DNA of 64,000 bases from an uncultured Lachnospiraceae bacterium. Lineage in GTDB: Bacteria > Bacillota > Clostridia > Lachnospirales > Lachnospiraceae. The first letter of the stretch is position 1; the number at the start of each line of letters is the position of its first letter. The DNA lies in the NCBI GenBank assembly GCA_947588995.1, contig CANPZI010000003.1, positions 62,001-126,000 on the forward strand, in the 5' to 3' direction. Made by a program: the position numbers and the translations under genes. The notes under the pieces are model-generated. The model saw only the letters and a list, made by a program, of their open reading frames with translations, had not been told where the DNA came from and searched no databases. Below are positions 1 through 64,000 of the stretch, piece after piece.

Positions 1-349
1 ACCTGAGCCCGTTTTCATCATAATTTCTTCCCAGCGGGAAGAGTCTGCACAGACCCGGTCTGTGGCTGTGAATTCCGCATCTTCCGTCCCCGTTCAGAAA
101 ACCGCATGCTCCCGTATCTTCCTGCATGGCTAACGAAGGCAGAATCAGCCCGTCTTCCACATGCAGGCCAATCTTCTCCTGCATAAGCTGAGAAAAGTTC
201 TGGCCTGTGGCCGTCTGCAGCAGATAGATATCATATGGGTCGAGCACAATGGAATCGCCCATATTCCTGCAGCAGTCACTGCACCCCGCACAGCCGCCGC
301 ACCCAAGCCTTGCCATACCGTTGGCGTCAATCAACGTCCGCATTGTCAT
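1..349 (-). CDS. YkgJ-family cysteine-cluster protein, C-terminus cut by window edge
   Basis: Reading the minus strand gives an open frame from an ATG at 349 to the window edge (about 116 residues visible). It carries the YkgJ/UPF0153 signature: a cysteine cluster (CGGCAGCSDCC) near residues 17-27, then DPYDIYLL, and later a CGFL...C.IH..RPGLCRLFPLGR stretch with more cysteines. Members are thought to bind zinc or an iron-sulfur cluster; the biochemical role is unknown. The ATG at 349 has an AAGGGG ribosome site at good spacing; an in-frame ATG at 343 is less likely. The start lies inside the 3' end of the upstream repeat protein (about 23 bases of overlap in another frame), suggesting translational coupling. 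Family call is firm, function is not. Confidence 0.85.
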   Translation of the reverse strand, partial: MTMRTLIDANGMARLGCGGCAGCSDCCRNMGDSIVLDPYDIYLLQTATGQNFSQLMQEKIGLHVEDGLILPSLAMQEDTGACGFLNGDGRCGIHSHRPGLCRLFPLGRNYDENGLR

Positions 350-857
350 ATACCCGCAACCCCTTATGATGAATATTTTCCCCACCGGGCAATCCTTTAC
401 GCAGACTTTTGCTATGCTCGGCAACCACTTTTTTCAGGATAGCGACATCGTCCTGCAGAGCATCGATCGCCTCCACACCTGCCTGATATCGCTTAAATGT
501 CGACAGGTAGCAGGATTCTATATTCTGCAGTCTTGGCAGAATGTCATTTTCCTGTGTCAGTTCGATTTTCTTCAGGCGCGCGTTAACGGGCTTAAACTTA
601 TGGTCCATCATATCCGACAGGGACAATATCAGATTCGGTTTCAAATCATTCTCTGCCAAATCCGTCACAGCATGCATCAGATCCGGCTTCAGTTCATTCT
701 GTACCATATCGCGCATCGAGTGCATCAGGTCAGGTTTCAGCTCGTTCTGTACCATATCGCGCATCGACTGCATCAGATCTTCCCTTAAATCTTTCCGCAT
801 CGTATCTGTGGCAGACTGCATCGTATCTGAAATAGCATTCAATAATTCACGATCCAT
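327..857 (-). CDS. Hypothetical protein with four 16-residue amphipathic repeats
   Basis: A 176-residue protein. The frame stays open upstream to 1004, but the ATG at 857 is preceded by a textbook AGGAGGTGAT site, so I take that start. A TATAAT -10 box is visible at 886-891 without a clear -35. Residues 28-91 hold four tandem 16-residue units ending in LKPD, LKPD, LKPN and FKPV. The first two units are nearly identical (L-M-x-S-M-R-D-M-V-Q-N-E-L-K-P-D), the last two diverged. The remainder (residues 92-150) is charged and looks coiled-coil forming. There is no signal peptide or membrane segment. The 3' end overlaps the YkgJ-like gene, so the two are probably co-expressed. I do not recognise a named family. 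Confidence 0.75.
   Translation of the reverse strand: MDRELLNAISDTMQSATDTMRKDLREDLMQSMRDMVQNELKPDLMHSMRDMVQNELKPDLMHAVTDLAENDLKPNLILSLSDMMDHKFKPVNARLKKIELTQENDILPRLQNIESCYLSTFKRYQAGVEAIDALQDDVAILKKVVAEHSKSLRKGLPGGENIHHKGLRVYDNADVD
585..776 (-). repeat. Four tandem 48-bp coding repeats
   Basis: The DNA encoding residues 28-91 of the upstream gene is a 48-bp tandem array. Units at 776-729 and 728-681 are almost identical at DNA level, and the units at 680-633 and 632-585 keep the periodicity with substitutions. Recent duplication of one unit is the simplest reading; copy number could vary between strains. Confidence 0.8.
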
Positions 858-1286
858 ATTTATCACCTCCTTTCGTGTGGACTTGATTATAACACGATAT
901 TTTACAAAAAGTACAGATACATTTCCTGCATGAAAAAATGTCTGTGTAATAATTGCACAAACAACATCTTGTGGTTCGCCGTGCAATTTTTCTTTTCTGA
1001 CCATGTATATTGATTCTCTCTTCTGATTGTCAATATTTCGTTGATCATTTTTCTACATGCTATCTGCGAATCAGCGTATAACCATAACTCTCCCTTTCTT
1101 TCATCAGAATTTCGTGCGTACCACAGATAAAGCTTTTCCAGGCCTCCTCATCCCGAAACGGACATTGGTTTTCTTGGCAGCGGAATTATCTGTCCGATAA
1201 TACACTGCAGTTTGCTTAGAATAATTGAAAATATATGTATTTTGTAGTATACTGATGGCAAATTTATTTTGTAAGGAGAAGCGTCT
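858..1286. other. Divergent intergenic region
   Basis: About 430 bases between two divergent genes. It holds a TATAAT-like -10 for the leftward repeat protein (886-891) and a full promoter for the rightward gene (1225-1253). The middle part is AT-rich and I see no convincing gene, RNA or repeat in it; the small open frames there lack ribosome sites. Confidence 0.6.
1225..1253 (+). promoter_or_regulatory. Sigma-A type promoter for the DUF4190 protein
   Basis: TTGAAA (1225-1230), a 17-base spacer and TATACT (1248-1253), 33 bases before the start codon at 1287. Confidence 0.7.
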
Positions 1287-2198
1287 ATGGAAAAGCAACA
1301 AAGCAGCACACTGTCAATCTTATCTCTTGTTTTCGGCATTATTGGTCTTTTGTCGGCTATTGTACTTATCGGCTTTCTGCCTGCCGCCGCCGGTATTGTG
1401 CTTGGTGCTTTAGCACTAAGCAACAAAGAACCGGCAAAAGGTATGGCAATTGCCGGAATTGCATGCGGTTCTGTCGGTGCCCTAATCGCGTTCTGTATGT
1501 TTGCTCTACTTTACGGAATCGGCAGCCGGACAGAGGACACAGGTAGTTCTCATGACATTGAGGCGGAAACCGCAGAGACGAATACAGTCACGGTTGAGGG
1601 TACTGCATATGTCGAACCGAAAGAAGATGAGAGCGGCTTATGGGCAAATGAATTCACGCCGATTAGTGACTTCCGATACACATTGGATAAAGACGCTAAA
1701 ACGATCACCCTTATCAGATATGAGGGCGAAGACGAGAAGATCATGCTCTCTCCCGTCTACCACATAGATGATATTGACTATACTCTTGTATCTATGGGTG
1801 ATGATGCGTGTTTCTTGTCGGAAACGTATATTACAAGCGTGTATATCCCTGATGGCGTGACATTCATAGGCGCATCGTGCTTTAACTCATGTGCATCTTT
1901 AAAGTGTATCTATCTACCGGCAAGCATTGAGGAAATACCCAATACATTCTTCTCGTACTTTGATGGGTACAACGTGTACTGCAACGCCGAATCCTCTATT
2001 GAGAAAGGGAGCCGCGATATGACGCAGTACAGCGAGTCGGATGAATCATATACAAACTCGGAAGAACTTGGAGAGTCGCTTGGTCGTGGTGTGAATGGAT
2101 TCTTTGCAGGATTAAACTCAGAATATGATACAGAACACATCGTGGACATCTACTATGGCGGCACAGACGAACAATGGGCTGCACTTGTTGACGGTTGA
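1287..2198 (+). CDS. DUF4190 membrane protein with BspA-like leucine-rich repeat
   Basis: A 303-residue protein starting at an ATG behind AAGGAG. The N-terminal ~80 residues form two hydrophobic segments around an ALSNKEPAKGMAIAGI loop, the pattern of DUF4190 membrane anchors. A variable acidic linker follows (about residues 82-130). Residues ~150-225 look like a short BspA-type (LRR_5) leucine-rich repeat: ITSVYIPDGVTFIGASCF then LKCIYLPASIEEIP. Such proteins are usually displayed outside the membrane; the repeat may be a binding surface. The C-terminal 70 residues are not recognised. It stands alone between divergent and convergent neighbours with its own promoter. Function unknown. Confidence 0.75.
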   Translation: MEKQQSSTLSILSLVFGIIGLLSAIVLIGFLPAAAGIVLGALALSNKEPAKGMAIAGIACGSVGALIAFCMFALLYGIGSRTEDTGSSHDIEAETAETNTVTVEGTAYVEPKEDESGLWANEFTPISDFRYTLDKDAKTITLIRYEGEDEKIMLSPVYHIDDIDYTLVSMGDDACFLSETYITSVYIPDGVTFIGASCFNSCASLKCIYLPASIEEIPNTFFSYFDGYNVYCNAESSIEKGSRDMTQYSESDESYTNSEELGESLGRGVNGFFAGLNSEYDTEHIVDIYYGGTDEQWAALVDG

Positions 2199-2226
2199 TT
2201 GCTTTGTGTGCTACGTGGCAAAATTT

Positions 2227-2263
2227 AGGGCTTCCGCCGACGATCTACGTCAACGGAAACCCT
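2227..2263. terminator. Bidirectional terminator between convergent genes
   Basis: A two-part stem: AGGG and TTCCG pair with CGGAA and CCCT, with an inner GACG-ATCTA-CGTC hairpin, followed by TGATTTT. It lies between the converging 1287 gene and the GGGtGRT gene. Confidence 0.6.
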
Positions 2264-2280
2264 TGATTTTACGCTATTTC

Positions 2281-3291
2281 TTAAAATTTGCCCGCTTTCG
2301 CCGCTTCCTCAACAGAAACCGCAACGGCAACGGTTGCGCCTACCATCGGGTTGTTGCCCATACCGATCAGGCCCATCATCTCTACGTGCGCCGGAACGGA
2401 AGAAGAACCCGCAAACTGCGCGTCGGAGTGCATACGGCCAAGCGTATCCGTAAAGCCATAGGATGCAGGACCCGCAGCCATATTGTCGGGATGCAGCGTA
2501 CGTCCCGTGCCGCCGCCGGAAGCTACGGAGAAATACTTCTTACCTGCCTCGGTTCTCTCTTTTTTGTAGGTGCCCGCTACGGGGTGCTGGAATCTGGTCG
2601 GGTTCGTGGAGTTACCGGTGATGGAGACATCCACGTTCTCTTTCCACATGATTGCCACGCCCTCCGGAACAGAATTCGCGCCGTAGCAGTTTACCTTGGA
2701 GCGGAGGCCGTCGGAATAAGAGATTCTCTCGATCTCTTTCACTTCGTTCGTGTAGGGATCATACTCCGTCTCAACGAATGTGAAACCGTTGATTCTGGAA
2801 ATGATCTTCGCAGCGTCCTTGCCGAGACCGTTCAGGATAACGCGCAGCGGTTTCTGACGAACCTTGTTCGCTTTCTCAGCGATACCGATCGCGCCCTCCG
2901 CAGCCGCAAAAGATTCATGTCCCGCCAGAAACGCGAAACAGTCCGTATCTTCCTCCAGCAGCATTTTACCCAGATTGCCGTGGCCAAGACCTACCTTACG
3001 GGTATCTGCCACAGAGCCGGGAATACAGAATGCCTGCAGTCCCTCGCCAATCGCAGCGGCAGCTTCGGCCGCCTTTCTGCAGCCTTTCTTGATCGCGATC
3101 GCCGCACCGACTGTGTAGGCCCAGCAAGCGTTCTCAAAACAGATCGGCTGAATCTTTTTCACCTGCTCATAGACATCCAGACCGGCATCTTTTGTGATTT
3201 TCTCGGCTTCCTCAAGGGAAGAAATACCATAACTGTTCAGTACGGAATTGATCTTGTCAATTCTTCTCTCATATGATTCAAATAAAGCCAT
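2281..3291 (-). CDS. GGGtGRT protein
   Basis: A 336-residue protein with the diagnostic GGGTGRT motif (in ASGGGTGRTLHPDN, about residues 262-275), the motif that names this conserved but uncharacterised family of anaerobes. Other conserved-looking stretches are CFENACWAYTVGAA (about residue 51), CIPGSVADTRKVGLGHGN, LAGHESFAAAEGA and HVEMMGLIGMGNNPMVGA. Several cysteines and histidines are present. No signal peptide or membrane segment, so cytoplasmic. The start has AGGAGG upstream. It is the second gene after an IscU/NifU-like scaffold protein, 89 bases away on the same strand; this adjacency recurs in Clostridia as far as I recall and implies a shared role, perhaps with an iron-sulfur cofactor. 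No reaction is known to me. Confidence 0.85.
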   Translation of the reverse strand: MALFESYERRIDKINSVLNSYGISSLEEAEKITKDAGLDVYEQVKKIQPICFENACWAYTVGAAIAIKKGCRKAAEAAAAIGEGLQAFCIPGSVADTRKVGLGHGNLGKMLLEEDTDCFAFLAGHESFAAAEGAIGIAEKANKVRQKPLRVILNGLGKDAAKIISRINGFTFVETEYDPYTNEVKEIERISYSDGLRSKVNCYGANSVPEGVAIMWKENVDVSITGNSTNPTRFQHPVAGTYKKERTEAGKKYFSVASGGGTGRTLHPDNMAAGPASYGFTDTLGRMHSDAQFAGSSSVPAHVEMMGLIGMGNNPMVGATVAVAVSVEEAAKAGKF

Positions 3292-3324
3292 CTTATTCTA
3301 ATCCTCCTTAATCCTCCTATTTGT

Positions 3325-3375
3325 ATTCCGAGTTTGCAAAGCAAATCTCGCGAAGTTAATTCCGCAGGAATTTAC
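3325..3375. repeat. Short inverted-repeat element between the scaffold and GGGtGRT genes
   Basis: Two small palindromes lie side by side: CGAGTTTGC-AAA-GCAAATCTCG (imperfect) and AAGTTAATTCC-GCA-GGAATTTACTT (imperfect). It sits just before the GGGtGRT ribosome site. It could be an attenuating hairpin pair in the transcript or a member of the structured repeat family seen near 27.8 kb; sequence identity to that family is weak. Confidence 0.45.
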
Positions 3376-3380
3376 TTCAC

Positions 3381-4073
3381 TTATTCGCATCTGGGGTCAA
3401 TGATCTTGACAGCGTCATCCACACGTCCATACTGGCCGCAAGCCTTTTCGTAAGCAGTATTCGGATCGTCGCCTTTTTTGATGAAATCCGTCATCTTGCC
3501 GAGGCTGACAAACTTATAACCGATAATCTCATCGTTGGCATCGAGCGCGATACCCGTCACATAGCCTTCCGCCATCTCGAGGTAACGGGGACCTTTCTTC
3601 AGCGTGCCGTACATCGTGCCGACCTGGCTTCTCAAGCCTTTGCCAAGATCTTCAAGACCTGCGCCGACCGGAAGTCCTTCCTCAGAGAACGCGGACTGAG
3701 AACGACCGTACACAATCTGCAAAAACAGTTCTCTCATCGCCGTGTTGATCGCATCACACACGAGGTCGGTGTTCAGCGCTTCCATCACCGTCAGGCCCGG
3801 CAGAATCTCAGCGGCCATCGCTGCGGAGTGGGTCATGCCGGAGCAGCCGATCGTCTCCACGAGAGCCTCCTGAATGATGCCCTCTTTCACATTCAGGGTC
3901 AGCTTGCAGGCGCCCTGCTGGGGAGCGCACCAGCCCACACCGTGAGTCAGCCCGGAAATATCCTTAACTTCTTTTGCCTGTACCCACTTTGCCTCTTCAG
4001 GGATGGGAGCACAGCCATGGTGTACGCCCTGCGCTACGGTACACATTTCTTCAACTTCTTTTGAATAGATCAT
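3381..4073 (-). CDS. Iron-sulfur cluster scaffold-like protein (IscU/NifU-related), partner of GGGtGRT protein
   Basis: A 230-residue protein beginning behind GAAAGGAG. It has cysteines at 11, 21, 49, 56 and 77, later ones near 104 and the C-terminus, and the IscU/NifU-like stretch TIGCSGMTHSAAMAAEIL (residues 74-91) that resembles the cluster-binding region of scaffold proteins. It is longer than ordinary IscU (about 130 residues), and the sequence lacks the standard three-cysteine spacing of IscU, so it belongs to a divergent branch usually annotated as iron-sulfur assembly scaffold. No isc or suf genes are nearby. Its only same-strand neighbour is the GGGtGRT gene, which suggests the cluster it carries serves that protein. 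Family call good, role inferred. Confidence 0.75.
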   Translation of the reverse strand: MIYSKEVEEMCTVAQGVHHGCAPIPEEAKWVQAKEVKDISGLTHGVGWCAPQQGACKLTLNVKEGIIQEALVETIGCSGMTHSAAMAAEILPGLTVMEALNTDLVCDAINTAMRELFLQIVYGRSQSAFSEEGLPVGAGLEDLGKGLRSQVGTMYGTLKKGPRYLEMAEGYVTGIALDANDEIIGYKFVSLGKMTDFIKKGDDPNTAYEKACGQYGRVDDAVKIIDPRCE

Positions 4074-4110
4074 GTGATAACTCCTTTCGATTATGTATTA
4101 GTATTTGCTA

Positions 4111-4130
4111 ACAGACCCGCGCGGATCTGT
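4111..4130. promoter_or_regulatory. 20-base near-palindrome in the leader of the scaffold gene
   Basis: ACAGACCCGC and GCGGATCTGT are inverted repeats with one mismatch, 38-57 bases before the start at 4073. It could be a regulator site or a leader hairpin; no matching regulator is encoded nearby. Confidence 0.4.
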
Positions 4131-4194
4131 CATAACCGCTGTCTCTATTCTCGCATATCACAGCCAAAAAATCCAGTCATTTCTAAAAAAGAAA

Positions 4195-5013
4195 TCAGGA
4201 CAGTATCATGCGGTCGTTGGCGAACTCGCCGCCGCTGATCTCCTCAAACTTCGCCATCAGATCGGACACATGGAGATTCTTCTTCTCCTCGCCGCGCACG
4301 TCATAGATAATCTTTCCCTCGTGCATCATGATCAGCCGGTTGCCGTGGGTGATGGCATCTTTCATGTTGTGGGTGACCATCATGGCCGTCAGGCTGCTCT
4401 CGGCAATGATCTTGTCGGACAGGGCGAGCACTTTCGCCGCCGTCTTCGGATCCAGCGCCGCCGTATGCTCATCCAAAAGAAGCAGCTTCGGCCGCTGCAT
4501 GGACGCCATCAGCAGTGTGACCGCCTGTCTCTGTCCGCCGGAGAGAAGTCCCACTTTCGATGTCAGGCGATCCTCCAGACCAAGATCCAGCATCTTTAAC
4601 ATTTCCCTGTACCTGGTCTTTTCCTCTTTGGTCACACCCCATCTTAGAGTGCGTCCTCTGCCGCGCCTCGCGGCAATCGCCATATTCTCCTCGATGGACA
4701 TGGTCGCCGCCGTGCCGGTCATGGGATCCTGAAAGACGCGCCCGAGAAATTTGGCCCTTTTGTGCTCCTGAAGCGAGGTCACGTCGTTCCCGTCAATCAG
4801 AATCGTGCCCTGATCCACCGGCCACACGCCCGCAATCGCGTTGAGCATCGTGGATTTGCCGGCGCCGTTGCCGCCGATGATGGTCACGAAATCACCCTCA
4901 TTGAGCTGCAGATTGAGGCCGTCCAATGCCACTTTCTCATTGATGGTGCCGGGATTGAAAGTCTTGTGGATATCCTTTAGTTCCAATGCGTACTGTTTAC
5001 TCTCACCGCTCAT
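4195..5013 (-). CDS. ABC transporter ATP-binding protein, TrpXYZ-type importer
   Basis: A 272-residue ATPase with Walker A GGNGAGKST, signature LSGGQRQA and Walker B LLLLDEHTAALDP, followed by a VTHN switch histidine. It energises uptake through the upstream permease. The start is the ATG that overlaps the permease stop as ATGA (5013-5010) behind AGGAAAGGAG; a longer frame from 5073 lies inside the permease gene and is rejected. Gene order binding protein, permease, ATPase with four-base overlap shows one operon. Family resemblance (PF04392-type binding protein plus this permease) points to the tryptophan/aromatic or purine-related uptake group; the true substrate cannot be read from the sequence. 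Confidence 0.85.
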   Translation of the reverse strand: MSGESKQYALELKDIHKTFNPGTINEKVALDGLNLQLNEGDFVTIIGGNGAGKSTMLNAIAGVWPVDQGTILIDGNDVTSLQEHKRAKFLGRVFQDPMTGTAATMSIEENMAIAARRGRGRTLRWGVTKEEKTRYREMLKMLDLGLEDRLTSKVGLLSGGQRQAVTLLMASMQRPKLLLLDEHTAALDPKTAAKVLALSDKIIAESSLTAMMVTHNMKDAITHGNRLIMMHEGKIIYDVRGEEKKNLHVSDLMAKFEEISGGEFANDRMILS

Positions 5014-5954
5014 GATTTCGCCGCTCCTTTCCTGCCGAATTTTTCTTTCAGATAAGGAATGGACAGGAAGCACGCCACGACGATAGCCGAGAAGAGCTTC
5101 AGATCATCGGACGGCATCTTGAGCCACAGCACGAAAGCGATGACCGCATAGTAAATCACCGCACCGATAATCACGGAAACCATTGTGAAAGCAAATGCCA
5201 TCTTCCTCCCCGCACAGAACTTGCCGAACAAAACCTCTCCGATGATAACCGCCGCCAGGCCGATGACGATGGCGCCGCGGCCCATATTGACGTCCGCCGC
5301 ACCCTGATACTGGGCATAGAGTCCGCCGCTTAAGCCAACCAGACCGTTGGAAATCATCAGCGCCAGTACCGTGTGGAAATTGGTGTTGATGCCCTGCGCC
5401 TTGGCCATGCGCATATTGCAGCCCGTGGCACGGATCGCCTGTCCCTGCTCCGTCCCGAAATAGCAGTACAGAATGCCCACCAGAATCAGACATCCCAGAA
5501 TCACACCGCCGTAAAACTTAAATTTCATCAGCGCGTCGCCGGATATGTAACGCGAGGAGACCACCAGCCTGTACTGATCCACATTGATCGGCTGGTTGGA
5601 TTTGCCCATGATATTCAGGTTGACGGAATACAGAGATATCTGCGTCAGGATACTGGCCAGAATGCCGGGGATGCCCAACGCCGTGTGCAGAAGCCCGGTC
5701 ACCATGCCCGCGAGCATTCCCACCGCGAAAGAGACAAGCAGAGCCGCCCACGGTTCCATGTCCGCGACGCGGATCAGCATGACCGCCGTGGCCCCGCCTG
5801 TCGCCAGCGTGCCGTCCACCGTAAGATCCGCAAAATCCAACAGCCGGAACGTAATGTAGACGCCCAGCGCCATAATGCCCCAGATGAGCCCCTGTGCCAC
5901 CGCGCCCGGCATCGCACGAAGAAGCGACAGCGGATTGAGAGATAGTAAGATCAT
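5010..5954 (-). CDS. ABC transporter permease, TrpXYZ-type importer
   Basis: A 314-residue, highly hydrophobic protein of the branched-chain amino-acid/sugar permease superfamily. The N-terminus (GLIWGIMALGVYITFRLLDFADLTVDGTL) and the region ATGCNMRMAKAQGIN are typical of permeases that pair with PF04392 binding proteins. I count about eight hydrophobic segments. It starts at an ATG behind GGAGG. It forms the membrane channel between the lipoprotein encoded upstream (65-base gap) and the ATPase encoded downstream (four-base overlap). Confidence 0.85.
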   Translation of the reverse strand: MILLSLNPLSLLRAMPGAVAQGLIWGIMALGVYITFRLLDFADLTVDGTLATGGATAVMLIRVADMEPWAALLVSFAVGMLAGMVTGLLHTALGIPGILASILTQISLYSVNLNIMGKSNQPINVDQYRLVVSSRYISGDALMKFKFYGGVILGCLILVGILYCYFGTEQGQAIRATGCNMRMAKAQGINTNFHTVLALMISNGLVGLSGGLYAQYQGAADVNMGRGAIVIGLAAVIIGEVLFGKFCAGRKMAFAFTMVSVIIGAVIYYAVIAFVLWLKMPSDDLKLFSAIVVACFLSIPYLKEKFGRKGAAKS

Positions 5955-6019
5955 TTTGTAACCTCCGTCCTAAAGAGACGATGGGGATGGCAGATCTGTC
6001 ATCCCCATAGATGAATCGT

Positions 6020-7108
6020 TTACTCTTCTTCCACGGTGATTGCCGTGTAATCGTCGGGGACCGTCACACCAAGCTCGGTGCAGATCTCCTCATTGTACTC
6101 CTTGGTCACCTGCGGCGCATACTGAATCTCCATCGTGGAGATGTCGGCGCCGTTCACGAGAATATCGTAAGCCATCTCGCCCGCCTTGTAACCGATATCG
6201 TAATAGCTGATAGACAGCGTCGCAACGCCGCAGCCTTTGCAGATACCTTCCTCACCGGCTATAATCGGTACACCTGCCGGAAGCGCCACGTTGTTGATCA
6301 GCTCCGTGGACCCTGCCATCGTGTTGTCGGTGGGAATATAGAGCACGTCACAGGACTCGCACGCACTGGTTACCACCGCCTGGATCTCGTTGGAATCCGC
6401 TGCCGTGAACTCCTCATAGGCGATCCCGTCCTCGTCCAGAGCCGCTTCAAAGAGAGCCGCCTGATACTCGGAGTTGGGCTCGGCCGAGCAGTACAGGATG
6501 CCTACTTTCTGCGCGTCGGGGAACAGCTCTGCTAACATATTCTCCTGCTCGTCGATGGGAGCCAGATCCGAAGTGCCGGAAATGTTCGTCCCTGTCGCGC
6601 CCGTCCAATCGGCGATGTCAAGCGCCGTCGCGTAATCCGTGATGGAAGTGCCGAGGATCGGGATCTCGTTGGTAGCCGCAGCAGCCGCCTGCAGAGGCGC
6701 CGTCGCGTTCGCCAGAATCAGATCTACGTCGTCCGTCACGAACTGTGTGATGATGGTTGCGCAGTTTGCCTGCTCGCCCTGCGCGTTCTGCATGTCAAAC
6801 GTCACATTTTCACCGAGCAGATCCGTGAGCGCTGCCTGGAAACCCTTGGTCGCCTCATCCAGAGCCGGATGCTCCAGAAGCTGGCAGATGCCGATGCTGT
6901 ACTCCTGATCGGAAACGGCAGCCTCGCCTGTCTCCTCAGCGGTATCCGCTTCTTCCGTCTCCGCCGCAGTCTCGTCGGTCTGCTCTGTCGTCTCCTCCGT
7001 AGAAGCTGCGCTGTCAGCAGCAGTGTCCGCTCCCTCAGAGCCGCAGCCGGCAAGCGTGGCAGCCGTCATGGACGAAGCCAACAGTAAAGCCAATGTTTTC
7101 TTTTTCAT
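6020..7108 (-). CDS. ABC transporter substrate-binding lipoprotein (PF04392 family)
   Basis: A 362-residue lipoprotein: KKK N-terminus, hydrophobic stretch and lipobox LAGC, then a long acidic, Ala/Thr/Glu-rich linker before the binding domain (from YSIGICQLLEHPALD on). The domain has the two-lobed PF04392 layout with motifs such as FVTDDVDLILANATAPLQAA and VLYIPTDNTMAG. I prefer the ATG at 7108 over that at 7114 because the GGAGGAGGA site almost touches the earlier codon. It heads the importer operon behind a good promoter and would deliver the ligand to the permease; homologues bind tryptophan or other aromatic compounds, but specificity is not certain here. Confidence 0.85.
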   Translation of the reverse strand: MKKKTLALLLASSMTAATLAGCGSEGADTAADSAASTEETTEQTDETAAETEEADTAEETGEAAVSDQEYSIGICQLLEHPALDEATKGFQAALTDLLGENVTFDMQNAQGEQANCATIITQFVTDDVDLILANATAPLQAAAAATNEIPILGTSITDYATALDIADWTGATGTNISGTSDLAPIDEQENMLAELFPDAQKVGILYCSAEPNSEYQAALFEAALDEDGIAYEEFTAADSNEIQAVVTSACESCDVLYIPTDNTMAGSTELINNVALPAGVPIIAGEEGICKGCGVATLSISYYDIGYKAGEMAYDILVNGADISTMEIQYAPQVTKEYNEEICTELGVTVPDDYTAITVEEE

Positions 7109-7172
7109 AATCATTCCTCCTCCATATTTGCTCCTGTGCTTTAACGTGTAAAAGCGCAGGCTTTCCTATGAG

Positions 7173-7201
7173 AATATACACGAAAATTTGAGATTCGTCA
7201 A
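7173..7201 (-). promoter_or_regulatory. Sigma-A type promoter of the ABC importer operon
   Basis: TTGACG (7201-7196), 17-base spacer, TATATT (7178-7173) on the minus strand, 65 bases before the lipoprotein start. No terminator-like hairpin with a T-run separates it from the upstream signalling gene. Confidence 0.75.
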
Positions 7202-7202
7202 T

Positions 7203-9404
7203 CTACCCCATGAAATATTCCGAAATATCAATGCAGTTTAACAGAGCCAGGCCGTTCTCCTCCTTGCATTCCAGCCAGCTTGCGCTGCATCTGTTCCAGC
7301 TGCGCAGGGAATAGTTGAACATCTCCTCCGTGCACCTGCAGTGCGGATCAGCCTTATTCAGCTTTCTGGCGATACAATTGTCACAGGGGCTCTCCCTGTT
7401 CTGCAGTGCCTGATAGCAGGTATCCCCGATCTTCACTTCCGGCGTAACCGACAGTACCTTTTTGTTGATAAAGCTGAGCTCATAGGTGTCCGGATTGACG
7501 ATATACACATAGCTGTCCAGATTGTCAAAGATAGCGATCTGCGTCACGAAATCCTGCAGGCGGTCCATCAGGCCGATCTGCAACAGGTGCGCCTCGACAA
7601 TGCGCATCAGAGATCGTATCTCCTCCATCTGGCTTTCCGAAAACTCCAGCTGTACATCCTCGTGATTCTCAAAGATGATCGCACCCATAAATTCCCCTCT
7701 GGAGGTGATCGGATAATAGAGAATACTCTTGATGCCCTCAGAGTGGAAATACTCGTGCATCTCCGCGGCGTTGAGGTCGTAGTCGTGAATAATCGAAACC
7801 TTGTGGAACGACTCAAACAGGATCTCGCTGACGACTTTTTTCAATTCATACTGCGCCTGTGTCTCCCGCCCGATCTCATAACCGGAGGCCGCAAACTGCA
7901 CCGTTCTGGAGATCGGCAGGGAATCGTTCCCGCAGATATAACCTCTGTGGAAGCCGTACTGCGCGGTGATCAGCTCGATGACCGACTTTAAGGCTGACTC
8001 CATCTCCTTATCCTCAAAGAGCACCTGCATCACCAGATCCTCAATACTGCGGTTCATCTCCATGCCTTTCTCCGGATTGTACTCCGTATTCTTCCTGGTG
8101 GCATGGTACACCATTGTGGTCGCCGCGTCGTAGATGCGATAGCCGCATTTGCCGTTGGCCTTGGCCGTGTAGACCGCCTTATCCGCCTTGCCAAACAGCT
8201 CGTCATACGCGGTGCCGTGATAGGGATAGATTGCCACGCCGACGCTGCAGGTAACCTGAATCTGCCGGTCTTCATAATCGAAGCTGTAGTTGACGCCCCG
8301 CACAACCTTGCCCGCCAGAATGTCCGCGTTGGAGATCGCTTTCAGATTCCGCATAAAGACGACGAACTCATCTCCGCCGATGCGCCCCACGATATCGCCG
8401 CCCTTGAAGATTTCGTTCAGTGCATCCGCCGTGTCCACAAGCACCTGATCGCCCTGGGCATGTCCCATCAGGTCATTCACTTCCTTGAAGTTGTCCAGAT
8501 CGATGATCATCAGCGCATTCAGCGTGTCTTTCTTGCTCTCCTGGATCGCGTTCCCGATTAACTGCATCGTCGCGCCCTTATTGTACAGACCGGTCAGCGC
8601 GTCTTTCTCGGCGCGCAGCATCAGATCCAGTTCTTTCAGTTTCTTCTCATGAATATTGATCATACGGCCGACGATCCTGGTCACATAGCCTTCCGGCCCG
8701 AGCAGGGATGTCAGATTGAGCTGATACCATGTGTAATCCTCCTCAAACCGATTGGTCCGGTATTCGATCGTCTCATTCTTCGGAGAAGTCAGCAGTCCTC
8801 TGAATACAGACCGATAGTACGCCACGTCGTCCGCATAGATCGAGGCCTCGTCAAAATGCTCCATGTAGGCCCTGATAATCTGCTCGCCGCCGCGCTCATA
8901 TTCCTTGGAACCCCTGATGACCATGACATCCGTCTTGGCGTTGTAGTCTATGATCTTGCCGCCCTCCGCCTCGGAGAGGATATTGAGCCGCTCCGCCTGC
9001 TGCTGCAGCTCCTCCTCCACATTCTTGCGGTCGGTGATATCCTCCACCACAGACACGATGATGTACTTGTCGCCATCTCTGGAATAGAGATTCGCCCGCA
9101 CATACAGCCACCGCAGGCCGCCGCTTCCCGTTACGGTGCGGAATTCCACGTCGATCGCGCCGTCATCCTTGAGCACATCCTCAATCCCCTGCCTGAAAAT
9201 CGGAAGATCCTCGGGAATAATGCTCATCTCTACTTTATCAATCAGCTTCATCCCCTGCGCTCTGGAGTAGCCCAGCATACGGAACATGCCCTCGTTGACA
9301 TAGAACGGCGTCATCTTTCCGTTCTCGTACTCAAAAAAGCATATCCCCGCGATCACATTGTCGATCATCGATTCAAAATTTTCCACAATATAACTTCCCG
9401 CCAT
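7203..9404 (-). CDS. Diguanylate cyclase with PAS, GGDEF, GAF and cysteine-rich sensor domains
   Basis: A 733-residue soluble signalling protein. Order of domains: PAS with PAC (about 8-125), a second PAS-like region (about 150-260), GGDEF (about 265-425) with intact GRIGGDEF active site, a GAF-like domain (about 450-610), and a C-terminal PAS-like domain (about 620-733) rich in cysteine (DTCYQAL, ESPCDNC, HCRC, then two more). The intact GGDEF should make cyclic-di-GMP; I see no RxxD inhibitory site directly upstream of the motif. The cysteine cluster may bind metal or sense redox. The ATG at 9404 has GAGGAC upstream; a GTG at 9425 is an alternative. There is no membrane segment. Confidence 0.85.
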   Translation of the reverse strand: MAGSYIVENFESMIDNVIAGICFFEYENGKMTPFYVNEGMFRMLGYSRAQGMKLIDKVEMSIIPEDLPIFRQGIEDVLKDDGAIDVEFRTVTGSGGLRWLYVRANLYSRDGDKYIIVSVVEDITDRKNVEEELQQQAERLNILSEAEGGKIIDYNAKTDVMVIRGSKEYERGGEQIIRAYMEHFDEASIYADDVAYYRSVFRGLLTSPKNETIEYRTNRFEEDYTWYQLNLTSLLGPEGYVTRIVGRMINIHEKKLKELDLMLRAEKDALTGLYNKGATMQLIGNAIQESKKDTLNALMIIDLDNFKEVNDLMGHAQGDQVLVDTADALNEIFKGGDIVGRIGGDEFVVFMRNLKAISNADILAGKVVRGVNYSFDYEDRQIQVTCSVGVAIYPYHGTAYDELFGKADKAVYTAKANGKCGYRIYDAATTMVYHATRKNTEYNPEKGMEMNRSIEDLVMQVLFEDKEMESALKSVIELITAQYGFHRGYICGNDSLPISRTVQFAASGYEIGRETQAQYELKKVVSEILFESFHKVSIIHDYDLNAAEMHEYFHSEGIKSILYYPITSRGEFMGAIIFENHEDVQLEFSESQMEEIRSLMRIVEAHLLQIGLMDRLQDFVTQIAIFDNLDSYVYIVNPDTYELSFINKKVLSVTPEVKIGDTCYQALQNRESPCDNCIARKLNKADPHCRCTEEMFNYSLRSWNRCSASWLECKEENGLALLNCIDISEYFMG

Positions 9405-9460
9405 CTTTTTTCCGTCCTCAAACACTTTCTGAAAATTGATACTGCAAATTTACGGCAAGA

Positions 9461-10135
9461 CTAATATTTCTCCGCGATCTCACCCTGTCTCTTGTAAATG
9501 CTGTTCGCCGGTATGAAGCCTCTGACCATGGAAGTCGGATAGACATTCGCCTGTCTGCCGATCACCGTGCCCGGATTCAACACGGAATTGCAGCCAACCT
9601 CCACCTGATCCCCCAGCATGGCGCCGAACTTTTTTAAGCCCGTCTCCATCGACTCTTCTCCCGCGCGGACGACCACCAAAGTCTTGTCGCTCTTTACGTT
9701 CGACGTGATGGAACCTGCGCCCATATGTGCCCTGTAGCCGAGAATGCTGTCTCCCACATAGTTGTAATGCGGCACCTGCACTTTATTGAAGAGGATGACA
9801 TTCTTAAGCTCCGTGGAATTGCCGACGACCGCTCCCTTGCCGACGATGGCATTCCCTCTGATAAAAGCGCAGTGCCTGATCTCCGCCTCCTCGTCGATGA
9901 TCGCCGGCCCGCCGATATACGCGCTCGGATACACATGCGCGGATCTGGCGATCCAGACGTCGTCTCCTCTCTTCTCATAGCGATCCTCAGGCAGCGTATT
10001 GCCTAGCGCCACGATAAAGCCGCCGATCTTGGGAAGAACCTCCCAGGGATAGCGCAGCCCGTCAAAGATGTCTCCCGCGATTGTCTCCGCAAGCGTGTAG
10101 AGCGCGCCTATCTCCGTATCCTGCAAACCTGCCAT
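9461..10135 (-). CDS. Left-handed beta-helix acyltransferase-like protein
   Basis: A 224-residue protein made mostly of hexapeptide repeats (IGGPAIIDEEAEIRHCAF, VGKGAVVGNSTELKNV, GAGSITSNVKSD, VEVGCNSVLNPGTVIG), the fold of GlmU C-terminal domains and related acetyltransferases. Residues 1-60 (FDGLRYPWEVLPKIGGFI) resemble the linker seen in UDP-N-acetylglucosamine pyrophosphorylase-related proteins, but the nucleotidyltransferase half is absent. It probably transfers an acyl group or acts as a scaffold; the substrate is unknown. The start has AAGAAGG. It lies between the GGDEF gene and topB on the same strand. Confidence 0.75.
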   Translation of the reverse strand: MAGLQDTEIGALYTLAETIAGDIFDGLRYPWEVLPKIGGFIVALGNTLPEDRYEKRGDDVWIARSAHVYPSAYIGGPAIIDEEAEIRHCAFIRGNAIVGKGAVVGNSTELKNVILFNKVQVPHYNYVGDSILGYRAHMGAGSITSNVKSDKTLVVVRAGEESMETGLKKFGAMLGDQVEVGCNSVLNPGTVIGRQANVYPTSMVRGFIPANSIYKRQGEIAEKY

Positions 10136-10168
10136 TTTCTTACCTTCTTTCTTTTCCTGTCGTGGCCG

Positions 10169-12190
10169 TCAGCGCTTCTGATAAAACTGCGACACATAGC
10201 GGAACCGATCGTACAGAAGCGCCTGATTGTTCATCTGCTTCACCGTGTTGGTTCTTCTGGTCACAAAATCATCCAGCTTCACCATATATTCACGCTCCGT
10301 GATCTCGCCGGACGCCACCAGAGTCAGCCCTTTCTCCCAGCTGGCAGTCAGCCGCGGGTCCAGCAGCGGCCTGATCGAACCCGCCACCACTTCATATACG
10401 ATCTCACCGAGAAGCGTGGGGGTGATAATCTGCGTCTTCTTATTCAGAGCCAGATACTTGATATTGACCAGTTTCTTGAGAATCTCCGCCCTGGTCGCCG
10501 AAGTGCCGATGCCGCTCCCCTTGATCTGTGCCCGCAGTTCCTCGTCTTCAATGAACTGACCGGCATTCTCCATCGTGAGAATCATCGTGCCGGAGTTGTA
10601 TCGCTTCGGCGGGGATGTCTCCCCCTCTTTCTTATCCAGCCCCTGCAGCGTGAGTTCCCGGCCTTTTTTCAGGGCATTGACGCTCTCCATAAAGCTCTCG
10701 TCACAGGCCGTCTCCTGCTCTGCGTCCTCCGGCCTCTTCTCCGCTTCGCCGCTCTCGTCTTTCTTGCCTGCGAAAGAATAGTGGGTCACCCGGAGATATC
10801 CCTCTTTCGCCAGCACTTTGAAACCGGCGGAAAAAAATTCCCCTTTCAGCATAACGCCGAGGCTGATCTTCTGATACTCCGCCGCCGGATAAAAAATACT
10901 CAAGAAACGGCGCACGATAATCTCATAGACCTTGGCTGATGTCGGGTGCAGACTGCCCAATGCGCCGAAACCCTGTCCGGTCGGTATGATTGCATAGTGG
11001 TCTGTGATCTGCTTGTCATTGACATAGCGCGACTTCGCGATGTTTTTATGGCTGCCGCCGCTTAAGATCTCCTGCGCATACGCCGCGGCAGGCGGATAAC
11101 TCCGCAGGCCGCCGAGATTTTTGTGTATCTCCTTGGCCACCGCGGTGGAAAGCACACGCGCGTCCGTCCTCGGGTAGGTGGTCAGCTTCTTCTCATACAG
11201 CTCCTGCGCAATCCGCAGCGTCTCGTCCGGGCTGATCTTAAAAAGTTTGGAACAGTCATTCTGCAGCTCGGCCAGATTGTACAGAAGCGGCGGATTTTTT
11301 GTCTCTTTTTTCCTCTCAACCTTATGGACGACAGGATTCTCAGACGGATCCGCACGCAGGAAAGCGATAAATTCATCCGCGTCCTTCTCCTCCAGGAAAC
11401 CGTTGTCCTTATACAGCTTCGGCGACTGATAGAAGCGTGAGCCCTCCACCGCTTTCCACTCGCACGTGCATCCATGGCCCTCTATGTCCGCCTGCAGGAG
11501 CACGCGGTAAAACGGGATCTTCACAAACTCACGGATCTCCCGCTCCCTGTTCACCACGATGCCCAGCACACAGGTCATCACACGTCCCACGGACACGACC
11601 GCCCGGTCAGTCTTTAAGTAGGATTTGATCGGATTGCTGTATTTCAGGGTCAATACACGGGAAAAATTGATTCCCATGAGATAGTCTTCCTTGGCGCGCA
11701 GATAGGCGGCATTCGCCAGATTGTCGTAAGCCGACAGATCCTTGGCCTCCCGTATCCCTCTCAGGATCTCCTCCTCCGTCTGCGAGTCAATCCAGACGCG
11801 CTTTCGCTCCTTGCCGCGCACCCTGGCCTGTTGCTCCACCAGACGGTATATGTACTCGCCCTCGCGTCCCGAGTCGGTACAGACATAGATCGTGTCCACA
11901 TCCTCACGGTTCAGCAGTCCGCTGACAATCCCGAACTGCTTCTTCACGCCCTCGATCACCTCGTATTTGAACTCTTCCGGGATGAACGGAATCGTGTCGA
12001 GCGACCACCTTTTATACTTTTCATCATATGCTTCCGGATAGCTCATTGTCACCAGATGACCGACGCACCAGGTCACGACCGCCTCGTCGCTCTCCAGATA
12101 GCCGTCCTTATTCTTCATCTGATATTTCAGCGCTTTGGCAAATTCCCTGGCGACGCTGGGCTTCTCCGCTATATAGACACTTTTTCCCAT
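10169..12190 (-). CDS. topB: DNA topoisomerase III
   Basis: A 673-residue type IA topoisomerase that relaxes and decatenates DNA through a transient 5'-phosphotyrosine. Visible: the N-terminal Toprim start (VYIAEKPSVAREFAKAL), the acidic triad region VCTDSGREGEYIY, and the active-site tyrosine in LTTYPRTDARVL at about residue 345. Length fits TopB (about 650-730) and there is no C-terminal zinc-finger extension as in TopA. The start is behind GTGAGGAAG. TopB copies also occur on integrative elements, but no conjugation or relaxase genes are near, so I read it as the chromosomal gene. Confidence 0.92.
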   Translation of the reverse strand: MGKSVYIAEKPSVAREFAKALKYQMKNKDGYLESDEAVVTWCVGHLVTMSYPEAYDEKYKRWSLDTIPFIPEEFKYEVIEGVKKQFGIVSGLLNREDVDTIYVCTDSGREGEYIYRLVEQQARVRGKERKRVWIDSQTEEEILRGIREAKDLSAYDNLANAAYLRAKEDYLMGINFSRVLTLKYSNPIKSYLKTDRAVVSVGRVMTCVLGIVVNREREIREFVKIPFYRVLLQADIEGHGCTCEWKAVEGSRFYQSPKLYKDNGFLEEKDADEFIAFLRADPSENPVVHKVERKKETKNPPLLYNLAELQNDCSKLFKISPDETLRIAQELYEKKLTTYPRTDARVLSTAVAKEIHKNLGGLRSYPPAAAYAQEILSGGSHKNIAKSRYVNDKQITDHYAIIPTGQGFGALGSLHPTSAKVYEIIVRRFLSIFYPAAEYQKISLGVMLKGEFFSAGFKVLAKEGYLRVTHYSFAGKKDESGEAEKRPEDAEQETACDESFMESVNALKKGRELTLQGLDKKEGETSPPKRYNSGTMILTMENAGQFIEDEELRAQIKGSGIGTSATRAEILKKLVNIKYLALNKKTQIITPTLLGEIVYEVVAGSIRPLLDPRLTASWEKGLTLVASGEITEREYMVKLDDFVTRRTNTVKQMNNQALLYDRFRYVSQFYQKR

Positions 12191-12215
12191 AGCTTCCTCA
12201 CTGTCCGCCCTGCCG

Positions 12216-13577
12216 TCACAAATCCGAAATCTGCACCAGCTTCAGGTTGGACCTGACCTTAGCCTCCAGATTCAGGCGTTCGTCAAAGCGGAACGCCGTA
12301 TACATATAAACAAAATCCGCGCCGATCCTGGACTTTTTCGCATAGTTCAGCAGTTCCTCATAATCCTCATAAGCCACCGGTTTCTCCCAGCTGCACAGCC
12401 CGATCAGGGTGCGCCCCTCCTCGTCCTGCGCAATGATGTCCAGACCGCCGTCTTTGCCGACCCACTCTCCCACGGTATCCAGCACAACCGGCAGTCTGCC
12501 GCGCTTGTTCAGCTTCGTCAGATGCTGCCTGCAGATTTTCTTGAAATAGCCGGACACATATCGGCGGAAATCCGGCATAACGTATCGATTGTAGAACTCA
12601 CCCACAGAGAGCGTCTGCAGATCGCTCAGATAAGGGTACATGTACGTGTAATAGAAATCCACAAACGGATGGCTGATCCGATAGATTCCTTTCTGCACGT
12701 TATCTTTCCCCGTCGTATCGTAGGAAAACACTTTTTCCACCAGCTCCAGTTCGATCAGGTTCTTCAGGTAGACGCTGATCTTGGCCCGCGAAAACGCCGT
12801 GTGCAGATACAGATGATTGAGCTTGTGATTTTCCGCCGCAATCGCCGCCATGATCGTGTTGTAAACTCCCGGCTCGCGCAGCTGATCCGTCAGGATGCGC
12901 TCCCCCTCCTCGAAGAGAAAACTGTTGACATCGAGAATATTCCGGCAGATATTCTGCTGAATCGTCAGCCTGTCATCGAAGCGGTTCCAAAGTCCCGGAA
13001 AACCGCCGAGTACGGCATACGCCTCCACGCACTCCTCGATGCGGAAGTTCGGGAATCGCTCTACGATATCTTCAAAAGGCATCTCCCGTATCTTGAGAAA
13101 ACCGGAAAGCTCGTAGGCAGCCTCCCCAATGCGTGTGACCATGCTGTTTTCAATCCAGCCGATGGCGGAACTGCACAGAATAACCATGACCTCATCGCGG
13201 TTCCACTGGTTATGTACAAAAGCGACAAGCTCTTTCATAAAGTCCGCGCTCGCCCTGACAATATGCTGGAACTCGTCGATCACCAGCACTTTCTTGCCGG
13301 GCGTCCGTCTCGTGATCTTCGCAAAGATATCGTGAAAGGACGGGAACGCTTCCGTCTCATAGCCGTCCCTGGCAAGCTGAGCGCTCCACTGGTACACCTG
13401 CTCTCTCTCCGAACATGCCCTGGCCAGATAATAGTAACCTTGCTTGTCCTCCATAAACTCTCTGACGAGCGTCGTCTTGCCGATATATTTCTGTCCGTAC
13501 ACAACCAGGATCTGACTGCCTTCTCTGTCGTAATAGTTATTCAGATATTTCAATTCAGACGTTCTGCCAAGTAACAT
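12216..13577 (-). CDS. AAA ATPase with DUF234-type C-terminus
   Basis: A 453-residue protein of the archaeal-type ATPase/DUF234 group. Walker A is GQKYIGKTT near residue 30, and Walker B is KVLVIDEFQHI near residue 100. The C-terminal part (DGGLDIIAQDEEGRTLIGLCSWE) looks like the restriction-endonuclease-like fold of DUF234. I take the ATG at 13577 behind GGGGG; the frame opens 5 codons earlier with TTG. Function is not known; many members are predicted DNA-associated or stress ATPases. It sits 25 bases upstream of topB and just after the EAL gene, possibly cotranscribed. Confidence 0.75.
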   Translation of the reverse strand: MLLGRTSELKYLNNYYDREGSQILVVYGQKYIGKTTLVREFMEDKQGYYYLARACSEREQVYQWSAQLARDGYETEAFPSFHDIFAKITRRTPGKKVLVIDEFQHIVRASADFMKELVAFVHNQWNRDEVMVILCSSAIGWIENSMVTRIGEAAYELSGFLKIREMPFEDIVERFPNFRIEECVEAYAVLGGFPGLWNRFDDRLTIQQNICRNILDVNSFLFEEGERILTDQLREPGVYNTIMAAIAAENHKLNHLYLHTAFSRAKISVYLKNLIELELVEKVFSYDTTGKDNVQKGIYRISHPFVDFYYTYMYPYLSDLQTLSVGEFYNRYVMPDFRRYVSGYFKKICRQHLTKLNKRGRLPVVLDTVGEWVGKDGGLDIIAQDEEGRTLIGLCSWEKPVAYEDYEELLNYAKKSRIGADFVYMYTAFRFDERLNLEAKVRSNLKLVQISDL

Positions 13578-13592
13578 AGATTCCCCCAACAA

Positions 13593-15317
13593 CTACACGG
13601 CCATACCCGCCAGCAATTCCTCTATCTTCTCCGCCGCCATCGGTCTGCCGAGCAGAAACCCCTGTATGTTGTCACAGTTTACCTCCTGCAGATAGCGATA
13701 CTGTTCCTCCGTCTCGACGCCCTCCGCAATCGTCTCGTATCCCAGCTTCTTCCCCATATAGATAATGGACTCCGTAATGATCCTCGTGTTCTCATCGCTG
13801 ATCACCGTATCGATAAAAGATTTGTCAATCTTGAGCGTGTCAATCGGCAGCCCTTTCAGATAAGACAGCGAAGAGTAACCTGTGCCAAAATCATCCAGCG
13901 AAATCTTGATGCCGATATTCTTAAGCGCCTCCAGCTTCTCCGTGATCTCCGTGAAATCTTCAATCAGCGCCGTCTCGGTGATCTCCAGTTCCAGCTCTTC
14001 GGGAGCGATGCCGTACTTCTCCGTCAGATCCAGCAGCTTCTCAATAAAATCCCGCTGTCTATACTGCACCGCCGAAATATTGAGCGACACGATCAGCGGA
14101 TAGTGGTATTTCTTCTTCCAGTCCGCGCAGACCCGCAGGCTCTCCTCAATCACCCAGTCGCCGATGGGCACGATCGCGCCGTTCTTCTCCGCGATCGGGA
14201 TGAAGACCTCCGGGCTCACCATCTTACCGTTGTCATCTTTCCAGCGGATCAGCGCCTCCACGCCCCGCAGGCTTTTGTCGCCGGTGTGGAACTGCGGTTG
14301 GTAGTACATGATAAAATTCTGCCGGAACACCGCATCTTTCAGCTTATTTTCAATGGAGACGTTCTTGAGGAACTCGTCCAGTATCCTGCCCTCATAGTAC
14401 AGCACCTTGTCCTTACCCATGTTCTTCGCCTTGAACATGACAATCTCCGCGCAGTTGATCAGCTCCAGCGTGCCGGACGCCGCCTCCGGATACTCCGCGA
14501 CACCCACGCTTAAGCTGATAAAAATCTCCTGCCCGCCGGACAGAATAAAGGGCTGCCGCAGGCGTTCCCTGATGATCTTGTAGATCGTGTCTACGCTTCT
14601 CGCACCGCACGGATCGTAGATGCCGATACAGTAGATATCGCTGTTGAAGTGGGATACAAGCACGTGATCGTCCATCATCTCAGACAAAAACTGCCCGAAT
14701 ACCTGCACAAGCTCGTCGCCGACGATAAGTCCCATGCCGTCATTGATCCTGCGGAAATCGTCAAAATCCAGGAACATGACCGCGACGGTCCTGTTCTCGT
14801 CTCCCGCTCTGCGGATGAACTCACCCAGAAGCCGGACAAAATAATTCCTGTTGTACAGCCCCGTCAGCGTATCGTAGTACGCCAGGTACGTCAGTTCATC
14901 ATTCTGGAGGCTCACCCTGGTGATGTCCCTGAAACGCACAATCTTGTCCGTCGGCTTCCCCGCCGCATCGTAGACGACCCTGACCTCCACTTCCAGACGG
15001 ACACGACGCGCTTTCAGCGTGACCTGAATGGACTGGCTCTGCAGATTCTGTTTTTCAATAAAAAGCACTTCTCTGAGCGGGATAATGCACTGTTCTTCCA
15101 CGCAGTCATACAGCCTGTCCAGATCCCGCGCGTCAGCCACGACAAAATCAAAAAAATGTTCCCAGTTCGCCACTGTCCGAAACTGATCTTCCGCGTAACT
15201 GTAATACAGGAACGCGCTGTCAGACGTTTCGCATATGAGACGAAGCATCTTCTCGTCTCTGCTCAGTTTCTCGTTCGTCGCCCGCAGAAGATCAACCTGA
15301 TAGCTCAAATCATCCAT
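13593..15317 (-). CDS. Cyclic-di-GMP phosphodiesterase with degenerate GGDEF and EAL domains
   Basis: A 574-residue protein: N-terminal PAS-like sensor (about 1-140), GGDEF domain (about 145-300), EAL domain (about 315-570). The GGDEF motif is replaced by FNSDIY, so cyclase activity is unlikely. The EAL domain keeps its landmarks: GVEALIRW, the loop DDFGTGYSSLSYLKGLPIDTLKI in two halves, EITETALI and EGVETEEQ. It should therefore hydrolyse cyclic-di-GMP, with the GGDEF part perhaps binding GTP. No membrane segment. It opposes the cyclase encoded at 7203-9404. Confidence 0.88.
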   Translation of the reverse strand: MDDLSYQVDLLRATNEKLSRDEKMLRLICETSDSAFLYYSYAEDQFRTVANWEHFFDFVVADARDLDRLYDCVEEQCIIPLREVLFIEKQNLQSQSIQVTLKARRVRLEVEVRVVYDAAGKPTDKIVRFRDITRVSLQNDELTYLAYYDTLTGLYNRNYFVRLLGEFIRRAGDENRTVAVMFLDFDDFRRINDGMGLIVGDELVQVFGQFLSEMMDDHVLVSHFNSDIYCIGIYDPCGARSVDTIYKIIRERLRQPFILSGGQEIFISLSVGVAEYPEAASGTLELINCAEIVMFKAKNMGKDKVLYYEGRILDEFLKNVSIENKLKDAVFRQNFIMYYQPQFHTGDKSLRGVEALIRWKDDNGKMVSPEVFIPIAEKNGAIVPIGDWVIEESLRVCADWKKKYHYPLIVSLNISAVQYRQRDFIEKLLDLTEKYGIAPEELELEITETALIEDFTEITEKLEALKNIGIKISLDDFGTGYSSLSYLKGLPIDTLKIDKSFIDTVISDENTRIITESIIYMGKKLGYETIAEGVETEEQYRYLQEVNCDNIQGFLLGRPMAAEKIEELLAGMAV

Positions 15318-15375
15318 ATTGCCATACCCGATTCCGTCCGGCTCCCACCGGGCGGATAACCCTTATCCTGTGTAT

Positions 15376-16461
15376 CTATTTCTTATCTATATATCCCAGC
15401 GCTTTAAGCGTCTCCGCACAGAGCACCGCACCACCGGCCGCGCCGCGCACGGTATTGTGCGACAGGCCGACGAATTTCCAGTCGTACACGCTGTCCTCCC
15501 TGATCCGTCCGATACTGATTCCCATACCTCTCTCGTAATCCACATCCAGCTTGACCTGCGGCCTGTTGTCCTCCTCCATCACCTGAATAAACTGCTTCGG
15601 CGCGCTGGGGAGTTTCAGCTCCTGCGGAAGCCCGCTAAAATGAATCAGTTTCTCCACGAGCTGCTCTTTCGTGGGCTTCTTCCGGAATTTCACAAACACG
15701 GCAGCCGTGTGGCCGTCCAGCACGGGCACGCGGATGCACTGACAGGTGATGACAGGCTCTTTCGCGGGAACGATCTCGCCGTTTTCCACTTTGCCCCAGA
15801 TCTTAAGCGGTTCTTTCTCGCTCTTTTCCTCCTCGCCGCCGATGTAGGGGATCACGTTCTCCACCATCTCCGGCCAGTCCTTAAAGGTCTTGCCCGCTCC
15901 GGAAATCGCCTGATAGGTAGTCGCCACCACCTCGTAGGGTTCAAACTCTTTCCAGGCGGTCAGGACGGGCGTATAGCTCTGAATCGAGCAGTTGGGTTTC
16001 ACGGCGATAAAGCCCTTTTGGGTTCCCAGACGCTTCTTTTGCGCCTCGATCACACTGAAATGATCCGCGTTGATCTCCGGGATGACCATGGGCACATCCG
16101 GCGTCCAGCGATGCGCGCTGTTGTTGGACACCACGGGAGTCTCCGTCCTTGCATAGTCCTCCTCAATCTTGCGAATTTCCTCCTTGGTCATATCCACCGC
16201 GGAGAAGACAAAATCCACATCGGCGGCAACCGCCTCCACTTCATTCACGTTCCTGACCGTTATATTCCTGACCGCCGCCGGCATGGGAGTGGTCATCTTC
16301 CACCTGTCGCCCACCGCGTCCGCATAAGTCTTGCCGGCGGAGCGCGGGCTCGCCGCGATGGTGGTCACTTCAAACCAGGGATGGTTCTCCAACAGGGAGA
16401 TAAATCTCTGGCCCACCATGCCTGTTCCGCCTAAAATGCCTACTTTCAGTTTGTCGCTCAT
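15376..16461 (-). CDS. asd: Aspartate-semialdehyde dehydrogenase
   Basis: A 361-residue enzyme that reduces aspartyl-phosphate to aspartate semialdehyde for lysine, threonine, methionine and diaminopimelate synthesis. The NADP-binding loop GILGGTGMVGQRF is at residue 8 and the active-site cysteine is in VKPNCSIQS (about residue 150). The sequence type is the archaeal/fungal-like branch (SAVDMTKEEI, VPMVIPEIN) common in Clostridia. The start follows AAGGAG, which lies in the 3' end region of argH; the gap is three bases, so argH and asd form an operon. Confidence 0.93.
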   Translation of the reverse strand: MSDKLKVGILGGTGMVGQRFISLLENHPWFEVTTIAASPRSAGKTYADAVGDRWKMTTPMPAAVRNITVRNVNEVEAVAADVDFVFSAVDMTKEEIRKIEEDYARTETPVVSNNSAHRWTPDVPMVIPEINADHFSVIEAQKKRLGTQKGFIAVKPNCSIQSYTPVLTAWKEFEPYEVVATTYQAISGAGKTFKDWPEMVENVIPYIGGEEEKSEKEPLKIWGKVENGEIVPAKEPVITCQCIRVPVLDGHTAAVFVKFRKKPTKEQLVEKLIHFSGLPQELKLPSAPKQFIQVMEEDNRPQVKLDVDYERGMGISIGRIREDSVYDWKFVGLSHNTVRGAAGGAVLCAETLKALGYIDKK

Positions 16462-16464
16462 ATC

Positions 16465-17865
16465 TTATATGCTCCTTTCTATCTGCCAGTCTTTCTCAAG
16501 ATATTCCCGCTCTATGGCAATGACCTGTCTCATGGCCTCCGGTCCCGGCGCGCCCAGCGTCAGGCGCTTCTCCACGCAGGTCTTTAAGCTGACCGCGTCA
16601 TAGATGTCCTCCTCGAAGACGGGGCTGATGCTTTTTAACTCTTCCATCGACAAATCCTCGATCCCGCACTGCTTATCAATACAGTACAGCACCAGCCTGC
16701 CGATAATACCGTGGGCATCCCGGAAAGGCACACCCCGCCCGACGAGATAATCCGCCGCGTCCGTCGCGTTGGTGAAGCCCCGCATGGCGCTCCTCTCCAT
16801 GACATCTTTTCTGAACTTCATGGTGCGGACCATGCCCTCAAACAGGACGAGGCAGCCTTTCGCCGTATCGATGGCGTCGAAAGTCAGCTCCTTGTCCTCC
16901 TGCATATCTTTGTTGTAGGCGAGCGGCAGCCCTTTCATGGTCGTGAGGATCGCAACAAGCGCCCCGTAGACACGCCCCGTCTTGCCGCGGATCAGTTCCG
17001 CGATATCGGGATTTTTCTTCTGCGGCATGATGCTGCTCCCCGTAGAGTAGGCATCGTCGATCTCCACAAAACGGTATTCGTCGCTGTTCCAGATGATAAT
17101 CTCCTCGCAGAAACGGCTTAAGTGCATCATAATCGTGGACAGCGCCGCCAGAAATTCGATCACATAATCCCGGTCCGCGACGGAGTCCATACTGTTTAAG
17201 GTCGGTCCCTCGAATCCTAACAGCGAAGCCGTATAGTTCCGGTCCAGCGGATAGGTCGTCCCCGCCAGGGCACCTGCCCCGAGCGGACAATAATTCATAC
17301 GGAAATAGATATCCTTCAGGCGGGAGCGGTCCCGCTTAAACATCTCGAAATAAGCGCCTGTATGGTGCGCCAGCGTCACCGGCTGCGCTTTCTGCATATG
17401 CGTAAACCCCGGCATACAGGTTTCCGTGTTCTCCTCCATGATCCGCAGCAGCGTCTGCATGAGTTCTTTGAGCAGTCCGTCCACGGAGAGCACTTCCAGC
17501 CTGGTGTAGAGTTTCATATCAAGCGCCACCTGATCGTTGCGGCTCCTGCCGGTGTGCAGCTTCTTGCCCACATCGCCGACGCGCTCAATCAGATTGGCCT
17601 CCACGAAGCTGTGGATATCCTCGTACTCGTCTGTAATCCGCAGTTTTCCCTCATCCACATCCTTTCGGATGCCGGTCAATCCTTTCAGGATGATATCTTT
17701 CTCTTCTTTCGTTAGGATTCCCTGTTTCGCCAGCATGACAACATGGGCGATACTGCCCTCGATATCCTGTGCGAAAAACTTCCGGTCAAAAGCGATCGAC
17801 GCGTTGAAGTCAGATACCAGCCTGTCCGTCTCCTTGGTGAAACGGCCGCCCCACAACTGTGCCAT
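16465..17865 (-). CDS. argH: Argininosuccinate lyase
   Basis: A 466-residue enzyme of the fumarase/aspartase superfamily that splits argininosuccinate into arginine and fumarate. Clear landmarks are the N-terminus MAQLWGGRFTKETD, HTGRSRNDQVALD (about residue 104), GFTHMQKAQPVTLAH, and the catalytic-loop signature GSSIMPQKKNP (about residue 277). It starts behind GGAGGAG and has its own promoter. asd follows after three bases; argG is not in the window. Confidence 0.96.
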   Translation of the reverse strand: MAQLWGGRFTKETDRLVSDFNASIAFDRKFFAQDIEGSIAHVVMLAKQGILTKEEKDIILKGLTGIRKDVDEGKLRITDEYEDIHSFVEANLIERVGDVGKKLHTGRSRNDQVALDMKLYTRLEVLSVDGLLKELMQTLLRIMEENTETCMPGFTHMQKAQPVTLAHHTGAYFEMFKRDRSRLKDIYFRMNYCPLGAGALAGTTYPLDRNYTASLLGFEGPTLNSMDSVADRDYVIEFLAALSTIMMHLSRFCEEIIIWNSDEYRFVEIDDAYSTGSSIMPQKKNPDIAELIRGKTGRVYGALVAILTTMKGLPLAYNKDMQEDKELTFDAIDTAKGCLVLFEGMVRTMKFRKDVMERSAMRGFTNATDAADYLVGRGVPFRDAHGIIGRLVLYCIDKQCGIEDLSMEELKSISPVFEEDIYDAVSLKTCVEKRLTLGAPGPEAMRQVIAIEREYLEKDWQIERSI

Positions 17866-17900
17866 GCGCTACTCCTCCACTTTAATTAAATCTGAATTTG

Positions 17901-17929
17901 ATGATACCACAAAATACAATTCTTTTCAA
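17901..17929 (-). promoter_or_regulatory. Promoter of argH-asd
   Basis: TTGAAA (17929-17924), 17-base spacer, TATCAT (17906-17901), 36 bases before the argH start. No ArgR box was confidently seen in this AT-rich divergent region. Confidence 0.65.
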
Positions 17930-17991
17930 TCAAAACACATATTTTCTTACAATTCATACAATATCGTATAACGATAAGGAGTTGTTATTCT

Positions 17992-18789
17992 ATGGAGCTG
18001 CTTTTATCGCTGCAGGACGTTTCCTACGCCTATCACAATCTCAAGGGAGAGACTCCGGCGCTGTCACATATATCTTTTGAGGTATCCCAGGGGGAATTTC
18101 TCGCCATCGTCGGCCCCAGCGGCTGCGGCAAGTCAACGCTTCTGTCCATCATCGCGGGACTGTTGACGCCGGAACAGGGAGATCTCTTCTACAAAGGCCA
18201 ATATATCACCGACCGCGGGACAGACAGCGTGATGAGGGTCGGCTACATGCCGCAGCGCGATCATCTGTTTGAGTGGCGCACGATCTATCAGAATGTCATA
18301 CTCGGCCTGGAACTGCGCCATGAACTCACACCGGAAAGGCGGGATTATGTGCTCAGCCTGCTGGACGAATACGGTCTCTACCCGTTTCGGGACAAAAAGC
18401 CATCCGAGCTGTCCGGCGGCATGCGGCAGCGCGCGGCGCTGATCCGCACGATGGCGATCCGCCCGGATCTCTTTCTCTTGGATGAACCGTTCAGTGCGCT
18501 GGATTCTCAGACAAGGCTGAATGTCTCCGCGGACATCGCGCAGATCATCCGCAGCACCGACAAGACAGCCCTGCTGATCACCCATGACCTGCCGGAGGCA
18601 GTCACGCTGGCGGACCGCGTGCTCGTCCTGTCCAAAAGACCCGCCTGCGTCAAACGCGAGATGCCGATCCGCTTCTCCCTCGACCGCAGCGATCCGCTCG
18701 GAATCAGAAATACCGCAGAATACCGGCTCTATTTCAATCAGTTGTGGGAGGTGTTGACAAATGAACAGTCCGAGATCCACACAGGCTGA
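17992..18789 (+). CDS. ABC transporter ATP-binding protein, nitrate/taurine/sulfonate-type
   Basis: A 265-residue ATPase with Walker A GPSGCGKST, signature LSGGMRQR, Walker B LFLLDEPFSALD and the switch ITHD. Sequence flavour is SsuB/TauB/ThiZ-like (importers of sulfonates, nitrate or thiamine precursors). The start is behind AAGGAG. The permease gene overlaps its 3' end by 29 bases. No periplasmic-type binding protein is encoded next to the pair, so the ligand cannot be assigned. Confidence 0.85.
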   Translation: MELLLSLQDVSYAYHNLKGETPALSHISFEVSQGEFLAIVGPSGCGKSTLLSIIAGLLTPEQGDLFYKGQYITDRGTDSVMRVGYMPQRDHLFEWRTIYQNVILGLELRHELTPERRDYVLSLLDEYGLYPFRDKKPSELSGGMRQRAALIRTMAIRPDLFLLDEPFSALDSQTRLNVSADIAQIIRSTDKTALLITHDLPEAVTLADRVLVLSKRPACVKREMPIRFSLDRSDPLGIRNTAEYRLYFNQLWEVLTNEQSEIHTG

Positions 18790-19582
18790 CGGCATATCCG
18801 CCAACCAGCGTCTCTTTTTGAAAGCGCACAGGCATCACCACCATGTCGTCGCGCTGTCCAGATTTCTTCTGGCCGCAGCTTTCTTAATCCTGTGGGAGGC
18901 AGCCGCGGCAATGGGCTGGATCGACCCTTTCTTTTTCAGCAGTCCGAGCGGCATCGCCGGCTGCCTGTGGAGCATGATTGCCGACCGTTCTTTCTTCGTC
19001 CACACGGGAATCACGCTGTCTGAGATCCTGATCAGCTTTGTTCTCGTCACGATTTTCAGCCTGTCGGCCGCGTCTCTTTTGTGGTATACGCGGGGTCTTG
19101 CGGAAGTGCTGGAGCCCTATCTGGTCGTCCTCAACTCCCTGCCGAAATCCGCCCTCGCACCCCTGCTGATCGTCTGGCTCGGCACGGGCACGGATACGAT
19201 CATCGTCTCGGGAATTTCCGTCGCCGTCTTCGGTTCCGTCATCAATCTCTACACCGGCTTCTGCCAGGCGGACCCGGAGATGCTCAAGCTCATCTATACC
19301 TTGGGCGGGAACCGCAGGGACGCGTTCCTGAAAGTGATTTTTCCAAGTTCGATACCGTTAATCTTAAGCAATATGAAAGTCAATATCGGCCTGTCACTGG
19401 TCGGTGTCATCATCGGGGAATTTCTCGCCGCGAAGCGCGGCCTTGGCTATCTGATCATCTACGGCTCCCAGGTGTTCCAGCTGAATATGATGATCACATC
19501 CATCATCATCCTGTGCGTCATCGCCATGATCTTTTACAAGCTGATCCAGAATCTGGAACACTGCTACAAGAAGAAATATTGA
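18761..19582 (+). CDS. ABC transporter permease, nitrate/taurine/sulfonate-type
   Basis: A 273-residue membrane protein with about six hydrophobic segments and the permease signature region TLGGNRRDAFLKVIFPSSIP, which matches the EAA loop that contacts the ATPase. The pattern PSGIAGCLWSMI...HTGITLSEILISF is typical of SsuC/TauC-like permeases. The unusual N-terminus (AHRHHHHVV) is histidine-rich. Start chosen behind GGGAGG inside the ATPase gene. Confidence 0.85.
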   Translation: MNSPRSTQADGISANQRLFLKAHRHHHHVVALSRFLLAAAFLILWEAAAAMGWIDPFFFSSPSGIAGCLWSMIADRSFFVHTGITLSEILISFVLVTIFSLSAASLLWYTRGLAEVLEPYLVVLNSLPKSALAPLLIVWLGTGTDTIIVSGISVAVFGSVINLYTGFCQADPEMLKLIYTLGGNRRDAFLKVIFPSSIPLILSNMKVNIGLSLVGVIIGEFLAAKRGLGYLIIYGSQVFQLNMMITSIIILCVIAMIFYKLIQNLEHCYKKKY

Positions 19583-19614
19583 GACAAAAAAAACGGCGCA
19601 CCGCCGATCACATG

Positions 19615-19656
19615 CAAAAAAGGCACATGGCTTCGCAAACCGTTCCATGTGCCTTT
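19615..19656. terminator. Bidirectional terminator
   Basis: AGGCACATGG (19621-19630) pairs perfectly with CCATGTGCCT (19645-19654), flanked by A-rich and T-rich ends, so it can stop both the rightward ABC genes and the leftward nrdG; it touches the nrdG stop codon. Confidence 0.85.
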
Positions 19657-20182
19657 ATGTCATATCCTCCCACAGTACGGTTTCCCCGCGCTGCAGAGAC
19701 TTCTTTACATCGATGATACGCTGATTGGAAGAACCGCGGAAGCGCAGGCTGATATCCTTTTGGGCCAGAACAAACTCTCCGTCCACAAGCACATCAATAC
19801 AGTCCAGGAACTCTCTCATGCCGTCCCATTGTGTACAGAAACGCCCCAGAACATCCTGCTCAAACAGATATCCCGTATAGCACCAGATCGTCTTTCCGGG
19901 ATAGCGCCTTTTCACCTCCCGCACCAGCGGCAGGAGACCCTGCAGATTGACGTACTCAAGGGGTTCCCCGCCGAGAAGCGTAAGTCCCGCGATATAGTCC
20001 GGCGCAAGATCCGCCAGAAGTTTTCCCTGCACGGTTTCGTCGAAAGGCGCGCCGTAATTAAAATCCCATGTCATCTCATTGAAACAGCCCTCGCAGCGGT
20101 GGGTACAGCCGCTCACAAACAGAGAACAGCGTACCCCCGGCCCGTCGGCGATATCATAAGTTTTAATTTCCGCATAATTCAT
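19655..20182 (-). CDS. nrdG: Anaerobic ribonucleotide reductase activating protein
   Basis: A 175-residue radical SAM activase. The cluster motif is CTHRCEGC (CX3CX2C) at about residues 26-33, followed by the typical GGEPL (residue ~72). It cleaves S-adenosylmethionine and installs the glycyl radical on NrdD. It lies 18 bases downstream of nrdD on the same strand. The ribosome site is weak (GGGATG), consistent with coupling to nrdD translation. Confidence 0.95.
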   Translation of the reverse strand: MNYAEIKTYDIADGPGVRCSLFVSGCTHRCEGCFNEMTWDFNYGAPFDETVQGKLLADLAPDYIAGLTLLGGEPLEYVNLQGLLPLVREVKRRYPGKTIWCYTGYLFEQDVLGRFCTQWDGMREFLDCIDVLVDGEFVLAQKDISLRFRGSSNQRIIDVKKSLQRGETVLWEDMT

Positions 20183-20200
20183 CCCATGGCGACCCCGTTT

Positions 20201-22363
20201 TTAGAGATGCAGCACGCGCTCCTTGATCTCCTGCGTGCGCCCCTGATTCCAGAACTGCGTGCCGATATAGCCGCAGGTACGTCTCGCCACATTCATCTTG
20301 TTCTGATCCGTATTGCCGCAGTTCGGGCACTTCCAGATCAGCTTGCCGTCGGGATTCGTGACGATCTGAATCTCGCCGTGATAATCGCAGACCTGGCAGT
20401 AGTCGCTCTTGGTGTTTAACTCCGCATACATGATGTTCTCATAAATGTACTGCATCACGGACAGCACCGCGTCCAGATTATTCTCCATGTTCGGCACTTC
20501 CACATAGCTGATCGCGCCGCCCGGAGACAGCTCCTGGAACTGCGCCTCAAATTTCAGCTTGTCAAAAGCGTTGATCGGCTCCGTCACATGCACATGATAG
20601 CTGTTGGTGATATAGTTTTTGTCCGTGACGCCCTCAATCACGCCGAAACGCTTCTGCAGACATTTCGCGAACTTGTAGGTGGTGGACTCCAGCGGCGTGC
20701 CGTAGAGACTGAAATCAATGTTTGTCTCCTCCCGCCACTCCTTGCAGGCATTGTTCAGGTACTGCATGACTTTCAGCGCAAAAGGCGTCGCCTCCGGATC
20801 CGTGTGGCTCTTTCCTGTCATATATCTGGTGCACTCGCACAGTCCGGCATAGCCCAGCGAGATGGTGGAATAACCGTTGTAGAGGAGTTTGTCGATCTTT
20901 TCCCCTTTCTTTAAGCGCGCCAGCGCACCGTTCTGCCACAGGATCGGCGCCACATCCGACGGTGTGCCTTTCAGGCGGTTATGCCGGTGCATCAGCGCCC
21001 GCTTGCACAGATCAAGTCTCTCATCCATGATCTCCCAGAATTTCTGCATATCTCTGCCGGAGGAACATGCCACATCCACCAGATTTAAAGTCACCACGCC
21101 CTGATTGAAGCGGCCGTAGAATTTCGGCTTGTCGTCCTCGTCGTGGTATACGGTGAGGAAAGACCGGCAGCCCATGCAGGGATAACAGTTGCCGTCTTTC
21201 AGGTTCTTCATGACTTTCTCCGAAATATAGTCAGGCACCATGCGCTTGGCGGTACACTTTGCCGCCAGCTTCGTCAGATACCAGTATCGGCTGCCCTCAT
21301 GAATATTATCCTCCTCCAGCACATAGATCAGCTTCGGAAAGGCCGGCGTGATATAGACGCCTTTTTCATTTTTGACGCCTTGGATACGCTGGTTGAGCAT
21401 CTCCTCTATAATCAGCGCCAGATCGTCCCGCAGACGTCCCTCCGGCACCTCGTCGATATACATAAAAACGGTGATAAAAGGCGCCTGCCCGTTGGTAGTC
21501 ATCAGCGTGATCACCTGATACTGTATGATCTGGACGCCGCGCTTGATCTCATCCCGCACGCGCCTCTCCGCGATCCGATTGATCTGTTCGTCGCTCGCCT
21601 CGACCCCGCTCTCCTCCATCTCCGACCGAATCTCACGGCGGAACTTCTCACGGCTCACCTGTACGAACGGCGCCAGATGCGACAGCGAGATGCTCTGTCC
21701 TCCGTACTGGCAGCTGGCGATCTGCGCGATGCACTGTGTCGCCACATTGCAGGCGGTCGCGAAGCTCTTGGGCGTATCGATCATCGTCTCGCTCACCACC
21801 GTGCCGTTCTGCAGCATATCTTCCAGATTGACCAGACAGCAGTTGTGCATATGCTGCGCAAAATAATCCGCGTCATGGAAGTGTATGATTCCCTGCTCGT
21901 GGGCCTCCACGATATCGGGCGGCAGCAGAAAACGCTTCGTGATATCCTTGCTGACCTCGCCCGCCATATAGTCGCGCTGTACACTGTTGACCGTGGGATT
22001 TTTGTTGGAGTTCTCCTGTTTAACCTCCTCGTTGTTGCATTCGAGGAGCGTCAGGATCTGTTCGTCTGTAGAATTCGATTTTCTGATCAGCGCCCTCTTA
22101 TAGCGATAGGTAATATAGTTGCGCGCCATCGTGTACGCGCGGTACTTCATGAGCTGGTTCTCCACCATATCCTGGATTTCTTCCACACTTGGGGAGCGTT
22201 TCATCTCCTCGCAGTTTTTTGCCACTACCCCCGCGATCTCGTCGATCTCCTGCTCGGACAGTTTATCTTCCGCTTTGACGCTGTCGTTCGCCTTGCAGAT
22301 CGCCGCCACGATCTTCTCCAGATCGAAATTGACCTCCGCCCCGCTTCTCTTGATGATCTTCAT
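20201..22363 (-). CDS. nrdD: Anaerobic ribonucleoside-triphosphate reductase
   Basis: A 720-residue class III reductase that makes deoxynucleotides without oxygen. The N-terminal ATP-cone (MKIIKRSGAEVNFDLEKI, residues 1-90) gives allosteric control. The C-terminus holds the zinc cysteines CQVC and CPNC, and the glycyl-radical site RTCGYIGTQFW. Full length for the family. Two NrdR-like boxes lie upstream, so the nrdDG operon is probably repressed by NrdR, whose gene is not in the window. Confidence 0.96.
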   Translation of the reverse strand: MKIIKRSGAEVNFDLEKIVAAICKANDSVKAEDKLSEQEIDEIAGVVAKNCEEMKRSPSVEEIQDMVENQLMKYRAYTMARNYITYRYKRALIRKSNSTDEQILTLLECNNEEVKQENSNKNPTVNSVQRDYMAGEVSKDITKRFLLPPDIVEAHEQGIIHFHDADYFAQHMHNCCLVNLEDMLQNGTVVSETMIDTPKSFATACNVATQCIAQIASCQYGGQSISLSHLAPFVQVSREKFRREIRSEMEESGVEASDEQINRIAERRVRDEIKRGVQIIQYQVITLMTTNGQAPFITVFMYIDEVPEGRLRDDLALIIEEMLNQRIQGVKNEKGVYITPAFPKLIYVLEEDNIHEGSRYWYLTKLAAKCTAKRMVPDYISEKVMKNLKDGNCYPCMGCRSFLTVYHDEDDKPKFYGRFNQGVVTLNLVDVACSSGRDMQKFWEIMDERLDLCKRALMHRHNRLKGTPSDVAPILWQNGALARLKKGEKIDKLLYNGYSTISLGYAGLCECTRYMTGKSHTDPEATPFALKVMQYLNNACKEWREETNIDFSLYGTPLESTTYKFAKCLQKRFGVIEGVTDKNYITNSYHVHVTEPINAFDKLKFEAQFQELSPGGAISYVEVPNMENNLDAVLSVMQYIYENIMYAELNTKSDYCQVCDYHGEIQIVTNPDGKLIWKCPNCGNTDQNKMNVARRTCGYIGTQFWNQGRTQEIKERVLHL

Positions 22364-22405
22364 TGTCCTACCCCATTCCTTCTCTGCAAACCAAGATTAC
22401 CGTAA

Positions 22406-22453
22406 ATACTATATTATGTAAATCAAAACGTTCGCGTATACTATATATTGTAT
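22406..22453 (-). promoter_or_regulatory. Tandem NrdR-like boxes upstream of nrdDG
   Basis: On the minus strand, CAATATATAG (22450-22441) matches the NrdR core CWATATATWG exactly; a second, weaker copy CATAATATAG (22418-22409) begins 32 bases later. Tandem boxes about three helical turns apart are the usual NrdR arrangement. Confidence 0.7.
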
Positions 22454-22573
22454 CATCGTTTTCTTTTCTGTCAAGGTGTAGTACATAAATCATGGCAAAA
22501 ATTTATACCCTGTTTCACGGCCTCATCTGTGGACAGCCGCCGAGATGAAACACGCTTTGCGGGCTGCACGCGC

Positions 22574-22607
22574 AAAAGACGGCGCCCGCAAACTGCGGAC
22601 GCCGCCT
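22574..22607 (-). terminator. Terminator of the tRNA-Thr gene
   Basis: Minus strand: GGCGGCGTCCGCA and TGCGGGCGCCGTC form a strong stem with loop GTT region, followed by TTTT, nine bases after the tRNA 3' end. Confidence 0.8.
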
Positions 22608-22615
22608 CAAAGGTA

Positions 22616-22688
22616 AGCTGGAAAAGGGACTCGAACCCTCGACCTACTGATTACGAATCAGTTGCGCTACCAACTGCGCTATTCCAGC
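22616..22688 (-). tRNA. tRNA-Thr (anticodon CGT)
   Basis: A 73-base cloverleaf can be drawn: acceptor GCTGGAA/TTCCAGC, D-arm GCGC..GCGC with AGTTGGTA loop, anticodon stem CTGAT/ATCAG with loop TTCGTAA (anticodon CGT, threonine), and T-arm GAGGGTTCGAGTCCCTT. The discriminator base is T and CCA is not encoded. It lies alone with its own terminator. Confidence 0.95.
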
Positions 22689-22769
22689 AACAAAAATTAT
22701 TATACTGATTCATGCGCTATTTTGCAAGAACATTTTTGATTTTTCTTCGGATTTTTTTCCGCCGTTTTC

Positions 22770-23651
22770 TTATTTCTCACTTTCCCTGTCTAAATGCACA
22801 TCCATCTGCGGATACGGGATCGTAATTCCGGCTTCGTCCAGCGCGTATTTCATCTGCTCCGTGAGACGCCATCTGCAGTCCCAGTAATCGTCGTTGGAAG
22901 TCCAGCAGCGCGCGCACAGCTTCACGCCGCTGTCCGCCAGTTCCTGCACGAGCACGCTTCTCTCCCGTTCCGGCAGCACGGCCTCATCCGCGCACAGCAC
23001 GCCTAAGATCGCTTTCCGCGCCGCCTGTATATCGTCGTCGTAGGAGATCGAGACACCGATATCCAGCTTGCGCTCCGACAGGGTGCTCATATTGATCATA
23101 CAGGAGTTGGCCAGCGTGCCGTTCGGTATGATAACGATATGATTATCCGGCGTCGCCAGCTTCGTATAGAAGAGCTGAATCTCCGTGACCGTCCCCTCGT
23201 GGCCGTTTCCGTCAGTCCTGATATAATCGCCCACCTTAAAAGGACGTATCAGCAGAATCAGCACGCCGCCCGCGAAGTTGGACAGGCTTCCCTGCACCGC
23301 CAGGCCGATCGCCACGCCCGCAGAGCCAAGGAGCGCCGCCACGCCCGCCGCGTCCAGTCCGAACTCCGACGCGATCATGAACACCAGTACAATATAGAGA
23401 ACCGCCTTGATGAAAGAGTCCAGAAACTGCACCACGCCTACATCCGCGCTGCCCTTATTCAGGGCACGGCGCACAATCCTGCGCACCAGCCGTATGAGCT
23501 GCGTACCGATCGCAAATACAATCACCGCCATCAGCACCTTGAGGCCGAAGCGAAACGCATTCTCCGGCAACTGTCTCAGATAGGTTTCAATCATCCCCAC
23601 TCTGATCTCCTCCGATGTGATCTGCCCGATTTCCGTGATCTGTCCCTCCAT
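22770..23651 (-). CDS. mscS: Small-conductance mechanosensitive channel
   Basis: A 293-residue MscS-family channel that opens under membrane tension during osmotic downshock. Membrane helices are at about residues 35-57 and 85-110; the pore helix TM3 reads AALLGSAGVAIGLAVQGSLS, followed by NFAGGVLILLIRPFKVGDYI, the conserved pore-to-beta-domain link. A cytoplasmic mixed domain follows. Length fits E. coli MscS (286). The call is firm at family level; whether it is the main MscS of the cell is unknown. Confidence 0.9.
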   Translation of the reverse strand: MEGQITEIGQITSEEIRVGMIETYLRQLPENAFRFGLKVLMAVIVFAIGTQLIRLVRRIVRRALNKGSADVGVVQFLDSFIKAVLYIVLVFMIASEFGLDAAGVAALLGSAGVAIGLAVQGSLSNFAGGVLILLIRPFKVGDYIRTDGNGHEGTVTEIQLFYTKLATPDNHIVIIPNGTLANSCMINMSTLSERKLDIGVSISYDDDIQAARKAILGVLCADEAVLPERERSVLVQELADSGVKLCARCWTSNDDYWDCRWRLTEQMKYALDEAGITIPYPQMDVHLDRESEK

Positions 23652-23701
23652 CCTATTCTAAGCTTCCTCTCTCTTTCGCCTACGACACTCTTCCCATGCC
23701 T

Positions 23702-26311
23702 TTATGTCGCCTCTGTCTTCTTCACCGCAGGTTTTGGCGCCGTCTTCTTCACGGTCGGAGATTTCCGTACCGTTTGCTTCGCCGCGGCTTTTTTTGCCGT
23801 CCGCTTTGCCGCGGGAGCTTTCTTGGCGGCAGGTGCTGCGGCGGCCTCTTTCTCTTCCACGGCTTTCTGCTGTGCCTGCTCGATCTCCTGCAGTTTCCGC
23901 TCCGCCTCCTGCGCTTTCTTTGTCATCTCCGCTGCGACTTTTGCCCGTTCTTTTGCCTCCGCCTCCGCGGCTTTGGCCAGCTTTTTCGCCTCCTCGGCCT
24001 CCCGGACGGCCGTTCGGGCATTCTCCTCCGCGATTCTGCGCTCCTCCGCCTCTTTCCGCCTGCGAAGTTCCTCTGCGCGCTTTCTCTCGATCTCCTCTTT
24101 CTCCTGCGCGGTGTATGGCGTATAAGAAAAAATGCTCACGGACAGCGGTGCGCTCACCATATCGATGGCATAGGGCTTGCCGTCCCACTCCGCCTCTATC
24201 GTCTCGCAGACTTTTCTGTTGACCGTGCCGCTGCCGCCATAGATCCTGGCGTCGGTATTCAGGACTTCCCTGTACTTGCCTTCATAGGGTACCCCTACGC
24301 GGAATTCCTGTTTCACATTGGCGAAATTCGCCACCACCACCAGCGACTCCTCCGCCCTGTCCGCCTTGCGCAGATAGGACAGCATGCAGGCATTGGGCGT
24401 GATGCAGTTGATCCACTCGAAGCCCTCCCAGGAATTATCTTTCCTGTACAGTGCCGGCTGTGCGGCGTAGAATTTGTTGAGATCGGCGATCAGGCGGTTG
24501 AGCTTTGCGTGCTCGTCCACCTTGAGCAGTTCCCACTCCACTTCCCTCTCCTCGCTGAACTCGTCGTACTCTCCGATATCCTGCCCCATGAAAATGAGTT
24601 TCTTGCCGGGGTGCGTCATATGGTAGGCATAGGTCAGCCGCATATTCGCAAACTGTTCCTGCCTGTCGCCCGGCATTTTGCCGATAAGCGTCGCCTTGCC
24701 GTGTACTACCTCGTCATGGGAGAACACCAGCATGAATTTTTCACTGTAGGCGTAGATCATGCTGAACGTCAGATCATTGTGCCGTCCCGAGCGGAAATAG
24801 GGATCCGTTCTGATATAGTTCAGATAATCGTTCATAAAGCCCATATTCCACTTCAGATCAAAGCCCAGGCCGTCCTCGTCCAGCGCGCCCGTGACCTTGG
24901 GCCAGGCCGTGGATTCCTCCGCAATCATCAGCACGCCCTTGTTGCGCTTCTTCATCACGGAGTTGAGATGCTTTAAGAATTCCACCGCCTCCAGATTCTC
25001 ATTGCCGCCGTAGATATTGGCCACCCACTCTCCGTCATTCTTGCCGTAATCGAGATACAGCATGGAAGCGACCGCGTCAATGCGGATGCCGTCCGCGTGA
25101 TACTTTTCCGCCCAATACAGCGCGTTGGCGATCAGATAATTGCGCACCTCCGATCTGCCGTAATTATACAGAAGCGTGCCCCAGTGCGGGTGGAAGCCCT
25201 GCCTGGGATCCTGATGCTCGTACAGACAGGTGCCGTCGAAGCCGGACAGCCCGTAGGTATCCCGCGGAAAATGTGCCGGAACCCAGTCCAGGATCACGCC
25301 GATCCCTGCCTTGTGCAGTTCGTTCATAAAAAACATGAAGTCCTCCGCCGTGCCGTATCTGGATGTGGGCGCATAATAACCGATCACCTGATAACCCCAG
25401 GAGGCGTCCAGCGGGTGCTCCATCACCGGCATCAGTTCCACGTGCGTATATCCCATCTTCTGCACATACGCGATGATCTTGGGCGCAAGTTCCCGATAAT
25501 TACAGTATTCCCTGCCATCCGCCGGTTTTGCGAAAGAGCCGAGATAAACCTCATAAACGTTCATGGGCTTGTCCTCCGCCTGAAGCCCGGCCCGTTTTTT
25601 CAGCCAGGCGGCGTCCTCCCACTTAAACCCGTCTATCTTTCTCACGATCGAGGCGGTGTTCGGCCGAAGCTGCTGACCGAAAGCATAAGGATCGGCTTTC
25701 AGGAAAGTCAGCCCGCCCTTTGCCTTAATTTCATACTTGTAGCACGCGCCTTCGTCGACATCCGGTATAAAGAGTTCAAAGATACCGGAATCCCACAGCC
25801 TGCGCATCTGGTGTGTCCTGCCGTCCCAATCGTTAAAATCTCCCACCACGCTGACGCGCATGGCGTTCGGCGCCCAAACCGCAAACAGCGTGCCTTTTAC
25901 CCCATCGACTGTCATGACATGCGCGCCCAGCTTCTCATAGACCGTATAATGGATGCCCGCATTGAACTTCTCCGCATCTTCCCTCGCAATCCGCGGCGGA
26001 TAATTGTAGGCGTCCCTCACCTTTTTCAGAGAACCGTCCTGCGCCTCCACAATATATTCGTATGCGGGGATTTTCTTGCCCGGAAGAAGCAGGGCGAAAT
26101 ATCCCTCCTCGTCCGCCATCTCCATCTTGTAGCTCTTATCCCCCTCCAACGGCTGTAAGCGCACGCTTTTCGCACCTGGCTGGAACGTCTGCACCAGCAC
26201 GGAAGCGCCCGTCACATGCGCGCCGAGTACACTGTGCGGATTGTCGGATTCGGAGTACACGATACCCTCTATTTCAGGCCAGTTCATCAGCTTATATAAT
26301 TTTTTGTTCAT
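23702..26311 (-). CDS. glgB: 1,4-alpha-glucan (glycogen) branching enzyme with long basic C-terminal tail
   Basis: An 869-residue GH13 enzyme. It has an N-terminal CBM48 region (about 120-200, FAVWAPNAMRVSVVGDFNDWDG), and catalytic landmarks VELMPVMEHP, DWVPAHFP, GIRIDAVASMLYLDYG (nucleophile Asp), LMIAEEST (acid Glu) and FSHDEVVHGK. It creates alpha-1,6 branches in glycogen. The core ends near residue 740. The last ~130 residues are not part of known GlgB: a Glu/Lys/Ala/Arg-rich coiled-coil (about 738-825) and a lysine-alanine-proline tail (about 826-869, AAKKAPAAKRTAKKAAAKQ and repeats) like histone H1. The tail is in frame without disruption. Other glg genes are not in the window. Confidence 0.93.
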   Translation of the reverse strand: MNKKLYKLMNWPEIEGIVYSESDNPHSVLGAHVTGASVLVQTFQPGAKSVRLQPLEGDKSYKMEMADEEGYFALLLPGKKIPAYEYIVEAQDGSLKKVRDAYNYPPRIAREDAEKFNAGIHYTVYEKLGAHVMTVDGVKGTLFAVWAPNAMRVSVVGDFNDWDGRTHQMRRLWDSGIFELFIPDVDEGACYKYEIKAKGGLTFLKADPYAFGQQLRPNTASIVRKIDGFKWEDAAWLKKRAGLQAEDKPMNVYEVYLGSFAKPADGREYCNYRELAPKIIAYVQKMGYTHVELMPVMEHPLDASWGYQVIGYYAPTSRYGTAEDFMFFMNELHKAGIGVILDWVPAHFPRDTYGLSGFDGTCLYEHQDPRQGFHPHWGTLLYNYGRSEVRNYLIANALYWAEKYHADGIRIDAVASMLYLDYGKNDGEWVANIYGGNENLEAVEFLKHLNSVMKKRNKGVLMIAEESTAWPKVTGALDEDGLGFDLKWNMGFMNDYLNYIRTDPYFRSGRHNDLTFSMIYAYSEKFMLVFSHDEVVHGKATLIGKMPGDRQEQFANMRLTYAYHMTHPGKKLIFMGQDIGEYDEFSEEREVEWELLKVDEHAKLNRLIADLNKFYAAQPALYRKDNSWEGFEWINCITPNACMLSYLRKADRAEESLVVVANFANVKQEFRVGVPYEGKYREVLNTDARIYGGSGTVNRKVCETIEAEWDGKPYAIDMVSAPLSVSIFSYTPYTAQEKEEIERKRAEELRRRKEAEERRIAEENARTAVREAEEAKKLAKAAEAEAKERAKVAAEMTKKAQEAERKLQEIEQAQQKAVEEKEAAAAPAAKKAPAAKRTAKKAAAKQTVRKSPTVKKTAPKPAVKKTEAT

Positions 26312-26365
26312 GTTCTCTCCCCTCTCACATGTTTTATCGGTATCAGGCTCTGCTCTTTCACAAAC

Positions 26366-27607
26366 TCAGGACTCTATCCTGTGAATCAGCAGGCCGCTTC
26401 TGAGTTTCGGCTCAAACCAGGTGGACTTCGGCGGCATCAGCTGTCCCGCGTCGGACACGGCAAACAGTTCATGGATATCTGTGGGATACATGGCGAATGC
26501 CGCTTTCGCATCCTCATGCACGCGCCGCACCAGTTCTTCAAGACCCCTGATACCGCCCACAAAATCGATGCGCTCGTCCGTCCGGGGATCCCCGATACCC
26601 AGCAGAGGCGCAAGCAGCTCTCTCTGCAGGACCGCAACGTCCAGATCACGGACGGCGTCGCCTGTATACTGCTCTCTTCTGATCCGCAGACAGTACCATC
26701 TGTCTTTCAGATACATACCGATCTCACCCTTGCGGACCGGCCTGTACGGCTCCGCGCCGGCCTCGGAGATATCGAAAATCCGCCCCGCCTGTGCGAGGAA
26801 TTCTGCCTCTGAATATCCGTTCAGAGATTTCACCACCCGGTTATAATCCATGATCATCAGCTGATCGTCCGGAAACAGTACCGACAGGAAATAGTTGAAC
26901 TCTTCCTCTCCCGTATATCCCGGATGCGCCTCCCTGCGCATGCGGGAAACTTTGACCGCCGAGGCGCACCTGTGATGTCCGTCCGCGATGTAGATCGTCT
27001 CCACCTGCGCGAACTCCTGTCTGAGCCTCCTCACCGCGCTCTCGTCATCGACCACCCACAGCCTGTGTGTGACACCGTCCTCCGCCGTAAAGTCATAGAC
27101 GGGAGCTTTTTGCATCGCCTTATGTACCTCTTCCTCTATTCCCTCACGCCTGCGGTAGGCCAGAAAAATCGGCCCCGTCTGCGCGCTGCAGGCGTCCACA
27201 TGCCGTATGCGGTCCGCCTCCTTGTCCGCCCTGGTGTTCTCATGTTTCTTGATGACCTGATTCTCGTAGTCGTCCACAGAAGCACAGGCGCCGATTCCCA
27301 CCTGAGAGCGCCCGTCCATCACCAGTTCGTACACATAGTAGGCCTCCCGCTCCTCCTCCACGAACAGACCGTCCCGAACCATCCCGTCGAGCATATCCCG
27401 CGCCCTGTCGTAGACTTCCGGCGCATACATGTCGCAGTCTGCGGGGAACTGTGTCTCCGGCCTGTCAATCCTCAGAAACGTATAGGGATCGCCCTGTACT
27501 TTCCTGTAGGCCTCCGTCCTGCTGTATACGTCATAGGGGAGCGCCGCGATCCGGTCCGCCAGATCAGCCCTCGGCCTGAGCGCCCGAAAAGGTTTTACAT
27601 CAGCCAT
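26366..27607 (-). CDS. DUF1015 family protein
   Basis: A 413-residue cytoplasmic protein with the DUF1015 signature set: PFRALRP and IAALPYDVYSR at the N-terminus, DPYTFLRIDRPE, IKKHENTRADKEADRIRH, and YIADGHHRCASA (about residue 215). Start set at 27607 behind GGAGAG. The family is often found beside serA/serC in Clostridia, as here about 0.8 kb away, and is therefore suspected to act in serine metabolism, but no activity is established. In this genome a small divergent-strand gene and terminators lie between it and serA, so it has its own transcription unit. Confidence 0.85.
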   Translation of the reverse strand: MADVKPFRALRPRADLADRIAALPYDVYSRTEAYRKVQGDPYTFLRIDRPETQFPADCDMYAPEVYDRARDMLDGMVRDGLFVEEEREAYYVYELVMDGRSQVGIGACASVDDYENQVIKKHENTRADKEADRIRHVDACSAQTGPIFLAYRRREGIEEEVHKAMQKAPVYDFTAEDGVTHRLWVVDDESAVRRLRQEFAQVETIYIADGHHRCASAVKVSRMRREAHPGYTGEEEFNYFLSVLFPDDQLMIMDYNRVVKSLNGYSEAEFLAQAGRIFDISEAGAEPYRPVRKGEIGMYLKDRWYCLRIRREQYTGDAVRDLDVAVLQRELLAPLLGIGDPRTDERIDFVGGIRGLEELVRRVHEDAKAAFAMYPTDIHELFAVSDAGQLMPPKSTWFEPKLRSGLLIHRIES

Positions 27608-27718
27608 AATCTCTCCTGTCCGCTGTCTTTTACGCAGGTCGGACAGACGCCCGCCCGCGCTCATATTTATTTTATTTTAACAAATAAGCCTATACAGCAC
27701 AAGCGCGAAGTGATAAAA

Positions 27719-27777
27719 TATAGACGCAGTGGAAAAACAAGCGCTGCGAAGCAGCATTTGTTTTTCCTGCGTCTATA
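27719..27777. repeat. 59-bp near-perfect hairpin
   Basis: TATAGACGCAG (27719-27729) pairs with CTGCGTCTATA (27767-27777); inside, GGAAAAACAA (27731-27740) pairs with TTGTTTTTCC (27758-27767 region), and the tip is GCTGC-GAA-GCAGC. It adjoins the tandem repeat that follows and shares its CTGCGAAGCAG tip. Confidence 0.8.
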
Positions 27778-27890
27778 ACGAGCAAACTGTCTGCGAAGCA
27801 GACATTAAGCGCGCCAGCGCGTGTTTGCGAGTATAACGAGCAGATCTCCTGCGAAGCAGGAGAATGAGCACGTCAGCGCGTATCTGCGAG
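27775..27890. repeat. Two 59-bp tandem structured repeats with co-varying stems
   Basis: Units begin at about 27776 and 27835 with TATAACGAGCA. In unit one the outer stem is GCAAAC/GTTTGC and the inner hairpin GTCTGC-GAA-GCAGAC; in unit two the outer stem is GCAGAT/ATCTGC and the inner hairpin CTCCTGC-GAA-GCAGGAG. Bases change on both sides of each stem while pairing is kept. A second small hairpin (GCGC-GCCA-GCGC in unit one) is poorly kept in unit two. This indicates selection on folding in DNA or RNA. Confidence 0.8.
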
Positions 27891-27922
27891 TTTATTATAT
27901 AAATAAAAAGGAAGTGTACCTC

Positions 27923-28207
27923 ATGACCCCTGAAAACAAAAAACTCCTCGACCGCATCAATGCCTACGCGGAGGATGTCCTGGCGGACATCGATCCGCAG
28001 AAGACGCCCATATCGTTCCAGCTGGACAAGTTAAAGCCTGTCATGCAGGAGATTGCCAACGAGAAAGGCATGCCCCTCGAGGACGTCTTCATCCTCTACA
28101 TGGATCTCGCCAGCGAGGCCTCCGTGGAAGCGGAAAAGCGGCTGCAGGCCACGCTTGACGACGAGCATGACCCCGATTTTTCCAAGATTGCCAATCGGCT
28201 GAACTGA
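27923..28207 (+). CDS. Small hypothetical acidic protein
   Basis: A 94-residue protein. The frame extends upstream to 27821 but runs through the structured repeat; the ATG at 27923 has AGGAAG at good spacing. The sequence is acidic and helical (LDRINAYAEDVLADID, KPVMQEIANEKGMPLEDVFILYMDLASEASVEAEKRL) with no membrane segment or cysteine. It has a terminator right after it, so it is a single-gene unit on the plus strand between the ser operon and the DUF1015 gene. I do not recognise a family; coding is supported by start, terminator and codon use. Confidence 0.7.
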   Translation: MTPENKKLLDRINAYAEDVLADIDPQKTPISFQLDKLKPVMQEIANEKGMPLEDVFILYMDLASEASVEAEKRLQATLDDEHDPDFSKIANRLN

Positions 28208-28217
28208 GCAGTGCGAT

Positions 28218-28236
28218 CCTGCCCGGTGGGCTTTTT
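28218..28236 (+). terminator. Terminator of the small hypothetical gene
   Basis: GCCC-GGT-GGGC followed by TTTTT, a dozen bases after the stop codon. Confidence 0.7.
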
Positions 28237-28273
28237 GCGCAATAGGAAATGCCGGAAGAATTTTCCAAATTGT

Positions 28274-28305
28274 ATAAAAAGAGCGCGGACCGAGGTCTGC
28301 GCTCT
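28274..28305 (-). terminator. Terminator of serCA
   Basis: On the minus strand AGAGCGCAGACC pairs with GGTCCGCGCTCT (one wobble), followed by TTTTTAT. It sits about 60 bases past the serA stop. Confidence 0.85.
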
Positions 28306-28338
28306 GCTTACGCGAATCTGTTGTGTTGATTCTTTTGC

Positions 28339-28359
28339 GCCGCCGGTTTTTCCGGCGGT
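28339..28359. terminator. GC-rich hairpin next to the serA stop
   Basis: GCCGCCGG and CCGGCGG pair around a five-base T/A loop. It directly follows the serA stop codon on the minus strand, but the flank is not a clean T-run; it may be an RNA-stabilising end or a weak terminator. Confidence 0.5.
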
Positions 28360-28361
28360 TC

Positions 28362-29525
28362 TTATTTGACTACCCTGACTCTGAATACGCCCTCGATGGA
28401 CTGCAGCCTGCGGATGATCTCCTCCGAGGCCGGCGCCTCAATGTCGAGCATCGTGTAGGCTACCTCGCCTTTAGACTTATTCGTCATATCGCTGATGTTG
28501 ATGCCGTTGTCGCCGAAGCACGCCGTGAACTTCGTGATCATATTGGCGATGTTCTTGTGGAAGATCGCCACACGGCCCGCCTGCGCGCAGATACCCATGT
28601 CGCAGTGGGGATAATTCACGCTGTTGACAATATTGCCGTTCTCCAGATAATTCTTGAGTTCCTTGACGGCCATCACCGCACAGTTGTCCTCAGACTCTTC
28701 CGTGGAAGCGCCCAGATGCGGGATCACGATACAGCCCTCCTGCCCCGCCGTCACCGCATTCGGGAAATCGGAGACATACTTGCGGATCTTGCCTGCCTTG
28801 AGCGCCTCCAGCACCGCTTTCTCATCCACCAGAAGATCTCTGGCAAAATTTAAGAGAATCACGCCGTCTTTCATCTGCTCAATGGCTTCTCTGCCGATCA
28901 TGCCTTTCGTGGAATCCATGAGCGGCACATGAATAGTAATGTAATCACACTCCGCATAGATCTCCTCCACATTCAGCACATGCTTTACGTCACGGCTTAA
29001 ATTCCACGCCGCATCGACGGACACGTATGGATCATAGCCGTATACTTCCATGCCCAGATGCTTCGCCACATTCGCCACTTTGACGCCGATCGCGCCCAGG
29101 CCCACGATACCCAGTTTCTTACCCTCAATCTCCGTGCCGGCAAAGTTTTTCTTCGCTTTCTCCGCGTTCTTGCCCACATTCTCGTCGCTCTGATTTTCTT
29201 TCACCCACTCGATACCGCCGACCACGTCGCGGGCTGCCAGCAGCATACCGGCGATCACCAGCTCTTTCACGCCGTTGGCGTTTGCGCCGGGCGTATTGAA
29301 GACGACGATGCCTTTCTCGGCGCATCTGTCAAGCGGGATATTGTTCACGCCCGCTCCTGCCCTCGCGATGGCAAGCAGATTATCGGGAAACTCCATGTCG
29401 TGCATGGCGGCGCTGCGCACCAGAATACCGTCCGCTTCATTCACATTGTCCGTCTTCACATACTGATCGCTGAATTTGGCAAGACCCACTCCCGCGATAG
29501 GATTTAAGCAATGATATTTAAACAT
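28362..29525 (-). CDS. serA: D-3-phosphoglycerate dehydrogenase
   Basis: A 387-residue NAD-dependent enzyme that starts serine synthesis. Visible: substrate-side start LVRSAAMHDMEFPDNLLAIARAGAGVNNIPLD (in two parts), the dinucleotide loop GIVGLGAIGVKVANVAK, the catalytic histidine region VIPHLGASTEESEDN, and a C-terminal ACT domain (about 315-387, VAIFHKNIANMITKF), which usually gives serine feedback. The intervening domain of long SerA is absent. The ATG at 29525 is preceded by AAAGAGGAAAC; the longer frame is rejected because it overlaps the serC end without a ribosome site. It lies 32 bases after serC. Confidence 0.94.
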   Translation of the reverse strand: MFKYHCLNPIAGVGLAKFSDQYVKTDNVNEADGILVRSAAMHDMEFPDNLLAIARAGAGVNNIPLDRCAEKGIVVFNTPGANANGVKELVIAGMLLAARDVVGGIEWVKENQSDENVGKNAEKAKKNFAGTEIEGKKLGIVGLGAIGVKVANVAKHLGMEVYGYDPYVSVDAAWNLSRDVKHVLNVEEIYAECDYITIHVPLMDSTKGMIGREAIEQMKDGVILLNFARDLLVDEKAVLEALKAGKIRKYVSDFPNAVTAGQEGCIVIPHLGASTEESEDNCAVMAVKELKNYLENGNIVNSVNYPHCDMGICAQAGRVAIFHKNIANMITKFTACFGDNGINISDMTNKSKGEVAYTMLDIEAPASEEIIRRLQSIEGVFRVRVVK

Positions 29526-29557
29526 TCTGTTTCCTCTTTTCTGTCTTTCTATATATA

Positions 29558-30640
29558 TCACTTGTTATTTTTCTCAAACTCTCTCATGAATGCGACCAGC
29601 TTCTCCACACCCTCGGTCGGCATGGCATTGTAAATGCTCGCCCGCATACCGCCCACGGTGCGGTGGCCTTTCAGATTCACGAACCCTGCCTCTGCCGCTT
29701 CCTTGACGAATTTCGCGTCCAGTTCCTCGCTGCCTGTCACAAAAGGAACGTTCATGATAGAGCGGTCTTCTTTCCTGACCGTCCCGCGGAACAGTTCGCT
29801 CGCATCGAGAAAATCATACAGGATCCCTGCCTTTTTCTCATTTGTCGCTTTCATCGCCTCCAGGCCGCCGTTTTTCAGAAGCCACTTGAAGACCTTGCCG
29901 CATATGTAGATGCCGTAGCACGGCGGCGTATTGTACAGAGAGTCGTTGTCCGCGTGCACCTTGTATTTCATCATCGTGGGCGTTCCCGGCAGCACGTCGT
30001 CCGTCAGCAGATCCTCCCTGATGATGACCACCTGCGTACCCGCGGGGCCGACATTCTTCTGCACACCCGCGTACACCATCCCGTACTTCGTCACATCCAT
30101 GGGCTCGGACAGGAAGCAGGAGGACACGTCGGACACAAGGATCCTGCCCTTGGTGTTCGGCAGCGTGTGGTACTTCGTCCCGTAGATCGTGTTGTTTTCA
30201 CAGATATAGACATAATCCATATCGTCCGTGATCGGCAGATCGGAACAGTCCGGAATATAGGAGAACGTCTTGTCGGCAGAGGAGGCAAGCTCCACGGCCT
30301 CACCGTAAATCTTAGCCTCCGCAAAAGCTTTCTTTGCCCACTGTCCGGTCAGAATATAACCGGCCTTGCGGTTTTTCATCAGATTCATCGGCACGGAGGC
30401 GAAGATCAGGCTCGCCCCGCCCTGCAGAAACAGCACTTTATAGTTGTCGGGAATCCCCAGAAGCGTCCGCAGATCCGCCTCGGCTTCCTTGATGATGGTA
30501 TCGTAAACCTTGGAGCGGTGACTCATCTCCATCACCGACATACCGCATCCCTTATAGTCCAGCATTTCCTCCGCGGCTTCCCGCAGCACTTCCTCCGGGA
30601 GAACCGCCGGCCCCGCCGAAAAATTATATACTCTAGCCAC
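29558..30640 (-). CDS. serC: Phosphoserine aminotransferase
   Basis: A 360-residue PLP enzyme converting 3-phosphohydroxypyruvate and glutamate to phosphoserine. N-terminus VYNFSAGPAVLPEEVL, the loop FLQGGASLIF, and the PLP lysine in YAGVQKNVGPAG (about residue 195) identify it. The start codon is GTG at 30640 behind GGAGGAG. First gene of the serCA operon. serB is not present in the window. Confidence 0.95.
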   Translation of the reverse strand: MARVYNFSAGPAVLPEEVLREAAEEMLDYKGCGMSVMEMSHRSKVYDTIIKEAEADLRTLLGIPDNYKVLFLQGGASLIFASVPMNLMKNRKAGYILTGQWAKKAFAEAKIYGEAVELASSADKTFSYIPDCSDLPITDDMDYVYICENNTIYGTKYHTLPNTKGRILVSDVSSCFLSEPMDVTKYGMVYAGVQKNVGPAGTQVVIIREDLLTDDVLPGTPTMMKYKVHADNDSLYNTPPCYGIYICGKVFKWLLKNGGLEAMKATNEKKAGILYDFLDASELFRGTVRKEDRSIMNVPFVTGSEELDAKFVKEAAEAGFVNLKGHRTVGGMRASIYNAMPTEGVEKLVAFMREFEKNNK

Positions 30641-30685
30641 TTTTCACTCCTCCAATGCTATGCGTAAATTTATAGAACAACAAAC

Positions 30686-30714
30686 ATTTTACCCGTTTCG
30701 TCTGCTTAAGTCAA
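30686..30714 (-). promoter_or_regulatory. Promoter of serCA
   Basis: TTGACT (30714-30709), 17-base spacer, TAAAAT (30691-30686), 46 bases before the GTG start. Confidence 0.75.
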
Positions 30715-30759
30715 TTATAACCGTAAATTTTTCACAGCCGGACACCGGCACTATCAATA

Positions 30760-32163
30760 TCAATAGAACATGACGACCGGCGTCCCCACCTCCACGCTGT
30801 CGTACAGCTTAGCCATCACGTCCCCCGGCGTGTTGATGCAGCCGTGGGAACCGTTCGTCTGATAGATGGTTCCGCCGAACTTTCTGCGCCACGCCGCATC
30901 GTGGATGCCGATATTGCCCTTTACGGGCATCCAGAAGTCCACGTGGGAGGCGTAACCCGGCCCGCGCAGGATGCGGTTTTTCTGTTTGAGATAGACATAG
31001 TTGACACCGGAGGGCGTACCCATTCTGCGGGAGGTATTCCCCGTCACAACCGGCGTGGAGAGACGCTGTATGCCATCCACATAATAGTACAGCATCTGCT
31101 CCCCCATATCCACCTCGATGTAGGTGCTGCCAATGTCATTACGGCCCTGCGCGAGAGCTTTCTGCGAATAGACGGGCTCGTGCAGTTCCTCTTTCCCCTG
31201 CAGGAAAGCGTCGGTCAGATACGCGATCTCCGCCTCGCGGTCAATCCGGTTGCCGTAGGTGCCGCCCTCCACCTTGACGATATCTCCTCTCGTCGCGCGA
31301 AACTGCCTCTCTGCGCCAACCGTGTCGTACTCATCCGCCAGCCCGTTGACAAATTCCTCAACCGCCCCTTCCCGCAGCTTCAGCGCACCGTTTTCATCTG
31401 TGGCAAAACCACCGTCCTCCGTCAGTTCGATCCAGTCACAGACCACCGACGCGTCCACGGGAATCTGCTCGTCTCCCATCACATAGACGATGCCGCACTG
31501 CTGAAAGTCCTCCACCTTCTCCCACAGCGCAAGCGTCTCCCGCATCGGCGCGGTCAGTTCCAGATCATGGTAACAGCCCGCATCCTGCAGGGACACCTCG
31601 TCCGCCGACTGCTCTATGGCCTCCACAATCGCCTCCCGCGCCTCGTCCACGTTCAACACTTCCGTCCTCTCGTTCAAAAGCTCGTAGCCGTGATTCGTCC
31701 TGATAATCGCAATCCTGCGCTCTACATCACTCTCCCCGCTTTCCACCGCCAGGAAAGGAATCCCATCCAGGATATGTGCAAGCGCCTCGCTGTCATAGGT
31801 CACCACCGGATGCAGCTCTCTGCTGTCCCCGTGATACAGGCTCTCAATCCACGCCCAGGGATTCTGCTGCTTTTGATAGATTTCCAGCGCCTTGATAAAA
31901 TCAAACTGATAATCAATCTCTTCCGCGGCAATCCTGCAGGAGTTGCCGTCCTTGTCGAGCACTGTGAGACCGTCATAGCTAAAATCCTGCACAAGATCGG
32001 CGTTCACTTCCTCGATGCTTCTTCCCGTACAGTACACGTTGTTGATCCATGTCCCGTAAGCAAACGCATTGTGGTAATAAATGGCCAGTCCGATGTAGGT
32101 TCCCATCAGACTGACCAGAACAATACATAGTATGATCGCAAGATGTTTCAATACTGTCTTCAT
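30760..32163 (-). CDS. Membrane-anchored L,D-transpeptidase
   Basis: A 467-residue envelope enzyme. One N-terminal membrane helix (about 8-30) anchors it; a middle region (about 35-330) resembles the PG_binding_4 (VanW-associated) domain; the C-terminal YkuD domain (about 340-467) has the catalytic pattern IGIHDAAWRRKFGG and GSHGCINTPGDVMAKL with the nucleophile cysteine. It makes 3-3 peptidoglycan cross-links or attaches other amines. It follows ilvB by 53 bases on the same strand, an unusual place for a wall gene; the ribosome site is weak. Confidence 0.88.
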   Translation of the reverse strand: MKTVLKHLAIILCIVLVSLMGTYIGLAIYYHNAFAYGTWINNVYCTGRSIEEVNADLVQDFSYDGLTVLDKDGNSCRIAAEEIDYQFDFIKALEIYQKQQNPWAWIESLYHGDSRELHPVVTYDSEALAHILDGIPFLAVESGESDVERRIAIIRTNHGYELLNERTEVLNVDEAREAIVEAIEQSADEVSLQDAGCYHDLELTAPMRETLALWEKVEDFQQCGIVYVMGDEQIPVDASVVCDWIELTEDGGFATDENGALKLREGAVEEFVNGLADEYDTVGAERQFRATRGDIVKVEGGTYGNRIDREAEIAYLTDAFLQGKEELHEPVYSQKALAQGRNDIGSTYIEVDMGEQMLYYYVDGIQRLSTPVVTGNTSRRMGTPSGVNYVYLKQKNRILRGPGYASHVDFWMPVKGNIGIHDAAWRRKFGGTIYQTNGSHGCINTPGDVMAKLYDSVEVGTPVVMFY

Positions 32164-32216
32164 AACATGTTCCCGGTTACCTTAATCCAGTCATCTTCCG
32201 TACCTGTATACGCGCC

Positions 32217-33899
32217 TTATTCCCGGCCGGCCAGATCTTTCGCGTCAAAGGCCTCGCTGATTGGCGCTCCTGCCGGAACCATCGGGAAAACCTTGTCGTC
32301 CTCCGGAATGATGCAGTCCAGAAGAACCGGCTTCTTCAACGCGATCGCTTTCTCAACGGCGGGCGCGACCTCCTCGCGCTTCGTCACTCTGATTGCCTCG
32401 CAGCCGAGGCCTTCCGCTACCTTGCAGAAGTCCACCTTGTCATTCAGGACGGTCTGCGAATATCTCTTCTCATAGAAAAGCGTCTGCCACTGCCGCACCA
32501 TGCCGAGCACGTGATTGTTGATCACCACCTGGATGATCGGAATGTCATAGCGGCTCGCCGTCGCCAGTTCATTCATATTCATACGGAAGCAGCCGTCTCC
32601 GGCGATATTGATGCAGATCTTGTCGGGCCGCCCCATCTTCGCGCCGATGCAGGCGCCGAGGCCGTATCCCATCGTGCCGAGACCGCCGGAAGTAAGCAGG
32701 GTGCGCGGCATGGAATACTTATAATACTGCGCCGCCCACATCTGATGCTGCCCCACGTCGGTAGTGATCAGCGCCTCGCCTTTCGTGATCCGGTCAATCT
32801 CCTCGATGATATAAGGGCAGGAAAGCACAGAATCGTCATAGGACAGCGGATATTTCTCTTTCAGTTCCATAACATGTGCTATCCAATCGCCGTGCTCCTG
32901 CTGCGCAAGCCTGCTGTTTAAGAGCGTCAGCACCTCTTTCAGATCGCCGACCACAGAGACGTCGGTGCGGATATTTTTGTTGATCTCCGCGGCATCGATA
33001 TCGATCTGCAGCACTTTGGCATGCTCCGCGAACTTGTTCGGATTGCCCACCACGCGATCGGAAAAGCGCGCGCCGAGGGCGATCAGGAGATCACACTCGC
33101 TGACCCCGAAATTGGAGGCTTTCGTGCCGTGCATGCCGATCATACCCGTGTAATACGGGTCATGGCCGTCAAAAGCGCCCTTGCCCATCAGCGTATCGCA
33201 TACCGGCGCGTCCGCTTTCCTGGCAAACTCTCTGACTTCCCTGTACGCGCCGGAGATTACCGCGCCGCCGCCCACATAGATAAAAGGCTTTTTCGCCTCC
33301 CCGATCAGCTGAAGCGCCATCTCCATCGCTTCCGACTGATCTTTCTTCCTTTTGAGGGGAAGTGTCTCGACCGCTTTTCTCTCATACTCGCACTGATTGG
33401 CGGTCACGTCTTTCGTGATATCCACCAGCACCGGGCCGGGACGCCCGCTTCTCGCGATGGCGAAAGCTTTGCGCAGCGTATCGGCCAGGATATTGACGTC
33501 TTTTACGATGTAACCGTGCTTCGTGATCGGCATGGTCACGCCCGCAATATCGACCTCCTGAAACGAGTCTTTTCCCAGAGAGGGCAGATTGACATTGCAG
33601 GTGATAGCCACCATCGGCACGGAATCCATATATGCCGTAGCGATCCCCGTCACCAGATTGGTTGCCCCGGGCCCGCTCGTGGCCAGGCATACGCCGACCT
33701 TGCCCGTCGCCCTCGCATAGCCGTCCGCCGCGTGAGCCGCGCCCTGCTCGTGAGATGTCAGAATATGGGTTATTTCATTTCTATGTTGGTACAGCGCATC
33801 GTATACATTCAGAATCGTACCGCCCGGATAGCCGAACACGGTGTCCACTCCCTGTTCTTTCAGACATTCCACGACGATCTGCGCACCTGTCAATACCAT
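32217..33899 (-). CDS. ilvB: Acetolactate synthase, large (catalytic) subunit
   Basis: A 560-residue thiamine-diphosphate enzyme joining two pyruvates, or pyruvate and 2-oxobutyrate, at the start of valine and isoleucine synthesis. Landmarks: FGYPGGTILNVYDAL, the cofactor glutamate in TSHEQGAAHAADGYARATG, and the diphosphate motif AGDGCFRMNMNELATA. The FAD-binding middle domain typical of the anabolic enzyme is present by length. The small subunit ilvN is not adjacent. It lies between ilvD and the L,D-transpeptidase gene and has AGGAGG before its start. Confidence 0.94.
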   Translation of the reverse strand: MVLTGAQIVVECLKEQGVDTVFGYPGGTILNVYDALYQHRNEITHILTSHEQGAAHAADGYARATGKVGVCLATSGPGATNLVTGIATAYMDSVPMVAITCNVNLPSLGKDSFQEVDIAGVTMPITKHGYIVKDVNILADTLRKAFAIARSGRPGPVLVDITKDVTANQCEYERKAVETLPLKRKKDQSEAMEMALQLIGEAKKPFIYVGGGAVISGAYREVREFARKADAPVCDTLMGKGAFDGHDPYYTGMIGMHGTKASNFGVSECDLLIALGARFSDRVVGNPNKFAEHAKVLQIDIDAAEINKNIRTDVSVVGDLKEVLTLLNSRLAQQEHGDWIAHVMELKEKYPLSYDDSVLSCPYIIEEIDRITKGEALITTDVGQHQMWAAQYYKYSMPRTLLTSGGLGTMGYGLGACIGAKMGRPDKICINIAGDGCFRMNMNELATASRYDIPIIQVVINNHVLGMVRQWQTLFYEKRYSQTVLNDKVDFCKVAEGLGCEAIRVTKREEVAPAVEKAIALKKPVLLDCIIPEDDKVFPMVPAGAPISEAFDAKDLAGRE

Positions 33900-33937
33900 A
33901 ATTTCTTCCTCCTGATCTCTTATTCATGCCCCGCCAT

Positions 33938-35623
33938 TTACTGCCGGGTATTTGACTGTCCGGGAATCTCCAGGATCGCTCCTCTGTTGCCGCTCGTCAC
34001 CATCTCGCGGTATCTCGCCAGATAACCGCTCGTCACCTCCGGCTCCCTCGGCTGCCATTTCGCCTTTCTGGCCGCCATCTCCTCATCGGAAACCCTGACA
34101 TTCAATGTCAGATTCGGGATGTCGATGCTGATGATATCGCCCTCCTCCACCAGCGCGATCGGACCGCCCACGGCCGCCTCCGGCGACACATGACCGATGG
34201 AGGCCCCGCGGGACGCACCCGAGAATCTGCCGTCCGTGATCAGCGCGACCTTGGAGCCCAGCCCCATGCCGGCTATGGCGGAAGTCGGGTTCAGCATCTC
34301 CCGCATCCCCGGACCGCCTTTCGGCCCTTCATAGCGGATGACGACCACGTCTCCCTCTTTGATCCGGCCGCCCTTGATGGCTGCGATAGCGTCCTCCTCG
34401 CACTCGAACACCCGCGCAGGCCCTTCGTGTACCATCATCTCCTCCACCACGGCGGAGCGCTTCACCACGCTGCCGTCCGGCGCAAGATTTCCCTTTAACA
34501 CCGCCAGTCCGCCCGTTTTGCTGTATGGATTGTCCACGGTCCGGATAACCTCCGGATTGAGGTTTGCCGCATGCTGAATATTCTCGGCCACGGTTTTTCC
34601 CGTCACCGTCATGCAGTCCGTGTGCAGAAGTCCGATATCCGCCAGCTCTTTCATCACGGCATACACGCCGCCGGCCTCGTTCAGATCCTCCATATAGGTC
34701 GGTCCCGCCGGCGCCAGATGACAGAGATTCGGCGTGCGCTCGCTGATCTCGTTGGCGTAGGAAATATCAAAGTCAAAGCCGATCTCGTGGGCGATCGCCG
34801 GCAGATGCAGCATGGAATTTGTGGAGCAGCCCAGCGCCATATCCACCGTGAGCGCATTTAAGATGGCGTCTTTTGTCATAATATCTCTCGGCCGGATATT
34901 CTTCTCCAGCAGCTTCATCACCGCCATGCCGGCATGTTTCGCCAGCTTGATCCTCTCGGAATAAACCGCCGGGATCGTGCCGTTGCCACGAAGTCCCATG
35001 CCCAGCACTTCCGTCAGGCAGTTCATGGAGTTCGCCGTATACATACCGGAACAGGACCCGCAGGTGGGACAGGTCTTCGCCTCGAACTCCCGCAGTTCCT
35101 CGTCGTCGATCAGTCCGGCGGCATGTGAGCCAACCGCCTCGAACATGGAGGAGAGACTGGTCTTTTTGCCATGCACATGTCCGGCGAGCATCGGGCCGCC
35201 GGAGACAAATACGGTGGGCACGTTGATGCGTGCCGCCGCCATGAGAAGTCCCGGCACGTTCTTGTCGCAGTTTGGCACCATGACCAGCGCGTCGAACTGG
35301 TGCGCCAGCGCCATGCACTCTGTGGAGTCCGCGATCAGATCTCTCGTCACCAGAGAATACTTCATGCCGATGTGTCCCATCGCTATGCCGTCGCAGACCG
35401 CAATCGCCGGGAATACCACCGGCACACCGCCCGCCTCGGCCACGCCCAGCTTCACCGCGTTGACGATCTTGTCCAGATTCATATGCCCCGGCACAATCTC
35501 ATTGTAGGAGCTGACGATGCCGACCATCGGCTTTTTCATCTCCTCCTCGGTAAATCCCAGCGCGTTAAACAGACTCCTGTGGGGCGCCTGCTGAACGCCC
35601 GCTTTTACGTTGTCGCTTCTCAT
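33938..35623 (-). CDS. ilvD: Dihydroxy-acid dehydratase
   Basis: A 561-residue iron-sulfur dehydratase, the third step in valine and isoleucine synthesis. Signature stretches are [38 protein letters not shown] (cluster cysteines) and [20 protein letters not shown]. Full length. The gap to ilvB downstream is 38 bases and the start has GGAGAGAGG, so the two are cotranscribed. Confidence 0.96.
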
Positions 35624-35751
35624 AGTCCTCTCTCCTTTTTCTTTCCTGAATCGTAACTGTCATACAGCCTGAATATCATACAGAGCGCCGCACGCTTTCG
35701 CCGCGGTCGTCTCGCTGTCAAATATACCGCTCATGCCGTCCGACCCGCCGC

Positions 35752-37341
35752 TTATCGCCGCGCATAAAAGACAAAGCCCTCATTCTCGTATACCGCCTGC
35801 ATCTCTTCCTCCAGATACGCATACGGCACAGCCTGCCGGGTGAGATAAAATTTCCAGTCATCCGCCAGGGAATCCAAAGCCGCAGCCGTCTGCTCCGGCA
35901 CAAGGAGCCGCCTGTCGAGCAGCACGCAGTCAGCCTCCTCGATCTGTGTCGTCAGTCTGCCGGCCGGATCGTTGTCCATATCCAGACCGTAGAGGTATTT
36001 GAGCAGATACTGCTGGTCGCAGTCCGTCACCGCGATTTTATCATAACACGTGATATCAACTGTGCGATAGGCCTCCTCGACAGCTGTCTCCCGCAGGCCG
36101 TAGGGCGTATTCTCAAACGGCAGAAACAGCGCTTTGGCCAGGAGAATAAACCCCACCGCGGAACACACGGCCGGCGCATACCGCCTGATCCGCTCCGCCC
36201 TCTCTCCCCGCGGGCACGATACCGCCTGCACGATAAGCCAGGTACACATGAGCGCCACTACCGCGCCGAAATAGGAAAAGACACGATAATACGGCAGCGC
36301 ACACTGAGCGATCAGCATGAGCGGCGTCATCACAAAGCTGATGAAAAGATACCACTCCATGATACCGCCCCGCCGCGCGGCGATGCGGTACACAAGCAGT
36401 ATCACCCCCAGCACGGAAAGTACAGCCAAAAGCCATGCTCCCCCGCCGCAATAATAGTCAAACAGCTGCCGGATATAGACGCCGAGTCTGGACAGATAAC
36501 CGCTCCGCGCCACGCTCTGGATGTAGGGCGACGCCAGCATATAATCGATTCCCGTCTTCATGGCCGTCAGGGGAGCATGCAGGATAATCTCAATATGTCC
36601 CGCCGCATAGAACGGTCCGTCCGCCGTTTTGGACAAGAGGTTCGAGCCGATTGCCAGCCAGATCAGCGCGTAGAGCCCAAGTGTACACAGGGCACTGACA
36701 AGCGATGCGGCGATCAGTCTCCCCAGTTCGCCAAAACGTCTGCCGCACAACAGAACCAGCCCGCCCGTCACACACAGCGGCAGTACAAAATAAATACTGC
36801 TCGGCAGCGTGTACAGCGCCCAGACAATTGACAGGCCAAAAAGCACATAGTACCTGCGCCCGTGTACGCCGCTCACCACAAGCTGACGCAGAGCCCAAAA
36901 AGCCGCAAGGCAGAGAAACGCTGCCAGCGCGTACCCTCTCCCCTGCACCGCCATCTGATTCACCAGATTCATCGCGGCGAACAGGGCTGGCGGCAGCAGC
37001 GCATACCCTGCCGGAAAGCATTCCCTGCCGATTCGGTACAGCAGCGCAAGACTGCCAAGACTCGCCAGATAAGACACGCCCCTGAGTCCCACCGCGGGAT
37101 TCCCGAACCAGTCAAGCACAGCCGACAGCACCGAATAGCCGACATGATTGTTGGGCAGCGGCCAGTGAATCGCCGCGTACACCGGCCCTCTGCTGATAAA
37201 ATAATAGTAGGTGTACAGTTCGTCATACCAGGGAGTCAGCGCGAACATGCGCCAGCCGTAATAGACTGCCATCACGCACAGAAGCGCTATGAAAACTGTT
37301 GTCTTCCTGTCCGGTTTTGACCGCGCGGTTTTCCGTTTCAT
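35752..37341 (-). CDS. GT-C type membrane glycosyltransferase-like protein
   Basis: A 529-residue protein with about ten to twelve hydrophobic segments. After the first helix it has TPWYDELYTYYYFISRGP, the acidic first-loop motif expected of PMT/ArnT-like (GT39-type) lipid-linked sugar transferases, then LPNNHVGYSVL. A C-terminal soluble part (about 400-529) faces outward. Donor and acceptor are unknown. It is inserted between leuB (27 bases upstream) and ilvD on the same strand. The start is uncertain: ATG at 37341 or TTG at 37365; neither has a strong ribosome site. Confidence 0.7.
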   Translation of the reverse strand: MKRKTARSKPDRKTTVFIALLCVMAVYYGWRMFALTPWYDELYTYYYFISRGPVYAAIHWPLPNNHVGYSVLSAVLDWFGNPAVGLRGVSYLASLGSLALLYRIGRECFPAGYALLPPALFAAMNLVNQMAVQGRGYALAAFLCLAAFWALRQLVVSGVHGRRYYVLFGLSIVWALYTLPSSIYFVLPLCVTGGLVLLCGRRFGELGRLIAASLVSALCTLGLYALIWLAIGSNLLSKTADGPFYAAGHIEIILHAPLTAMKTGIDYMLASPYIQSVARSGYLSRLGVYIRQLFDYYCGGGAWLLAVLSVLGVILLVYRIAARRGGIMEWYLFISFVMTPLMLIAQCALPYYRVFSYFGAVVALMCTWLIVQAVSCPRGERAERIRRYAPAVCSAVGFILLAKALFLPFENTPYGLRETAVEEAYRTVDITCYDKIAVTDCDQQYLLKYLYGLDMDNDPAGRLTTQIEEADCVLLDRRLLVPEQTAAALDSLADDWKFYLTRQAVPYAYLEEEMQAVYENEGFVFYARR

Positions 37342-37368
37342 CACACCCGTTTTTGACCGTTCCAACTT

Positions 37369-38454
37369 CTATTTGATCCTCTCTGCAAGCAGATCGCCCA
37401 TCTGTCTGCAGCCGACCTGTTTACATCCCTCCGACATGATATCGACGGTACGCCATCCCTCCTGCAGCACCTGTTTCACCGCGGCCTCAACGGCATCCGC
37501 CTCGCGGTCCAGATCGAAGCTGTAGCGCAGCATCATCGCCGCGGAGAGAACCGTCGCGATGGGATTGGCCACGTCCTTGCCCGCAATATCCGGCGCGGAG
37601 CCGTGGCTCGGCTCATACAGGCCGAATTTCGTATCGTTCAGGGAGGCCGAAGCCAGCATGCCGATCGAGCCGGTCACCATACTCGCCTCGTCGGACAGGA
37701 TATCGCCGAACATGTTCTCCGTCAGGATCACGTCGAACTGGGCCGGATCTTTGACCAGCTGCATCGCGCAGTTGTCCACCAGCATGTGCTCCAGCGTCAC
37801 TTCGGGGTAGTCTTTCGCCACCTCCTCCACCACGCTTCTCCACAGTCTGGAGGAATCCAGGACATTCGCCTTGTCCACGCTGGTCACTTTCTTTCGCCTC
37901 TTCATGGCGATATCGAACCCCTTGACCGCAATCCGCCGGATCTCATTTTCATCATACACCAGCGTATCCACGGCTTTTCGCACGCCGTTCTCCTCGGTGG
38001 TCTTCCGCTCGCCAAAGTAGAGGCCGCCTGTCAGTTCCCGCATGATCATCATGTCAAAACCCGCCGCGGAGATCTCCTCTTTCAGCGGGCACGCGCCCCG
38101 CAGTTCACCGTACAGCACCGCGGGCCGCAGATTGGCGAAGAGGTTCAGCGCCTTGCGGATTGCCAGAAGCCCGGCTTCCGGCCGCAGATTCGGCGGCAGC
38201 TTGTACCACGGGGAGGTTGTCGTGTCCCCGCCGATCGAGCCCATCAGCACCGCATCCGCCCGCTTCGCCGTCTCGACCGCCTCATCTGTCAGCGGAACGC
38301 CGTGCACGTCGATGGATGCGCCGCCCATCAGAATATCCGTGTAGTGTATCGTATGGCCGAACCTGTCCGCGACAGCGTTCAGCACTTTCTTCGCCTCCGC
38401 CACGATCTCCGGCCCAATGCCGTCGCCCGGAATACATGTGATTTTCAATTCCAT
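37369..38454 (-). CDS. leuB: 3-isopropylmalate dehydrogenase
   Basis: A 361-residue enzyme that oxidises and decarboxylates 3-isopropylmalate in leucine synthesis. [12 protein letters not shown] starts the protein; GAVGG-like loop is [15 protein letters not shown]; the arginine cluster is [21 protein letters not shown] in two parts; the metal/NAD part is [24 protein letters not shown] and [19 protein letters not shown]. The ATG at 38454 behind GGACAGG is chosen over a longer frame. It heads a minus-strand run with ilvD and ilvB; leuA and leuCD are absent from the window. Confidence 0.95.
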
Positions 38455-38502
38455 ATGTCCTGTCCTCGCTCCCTTGTCATGATCGCAAAATAACACTTTT
38501 AT

Positions 38503-38531
38503 ATCATAGTCTATTCCCTGCCAAATTTCAA
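38503..38531 (-). promoter_or_regulatory. Promoter of the leuB-ilvD-ilvB run
   Basis: TTGAAA (38531-38526), 17-base spacer, TATGAT (38508-38503), 49 bases before leuB. The short leader has no T-box. Confidence 0.75.
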
Positions 38532-38548
38532 GCCGTTTTCTGCGGCGC

Positions 38549-38577
38549 AAAAGGCGGACCGTCTCCGGTCCGCCTCC
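38549..38577 (-). terminator. Terminator of the DUF4854 lipoprotein gene
   Basis: Minus strand GGCGGACC-GGAGAC-GGTCCGCC followed by TTTT, about 45 bases after the lipoprotein stop. Confidence 0.85.
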
Positions 38578-38618
38578 ATCATCTATCTCTGTTAAAAACT
38601 GACATCATAATCCATCGG

Positions 38619-39191
38619 TTACTGCGCCTGATAGGATCTCTCGGCGAGCAGTGTGCCCTCGGGGTCAAAATAACGAACCGTGACCGTGCAGGCGCCGGGC
38701 TGTCCGACAGCATCGTCGAACGACTCCACCTGCTCCTCAAAGGTATCCGCCTGGTTCTCAAGCTCCGCTGCCAGCATATCACCCGCATCCTCGGGGAGCT
38801 CCTCCGCATCCTCGAAAGTAAACTCCATGATAAACTCGTTGCCCTTTACCTCATAGTTCAGGCCCATGCCCTCTCCGGCCATCGCGTCAAGCGCGCCCTC
38901 GAAAGCCTCCTTGATGCTGGGATCCGAGAAATATGCCTCCAGCGTCTGGCCATCGGCGGACTCGGCTCCGCTCTCTGCCTCGGCTTCTGCCTCTGCGTCA
39001 GCAGCCGCTTCCTTGGCCTCATCCTCAGCCTCCTGAACCGCCTGCTCCTCCGCCTCATCAGCAGTGTCTTCCGCAGCTGTCTCCGTCTCGCCTGCAGTGT
39101 CTACCGCCTGCCCCCCCCCACATGCGGTAACGGACAGGGTAAGCGCCATCGCTGCAGCGCACGCCATAACCTTCAGTGTTCTTCTCTTCAT
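38619..39191 (-). CDS. DUF4854 lipoprotein, possibly phase variable
   Basis: A 190-residue lipoprotein: KRR start, hydrophobic core, lipobox SVTAC, then GGG, an acidic Glu/Ala/Thr-rich linker (about 28-75) and a C-terminal domain (about 80-190: SIKEAFEGALDAMAGEG, NEFIMEFTFED, VTVRYFDPEGTLLAE) that matches my memory of DUF4854. Function unknown. The start at 39191 has AGGAGGAGG. The three glycine codons after the lipid-bearing cysteine form an uninterrupted run of nine G (complement of C at 39111-39119); a one-base slip would frameshift the protein right there. A second G9 run lies in its promoter spacer. Confidence 0.8.
   Translation of the reverse strand: MKRRTLKVMACAAAMALTLSVTACGGGQAVDTAGETETAAEDTADEAEEQAVQEAEDEAKEAAADAEAEAEAESGAESADGQTLEAYFSDPSIKEAFEGALDAMAGEGMGLNYEVKGNEFIMEFTFEDAEELPEDAGDMLAAELENQADTFEEQVESFDDAVGQPGACTVTVRYFDPEGTLLAERSYQAQ
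39111..39119 (-). repeat. G9 tract inside the lipoprotein coding region
   Basis: Nine C on the plus strand (G on the coding strand) encode Gly-Gly-Gly directly behind the lipobox cysteine. Such tracts slip during replication. Confidence 0.9.
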
Positions 39192-39268
39192 AATCGTTTT
39201 CCTCCTCCTGCTCATAAGAGCGTTCTGTCTTATCACACTGTCAAACGTGTGACATCACACAAGAGACA

Positions 39269-39299
39269 ATTATATACGCTTTGCCCCCCCCCTTGTCAA
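39269..39299 (-). promoter_or_regulatory. Promoter with G9 tract in the spacer, upstream of the DUF4854 lipoprotein
   Basis: Minus strand: perfect TTGACA (39299-39294), then A, nine G (39292-39284), CAAAGCGTA, and perfect TATAAT (39274-39269). Spacer to TATAAT is 19 bases; to the overlapping TATATA (39276-39271) it is 17. The start codon is 78 bases beyond. Loss or gain of G in the tract would change promoter spacing and strength. Confidence 0.8.
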
Positions 39300-39343
39300 T
39301 ACCCGGAAAGAATTATTACAAAATGAATAAAAAGGCATTGTAC

Positions 39344-39377
39344 AAAAAACAACACCAGCGGATGTCCGTGGTGTTGT
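39344..39377 (-). terminator. Terminator of tgt-yajC
   Basis: Minus strand ACAACACCA pairs with TGGTGTTGT with an inner CGGAC/GTCCG-like pairing, followed by a T-run, about 30 bases past the yajC stop. Confidence 0.85.
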
Positions 39378-39407
39378 CCGTGTATGCAGGTATTCTGTTT
39401 TCGTCCG

Positions 39408-39731
39408 CTACTCCGCATCCGCTTTCTCGATCTGCGCGATCGCGGATTTCTGCATGGGAATACGGCAGTTCTTGTTGCTGCCGAACTCGACGATGATCGT
39501 GTCGTCGGTGATGTCGATGACAATGCCGTAGAATCCGCTCGTCGTCAGTACGCAGTCGCCCACGCTCATCTCCGACAGCATCGCCGCCATCCTCTTCTGT
39601 TCCTTTTTCTGCGGCCTGATCATAATAAAATACATAAACGCCACAATAATGACAATGTAGACAATCATAACCATCATACCGCCGCCCGCAGGTGCCGCAG
39701 CGGCATCACCGGCTGTCAATAAAATATTCAT
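39408..39731 (-). CDS. yajC: Preprotein translocase accessory subunit YajC
   Basis: A 107-residue single-helix membrane protein (helix about 19-38) followed by FIMIRPQKKEQKR and LSEMSVGDCVLTTSGFYGIV, the standard YajC pattern. YajC associates with SecDF and SecYEG. It lies 129 bases after tgt on the same strand, the usual bacterial order, and ends at a strong terminator. secDF is not in the window. Confidence 0.95.
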   Translation of the reverse strand: MNILLTAGDAAAAPAGGGMMVMIVYIVIIVAFMYFIMIRPQKKEQKRMAAMLSEMSVGDCVLTTSGFYGIVIDITDDTIIVEFGSNKNCRIPMQKSAIAQIEKADAE

Positions 39732-39860
39732 CTGGCTTTCCTCCCTGTCCTCCTATTGATAAAACGCCCGTTATTTTATCGTAGATATGTGCATCTATTG
39801 CCTATCATACACAAAACCCCCGGATAAAACAAGTTTTTTCTTCTATAATTTATAGAAATT

Positions 39861-40997
39861 TCAGCTTTGCTCCCGCGCCTGCATCCCCGACAGCTTGCGT
39901 TTCTTATAGGCGGCAAAGGTTCCCTCGTCCAGGGCGTCCCTGATCTCCTGCATCATCGTATTGTAGAAATACAGGTTGTGCAGGACGCACAGTCTCATGC
40001 CAAGCATTTCTTTGGCTTTCAGCAGATGCCGGATATAGGCTCTGGAATATCTGGCGCAGGCCGGGCAGCCGCAGCCCTCCTCGATCGGCCTCTCGTCCAG
40101 CTCATATTTGGCGTTGAAGAGATTGATTTTCCCCTGATTGGTGTACAGATGGCCGTGTCTGCCATTCCTGGTCGGATAGACGCAGTCGAAGAAATCCACG
40201 CCCCGCTCCACGGCCTCCAGGATATTTGCCGGCGTACCCACCCCCATCAGATAAGTGGGCTTATCCTGGGGAAGATAGGGCACCGTCTCTTCTATTACAT
40301 GGTACATCTGTTCGTGACTCTCGCCCACCGCCAGCCCGCCGATCGCATAGCCGTCGCAGGGAATATCCGCTATCCTCTTCGCGTGTTCGATCCTGATATC
40401 GTCGTAGACCGCCCCCTGATTGATGCCGAAGAGCATCTGCCTGCGGTTGATCGTATCCTCCAGACCGTTCAGCCTGTCCAGTTCTCTCCTGCAGCGCTCC
40501 AGCCATCTCGCGGTGCGGGCCGCCGAATCTTCCACATACTTCCTGTCGGCCACGCTGGAGGGGCACTCGTCAAATGCCATCGCGATGGTAGAGCCGAGAT
40601 TCGACTGGATCTGTATGCTCTCCTCCGGTCCCATGAAGATTTTCCGGCCGTCGATATGCGAGTGAAAAAAAACGCCCTCTTCCCTGATCTTCCTGAGACT
40701 CGCCAGCGAAAATACCTGAAAGCCTCCTGAGTCTGTCAGAATCGGCCTGTCCCACGACATAAACTTATGAAGGCCGCCCATCTGCCTGATCACCCGGTCT
40801 CCCGGCCGCACGTGCAGATGATAAGTGTTGGAGAGCTGCACCTGCGTCCCGATCCGCTCCAGATCCTCCGTGGACACCGCGCCCTTGATCGCGGCCACGG
40901 TTCCCACATTCATAAAGACGGGCGTCTGGATCGTCCCGTGTACCGTCTCCAGCTGCGCCCGCTTTGCCCTGCCTTCCGTTTTGATGATCTTATACAT
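39861..40997 (-). CDS. tgt: Queuine tRNA-ribosyltransferase
   Basis: A 378-residue enzyme that swaps guanine 34 of certain tRNAs for preQ1/queuine. TPVFMNVGTVAAIKG, the nucleophile region LTDSGGFQVFSL, GGLAVGES and the zinc site CGCPACARYSRAYIRHL with later HNL are all present. Full length for Tgt. The ribosome site is weak (GGTTACAG). Confidence 0.96.
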   Translation of the reverse strand: MYKIIKTEGRAKRAQLETVHGTIQTPVFMNVGTVAAIKGAVSTEDLERIGTQVQLSNTYHLHVRPGDRVIRQMGGLHKFMSWDRPILTDSGGFQVFSLASLRKIREEGVFFHSHIDGRKIFMGPEESIQIQSNLGSTIAMAFDECPSSVADRKYVEDSAARTARWLERCRRELDRLNGLEDTINRRQMLFGINQGAVYDDIRIEHAKRIADIPCDGYAIGGLAVGESHEQMYHVIEETVPYLPQDKPTYLMGVGTPANILEAVERGVDFFDCVYPTRNGRHGHLYTNQGKINLFNAKYELDERPIEEGCGCPACARYSRAYIRHLLKAKEMLGMRLCVLHNLYFYNTMMQEIRDALDEGTFAAYKKRKLSGMQAREQS

Positions 40998-41070
40998 GAT
41001 TTTTTCTGTAACCGCCCTGTTTCTTTTTTATGGCACTGCTTCCCGCCGTGCAGCCCGCGCGGTGCTCCGC

Positions 41071-42108
41071 CTAGAGGTATTTGTCCCAGAATTCCTCCAG
41101 ACAGATTCCCTCATCGTGCATGATTGTGGCCGCCTCTCTGCCCACATAGCGGAAATGCCACGGCTCGTACTCAATACTGGTGATGTATTCCTTGCCTGCA
41201 GGATAGCGCAGCGTAAACCCATACTCACAGCTGTGTTCCGCCAGCCACTCCCCCGCTTTTGTCTCGCCGAAACCCTCCTTGAGGTCAGAGTAGATGTCAC
41301 AGGTGATATCCAGAGCCAGACCGACCTGATGTTCGCTCGCCCCCGGCACCGTGATCACCTGCGAGGTGCGCTTGTAGGCTTCCATGTAGGAACAGCCCTG
41401 TCCCATATACTCTCTGATTCTGGCATTGAAATTTGTCTCCTGTCGGGAGTCCGTGCGGTACGGCGACTTAATCACCAGGTTGATGCCGTCCGCTTTCGCC
41501 GCTTTCATCATGGCAAGCAGATCACTGATAATCCGCTTATCGCACATCATGCTGTCCACAATCGTGCCCAATTCAAAATCGTACTCTTCCGGAATCGGAT
41601 GCTGCTTATTGATCAGGACAAGCCGCCAGTCGGAGGCGTCAAACGTATAATTCTCCGCAGACGCCGGCGTCTCTTCATCTCCCGCCTGATACTCTTCCTG
41701 ATTCTCCAGAATATCGTCCAGCGTGTATGCGGTGTCCTCGCCGTCCAGATATTCCTGCTCCGTGTAAGTGAGTTCCTCCTCATCGTCCGCCGCATAGTCC
41801 GTCTCCCCGGTCTGCGCCGCGAGCGCGACATCGGAATCCTCCACGACAGCGCTGTAAGTCTCCTGAGCCTTAATGAAGCCCGTCTTCTCCGCAAACACCG
41901 CAAAAGAAAAACTGCAGCTGCTCATAAAAAAGAGTGCCACGAACATCACGGCAGCATAGCGCTTCACATTCGTCGCGAAATGCCGTCCGACATAATATAC
42001 ACCCAGGACGACCGCCATGGCCGCCAGGCACGGATATTGCAGCAATCTGCTCTTTTTTGCTATATTGGTAAAATAGGAAATCACTCTTTCCCGAAATGTC
42101 TTCTGCAT
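41071..42108 (-). CDS. VanY-like D-alanyl-D-alanine carboxypeptidase (M15B)
   Basis: A 345-residue membrane-anchored peptidase. Hydrophobic stretches at about 25-45 and 50-72 suggest an N-terminal anchor; an acidic linker follows (about 80-150). The catalytic domain (about 155-345) holds the zinc pattern SEHQVGLALDI and EPWHFRYVG, as in VanY/DacD-like enzymes that trim the terminal D-Ala of wall stem peptides. No van regulatory genes are nearby, so it is a housekeeping trimming enzyme rather than a resistance cassette part. It precedes tgt by 73 bases. Confidence 0.88.
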   Translation of the reverse strand: MQKTFRERVISYFTNIAKKSRLLQYPCLAAMAVVLGVYYVGRHFATNVKRYAAVMFVALFFMSSCSFSFAVFAEKTGFIKAQETYSAVVEDSDVALAAQTGETDYAADDEEELTYTEQEYLDGEDTAYTLDDILENQEEYQAGDEETPASAENYTFDASDWRLVLINKQHPIPEEYDFELGTIVDSMMCDKRIISDLLAMMKAAKADGINLVIKSPYRTDSRQETNFNARIREYMGQGCSYMEAYKRTSQVITVPGASEHQVGLALDITCDIYSDLKEGFGETKAGEWLAEHSCEYGFTLRYPAGKEYITSIEYEPWHFRYVGREAATIMHDEGICLEEFWDKYL

Positions 42109-42521
42109 GAGGAATCCTCAATCCTATGTACAACGCGTCATCGCGCTCTCCCTATGTTCCACCTTTTAATATCATAACATATAAAATTTATTTGTACAGC
42201 TATTTTATGTAAATTTGTGAAAAAGACGGCAAAAATACTTTCGGACAAATTATTTATTTCTTGCCCGCAGTATGATATACTTCGTATGTGCGCAGACGGC
42301 TTTTTTCAAAATCAAATCATAATTTTACATATTTGCCGTTATTTATTTATGCAAGTTATCTTGCACAAATAATTCAGAATGCTTCATGGCTTTGACCTGT
42401 TTTTTAATTATTGTCAGAATTTTTTTCTGTTCTTCCACTATATTCCGGCAATATCGTCGTGACATCCACTGCTTTTCGGTTCAGACATGAGCGCTTTCTG
42501 CTGCGGGAAAGGAGCAAGATC
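42109..42521. other. Divergent AT-rich intergenic region between the VanY-like gene and aroC
   Basis: About 410 bases. Weak promoter candidates: for the leftward gene TGTACA-16-TATGAT on the minus strand near 42165-42200, and for aroC a TATGATATACT block near 42271-42281 without a good -35. No RNA motif or conserved small frame was recognised. Confidence 0.5.
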
Positions 42522-43622
42522 ATGGCAGGTTCCTCTTTGGGAAACATTTTTCGGATCACCACCTGGGGAGAATCCCACGGTGCGGCGCTGGGCGTCGTGA
42601 TAGACGGCTGCCCTGCAGGCCTCTCTCTCGGTCTTTCGGATATCCAGGCATATCTGGACCGCCGCAAGCCAGGACAGACCAAAATTTCCACCCCGCGAAA
42701 GGAGGACGACGCGGCCGAGATTCTGTCAGGCACTTTTGAGGGGCGCACGACCGGCACTCCCATCTCCATACTGGTACGCAATACTTCCCAACGATCTGGG
42801 GATTACGGCGAGATCGCAGACTGCTATCGCCCCGGCCACGCAGACTACACGTTCGACGCCAAATACGGCTTCCGCGATTACCGCGGCGGCGGCCGTTCCT
42901 CCGGCCGGGAGACAATCGGCCGCGTCGCGGCCGGAGCCGTGGCCGCCAGACTGCTGGACGAGTGCGGGATCCGTCTGACCGCCTACACGAAATCTATCGG
43001 ACCGATCTCCGTCAATATGGATAAATTTGACCGGCAGGCCATTCTGACCACCCCCACCTGTATGCCTGACACCGAAGCGTCCGTACAGGCGGAATCCTAT
43101 CTCGCCGACTGCATGCGGAGTTATGACTCCGCCGGCGGCGTGATCGAATGCGTCATAAGCGGCGTTCCCGCCGGTCTTGGCGATCCCGTCTTCGAGAAGC
43201 TGGACGCCGCTCTCGCCAAAGCCGTCATGTCCATCGGCGCGGTCAAAGCCGTGGAGATCGGCGACGGCGTGGAAGCCGCTTCCCGCCGCGGTTCCGAGAA
43301 CAATGATCCTTTCCGCGTGAGAGACGGCGAAATCGTGAAGACTTCCAATCACGCGGGCGGCATCCTGGGCGGCATCAGCGACGGCTCGGATATCATTCTG
43401 CGCGCCCACATAAAGCCGACACCCTCCATTTTCTCTTCTCAGAAGACGGTCAACCGGCAGGGCGAAGAGATCGATCTCGCCATCAAGGGGCGGCACGATC
43501 CCGTCATCGTCCCCCGCGCCGTGGTGGTCGTCGAGTCGATGGCCGCCATCACCATCGCTGACGCGCTGCTGATGGGCGCCGGCGCCAGGCTGGAATCCTT
43601 AAAAAAGATATATGGCAGATAA
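42522..43622 (+). CDS. aroC: Chorismate synthase
   Basis: A 366-residue FMN-dependent enzyme closing the shikimate pathway. All three signature stretches are visible: GESHGAALGVVIDGCPAG at the start, the RSSGRETIGRVAAGAVA block, and the C-terminal DPVIVPRAVVVVESM region. The ATG at 42522 behind AAAGGAG is chosen; the frame is open 37 codons further. It is the only shikimate gene in the window and stands alone with its own terminator. Confidence 0.96.
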   Translation: MAGSSLGNIFRITTWGESHGAALGVVIDGCPAGLSLGLSDIQAYLDRRKPGQTKISTPRKEDDAAEILSGTFEGRTTGTPISILVRNTSQRSGDYGEIADCYRPGHADYTFDAKYGFRDYRGGGRSSGRETIGRVAAGAVAARLLDECGIRLTAYTKSIGPISVNMDKFDRQAILTTPTCMPDTEASVQAESYLADCMRSYDSAGGVIECVISGVPAGLGDPVFEKLDAALAKAVMSIGAVKAVEIGDGVEAASRRGSENNDPFRVRDGEIVKTSNHAGGILGGISDGSDIILRAHIKPTPSIFSSQKTVNRQGEEIDLAIKGRHDPVIVPRAVVVVESMAAITIADALLMGAGARLESLKKIYGR

Positions 43623-43640
43623 CCTGTCATATATCTTTTT
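43601..43640 (+). terminator. Terminator of aroC
   Basis: GATATATGGCAG pairs with CTGTCATATATC (one wobble) around ATAAC, with A-run before and TTTTT after; the stem contains the aroC stop codon. Confidence 0.85.
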
Positions 43641-43692
43641 GTCGTTTCTCCGCCATCCCGTGGCTCTGTTTCTTCTGTGCGCCAGCGGATCT

Positions 43693-45378
43693 TCAGTTCG
43701 TCAGATAACTGCTGATGCAGTAGAGTGTCTGCCCGTTATAATCCACCCTCGACCAGCCGTAATCCTCGTTGATTCCTGTTCTGGTCACATATTCTCCGTT
43801 GTGCAGCACGGCGACTACCGCCGCGTCCGGATTCGTCACACTCGGCAGGCTGCGCAGATTCACTTCGATCTTGGCTGTCACCTGTTCGTTTCTCTCGGCA
43901 AACTTCGTCTTCAGGCCGTCGCCGCTCTCCGCGCCCTCCTGCGCCTGCGCGGGAGGCTGGTACTGCAGATCCGTCGTCAGATAGTTGGACACGGCGTACA
44001 CGGTCTGCCCGTCATAGGTCAGCCTGGACCAGCCGCTGTCGCTGACTCCTGTTCTGGTGACGGTCTCTCCGTTCTGCAGTGTGTAGACGACGCTGCTGTC
44101 CTCGCCCTGGCTCGGCATATCCCGCAGATTGGTGGCATCCTTGGCCGTCACCGTCTCATTCACTTCCGTGAAATTCATCAGCGCTTCCTTGTCCGCCTGC
44201 ACTTCCTCCGGCGCCTCGGCATCGACCGCATCCGCCGTGCCCTCGTACCCGAAATAGGCGACATTGACATCCACCGCCTGCGAGATGCCCGGCACCGTGC
44301 CGCGGTTGGTATACTGCCACATGGCGTGCGTACCGGCATAGGACGACTCTCCCGTCTCAGGATAGGGCGCTGCCGGATACTGCGACACCCAGATTCTGCT
44401 GATGCTCTCTATACGGGCGGTGTCCCATTGGGCACTGTTTGACAGTTCTCCCATGGAGGCGTAAAACATCGGTGTATAACCCCTGTTATATATTTCCTGC
44501 AGGAACGCGATGGCAATGTCCGTCCTCTGCGCATTGGTCAGGCCGTACTGTGCGCTTTCCGCTTTGTCAAAGCCCTCGCAGTCGTAGGCCACAGGATAAG
44601 TGATGCGGTATTTCGAGATATAGTCCGCGACCCAGTCCGCCTCCGCTTTCGCCTCCTCGGCGCTTGCCGCGGTGGAGAAGAAATAGACGCCGACCTTGAT
44701 TCCGTTCTTCTGCGCTTCCTGCATATTGTACTTCGCATTCGTGTCGGCGCAGATCTCTCTGGAGCCGTTCTCGCGATAGCCCACGCGCACCATAGCAAAC
44801 TCAATGCCGGAGGCGGCGACCTGCGCCCAGTCGATTGTGCCCTGATAGCGCGCCACATCGATACCGACCGTCACCTGATTCGTCTCCGCCACCCTGTCGG
44901 AAGAGAGGACTTCGGCCACATTCACCTCCGTACCGTCCTCCTCGCTCATGGAGGCCGTCTGCGGGTCCTGCTCTTCTTCCGACGCCGGCACATTCTCCTC
45001 CGCGCCGTCGTCTGCCGGCTCCTGCTCCGCTTCGGTCTTATCCGTATCATCCGTTATGTTATCTTCCTGCTGCACCGGCCAGGCGACCGGCAATTCCTGA
45101 ACCGCCTGTTCCCCGGCACTCCCCTCCTGCGTCTGCCAGGCGGAAGCCGCCTCCCTGTCCTTTCTGCCGGTCAGGACAATCACCGCAATGACTATGGCGA
45201 TCAGGACCACCGCCGCCACGGCTGCCGGAATCAGCAGTCTTGCACTGACCGCCGGCAGATCATCCTCATCGTCGTCATCGTCCCTTTCATAAGCCTCGTC
45301 ATAGTCATAGTCCTTGTCATAATCACTGTCGTCCTCGTTTAAGTCCAGCAGATCATCGTCCAAATCTCTTTTTTTCAT
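43693..45378 (-). CDS. GH25 muramidase with two SH3 domains
   Basis: A 561-residue surface enzyme. Very acidic cytoplasmic N-terminus (about 1-45), one membrane helix (about 47-72), an acidic linker, GH25 lysozyme domain (about 168-375: TVGIDVARYQGTIDW, YFFSTAASAEEA, catalytic DxE in YPVAYDCEGF, MWQYTNRG) and two SH3b wall-binding repeats (about 405-465 and 495-561; NLRDMPSQ and NLRSLPSV). It cleaves glycan strands of peptidoglycan. A G9 tract lies 22-30 bases before the start codon, next to the GGAGGA ribosome site. Confidence 0.9.
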   Translation of the reverse strand: MKKRDLDDDLLDLNEDDSDYDKDYDYDEAYERDDDDDEDDLPAVSARLLIPAAVAAVVLIAIVIAVIVLTGRKDREAASAWQTQEGSAGEQAVQELPVAWPVQQEDNITDDTDKTEAEQEPADDGAEENVPASEEEQDPQTASMSEEDGTEVNVAEVLSSDRVAETNQVTVGIDVARYQGTIDWAQVAASGIEFAMVRVGYRENGSREICADTNAKYNMQEAQKNGIKVGVYFFSTAASAEEAKAEADWVADYISKYRITYPVAYDCEGFDKAESAQYGLTNAQRTDIAIAFLQEIYNRGYTPMFYASMGELSNSAQWDTARIESISRIWVSQYPAAPYPETGESSYAGTHAMWQYTNRGTVPGISQAVDVNVAYFGYEGTADAVDAEAPEEVQADKEALMNFTEVNETVTAKDATNLRDMPSQGEDSSVVYTLQNGETVTRTGVSDSGWSRLTYDGQTVYAVSNYLTTDLQYQPPAQAQEGAESGDGLKTKFAERNEQVTAKIEVNLRSLPSVTNPDAAVVAVLHNGEYVTRTGINEDYGWSRVDYNGQTLYCISSYLTN

Positions 45379-45399
45379 CGCCTGTCGTCCTCCGTTATA

Positions 45400-45408
45400 C
45401 CCCCCCCC
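45400..45408 (-). repeat. G9 tract in the leader of the muramidase gene
   Basis: Nine C on the plus strand. On the minus strand the order is G9, TATAAC, GGAGGA, start. A TATAAT-like -10 lies further upstream near 45450, so the tract is probably in the 5' untranslated part. Confidence 0.85.
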
Positions 45409-45474
45409 AGCGCAGCCGCACCCTCGGATATCTCTTTATCTTATTGGTATTATATTTCATAACACGTGCTATTA

Positions 45475-46458
45475 TCAGAAGTTGTCCAACAGCTCCAGAT
45501 AGAAGTCATTGTAGTCTTCTCTCTTTTCTTTCATAAACTGAATCGCCGTCTTGGGATGCTGGTTCAAAAGCCCGGTCAGCAGATAGGGCACATCGTATCC
45601 CCACACGACCCCTTCCCTGCGCAGTGGCATAATATAGGCCTCCACGAACTTGAGGATCGGGTTGATCCTGTACTTCGGATTTTTCAGGAAACCCAGAAGA
45701 AGCTCGCTGGGGCAGTTGCCGCAGCCGCGGCCCATACCGCTCACCGTGGCATCCAGATAGCTTACTCCCTTGATGATCGCCTCGGTAGTATTGGCAAAAG
45801 CGAGCTGCTGATTGTTGTGTGCGTGGATGCCCACTTTCTTGCCGTGCTTATCCGCGATCTCCAGATACTTCTCGGAGAGACGCCGCACCTGCTCCGGATA
45901 GAGGGAGCCGTAGCTGTCCACGAGATAGATCGTCCCCACGCTGCTCCTGCACAAAAGTTCCAGTGCCGCGTCGATATCCACGTCGTTGGACTTGGAGATT
46001 GCCATGATATTGACCGTCGTCTCATAGCCTTTTTTTGTGCAGTCCTCAATCATCTCCACCGCGGCGGGAATCGTGTTGATATAAGTGGCGACGCGCACCA
46101 TATCGATCGGGCTGTCCTTTTTATTCAGGATGTCTTTCCTAAAATCACAGCGTCCTACGTCGGCCATCACGGAAATCTTCATCTCCGTCATATTGTCGCC
46201 CACGATCTCGCGGATGTGCTTGTCGTCGGTAAATTTCCACTTGCCGAACTTATTGACGTCGAACATCTCTTTGGACGCCTTGTAACCGAATTCCATATAG
46301 TCCACGCCCGCACTGACATTCGCCTGATAGAGCGCTTTCACGAACTCGTCGCTGAAATAAAAATCGTTGACCAGCCCTCCGTCGCGCAGGGTGCAGTCCA
46401 CCACCTTGATATCCGGCGAGTAGGACATAAGTGTTCTCTCTTTTGTCTGCTTTTCCAT
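45475..46458 (-). CDS. DRE-TIM metallolyase-type aldolase of unknown substrate
   Basis: A 327-residue protein of the HMG-CoA lyase / 4-hydroxy-2-oxovalerate aldolase superfamily. The metal and catalytic DCTLRDGG is at residues ~20-27, the HxH metal pair is VGIHAHNNQQLAFAN, and the C-terminal part has SGMGRGCGNCPSELLL. The usual partner (acylating acetaldehyde dehydrogenase) or leucine-type synthase extension is missing, so the substrate is open. It lies 21 bases after... tyrS starts upstream on the same strand and this gene follows tyrS? No: transcription runs from tyrS (46480 end) into this gene with a 21-base gap, so both may be controlled by the tyrosine T-box. Confidence 0.75.
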   Translation of the reverse strand: MEKQTKERTLMSYSPDIKVVDCTLRDGGLVNDFYFSDEFVKALYQANVSAGVDYMEFGYKASKEMFDVNKFGKWKFTDDKHIREIVGDNMTEMKISVMADVGRCDFRKDILNKKDSPIDMVRVATYINTIPAAVEMIEDCTKKGYETTVNIMAISKSNDVDIDAALELLCRSSVGTIYLVDSYGSLYPEQVRRLSEKYLEIADKHGKKVGIHAHNNQQLAFANTTEAIIKGVSYLDATVSGMGRGCGNCPSELLLGFLKNPKYRINPILKFVEAYIMPLRREGVVWGYDVPYLLTGLLNQHPKTAIQFMKEKREDYNDFYLELLDNF

Positions 46459-46479
46459 GTTATCCGTCTTCCTCCTCTA

Positions 46480-47706
46480 TCATTCTACTACTATTTTTCT
46501 GAAACTCTTCTTCCCTTTTTTGACAATAAACTCATCCGCCGCAATGGCATCTTTCGTGTAGGCCGCCCTGATATCCGCCACTTTCTCACCGTTCACGGAC
46601 ACACCGCCCTGCTCCACCGCGCGCCTCGCCTCGGAGCGGGAAGCCGCCAGCCCTGACGCCACCAGGATTCCCATAATATCAATGCTGCCGTCCGTAAACT
46701 GCTCCTCTCTCAGCGCGGTCGTCGGCATGTCCTCAGAACTTCCGCCTCCTGCAAAAAGCGCTTTCGCGGCCGCCTGCGCTTTTTCCGCCTCCTCCTTGCC
46801 ATGTACCAGACTCGTCAGCTCATAGGCCAGAATCTCTTTTGCCTGATTGAGCTGGCTGCCCTCCCACCGATCCATCTCGTCGATTTGTTCCAAGGGCAGG
46901 AATGTCAGCATCCGCAGGCATTTCAACACATCCGCATCGGCCACGTTGCGCCAATATTGATAGAACTCAAAAGGCGACGTCTTATCCGGATCAAGCCAGA
47001 CCGCGCCTTTCTGCGTCTTCCCCATCTTCTTGCCCTCGGAGTTGAGTAAGAGCGTGATCGTCATGGCGTAGGCGTCCTTGCCCAGCTTGCGTCGGATCAG
47101 ATCCGTGCCGCCCAGCATGTTGCTCCACTGATCGTCGCCACCGAACTGCATATTGCAGCCGTACCTCTTGTAGAGTTCCAGGAAATCATAACTCTGCATG
47201 ATCATGTAATTGAACTCTAAGAAGCTTAAGCCTTTCTCCATCCTCTGCTTGTAGCACTCCGCCCGCAGCATATTGTTGACGCTGAAGCAGGGGCCGACAT
47301 CACGGATAAAGTCCACATAGTTCAGATCGAGCAGCCAGTCCGCATTGTTGACCATCAGGGCTTTATCTTCCGAGAAGTCGATAAATCTGCTCATCTGCTT
47401 TTTGAAACACTCACAGTTGTGCGCGATCGTCTCCCGCGTCATCATGGCGCGCATGTCCGTCCTGCCGGAGGGGTCGCCGATCATCGCCGTACCGCCGCCG
47501 ATCAGGGCGATGGGCTTGTTGCCCGCCTCCTGCAGCCTTTTCATCAGGCACAGCGCCATAAAGTGCCCGACATGCAGGCTGTCCGCAGTCGGATCGAAGC
47601 CGATATAGAACACCGCCTTGCCGTTGTTGATCAGATCGCGGATCTCGTCCGCGTCCGTGAGCTGCGCGAGAAGTCCTCTCGCCTGAAGTTCCTCGTAGAT
47701 TCCCAT
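46480..47706 (-). CDS. tyrS: Tyrosyl-tRNA synthetase
   Basis: A 408-residue class I synthetase charging tRNA-Tyr. The HIGH-like motif is DSLHVGHF (about residue 42), the tyrosine pocket includes [14 protein letters not shown], the KMSKS-like motif is KKMGKT, and the C-terminal S4 domain (about 340-408) reads [17 protein letters not shown]. The ATG at 47706 follows AAAGGAAATC; the frame continues upstream into the T-box terminator stem and is rejected. A T-box with a TAC specifier precedes it. Confidence 0.96.
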
Positions 47707-47745
47707 GGTTGTGATTTCCTTTCTCCATTTTTTTCGCATAAGCAG

Positions 47746-48036
47746 AAGCCCCGTCCTAAACATAGGACGAGGCTATAGTCTCGTGGTACCACCTAATTTC
47801 ACAGGCAGCTCGCGCTGTCTGCCTCACTGAGTACATACCGCAGCCTGACTTTATGGCGTGCGTCTGTCATACTCTCCTGCTGTAACGCGCATTCCGCGTC
47901 GCGGCCTACTTGGCTGTCCGTTCTGCCGCGCGGCTCCGAGATGTATTCACAGAAGATTTCCCGCGCGCCTCTCATCAACCGGCTGCTTTCTGTGCGTTCC
48001 GTGATCTGCTACTTGTTCTCTTCATCGCCTTTATTC
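47746..48036 (-). promoter_or_regulatory. Tyrosine-specific T-box leader
   Basis: Minus-strand leader with the T-box sequence AGGTGGTACCACGAGA (47794-47779), a terminator stem AGCCTCGTCCTA/TAGGACGGGGCT (47774-47747), a Stem I region starting near GATGAAGAGAACAAGTAG, and the specifier GAATACAT with tyrosine codon TAC at 47945-47943. Uncharged tRNA-Tyr should stabilise the antiterminator and raise tyrS expression. The stem is followed by TTCTGCTT rather than a strong T-run. Confidence 0.92.
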
Positions 48037-48051
48037 TCTTAACTGTATTCT

Positions 48052-48080
48052 AATGTAGCGGAATCTTTGCGTTTTGTCAA
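48052..48080 (-). promoter_or_regulatory. Promoter of the T-box-tyrS unit
   Basis: TTGACA (48080-48075), 17-base spacer, TACATT (48057-48052), just before the T-box Stem I. Confidence 0.8.
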
Positions 48081-48140
48081 CCATTAATTCCGACTTTTGC
48101 CGACAAGGGCATCGGCAAGATTCCCCTTGTCTCTTAACAT

Positions 48141-48368
48141 TTATGCTACTTTTGTATAATCTATAATAGATACCTCCTGCATGACCTTCTTCGCCATTTC
48201 AACAATCCGTTCCAGTTTTTGCACTACATCCGCAGTATATATTACTTCATTACATTCCTGACATTTATAGCAAGGCACATTGCGAATAATGACGACGCCA
48301 TCTCCCAACTCCGTCACATCAGTTGTATACCCTTTTTCCGCAGTGGCTCCACACCTTATACATAACAT
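48141..48368 (-). CDS. YgiT/MqsA-type zinc-finger antitoxin
   Basis: A 75-residue protein with CIRCGATAEKG and CYKCQECNEVIY, the two-CxxC zinc ribbon of YgiT-type antitoxin N-termini. The DNA-binding helix-turn-helix of full MqsA is absent, as in many short antitoxins paired with DUF4258. The ATG at 48368 follows AGGGAG; a TTG at 48374 would overlap the toxin stop. It is two bases after the DUF4258 gene, so the pair is one operon. Confidence 0.82.
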   Translation of the reverse strand: MLCIRCGATAEKGYTTDVTELGDGVVIIRNVPCYKCQECNEVIYTADVVQKLERIVEMAKKVMQEVSIIDYTKVA

Positions 48369-48370
48369 AA

Positions 48371-48658
48371 TCAACGCTCCCTTCTTGTCTTAAAATCCTT
48401 TTCCCAATATTCCGTATTTGGACGGTATGCTGTGATTAAATATATATATTCTTCGTCATGACTTACAACAATATGAATATGATGATTATCAGTTGAATAC
48501 CCCAAAATCAAACAACTCGGGAGCGGCTCGTCATCTTCATACTGTTTGATAATTTCACCTGTTTCTATTCCTACTACAATATCCGCAATCATGATATTTC
48601 GTTCTGTCAACCGTTCCCGTGCGTGTCTGGTCAATAATATTTTCTCAGGTTGATCCAT
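48371..48658 (-). CDS. DUF4258 toxin
   Basis: A 95-residue basic-to-acidic protein with LTRHARERLTERNI at the N-terminus, a central YEDDEPLPSCLILGY and HIVVSHDEEYIYLITAYRP, matching DUF4258, a family regarded as a RelE/BrnT-like RNase toxin fold. Partner of the zinc-finger protein downstream. Ribosome site AGAGGG. Its start codon lies inside the 3' end of a small helix-turn-helix frame. Confidence 0.82.
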   Translation of the reverse strand: MDQPEKILLTRHARERLTERNIMIADIVVGIETGEIIKQYEDDEPLPSCLILGYSTDNHHIHIVVSHDEEYIYLITAYRPNTEYWEKDFKTRRER

Positions 48659-48792
48659 CCGTCTATGTCCCTCTGAATCGAGCGCTCATCCACCCAGAAA
48701 TTCGCGGCTTCTTTCCGCTTATTGATCACTTTGCCCTCGCGCAGACGTTCGTACATATCCAGTGTTCTTTCGTTTTTGCGTTTTGTTCCCAT
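48631..48792 (-). CDS. 53-residue helix-turn-helix protein, N-terminal fragment of a WYL-type regulator
   Basis: A short frame from ATG 48792 (behind GAGGAG) to TGA at 48633-48631. The translation (start MGTKRKNERTLDMYERL, then GKVINKRKEAANFWVDERSI, then QRDIDGWINLRKYY) closely resembles the N-terminal winged helix of WYL-domain (YafY-type) regulators, which normally run on for about 250 residues. Here the reading stops, and the WYL part is absent. The frame overlaps the DUF4258 start by 28 bases. It may be a decayed regulator or a genuine mini-regulator of the toxin operon. Confidence 0.65.
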   Translation of the reverse strand: MGTKRKNERTLDMYERLREGKVINKRKEAANFWVDERSIQRDIDGWINLRKYY

Positions 48793-48846
48793 ATGTGCGC
48801 TCCTCAAAATATACCGGTTCCGGCGTGTATCCTGCTTCCTGCACTG

Positions 48847-50100
48847 TCATGCGCAGCAAATCATAAACGCAGGTGTCATTCTGTCTATCTCGCCACGGCT
48901 GATACCATACTTTTGGGCCAGGCTTTTCCAGTTATTTTTCACAATATCCTTAACCGTATCTACAGTCTTCGCCGCTTCTTCCCTGGACAACCCATAATAT
49001 GGCGCAGCGTCTATCGCTAATGCAAAATCAATCCCAGCCTCTTTAGCATCCACATTCAGCGACAGATACTCTCCGTATATATCTGGATTTACATCATAAA
49101 GCGGTGCTAATTCCCAGCCTTGATCAGACAGAATAAAACCATGGTTTCTGAAATGATCATCTGTATTGGACACCGCCATGCTGAATACAATTCGTTTCCA
49201 CAATTCAGCCAGATCACGCTTTGGCTTCGCTCCGTTTGCCTTTAGAAATGATGCTATTTCAAGATAACTGCTTCCATCCGAGGCGTTCGCTCCATCCTTT
49301 TTGCCGAGCATCGTCATGGCCGAAGCAAAATGAATCCGTCTCTTTCCATCCCGATCAAATCTCTTAACCAGAAATGTCGTCCCCAGCTTGGAAAACCTCT
49401 CCGCCTTGGCTTCAGGTACATTGAGCCCGCACATGACAGCCATGTCATGCACTGTCATCTCCCATGCTCCCGAATTAAAATCATCGTATTTGGACGGAAA
49501 TTTTGCAATCCAAAGCGTACCATCCGGAGCCATCACCGACGCTTTCGGTCTTGCCCCGCCCAGGGAAGAGCCGGGGGCCAGCAGTTGTCTCAGCCACTTT
49601 TCATCCAGCCTGCCATCATCATTTTCAAAGGAAACCGCCGCCTGCTCCAACTTCCGCAGAGACGTCCATGGTGGAACAGAAAATTCACTGTCATTCGATA
49701 AAAACGCTCCTTCCGGTTCCGTCTTAAAGCGGAGTCCTCCCATGCGCGCCTCGTCATATACGCCCAAAAGATATTCGCTCTCCATAAGCTTCTTCGGCTT
49801 TTCTCCCAATTCTCTGGCTCGAAGTTCTTCTCTGCGATTCAGCAGCCGCCGTCCCCATCGATCCGGGCAGGAATCCGCAAACACGCCGAAAATATTCCTG
49901 TCACTGTCTGTATACTGTCTTCCCCCATACAGCTGTAGATCAGGGTCCAATATCATATTTGTCTTCTCAAGCCAGTTCTCATCATATGCAAAAGCATACG
50001 ACTCTCTGCCCTTTGTCTGCGTCACATAAACGATACCCACCAATTCATTGTGAAAAGGCAGGAAATCTGCAAATACATATATCTTTTTTTCAGTTCCCAT
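48847..50100 (-). CDS. hipA: HipA-like serine/threonine kinase toxin
   Basis: A 417-residue HipA-family protein. Visible: SPSS-type loop region SLGGARPKASV (about residue 195, nucleotide loop), lysine strand TLWIAKFPSK, TTFLVKRFDRDG, catalytic loop SNTDDHFRNHGF (about residue 322) and metal motif PLYDVNPD. These are intact, so kinase activity is expected; E. coli HipA phosphorylates glutamyl-tRNA synthetase, but targets vary. The ATG at 50100 lies within the HipB gene end (11-base overlap). Confidence 0.88.
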   Translation of the reverse strand: MGTEKKIYVFADFLPFHNELVGIVYVTQTKGRESYAFAYDENWLEKTNMILDPDLQLYGGRQYTDSDRNIFGVFADSCPDRWGRRLLNRREELRARELGEKPKKLMESEYLLGVYDEARMGGLRFKTEPEGAFLSNDSEFSVPPWTSLRKLEQAAVSFENDDGRLDEKWLRQLLAPGSSLGGARPKASVMAPDGTLWIAKFPSKYDDFNSGAWEMTVHDMAVMCGLNVPEAKAERFSKLGTTFLVKRFDRDGKRRIHFASAMTMLGKKDGANASDGSSYLEIASFLKANGAKPKRDLAELWKRIVFSMAVSNTDDHFRNHGFILSDQGWELAPLYDVNPDIYGEYLSLNVDAKEAGIDFALAIDAAPYYGLSREEAAKTVDTVKDIVKNNWKSLAQKYGISRGEIDRMTPAFMICCA

Positions 50101-50422
50101 GCCCTTTTCCCGTCCCGGCCACCCTTTTTCTGACCGGCAGATCCAAATCCTGTAATTTGCGTCCCAGCTCGTCATCCTTAGCCACAAGCAGCAGATCCCG
50201 GTCCATATAGTTCAGCGCATGCAGCACTGCGGCATAACATCCCATGGCGACAGACGGCGCTCCCTTTTCAATGGCAACCAGTGTCGCCCTGCTGATTCCC
50301 GCTCTTTCAGCCACAAGCTCCGAAGAAATTTTTCTCCGAAGTCTGGCGTATTTGATCTGCATTCCCATCTGTTCCAGTATTTCCAATGTCTCCGGCAATA
50401 ACACAACTGATTTTTTAGGCAT
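50090..50422 (-). CDS. hipB: HipB-like helix-turn-helix antitoxin
   Basis: A 110-residue XRE-type regulator: IKYARLRRKISSELVAERAG and ISRATLVAIEKG form the helix-turn-helix (about 25-60). It should neutralise the HipA-like kinase and repress the operon through the palindrome just upstream. Stop overlaps the hipA start, so translation is coupled. Basic tail (PVRKRVAGTGKGHGN). Confidence 0.85.
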   Translation of the reverse strand: MPKKSVVLLPETLEILEQMGMQIKYARLRRKISSELVAERAGISRATLVAIEKGAPSVAMGCYAAVLHALNYMDRDLLLVAKDDELGRKLQDLDLPVRKRVAGTGKGHGN

Positions 50423-50434
50423 CCTATGCTCTCC

Positions 50435-50475
50435 TTTATGTCTATTATATTAGACATAAAAGCTTATTTTGTCAA
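50435..50475 (-). promoter_or_regulatory. hipBA promoter with overlapping palindromic operator
   Basis: Perfect 10-base inverted repeat TTTATGTCTA / TAGACATAAA (50435-50444 and 50451-50460) around TTATAT. On the minus strand TTGACA (50475-50470), 17 bases, TAATAT within the palindrome. Binding there would block RNA polymerase: typical autorepression site. Confidence 0.8.
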
Positions 50476-50498
50476 TTTTTATTTACATTGATTACTCC

Positions 50499-51608
50499 TC
50501 AATCTATTCGCAATCCCACCGCTTTTACCATGCGATCTGTAATTCTCTTATTTTTATCCAGTTCTCCCCACAAATATAAATACAGCCTGCTTAATAAACA
50601 GGAAAGCATGAACACTACAATAACAAACACTAATATCCATACAGCCCCGTCTAATTTCGCTGGATAGCTTCCTCCTTTTATCCGGCGAAATAATTTGAGA
50701 ATAAAATCCCATACGCCTCCATGTATAAGATATATGTAAAATGTTAAGCCGGACAATTTGGTAAATTCTTTTTTTAGATCCAGGAGCGTAAATCCATAGA
50801 AAATCAACACCGAAGCAAGCACGATTAACGGGCAGTATGGCTCTACATATTGCAAGCCTGAAATACCCGCTTTCATCTGCTGATATTCTAATCCCGCCGC
50901 GCATAATTCAAAGGATACTCCAAAAAGTATCATAAGTATTGCCTTTAAATTATTTTTATGTCCACTCATTTTGCGAATGCTATATCCTGCCATAAAATAT
51001 CCCAGATATTCAAATGCCTGCCCCATGTCCCAATGTATTTTTCTTGTTCCCGTCCAGTTGCTGACGCATGCCCAACACAAACAAACAAATGCTATTTTAT
51101 GAAAACTTTTTTCTGAAACACTATTCTTAAAGCGAAGCACAACAGGTGCCAATGCATACACCCCAACCAGCATATACAAATACCACAAGTGATACATCGG
51201 CGCACCTTCCATCATTTTTTTCAAGAGGTTCAACAAGGCGCGAAGTCCCCCCCCCATGTCTACTCCAACAAAACATCCTGGAATGGCATAAAAAAAATAC
51301 ACCGCGCTGAAGATAATTGTCGGTATGCCGATTTTCGCAAAGGATTTTGCATAAAATCTTTTATATTCTATATTTTTTTCATCTTCCAGGATAAATGCAC
51401 CCGATAACATTACAAAGCATGGCACAGCAAATCTCGGCAGTGAATTATACAGGCAAATCCAATAGGTTGATCGGGCATCTGTTACTGATAAACCTCTTTC
51501 CGAAATACCGGCAATTGCATTCCCAAACCATATTGCGCTGACGTGTATCATGACGACGGCAATTGTACTGATAATTCTAAGTAAATCATAATTTCTTTCT
51601 CTTTTCAC
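50499..51608 (-). CDS. Acyltransferase-3 family membrane protein
   Basis: A 369-residue integral membrane protein (about ten helices) of the OafA/WecH type. N-terminal catalytic-like signature NYDLLRIISTIAVVMIHVS carries the key histidine (about residue 22). Members O-acetylate or O-succinylate surface glycans. The start is GTG at 51608 behind GAGGAAG, 35 bases after the upstream kinase. Base composition is far more AT-rich than the neighbours. A G9 run (51247-51255) encodes Met-Gly-Gly-Gly at about residues 118-121, so slippage would truncate it. Confidence 0.85.
   Translation of the reverse strand: MKRERNYDLLRIISTIAVVMIHVSAIWFGNAIAGISERGLSVTDARSTYWICLYNSLPRFAVPCFVMLSGAFILEDEKNIEYKRFYAKSFAKIGIPTIIFSAVYFFYAIPGCFVGVDMGGGLRALLNLLKKMMEGAPMYHLWYLYMLVGVYALAPVVLRFKNSVSEKSFHKIAFVCLCWACVSNWTGTRKIHWDMGQAFEYLGYFMAGYSIRKMSGHKNNLKAILMILFGVSFELCAAGLEYQQMKAGISGLQYVEPYCPLIVLASVLIFYGFTLLDLKKEFTKLSGLTFYIYLIHGGVWDFILKLFRRIKGGSYPAKLDGAVWILVFVIVVFMLSCLLSRLYLYLWGELDKNKRITDRMVKAVGLRID
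51247..51255 (-). repeat. G9 tract inside the acyltransferase gene
   Basis: Nine C on the plus strand; on the coding strand ATG-GGG-GGG-GGA. A run of A/T also lies close by (51290-51297). Confidence 0.9.
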
Positions 51609-51643
51609 AGTGCTTCCTCGAATAAGTATGCTTTTTCAAATTC

Positions 51644-54406
51644 TTAAAAATTCTTCTCCATCATCTCACTTACGATCGCTTTCACCTGATGGAAGTCGAA
51701 CATGTCGTACGCCTCCTTTAACTTCTTCATGGACGCATTCATCTCCGCCCCGAAATTGCGGGCCGCCAGTTCGGGTACAAGCTCGTCCGTCACTTTCATG
51801 TTCATCTTATCCAGCTCGGTCTTCAGATGCTGAAGCGTCTCCGCAGTCAGCGTCTCGACTTCCTTGTCGGCGAGGTCGTCCTCCGCCTCCGCCTCGCTGA
51901 ACTTGCCGATGCCGGTCAGATAGTTCTTAACCTCCCCCAGAATCTCCCGGAATTTGTCCAGATAGCCGTTAAACTTCTTACGGATGGCCTCTACATCGCC
52001 CGCCTTGCCGTCGAATTCCAGCTCCTTGAACAGGGCGGAAACTTCCATCGCGCCGATGCTCGCGCTGGAACTCTTGATGCCGTGGACGTCGGTGGTGAAG
52101 AGCTGTATATTCCCGGCCTCCAGCAGATCAGGCAGCAGGTCGAGATATTTCATGCCCTCCGTATAATAGGTATTCAGGATCGCGGCATAGGCATCCTGAT
52201 TGAAACCGATATTCAACAGTCCCTTGTCGGTATTCAGGCCGCCCGGCGGAAGCTGCGCCCCCGCGCCGGACTGTCCGCCGTCTTTTGCCGTCTCCTCCGC
52301 CTTGGCCTCGACATGCTCGATCAGTTCCTCCGGCAGGAATTCGAGCAGGCATTTCTCCAGATAGCGCCGCTTGATCGGCTTCGCCAGATACTCCTGAAAG
52401 CCGAGCGAGAGTATCTCCTCCCGCACGGTCGCGCCGTTCTGCGCCGTCAGCGCCACAAAAGGCAGCTTCTTGTAATAAGTCTCCTCTCTGGCGCGGATCG
52501 CACGCAGCACCGCGTCCCCGTCCATATCCGGCATGACCATATCCATCAGCACCAGATCGTACTCTTCGCTCTCTATCTTTTTGATACCGTCCTCCCCGCA
52601 GGTCGCGACGGCGATGTCGATGCCGTATTTGCCAAAGATCCCTGCCGCCACTTTCAGATTCACCGCGTTGTCGTCCACCACGAGAACACGCGCTTTCCTG
52701 GCGGTAAAGCTCTCCTCTGCCCTCTGTTTGTAATCCTCTTTCTTCCACTGACGGTTCAGCACCTCCGCCACCGTGAGACACGACAGCGGCCGATGAATCG
52801 GCCGGCATTTCCCGAAGCTGCCGTAGACCGCATCAAAGTCCGAGAGAACATAAGTGTATTCTTCGCACTGGTACAGCGAAATAATATTGGACAGGTTCTC
52901 ATAAAATGCGTCTGTCAGGAAAATAAAATCAAACTGTTTGTCCTGAATCGCCCGGTCAAAACCATAGTATGTGGAACAGTATTTCGGGCGCACGTCGAAT
53001 ACATCCATGACATCCTGCCATTTCGACACGCTGAAATCATCCTCCGCATAGATGAGCACGCTCGGAACTTTCTCCTCCTCCAGGCGCATCATCGGCGTGC
53101 CGTCCACGATCTTCTGGCGGAACGTAAACTGCGTGGAGAGGCCCACGTTCTCGATACTCTCCACCCGGATGTCTCCCTGCATCATGGCAAGCAGTTCCTT
53201 GCAGATCGTAAATTTCAGCCCGACGCCTTTCAGATTGCTGGACTGTCTGGAGTCATAGGTGTCGTACATGCCAAAGAGCGACTGTATATCGATCTGGGAC
53301 AAACCCCGCCCCGTGTCTGCCACCGTACAGTAAAACAGCGCTTCCCCGCTCTCCTCATCCCTGTCGCATCTCACCTCCAGAATCACTCTGCCGCGCGTCG
53401 TAAAATCGATGGAGATGAAGAGCAGATACAGAAAAATCTGCCTGATCGTCACACTGTCCCCGTACAGCCGGGACGGTATGCTGCCGTCGAATCTGACATC
53501 CAGATATAATTTCTTCTTCTGCGCCTCCTCCGAAATGCTTCTCAATATCCCCTGCAGAAGCTCACCGGAACTGTATTCCTCCTCAATCAGGTGCGTATCT
53601 CCCGCGTCTAGTTTCGCGTATGTGAGTACATCGTCTATGATCGTCAAAAGATCGTAGGCCGCGCGTCTGACCGTACCGATCTCTCCCTTGGCCTCACCCT
53701 CCTGATCGCCCTTTAACATGATTTCCGACAGGCTGATGATGGCGTTCATCGGCGTCCTGATCTCGTAGGAAATGTTTTCCAGAAACTGCCGCTTTGCAGC
53801 GCTCACGTTCTCTATCTTGCGGCTGCTCCCGGCAATCTTCCTCTGCTGCTGGTAATAGAATTGTTTCTGTGAAAAAATCAGGGCGATCAGCAAAAGCGTC
53901 GTGCCGACAAATGAGATCGTCAGATCCGAGAAATGGAATACTTTCTCCGCCCGAAACTGTGAGCCGTCCAGCGGATAAAAAATACTGCTGTACAGACAGA
54001 ACTGTTCAAAGATAAACAGTACCAGAGAGACGCCAAACAGCAGGCCGTCGAGCACCGAATACAGGATCAGCATGCTTAGGACAAACCACATAAAAGCTAC
54101 CCCGTACATGACATATCCGGGCCGCAGGACCACCGGAATGGCAATGCCGTTCAGCACAAGCAGCGCCAAGACCGCCGTCAGCCTGACCCGTCCCGTGTAC
54201 AGTTCCAGGGCGAGGAGCAGAATACCGCTCAGCGCGACGACCGCTATGGCAGCAGTGCTCCCGCTCACACCGTCTTTCCAGATGGTGATCGGCAGCATCA
54301 CAATATTTTCAATGATAATCGCGATCAGCAGAACGATGAGATTGAACTCTCCCAGTTCCATGCTGTGCTGTCTTTTCCCAACCAAATTGCCCAGTTTATC
54401 TACCAT
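51644..54406 (-). CDS. Hybrid sensor protein lacking the phospho-acceptor histidine, with receiver and Hpt domains
   Basis: A 920-residue membrane protein. Six hydrophobic segments occupy about 20-180. The HisKA-like H-box reads NISYEIRTPMN, with tyrosine at about 214 where histidine is expected. The ATPase part keeps DTGRGLS (G1) and GVGLKFTICKEL (G2), but the N-box asparagine is replaced (LLFISIDF). A pseudo-receiver (about 450-560), an intact receiver (about 575-695: VVDDN, LMDMVMPDMDG, LTA, AKPI) and an Hpt domain (about 730-830: DVHGIKSSSASIGA) follow. It probably acts as a phosphorelay station rather than a self-phosphorylating kinase. It lies 25 bases after the companion hybrid kinase. 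Confidence 0.85.
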   Translation of the reverse strand: MVDKLGNLVGKRQHSMELGEFNLIVLLIAIIIENIVMLPITIWKDGVSGSTAAIAVVALSGILLLALELYTGRVRLTAVLALLVLNGIAIPVVLRPGYVMYGVAFMWFVLSMLILYSVLDGLLFGVSLVLFIFEQFCLYSSIFYPLDGSQFRAEKVFHFSDLTISFVGTTLLLIALIFSQKQFYYQQQRKIAGSSRKIENVSAAKRQFLENISYEIRTPMNAIISLSEIMLKGDQEGEAKGEIGTVRRAAYDLLTIIDDVLTYAKLDAGDTHLIEEEYSSGELLQGILRSISEEAQKKKLYLDVRFDGSIPSRLYGDSVTIRQIFLYLLFISIDFTTRGRVILEVRCDRDEESGEALFYCTVADTGRGLSQIDIQSLFGMYDTYDSRQSSNLKGVGLKFTICKELLAMMQGDIRVESIENVGLSTQFTFRQKIVDGTPMMRLEEEKVPSVLIYAEDDFSVSKWQDVMDVFDVRPKYCSTYYGFDRAIQDKQFDFIFLTDAFYENLSNIISLYQCEEYTYVLSDFDAVYGSFGKCRPIHRPLSCLTVAEVLNRQWKKEDYKQRAEESFTARKARVLVVDDNAVNLKVAAGIFGKYGIDIAVATCGEDGIKKIESEEYDLVLMDMVMPDMDGDAVLRAIRAREETYYKKLPFVALTAQNGATVREEILSLGFQEYLAKPIKRRYLEKCLLEFLPEELIEHVEAKAEETAKDGGQSGAGAQLPPGGLNTDKGLLNIGFNQDAYAAILNTYYTEGMKYLDLLPDLLEAGNIQLFTTDVHGIKSSSASIGAMEVSALFKELEFDGKAGDVEAIRKKFNGYLDKFREILGEVKNYLTGIGKFSEAEAEDDLADKEVETLTAETLQHLKTELDKMNMKVTDELVPELAARNFGAEMNASMKKLKEAYDMFDFHQVKAIVSEMMEKNF

Positions 54407-54431
54407 ACTCTTCCCGCTCCCGCCGTCTGCA

Positions 54432-56543
54432 TCATGCCGTCTGCGCCGTCTGCTCGGACACATAATGAATCAGCTTCTCCGGCAGGCATTTCCGCAGCAC
54501 TTTCTCAAACTTATCGCGTTCGATCGGTTTGGAGATATATTCGTCAAATCCCGCTTCCAGAAACATTTCCCTCGCACCGCTGACCGCGTTGGCCGTCAGC
54601 GCAACCACCGGGACAGTCTGCAGCTTCGGGTCGCCCGTCGCCCGGATATTTTTCAGGGTATCGATACCGTCCATCTCCGGCATCATATAATCCAGCAGGA
54701 TCAGATCCACCGGCGTCTGCTTAAGACGCCGCAGGCACTCCTCTCCGCTGGCCGCCAGAGTGACCTGTGCCTCGTACCGCTGCAGCATACTGGAGGCGAC
54801 CTCCAGATTGACGATATTGTCGTCCACCACCATCACATGCGCATCCGGGCAGATAAAGCGCCCCATGTAATCCCGCTGTCTGATCATACTGTTCTGTCTG
54901 CCGCGCAGCAGCGCGTCCAGATTCAGGCAGTTGACCGGCCTGGCAAAGGTCATCCGCACCAGCGGATCGTCAAATGTGATGATGTCCGACCCGATCAGTA
55001 TGAGCGACTGCGGCGGCAGTATCGCCTCTATTCTGATCTTTAGCGTCTCGTAATGCTCCACCGCGATCATGATATGGGTGTAAGCCGGATTCACGCACTC
55101 CTGCAGGAACAGCTCGTCCGACGTCGCCTGGCAGAAAGCCGCCCTCATATCGTGCAGCGCCTTGGCGAACATACTGCTCTGCATGTGATTGTTCTCGTAG
55201 AAAAGGACGTTGATCTGCTCTACGGCGCCGGGGTCTGTCAAGATACGCTCTGACACGGATCCCTGACACAGCGTAACCGTGTATCTCCTCTCATGCGCCG
55301 TCTCCTCCATGTGGATATCGCCGTCCTGCAGACGGATCAGACGGTACAGAATCGGCATCTCATCGCCCCTGTCCTCTTTTGCTCCATCGGGAACGCCGCT
55401 CTGCGCAAGCCTCTCCTGATAGGAATACTGAAAAGTGCCTGCCGCCATAACCTGTGTGCGCATCCGAATCTGTTTTTCACCGGCCGCCTCCCTGCTGATC
55501 TGCAGCTGTATCTGCCCGCTCTGCATGGATTTGGCGACGCCTGTGATGACATTGACCAGAACCTGGCGCACGAGCGACACATCACCGGTGAGCTGTTCCG
55601 GCAGATCCGGCGCGATATCCGTATAGAATTCGAGATTGTAATCCGCGAACCGGACAGAGAGCAGATTGAGTATCTCGTCAATGATGTCCCCCACATAGTA
55701 GGGCTTGTTCCCCGCGGAGGAATCTATATTGTCAAGTTTGGAGAAATCCATGATCTCATTGGTGATCGACAGAAGCGCCTTGCCGGAGTTGATGATATGG
55801 AAAGCGCTGTCCTTGATGCGATCATCCACATCCTGTTCCAGCAGGATCTCCGACACGCCCAGGATCGCGTTGAGCGGCGTCCTGATCTCGTGGGACATGT
55901 TGACCAAAAACATGTTCTTGGCATAATTGACCTGCTCCGCCTGCCGCTCCGTCTCCACCCGCTTGGCGATCTCCCGCCGCAGTATTCTGGTGCGGTAGGA
56001 CGTCACCACGCCGCTGACGAAGCCCAGGATGATGAGAGCCGCCATGATTCTGGAAAAGAGGATGGTATTGTAGCGGCCGTCCGCGGCCAGAGCGGCCGAC
56101 GGCCTGTTGAGGCGCGTGCGCATCGCATACATGCACGCCAGCGCAACCGCGGAATCAGCCAGAATAAACAGAAGCGACCAGCGCTTCCGGAACAGAACCG
56201 CCACATAGATGATCCCCAGCAGGAAGTAAATCGGAAAATCATACAGCGCATAGGGCACATAGCAGGACATGAGCGGCAGCAGCACAAAGAAGATCAGGCA
56301 GAAATAGGGCGCCGCCACTCTCCCGACATGCTGCAGACGGTATTCGGCATACATCGCCGCAACAGTCAGCACAATGCCGGCAGACAGCATGAGCGGCACA
56401 TAGACATTCAGCCGCAGCATAAGCGTAAAAAGCGTCATAAAAGAACAGACGACAAGACTGAGCACCATCAGTACGCGAAATAACAGGCGATGCTCCGAAA
56501 GTTCCATATCAAGATATTGTTCCATTCGCTGTTTGGCTGTCAT
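54432..56543 (-). CDS. Hybrid histidine kinase with degenerate ATP-binding domain
   Basis: A 703-residue membrane protein with about six helices (20-180), a coiled linker, an intact H-box NMSHEIRTPLN (His about 218), then an ATPase-like region in which the N-box asparagine and the G1/G2 glycine motifs are not recognisable (VLVNVITGVAKSM, then MPILYRLIRLQDGDI). A pseudo-receiver region (about 440-560) precedes an intact receiver (about 575-690: VVDDN, LLDYMMPEMDG, LTA, SKPI). It may be phosphorylated in trans. The start has GAGGGG upstream. It follows the HD-GYP gene by 24 bases. Confidence 0.85.
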   Translation of the reverse strand: MTAKQRMEQYLDMELSEHRLLFRVLMVLSLVVCSFMTLFTLMLRLNVYVPLMLSAGIVLTVAAMYAEYRLQHVGRVAAPYFCLIFFVLLPLMSCYVPYALYDFPIYFLLGIIYVAVLFRKRWSLLFILADSAVALACMYAMRTRLNRPSAALAADGRYNTILFSRIMAALIILGFVSGVVTSYRTRILRREIAKRVETERQAEQVNYAKNMFLVNMSHEIRTPLNAILGVSEILLEQDVDDRIKDSAFHIINSGKALLSITNEIMDFSKLDNIDSSAGNKPYYVGDIIDEILNLLSVRFADYNLEFYTDIAPDLPEQLTGDVSLVRQVLVNVITGVAKSMQSGQIQLQISREAAGEKQIRMRTQVMAAGTFQYSYQERLAQSGVPDGAKEDRGDEMPILYRLIRLQDGDIHMEETAHERRYTVTLCQGSVSERILTDPGAVEQINVLFYENNHMQSSMFAKALHDMRAAFCQATSDELFLQECVNPAYTHIMIAVEHYETLKIRIEAILPPQSLILIGSDIITFDDPLVRMTFARPVNCLNLDALLRGRQNSMIRQRDYMGRFICPDAHVMVVDDNIVNLEVASSMLQRYEAQVTLAASGEECLRRLKQTPVDLILLDYMMPEMDGIDTLKNIRATGDPKLQTVPVVALTANAVSGAREMFLEAGFDEYISKPIERDKFEKVLRKCLPEKLIHYVSEQTAQTA

Positions 56544-56567
56544 CTCCGGTGATCCCCTCTGATTCCG

Positions 56568-57632
56568 TCAGCCCGCAACGTTCCGGATATCGTTCTCCAC
56601 CGACAGGAAGACATCCACAACATTCGGGTCAAAATTGGTGAACTTCATGAATTTGATCTTCATCATCGCTTCCTGGTGGCTGAACTGCCTGCCCTCCAGA
56701 CCGGAGCTGCGCAGATTGTCATAGGTATTGACGACCGCCAGAATCCGCGCTTCCAGCGGAATATTCTCGCCGTCCAGCCTGTCGGGATAGCCCTTGCCGT
56801 CCCACCTCTCATGGTGGCTGCGGCACATATTGTAGGCATAGTGCAGGAAATTGTTCTCACCGGCGCTCAGCTGCGTCACTTTGGAGAGCATATCCGCCCC
56901 CAGCGTCGTGTGCGTTTTCAGCGCCTCGTTCTCAAATTCGCTGGCTCCGCCTTTCCTCGCATCGTTGATGTACTGATCGGCAATGCACAGCTTGCCGATA
57001 TCGTGGATCTTCGAGGCAAAACAGATCGTCGTGGCGTCATCGGCGCTCAGGCTGCCATTGCCGCCCCGCACCATGGCGCTCACCAGAATATCCATATACT
57101 GCTCCACGCGTCTGGCGTGATCGCCGCTGAAACCGTCGCGCTTCGTCATCAGATCGACGAACATCGCCACGATGGAATACTGCAGTTCCAGATTTTTCTT
57201 GTTCTTCTCCTGCACGAGATTATTCAGGGAATGGTTCATCTCCGCCAGTTTTCTGCGCTGCGTCAGAAGCTGGATCTGAATGTCCACACGTTTTTTTAAG
57301 AGGTTGGCCGTATAGGGTTTCCTGATATAGTCCATGGCCCCCAGATTATAGCTCTCCAGCTCCGTGGTGTCGTCGTCCTGTGCCGTCAGAAAGATAATCG
57401 GGATATTCACCAGTTTGGGAATATTCTTCATCTCCGAGATCACCTGAAAGCCGTTGACGTTCGGCATATCCACATCGAGCAGCACCAGATCCGGCAGATC
57501 CGGCATATCGTTCAGGCACTCAAGCGCCGAGATGCCGGAGGAAACCGGAATCACCTCGTACTCCTCCTCCAGCGTCTTCCTCGCCATGATCAGGTTTGCC
57601 ATGTTGTCGTCTACAATCATCACTCGATACAT
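56568..57632 (-). CDS. Response regulator with HD-GYP phosphodiesterase domain
   Basis: A 354-residue protein: receiver (about 1-125; VDDN, LLDVDMPNVNG, LTAQ, RKPY), a coiled linker, and an HD-GYP domain (about 160-354) with GDHARRVEQ, HDIGKL, HTTLGADML and HHERWDGKGYP. All metal and GYP residues are present, so cyclic-di-GMP hydrolysis is expected, gated by phosphorylation. The two hybrid kinases downstream are the probable phosphate source. Start behind GGAGG. Confidence 0.9.
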   Translation of the reverse strand: MYRVMIVDDNMANLIMARKTLEEEYEVIPVSSGISALECLNDMPDLPDLVLLDVDMPNVNGFQVISEMKNIPKLVNIPIIFLTAQDDDTTELESYNLGAMDYIRKPYTANLLKKRVDIQIQLLTQRRKLAEMNHSLNNLVQEKNKKNLELQYSIVAMFVDLMTKRDGFSGDHARRVEQYMDILVSAMVRGGNGSLSADDATTICFASKIHDIGKLCIADQYINDARKGGASEFENEALKTHTTLGADMLSKVTQLSAGENNFLHYAYNMCRSHHERWDGKGYPDRLDGENIPLEARILAVVNTYDNLRSSGLEGRQFSHQEAMMKIKFMKFTNFDPNVVDVFLSVENDIRNVAG

Positions 57633-57682
57633 AATACTTTTTTCCTCCTACCTATCCGCTCTATGCTTATCCGAAACCTGCC

Positions 57683-58879
57683 TCATCGGTTCGTCATCAG
57701 TTTGACCATCGCCTGATTCAGCCCGTCCACCGTCAGCTTATACATGGGAAAAAGCCCTTTGATCGCCGTCTCCGCCTCCCGCCATGGCGCATGCCCGGGC
57801 GCCATCTTCGGATTCAGCCAGACGATCTTCTTGTAGTGGCGCTTCATCAACAACAGCCAGTCCATGCCGGACAGGCCGCCGTTCGGCCCTCTGTAATTTC
57901 CCGTCGTGGAATAGAGCTCTTCCGGCGCCATCGCCGCGTCCCCCACGATGATTACCTTGTAGTCGCTGTCCAGATTGCGGAACATCCACTCCGTCTCGAT
58001 CCAGTCCCCGTTCTCGCACTCCGGCGTATTGTACAGATTGGAATAGATACAGTTGTGGAAAAAATATGTCTTTACATCCTTGTAGTGATTGGATTTGTGC
58101 ACGGAGTGGAACAGCTCGTTGAGGAGCGTCGTGTAGGGGATCATCGTCCCGCCGGAATCCATCAGGAGCAGCAGCTTCACCGCGTTCTTGCGTGGTTTCT
58201 CCATCACGATCTGCAGGCAGCCGCCGTTATTGCAGGTGGCATCTACCGTGCCGTCGATGTCCAGTTCCGTCTTTGGGATATCCAGCCTCGCGGAAAACTG
58301 CCGCAGTTTTCTGAGCGCCACCTGGAACTGTCTGTTGTCCAGCACCTTGTCGTTGCGGAAATCGCGGTACTTTCTCGCGCCTACCACCTGAAAAGCCGAC
58401 TGGTATCCCGTGGTGCCGCCCACCCGGATGCCGCCCATGTTGCCGCCCATATTGCCGAAAGACGTCTTGCCCATCGTGCCGATCCAGTAACTGCCGCCGT
58501 TGTGTTCCTCGTCCTGATCCCGCAGCCTGTCCTTGAACTTATTCTCCACGTCCTCGCTGTCCATGTTGATGACTTCCTGGTTCATCTCATGGCGCATCTC
58601 CTCGAAGACCTCCTGCATCTCCGGCTTATCCAGCCAGCGCATCATATTCTTCGTGATCTCATTCTCCGTCATGACACCGCGGAACACTTCGTCGAACGCC
58701 ATGTCGAACTTATCATATTCCGTCTCGGACTTCACGAGGATCATGCGCGCCACATAGTAAAATTCCGTCAGGCTGCTGTGGCACAGTCCCTGATTCAGCG
58801 CGTCCTGCAGCGTCAGCCACTCGCCAAGCGACACATCGAGTCCTTTTTCCCTTAAGGTGTAGAAGAATTTACTGAACAT
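57683..58879 (-). CDS. CoxE-like von Willebrand A domain protein
   Basis: A 398-residue cytoplasmic protein of the VWA_CoxE group that usually partners MoxR AAA ATPases. The N-terminal helical part (about 1-170) has a glycine-rich stretch (GNMGGNMGGIRVGGTTG, about 145-165). The VWA part has the metal site LLLLMDSGGTM, in which the DxSxS pattern is altered (D-S-G-G-T). It ends 50 bases before the HD-GYP gene and starts within 11 bases of the MoxR stop, so MoxR and this gene are one unit. By analogy with ViaA-RavA it may bring substrates to the ATPase; the client is unknown. Confidence 0.85.
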   Translation of the reverse strand: MFSKFFYTLREKGLDVSLGEWLTLQDALNQGLCHSSLTEFYYVARMILVKSETEYDKFDMAFDEVFRGVMTENEITKNMMRWLDKPEMQEVFEEMRHEMNQEVINMDSEDVENKFKDRLRDQDEEHNGGSYWIGTMGKTSFGNMGGNMGGIRVGGTTGYQSAFQVVGARKYRDFRNDKVLDNRQFQVALRKLRQFSARLDIPKTELDIDGTVDATCNNGGCLQIVMEKPRKNAVKLLLLMDSGGTMIPYTTLLNELFHSVHKSNHYKDVKTYFFHNCIYSNLYNTPECENGDWIETEWMFRNLDSDYKVIIVGDAAMAPEELYSTTGNYRGPNGGLSGMDWLLLMKRHYKKIVWLNPKMAPGHAPWREAETAIKGLFPMYKLTVDGLNQAMVKLMTNR

Positions 58880-58889
58880 ACGCATCCTC

Positions 58890-59714
58890 TTACAGATTGT
58901 TCTTATTCCTGACCGTCTCCAGATCCTCGTCTTTCTTGACCACCACACCGATAAACGGAAGCTCCTCCCGCAGCTTATCTGTCGGTATGCCGCCGATCTG
59001 CAGCGCGTTGATCCAGTCTAACAGCTCCGATGTGCTTGGCTTTTTGCGGATGTCTTTCATCGACCGAATCCAGTAGAATACCTCCATCGCGTCGTGCAGA
59101 AGTTTCTCCTCCACATCGGGATAATGCGTCTTCACGATCTCCTCCATCAGCGCCTGATCGGGGAAATCGATATAGTGAAAAATACATCTCCGCAAAAAAG
59201 CGTCCGGCAGCTCTTTCTCGGCGTTTGAGGTGATAATCACGATGGGACGGTGCTTCGCCCTGACCGTCCGCCTCGTCTCATGAATATAGAATTCCATCTG
59301 ATCCAGTTCCCAGAGCAGATCGTTGGGAAATTCCAGATCCGCCTTGTCTATCTCATCGATCAGCAGGATCACCTGCTCCTCTGACGCAAAAGCCTCACCC
59401 AGCTTGCCCAGTTTGATGTAGCGGGCGATATCGTCCACGCCCTCCTCTCCAAACTGCCCGTCGTAGAGACGCTGAATCGTGTCGTACATATACAGGCCGT
59501 CCTGGGCTTTTGTCGTGGACTTGATATTCCATATGATCAGCTTCTTCCCGAGAGAGTTTGCGACCGCCTGGGCCAGCATGGTCTTGCCCGTCCCCGGCTC
59601 TCCTTTCACGAGAAGCGGCTTTTTTAACGCGATGGCGACATTGACGCTCGCCAGCAGCTGTTCGGATGCCACATAGTCCGGCGTGCTGTTGAAATTCTGG
59701 TTTTCTCCGCTCAT
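58890..59714 (-). CDS. MoxR-family AAA ATPase
   Basis: A 274-residue AAA+ protein. Walker A GEPGTGKTM (about residue 40), Walker B VILLIDEIDKAD, sensor-1 IVIITSNAEKELPDAFLRRC with arginine finger. It remodels protein complexes together with the VWA protein encoded right after it. The ATG at 59714 follows AAAGGAACG; a frame from 59741 lacks a ribosome site. First gene of the run through the HD-GYP and kinase genes. Confidence 0.9.
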   Translation of the reverse strand: MSGENQNFNSTPDYVASEQLLASVNVAIALKKPLLVKGEPGTGKTMLAQAVANSLGKKLIIWNIKSTTKAQDGLYMYDTIQRLYDGQFGEEGVDDIARYIKLGKLGEAFASEEQVILLIDEIDKADLEFPNDLLWELDQMEFYIHETRRTVRAKHRPIVIITSNAEKELPDAFLRRCIFHYIDFPDQALMEEIVKTHYPDVEEKLLHDAMEVFYWIRSMKDIRKKPSTSELLDWINALQIGGIPTDKLREELPFIGVVVKKDEDLETVRNKNNL

Positions 59715-59764
59715 GGTTTCGTTCCTTTCCGGCGTCCGCATTGCCTCCGAAAAAATTTGTTTTC

Positions 59765-59793
59765 TTGCCTAACCTATAAATGTATGTTACGAT
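59765..59793 (+). promoter_or_regulatory. Promoter of metF
   Basis: TTGCCT (59765-59770), 17-base spacer, TACGAT (59788-59793), 53 bases before the ATG. No SAM riboswitch can be fitted in this short leader. Confidence 0.6.
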
Positions 59794-59846
59794 ATTTCAG
59801 GTACAAAAGCAAGAGCTTGTTATAAGAATCACGGAGGCACAGACCT

Positions 59847-60713
59847 ATGGCAGAGAAGCAGACAGAGCGCAGAAAAACCGGCCTTTCTTTCGAGGTATTT
59901 CCCCCGAAAAAAGACGAGGAATTTGAAAATGTATACCAGATTCTCAGAGATCTCGGCTCGCTTAGGCCCGATTTCATCAGCTGCACCTACGGCGCCGGCG
60001 GCTCCCGGGCCGGCAAGACCATTGAGATCACTTCCTTTATCCAGAAAGAACTCTGCATTGATGCCATCGCGCACATCACCTGCGTCGGCTTCACCAGAGA
60101 GGATCTGGACAAAAACTGCGCCGCCCTGGAAGCCGCGGGCGTGACCCACGTTCTCGCCCTGCGGGGAGACCGGCCGCAGACGATGACGGACGAGCAGTAC
60201 GACAGACGGGAGTTTTCCTACGCCGTCGATCTGATCCGCTATCTGAGAGAGCACACGACGTTATCCATCGCGGGCGCCTGCTATCCCGAAAAGCATTTTG
60301 AGGCGCCGAGCATCGAGGAGGATCTGCGCCGTCTGAAAGAAAAAGTGGACGCGGGCGTAAGTTCTCTGATTTCCCAGATGTTCTTCGACAACGACTTCTT
60401 CTACCGTTTTCTGGACAGGGCACGCGCTATGGGGATCCAGGTGCCGATCCACGCGGGCATTATGCCGATCACCACGGCAGGGCAGCTGGGCACCACCGTC
60501 TCCCTCTCCGGCTCTTCGGTCCCCAAAAAGCTGGCAGATCTCATCGCCACCTACGGGGACGACAAGGAGGACATGCGCAAGGCCGGCATCGAATTTGCCG
60601 TCGGGCAGATCCGCGACCTGCAGGAACACGGCGTGGACGGCATCCACATCTATTCGATGAACAAAGTAAAGACGACCACAGACATCTGCAACATGCTGCG
60701 GCCGTCCCTGTAG
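59847..60713 (+). CDS. metF: Methylenetetrahydrofolate reductase
   Basis: A 288-residue FAD enzyme reducing 5,10-methylene-THF to 5-methyl-THF. FEVFPPKKDEEFEN with catalytic glutamate at the start, FISCTYGAGGSRAGKT, VLALRGDRPQ, and ISQMFFDNDFFYRFLDRA are standard MetF. Start behind CGGAGG. In anaerobes it can serve methionine synthesis or one-carbon reduction; nothing nearby decides which. A small stem (TGACCGG/CCGGTCA, 60718-60734) after the stop may help termination. Confidence 0.95.
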   Translation: MAEKQTERRKTGLSFEVFPPKKDEEFENVYQILRDLGSLRPDFISCTYGAGGSRAGKTIEITSFIQKELCIDAIAHITCVGFTREDLDKNCAALEAAGVTHVLALRGDRPQTMTDEQYDRREFSYAVDLIRYLREHTTLSIAGACYPEKHFEAPSIEEDLRRLKEKVDAGVSSLISQMFFDNDFFYRFLDRARAMGIQVPIHAGIMPITTAGQLGTTVSLSGSSVPKKLADLIATYGDDKEDMRKAGIEFAVGQIRDLQEHGVDGIHIYSMNKVKTTTDICNMLRPSL

Positions 60714-60749
60714 ATCGTGACCGGTGCCCGGTCATAAGAACGCTTATCG

Positions 60750-61769
60750 TCAGTCCTCTTCTTCCCACGGAAGGAGAGGATTTTCTATCTTCTTGTCGCG
60801 GAGCATCAGGTTTTTCACCGCCTCGTCCGCCGGCTGCCCCTCAAACAGGATGGCGTTTACCTCCTCGATGATGGGCAGCTGCACATCGTACTTCCTCGCC
60901 AGCCCGATCGCCGCCTTGGCGGAATACACGCCCTCCACCACCATCTTGACCTCGTCCATGGCCTGATCCATCGTATAACCCTGCCCGATCAGGATGCCGG
61001 CGCGCCGGTTGCGCGAGTGCATGGAGGCGCAGGTGACGATCAGGTCGCCGATCCCCGTCAGCCCGTAAAACGTCTCCAGTCTGCCGCCCATCTTCACGCC
61101 GAGCCTGCCGATCTCCGTGATGCCTCTCGTAATCAAAGCCGCTTTCGTATTGTCGCCGTAGCCGAGCCCGTCGGCGATACCGGCAGCCAGAGCCACCACA
61201 TTCTTGAGCGCTGCGCCCAGCTCGATACCAAGCACGTCAGGGCTGATGTACACGCGGAAGACCTCGTTCATAAAGATATTCTGCAGATACTCCGCCGTAG
61301 ATTTTCTTTTCGCGCCGACCACGATGGTCGTCGGCAGGCCGCGCCCTACCTCCTCGGCATGTGAAGGCCCCGACAGGACGGCCACCTCCGCCTGCGGAAG
61401 CTCCTCCTCGATCACCGCCGACATGGTCATCAGCGTCTGTTCCTCGATGCCCTTGGAGGCATTGATGATGAGCTGCCCGTCCGGCACATAGGGCGCCAGA
61501 CTTCGCGCCGCGCTCCTCGTGTGTGGAGACGGCACCGCCAGCACCAGCACTTCCTTATCCGCCGCAGCCTCCCGCAGGTCAGTGGTGAATACCATATCCT
61601 CCGGCAGCTTCACGCCCGGCAGCTTGTCTTTGTGCTCGCGCTCCTCTTTCAGCATCTCGATCTCCGCTTCCACGATAGACCAGACTGTCACCTGATGCCC
61701 GTTCTTGTACAGATTCATCGCCAGGGCCGTTCCCCAGCTGCCCGCTCCTATGATACCGATACTGGCCAT
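60750..61769 (-). CDS. gpsA: NAD(P)-dependent glycerol-3-phosphate dehydrogenase
   Basis: A 339-residue enzyme making sn-glycerol-3-phosphate for phospholipids. GIIGAGSWGTALAMNL is the dinucleotide loop; GIEEQTLMTMS, LSGPSHAEEVGRG and the catalytic lysine in LGAALKNVVALAAGIADGLGYGDN (two parts) follow. Start behind ACGGAGAG. It is the third of der-plsY-gpsA on the minus strand and supplies the substrate of PlsY. Confidence 0.96.
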   Translation of the reverse strand: MASIGIIGAGSWGTALAMNLYKNGHQVTVWSIVEAEIEMLKEEREHKDKLPGVKLPEDMVFTTDLREAAADKEVLVLAVPSPHTRSAARSLAPYVPDGQLIINASKGIEEQTLMTMSAVIEEELPQAEVAVLSGPSHAEEVGRGLPTTIVVGAKRKSTAEYLQNIFMNEVFRVYISPDVLGIELGAALKNVVALAAGIADGLGYGDNTKAALITRGITEIGRLGVKMGGRLETFYGLTGIGDLIVTCASMHSRNRRAGILIGQGYTMDQAMDEVKMVVEGVYSAKAAIGLARKYDVQLPIIEEVNAILFEGQPADEAVKNLMLRDKKIENPLLPWEEED

Positions 61770-61844
61770 TTTCTCTCCGTTCCGAAGCGCTGTCGGGAAC
61801 GACGCCGGTCAGCCGTCCCCTCGCGCTTTCTTCTTTCCCTGTTC

Positions 61845-62510
61845 TTATTTCTCCGCCGCGTTTTCTTCCCCGCTGCGATGGCGCAGATAAGTCTTGCGCT
61901 CCGTGCCGGCAAGCAGCCTCTTAATATTTTCCCTGTGTTTCCAGTAGGCCATGACCGTCAGTAAACCCGTCACGACATACAGCTCGATCAGACAGGGCTG
62001 CGCCATACCGAAAGTCCCCGTCTGTCCCAGCACGATCATCTCCACGAAGAAGCCGGCATACAAAACCAGCGATCCCAGCGATACATAATGCGTCGTAAAA
62101 AAGATGCCGAAGAACAGCACGACCGCCACCGGAATAAAATACGGGTGGAACGCGAGAATCATACCCGCCGTCGCCGCAATCCCCTTGCCTCCCTTAAAAT
62201 GCAGATAAAAAGGAAAATTGTGCCCCAGAATCGCGCCCGCCGCCGCATAGATCTTAAAGAGATAGATCATATCCGGATGGCTGCCGCCAAAGAGCAGGTC
62301 GGCGGCCACGATCGCCAGAATACATTTCGCGATATCCCCGAACAGCACCAGGATGCCTGCCTTAAATCCGAGCACCCGCAGGGTGTTGGTCGTCCCCGCA
62401 TTGTGGCTGCCGTAGTCCCTGATATCGATCCCGTGCAGTTTCCCATAGATATAGGCCGTCTGAAACAGACCGCACACATAGCCGATCAACAAACAAACTA
62501 TCCGTTCCAC
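61845..62510 (-). CDS. plsY: Glycerol-3-phosphate acyltransferase PlsY
   Basis: A 221-residue membrane enzyme that transfers acyl from acyl-phosphate to glycerol-3-phosphate. GSHNAGTTNTLRVLG, GDIAKCILA, HNFPFYLHFKGGKGIAAT (two parts) and the GSLVLYAG region match PlsY. The start codon is GTG at 62510, directly after the der stop TAA. The C-terminus is slightly longer than usual (basic/acidic tail RKTYLRHRSGEEN). Confidence 0.94.
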   Translation of the reverse strand: MERIVCLLIGYVCGLFQTAYIYGKLHGIDIRDYGSHNAGTTNTLRVLGFKAGILVLFGDIAKCILAIVAADLLFGGSHPDMIYLFKIYAAAGAILGHNFPFYLHFKGGKGIAATAGMILAFHPYFIPVAVVLFFGIFFTTHYVSLGSLVLYAGFFVEMIVLGQTGTFGMAQPCLIELYVVTGLLTVMAYWKHRENIKRLLAGTERKTYLRHRSGEENAAEK

Positions 62511-63848
62511 TTATCTGCTTTCCTTCCTCTCCCGTATGATAAACTTAAAAGGAGTTCCCCTGAAGCCAAACGTCTCCCGGATCTGATTTTCCAGATATCT
62601 CGTGTAGGAGAAGTGCATCAGTTCCTTATCGTTGACAAAAATGACAAAGGTCGGCGGCTTCACCGCCGCCTGAGTGATGTAGTACAGGCGCAGCCTTTTC
62701 CCCTTGTCCGTTGGCGGCTGCTGCATCGCCACCGCCTCCGCCATGATCTCGTTGAGCACACCGGTCGCCACTCTCATGGAGTGGTTTTCGTTGACGATAT
62801 CTATGGTGTCGTACAGCTTATTCAGCCGCTGCCCTGTCGCCGCCGAGATAAACAGGATCTCCGCGTAGGCCATGAACGAGAGAATCTGCCTGATCTTCTG
62901 CGTGTACTCGTTCACGGTCTTGTTGTTCTTCTCAACGGCATCCCACTTGTTGACCGCGATAATCGTCGCCTTGCCCCTGTCGTGGGCGATGCCCGCTATC
63001 TTCGCATCCTGCTCCGTCACGCCCTCGGTGGCGTCGATGACTAAGACCACGATATCGGCCCGCTCCACCGCCGCCACGGTGCGGATGATCATATAGCGCT
63101 CCAGATCTTCCTTGACCTTGCTCTTCCTGCGCAGTCCCGCCGTGTCGATGAAGACATATTCCTTTCCGTTGTGCACAACCTCCGTGTCGATGGCGTCCCT
63201 CGTAGTGCCAGCGATATCGGACACGATCACGCGCCTCTCCCCGATCAGCCTGTTGATGATGGAGGACTTGCCCACGTTCGGTTTGCCGACAATCGCCACC
63301 TTGATGCGATCGTCATCCTCCTCCTCCGCGGCCTCCCTGTCGAAGTGGGCGGCTACCTCATCCAGCAGTTCCCCAAAGCCGAGCTTATTGACGGAAGAAA
63401 TCGGAAATGGCTCTCCGATGCCCAGATTGTAAAACTCGTAAATGTCCGCCATATACTTGTTGAAATCGTCCGCCTTGTTGACCGCCAGAACCACCGGCTT
63501 CTGCGAACGCCTGAGCATATCCGCCACTTTGGCATCCGCATCCGTGAGCCCCTGCTTCACGTCCACCATAAAAAGGATCACATCCGCCGTGTCTATGGCG
63601 ATCTGCGCCTGTTCTCTCATCTGCGACAGGATGATGTCCTTGCTCTCCGGCTCGATGCCGCCCGTGTCGATCAGTGTAAAATTCATGTCCAGCCACGTGA
63701 TATCCGCATAGATCCTGTCTCTGGTAATCCCCGGCGTGTCCTTGACAATCGATATATTTTCCCCTGCCAGAGCGTTGAACAGCGTGGACTTGCCCACATT
63801 GGGTCTTCCCACCACCGCCACGATCGGCTTGGTCTTTTTCCTGCTCAT
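62511..63848 (-). CDS. der: Ribosome-assembly GTPase Der (EngA)
   Basis: A 445-residue protein with two tandem GTPase domains: GRPNVGKST / DTGG / NKAD in the first, GKPNVGKSS / DTAG / NKWD in the second, then the KH-like C-terminal domain. It acts in 50S ribosome maturation. The ATG at 63848 overlaps the upstream DUF512 stop as ATGA and has GAGGTG; a GTG at 63857 is rejected. Confidence 0.96.
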
Positions 63849-64000
63849 GTATCGCACCTCATACAGCCAAGCACCTTGTGCACTAAGTCATGTCCGCTTG
63901 ATTTTACAATATCTATCTTTACTTGTAAAGCTTTTTCCATCTCGGAAACCGTCACATCGTCCAGGAGATAATCCTCACCGCTGCGAAGCACATTCTGCGG
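63845..64000 (-). CDS. DUF512 protein, C-terminal end only
   Basis: 51 codons are visible at the window edge, ending at TGA (63847-63845) inside the der start. The stretch [21 protein letters not shown] matches the C-terminus of DUF512 radical-SAM/PDZ iron-sulfur proteins, which precede der in many Clostridia. The catalytic part lies outside the window. Confidence 0.8.

Follow-up and report, generated by a model that had tools for sequence, protein, structure and literature searches.

Can a run of guanines between two perfect promoter boxes serve as a slippage-driven switch in a gut lineage of the Clostridia? This question is raised by a locus in a stretch of 64,000 nucleotides from an uncultured Lachnospiraceae bacterium (hereafter the window), the minus strand of which reads, in this order, TTGACA (39299-39294), A, G9 (39292-39284), CAAAGCG and TATATAAT (39276-39269). 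A homopolymer tract is thus placed between the -35 and -10 boxes at 39299-39269, as in promoters of the porA type, and the preliminary description of consensus TTGACA and TATAAT boxes on the minus strand, kept 19 bases apart by a spacer with nine Gs, is borne out. The pattern TTGACA-N15..21-TATAAT occurs twice in the 64-kb window, compared with 0.05 occurrences expected from shuffled sequence. The promoter is absent from the listing of our consensus promoter scan because that scan took spacings of 16-18 only. The overlapping TATATA that had been described at a spacing of 17 is present (39276-39271, minus strand) but agrees with the consensus in only four of six positions and lacks the final T. 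As an alternative -10 box it was rejected: it is a poor -10, though kept in all seven species that share the promoter, and in promoters where the tract abuts the -10 box such an alternative is also unavailable. The features of the locus and the further G tracts of the window are collected in Table 1.

Table 1. Promoter elements, genes and G tracts in the window (window coordinates)
Feature	Position	Strand	Basis
-35 box TTGACA	39294..39299	-	read in sequence; two-box pattern search
G9 tract inside promoter spacer	39284..39292	-	sequence; G9 in 7/7 species including source species
19-base spacer	39275..39293	-	sequence; equal length in 7/7 species
-10 box TATAAT	39269..39274	-	19 bases from TTGACA
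Lipoprotein gene, 190 aa, DUF4854	38619..39191	-	ORF and Pfam search (PF16146, E 6.3e-18)
Second G9 tract, in frame, directly 3' of lipobox Cys codon (TGT GGG GGG GGG)	39111..39119	-	sequence
Stem-loop with T6, possible yajC terminator, 5' of promoter	39344..39375	-	fold z -4.4
G9 tract just 5' of ribosome-binding region of ORF 45378-43693	45400..45408	-	sequence
G9 tract in acyltransferase ORF 51608-50499 (PF01757), frame open	51247..51255	-	sequence and Pfam search

The assignment of the promoter to a lipoprotein gene also held. The ORF downstream carries a lipobox (TAC-GGG) in addition to its DUF4854 domain, and its ATG lies 77 bases downstream of the -10 box. The gene is flanked by yajC (TIGR00739) and tgt upstream and by leuB downstream. 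A stem-loop with T6 stands between yajC and the promoter; our consensus terminator scan does not list this structure (39375-39344) but names a different one at 39356-39334. Most likely, the promoter is the lipoprotein gene's own. The second G9 tract of the gene, at the lipobox, was found in five of the seven species with the G9 promoter and in none of 25 remoter orthologues. As a separate observation, the length of the tract at 45400-45408 could alter the distance to the start of ORF 45378-43693.

Of the 77 genomes of the genus, 72 contain matches to the lipoprotein, and the best 30 loci were examined. The promoter has G9 and a spacing of 19 in all seven species in which it occurs, the source species included; five of these, again with the source species, were examined at the locus, while G067 and G072 were grouped with them by protein similarity. 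One species arrives at 19 in a different way, with the arrangement AAA-G9-7 instead of the one base-G9-9 of the others. The 25 remoter orthologues have a 17-base spacer and a TG-extended -10 (24 of 25 by script, 25 of 25 with L059, which has a second TTGACA and was judged by eye), and no run of at least eight Gs was found at their lipoprotein loci. In this lineage, a promoter of optimal spacing seems to have given way to one that contains a G tract and lies off the optimum. Comparison with related genomes, to which the preliminary description had looked for changes in the tract, gave a divided answer: the G-tract promoter is common to seven species, but its length is identical, and no variation at this promoter was seen among the seven in assembled genomes. 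Uniformity at this one site does not refute slippage, since G9 accounts for 84-85% of the tracts located in each of two genomes, so that seven out of seven would be met by chance in about 30% of cases, and since three of 19 same-site pairs elsewhere do differ.

The finding extends beyond one promoter. When the 77 genomes of the genus were searched with the pattern TTGAC, a G run of at least 8 and TANNNT, 149 matches were obtained in 42 genomes versus 12 for a reversed control. The 149 matches correspond to 112 distinct places, 98 of which were kept and 14 dropped for a spacing outside 14-22 or poor boxes, including some from the nearest species (e.g. G065:C7 at 12 and G000:C2 at 23). The kept promoters show a spacing of 19 in 53 cases, 18 in 13, 17 in 11, 16 in 12 and other values in 9, and the tract adjoins the -10 box in 74 of the 98. 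A spacing of 19 is the commonest for G9 (32/53), G10 (14/24) and G11 (5/9) alike, with the flank compensating, and promoters in which the tract abuts the -10 box also stand most often at 19 while their G numbers differ. Ordinary consensus promoters behave differently: among 133 from four of the nearest genomes, 80 have a spacing of 17, 25 of 16, 12 of 18, 4 of 19 and 12 another one.

The deviation is sharpest in the nine nearest species, where 35 of 39 G-tract promoters have their boxes either 16 or 19 bases apart (11 at 16, 1 at 17, 1 at 18, 24 at 19, 2 at 20). Counted by gene family (n=20), 18 are found at these edges (6 at 16, 1 at 17, 1 at 18, 12 at 19). Comparing 17-18 with 16-19, the family count gave p 2e-8 against the four-genome background and 6e-6 against the promoters of the source genome alone, with families grouped partly by hand and orthologues left unthinned in the ordinary-promoter background. 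Left out of this count are G069:C40 (spacing 16, within an open ORF) and G070:C22 (spacing 20, no ORF); it includes L221 (17), which a first count had excluded, and treats G065:C4 as its own family, though its weak downstream ORF grouped with L216; the family L070/L203/L214, scored at 19, has one member at 20. Outside the nearest species spacings of 17 and 18 are common (22/59). A narrower pattern was applied to 200 Lachnospiraceae genomes from 199 genera and was positive in 19, including G000 (the source genome) and G039, with no hit for the reversed pattern; the remaining 17 contain 22 such places, spaced at 14 (2), 16 (4), 17 (1), 18 (5), 19 (6) and 20 (4), with few at 17. The genes below G-tract promoters were judged by eye alone; they resemble genes for lipoproteins and secreted proteins, with one acyltransferase and one glycosyltransferase among them. 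A second G9 promoter spaced at 19 (L070, G000:C8:76082) precedes a gene the frame of which seems broken in the source genome and is continuous in G068 and G069. We conclude that a G tract holding the boxes off their usual spacing is a recurrent and statistically strong arrangement in this genus. The rule is quantitative: in the nearest species, the optimal spacing preferred by the ordinary promoters of the same genomes is avoided by those with a G tract, and the edge spacing yields a prediction of whether the output of a given promoter should rise or fall when one base slips.

The tracts themselves form a class of their own. Runs of G/C in the window have lengths of 1-5, are missing at 6, 7 and 8, and then appear four times at exactly 9. 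A/T runs taper smoothly to 8 with none of at least 9; only G/C runs show the peak at nine. By a dinucleotide shuffle the G runs of the window are mildly unusual (8 overlapping G8 matches versus 3.0 expected, with 6 of 100 shuffles reaching 8), and the run-length spectrum is the stronger test. In the source genome (3.21 Mb, 71 contigs), 82 G runs of at least 8 were located, of which 69 are G9 (84%), 5 G8, 6 G10 and 2 G11. They account for 169 of 172 overlapping G8 matches, which means that about one run, probably of 10, was missed. For the relative G069, 95 runs were listed and 94 read (80 G9, 8 G8, 6 G10). In 247 kb of fetched genome, 93 G/C runs of 5, 6 of 6, 2 of 7, 4 of 8, 54 of 9, 6 of 10 and 2 of 11 were counted, only the shorter runs being unbiased in this count because the stretches had been picked for runs of at least 8. 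The valley at 6-8 departs from the expectation for base composition; the genome has the many long G tracts beyond composition, bimodal in length, that characterize a phasome. Across the 77 genomes exact G9 greatly outnumbers exact G8 in G000, G065-G070, G072 and G073 (from 25 vs 6 up to 81 vs 8), with smaller excesses in G063 (31 vs 3) and G049 (20 vs 4), and in each of the seven other nearest genomes between 31 and 73 runs have a length of 8 or 9. G8 is favoured over G9 in G033 (34 vs 2), G036 (30 vs 14) and G037 (54 vs 6), indicating that the modal tract length itself may vary by lineage. In G069, clusters of six (L150, C1:12834-16171) and eight (L173, C11:70845-77415) G tracts are found within a few kb, in apparently repeated genes.

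All tract lengths derive from assembled genomes, in which homopolymers may be miscounted. False Gs from two-colour sequencing were rejected as the source of the tract, which recurs in the middle of contigs, at orthologous sites in metagenome-assembled genomes from four differently labelled samples (L112, L113, L114, L132). Strand-specific or RNA-level processing is not needed to account for the tracts: all but two of 176 are found on whichever strand is richer in G, a bias that base skew alone can produce. The promoter tract is located above the expected start, and an antisense ORF is crossed by 28 of the 176 tracts.

Two kinds of observation point to tracts that change in length. Of the source-genome tracts, 19 of 82 could be paired with a tract at the same site in G069 (counting tracts of at least 8 in the fetched G069 stretches only), and three of the 19 pairs differ by one base. 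In addition, genes are interrupted at the tract. When ten candidates were searched piecewise, two were clearly split between frames, namely an acyltransferase gene (profile positions 1-200 and 213-316) and an FGGY carbohydrate-kinase gene, with its N domain on one side and its C domain on the other; an assembly miscount may lie behind such a break. The frame was intact in 49 and split in 21 cases with G9 as compared to 5 and 8 for other lengths (p 0.054), a comparison contaminated by gene boundaries and antisense genes and not counted as support; an excess of in-frame G9 tracts was not clear from it. Long ORFs cross a tract in 60 cases, 30 of which, one being the lipoprotein, were searched against Pfam at a cut-off of 1e-8. 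Among the other 29, 12 gave no match and 17 did: nine methyltransferases, two acyltransferases and one each of GT87, YfhO, GH130, a sensor kinase, a response regulator and DUF6056. Modification of surface glycans is classical phasome content, and methyl-, acyl- or glycosyltransferases make up a raw share of 12 of the 29 genes. Loss of mismatch repair was rejected as a cause, as all 19 genomes tested have MutS_I and MutL_C domains, recognized from sequence; with MutS and MutL present, slippage should be restrained. The source genome has a second MutS_I match (G000:C45:5126-5437), located in a 1587-codon open frame; a single match was obtained in each of the other 18 genomes.

Given these findings, we propose that the locus is a promoter of the sigma-70 type in which a G tract liable to slippage determines the length of the spacer. 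It would be a slipped-strand switch, placed at the limit of the spacings that still work and belonging to an extensive poly-G phasome in uncultured Lachnospiraceae; we give this reading a probability of about 60%. Replication slippage would settle most tracts at nine Gs. With G9 the boxes are 19 bases apart, at the long edge of the working range, and transcription would be weak; loss of one or two Gs would bring the spacing to 18 or 17 and raise transcription, and gain of one would lower it still further. Promoters spaced at 16 stand at the short edge, and their output should increase with the gain of one G. A promoter at 17 would remain active after one slip in either direction, whereas at 16 or 19 a single slip would change output most. 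In the series reported for the mer promoter, 19 gave very low, 17-18 strong and 16 weak activity, as far as the accessible part of that study goes (PMC11049809), which agrees with the edge-spacing idea in direction. In the accessible part of a study on a library of consensus sigma-70 promoters, expression was high with every spacer length from 15 to 19, and 16 equalled 17 on average (PMC8695583), so that a one-base change between two perfect boxes may act only modestly and the size of the effect is uncertain. What we observed are the structure of the promoter, its recurrence, a spacing away from the optimum and genes split at tracts elsewhere; the rate of slippage, the change in expression and a benefit from varying surface lipoprotein and glycans within a gut population we infer. 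Of the preliminary idea of a promoter tuned by slippage, the tract that keeps the boxes off their usual spacing has stood; the genome contains many other poly-G tracts that bear hallmarks of contingency loci. The expected change in length did not appear at this promoter across the seven species.

The main rival to this switch is a fixed architecture. A G-rich, A-form-like spacer could be physically shorter, making 19 the optimum for a G9 promoter with no switching at all. The retention of 19 in all seven species, its frequency with G9, G10 and G11 and the equal lengths at the lipoprotein promoter would all follow. Such an optimum accounts for 19 but not for 16: it leaves unpredicted both the class at 16 in the nearest species (11/39 places, 6/20 families) and the tract-split genes, and the twist of two extra bases would stay uncompensated. 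We regard it as unlikely. Less probable still is a passive origin, in which slippage lifts any run of about seven Gs to nine, a 17-base spacer drifts to 19 and the promoter is weakened without any selected switching. The spread of the tracts over sense ORFs (60), antisense ORFs (11) and neither (11) with one modal length is what such drift would leave. It sits poorly, however, with flanks that differ while the total spacing is constant, as in AAA-G9-7 against one base-G9-9, with the prevalence of 19 among promoters whose tract abuts the -10 despite different G numbers, and with the 12 of 29 tract genes that are modification enzymes of the surface-glycan type.

An activator similar to MerR that distorts the DNA of a 19-base spacer, with the G tract as its site, we consider very improbable. 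The sites of MerR proteins are symmetrical, and a search of 39255-39310 for inverted repeats of at least 6 revealed no symmetrical operator in the spacer, the sole repeat being the TATATA of the -10 region. The same tract is also found within coding sequence, at places where a promoter would not be expected. In its favour, 19-base spacers mark promoters of the MerR family in the accessible part of the mer study (PMC11049809).

With the slipped-strand switch as the preferred reading, some 80 runs in one gut genome suggest a large set of slip-prone candidate switches. We tentatively put forward, at somewhat less than even odds, a wider proposal: an uncultured gut Lachnospiraceae lineage, not known for pathogens, may combine a poly-G phasome of unusual size, its tracts kept at nine Gs, with the presence of mismatch-repair genes, and the promoters of the lineage may have evolved to the edges at 16 or 19, where a single slip would matter most. 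Our analysis gave no sign of pathogenicity in the source lineage. The abundance of tracts in uncultured gut Lachnospiraceae makes the question testable in metagenomes.

Promoters made phase-variable by a G tract in the spacer are already known, as are poly-G phasomes, and we found no report of either from Lachnospiraceae among the open-access papers listed by our searches. The closest likeness is porA of Neisseria meningitidis, which has a G tract between -35 and -10 and a transcript level that follows the number of Gs in the available text (PMC3899988). It differs in belonging to another phylum; here, the design is common to many promoters, those of the closest species having a spacing of 16 or 19, and the switch is predicted from sequence. 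The phasome of Campylobacter jejuni, with 29 loci having tracts of at least 7 in NCTC11168, is similar in its dozens of G tracts, mostly of 8-11, in genes for surface structures. To our knowledge C. jejuni is without mutS and mutL, unlike the genomes examined here, in which domains of both are present. Its tract lengths also look more spread than the 84% at exactly nine found here: as far as the accessible part of the source goes, 988 counts gave 257 G8, 214 G9, 431 G10, 77 G11 and 9 G12, in a non-random sample of 11 tracts from colonies chosen as ON (PMC4965091). Clostridioides difficile shares membership of the Clostridia and phase-variable signalling genes, but the examples in the available part of the source use DNA inversion, not homopolymer slippage (PMC11868660). 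The pilus of Bifidobacterium breve provides slippage of G tracts in a Gram-positive gut commensal, and its authors mention G tracts in promoter spacers, with no detail in the text available (PMC9187656). In that text two pilus loci are studied, whereas here 82 tracts were located in the source genome and 95 in its relative G069.
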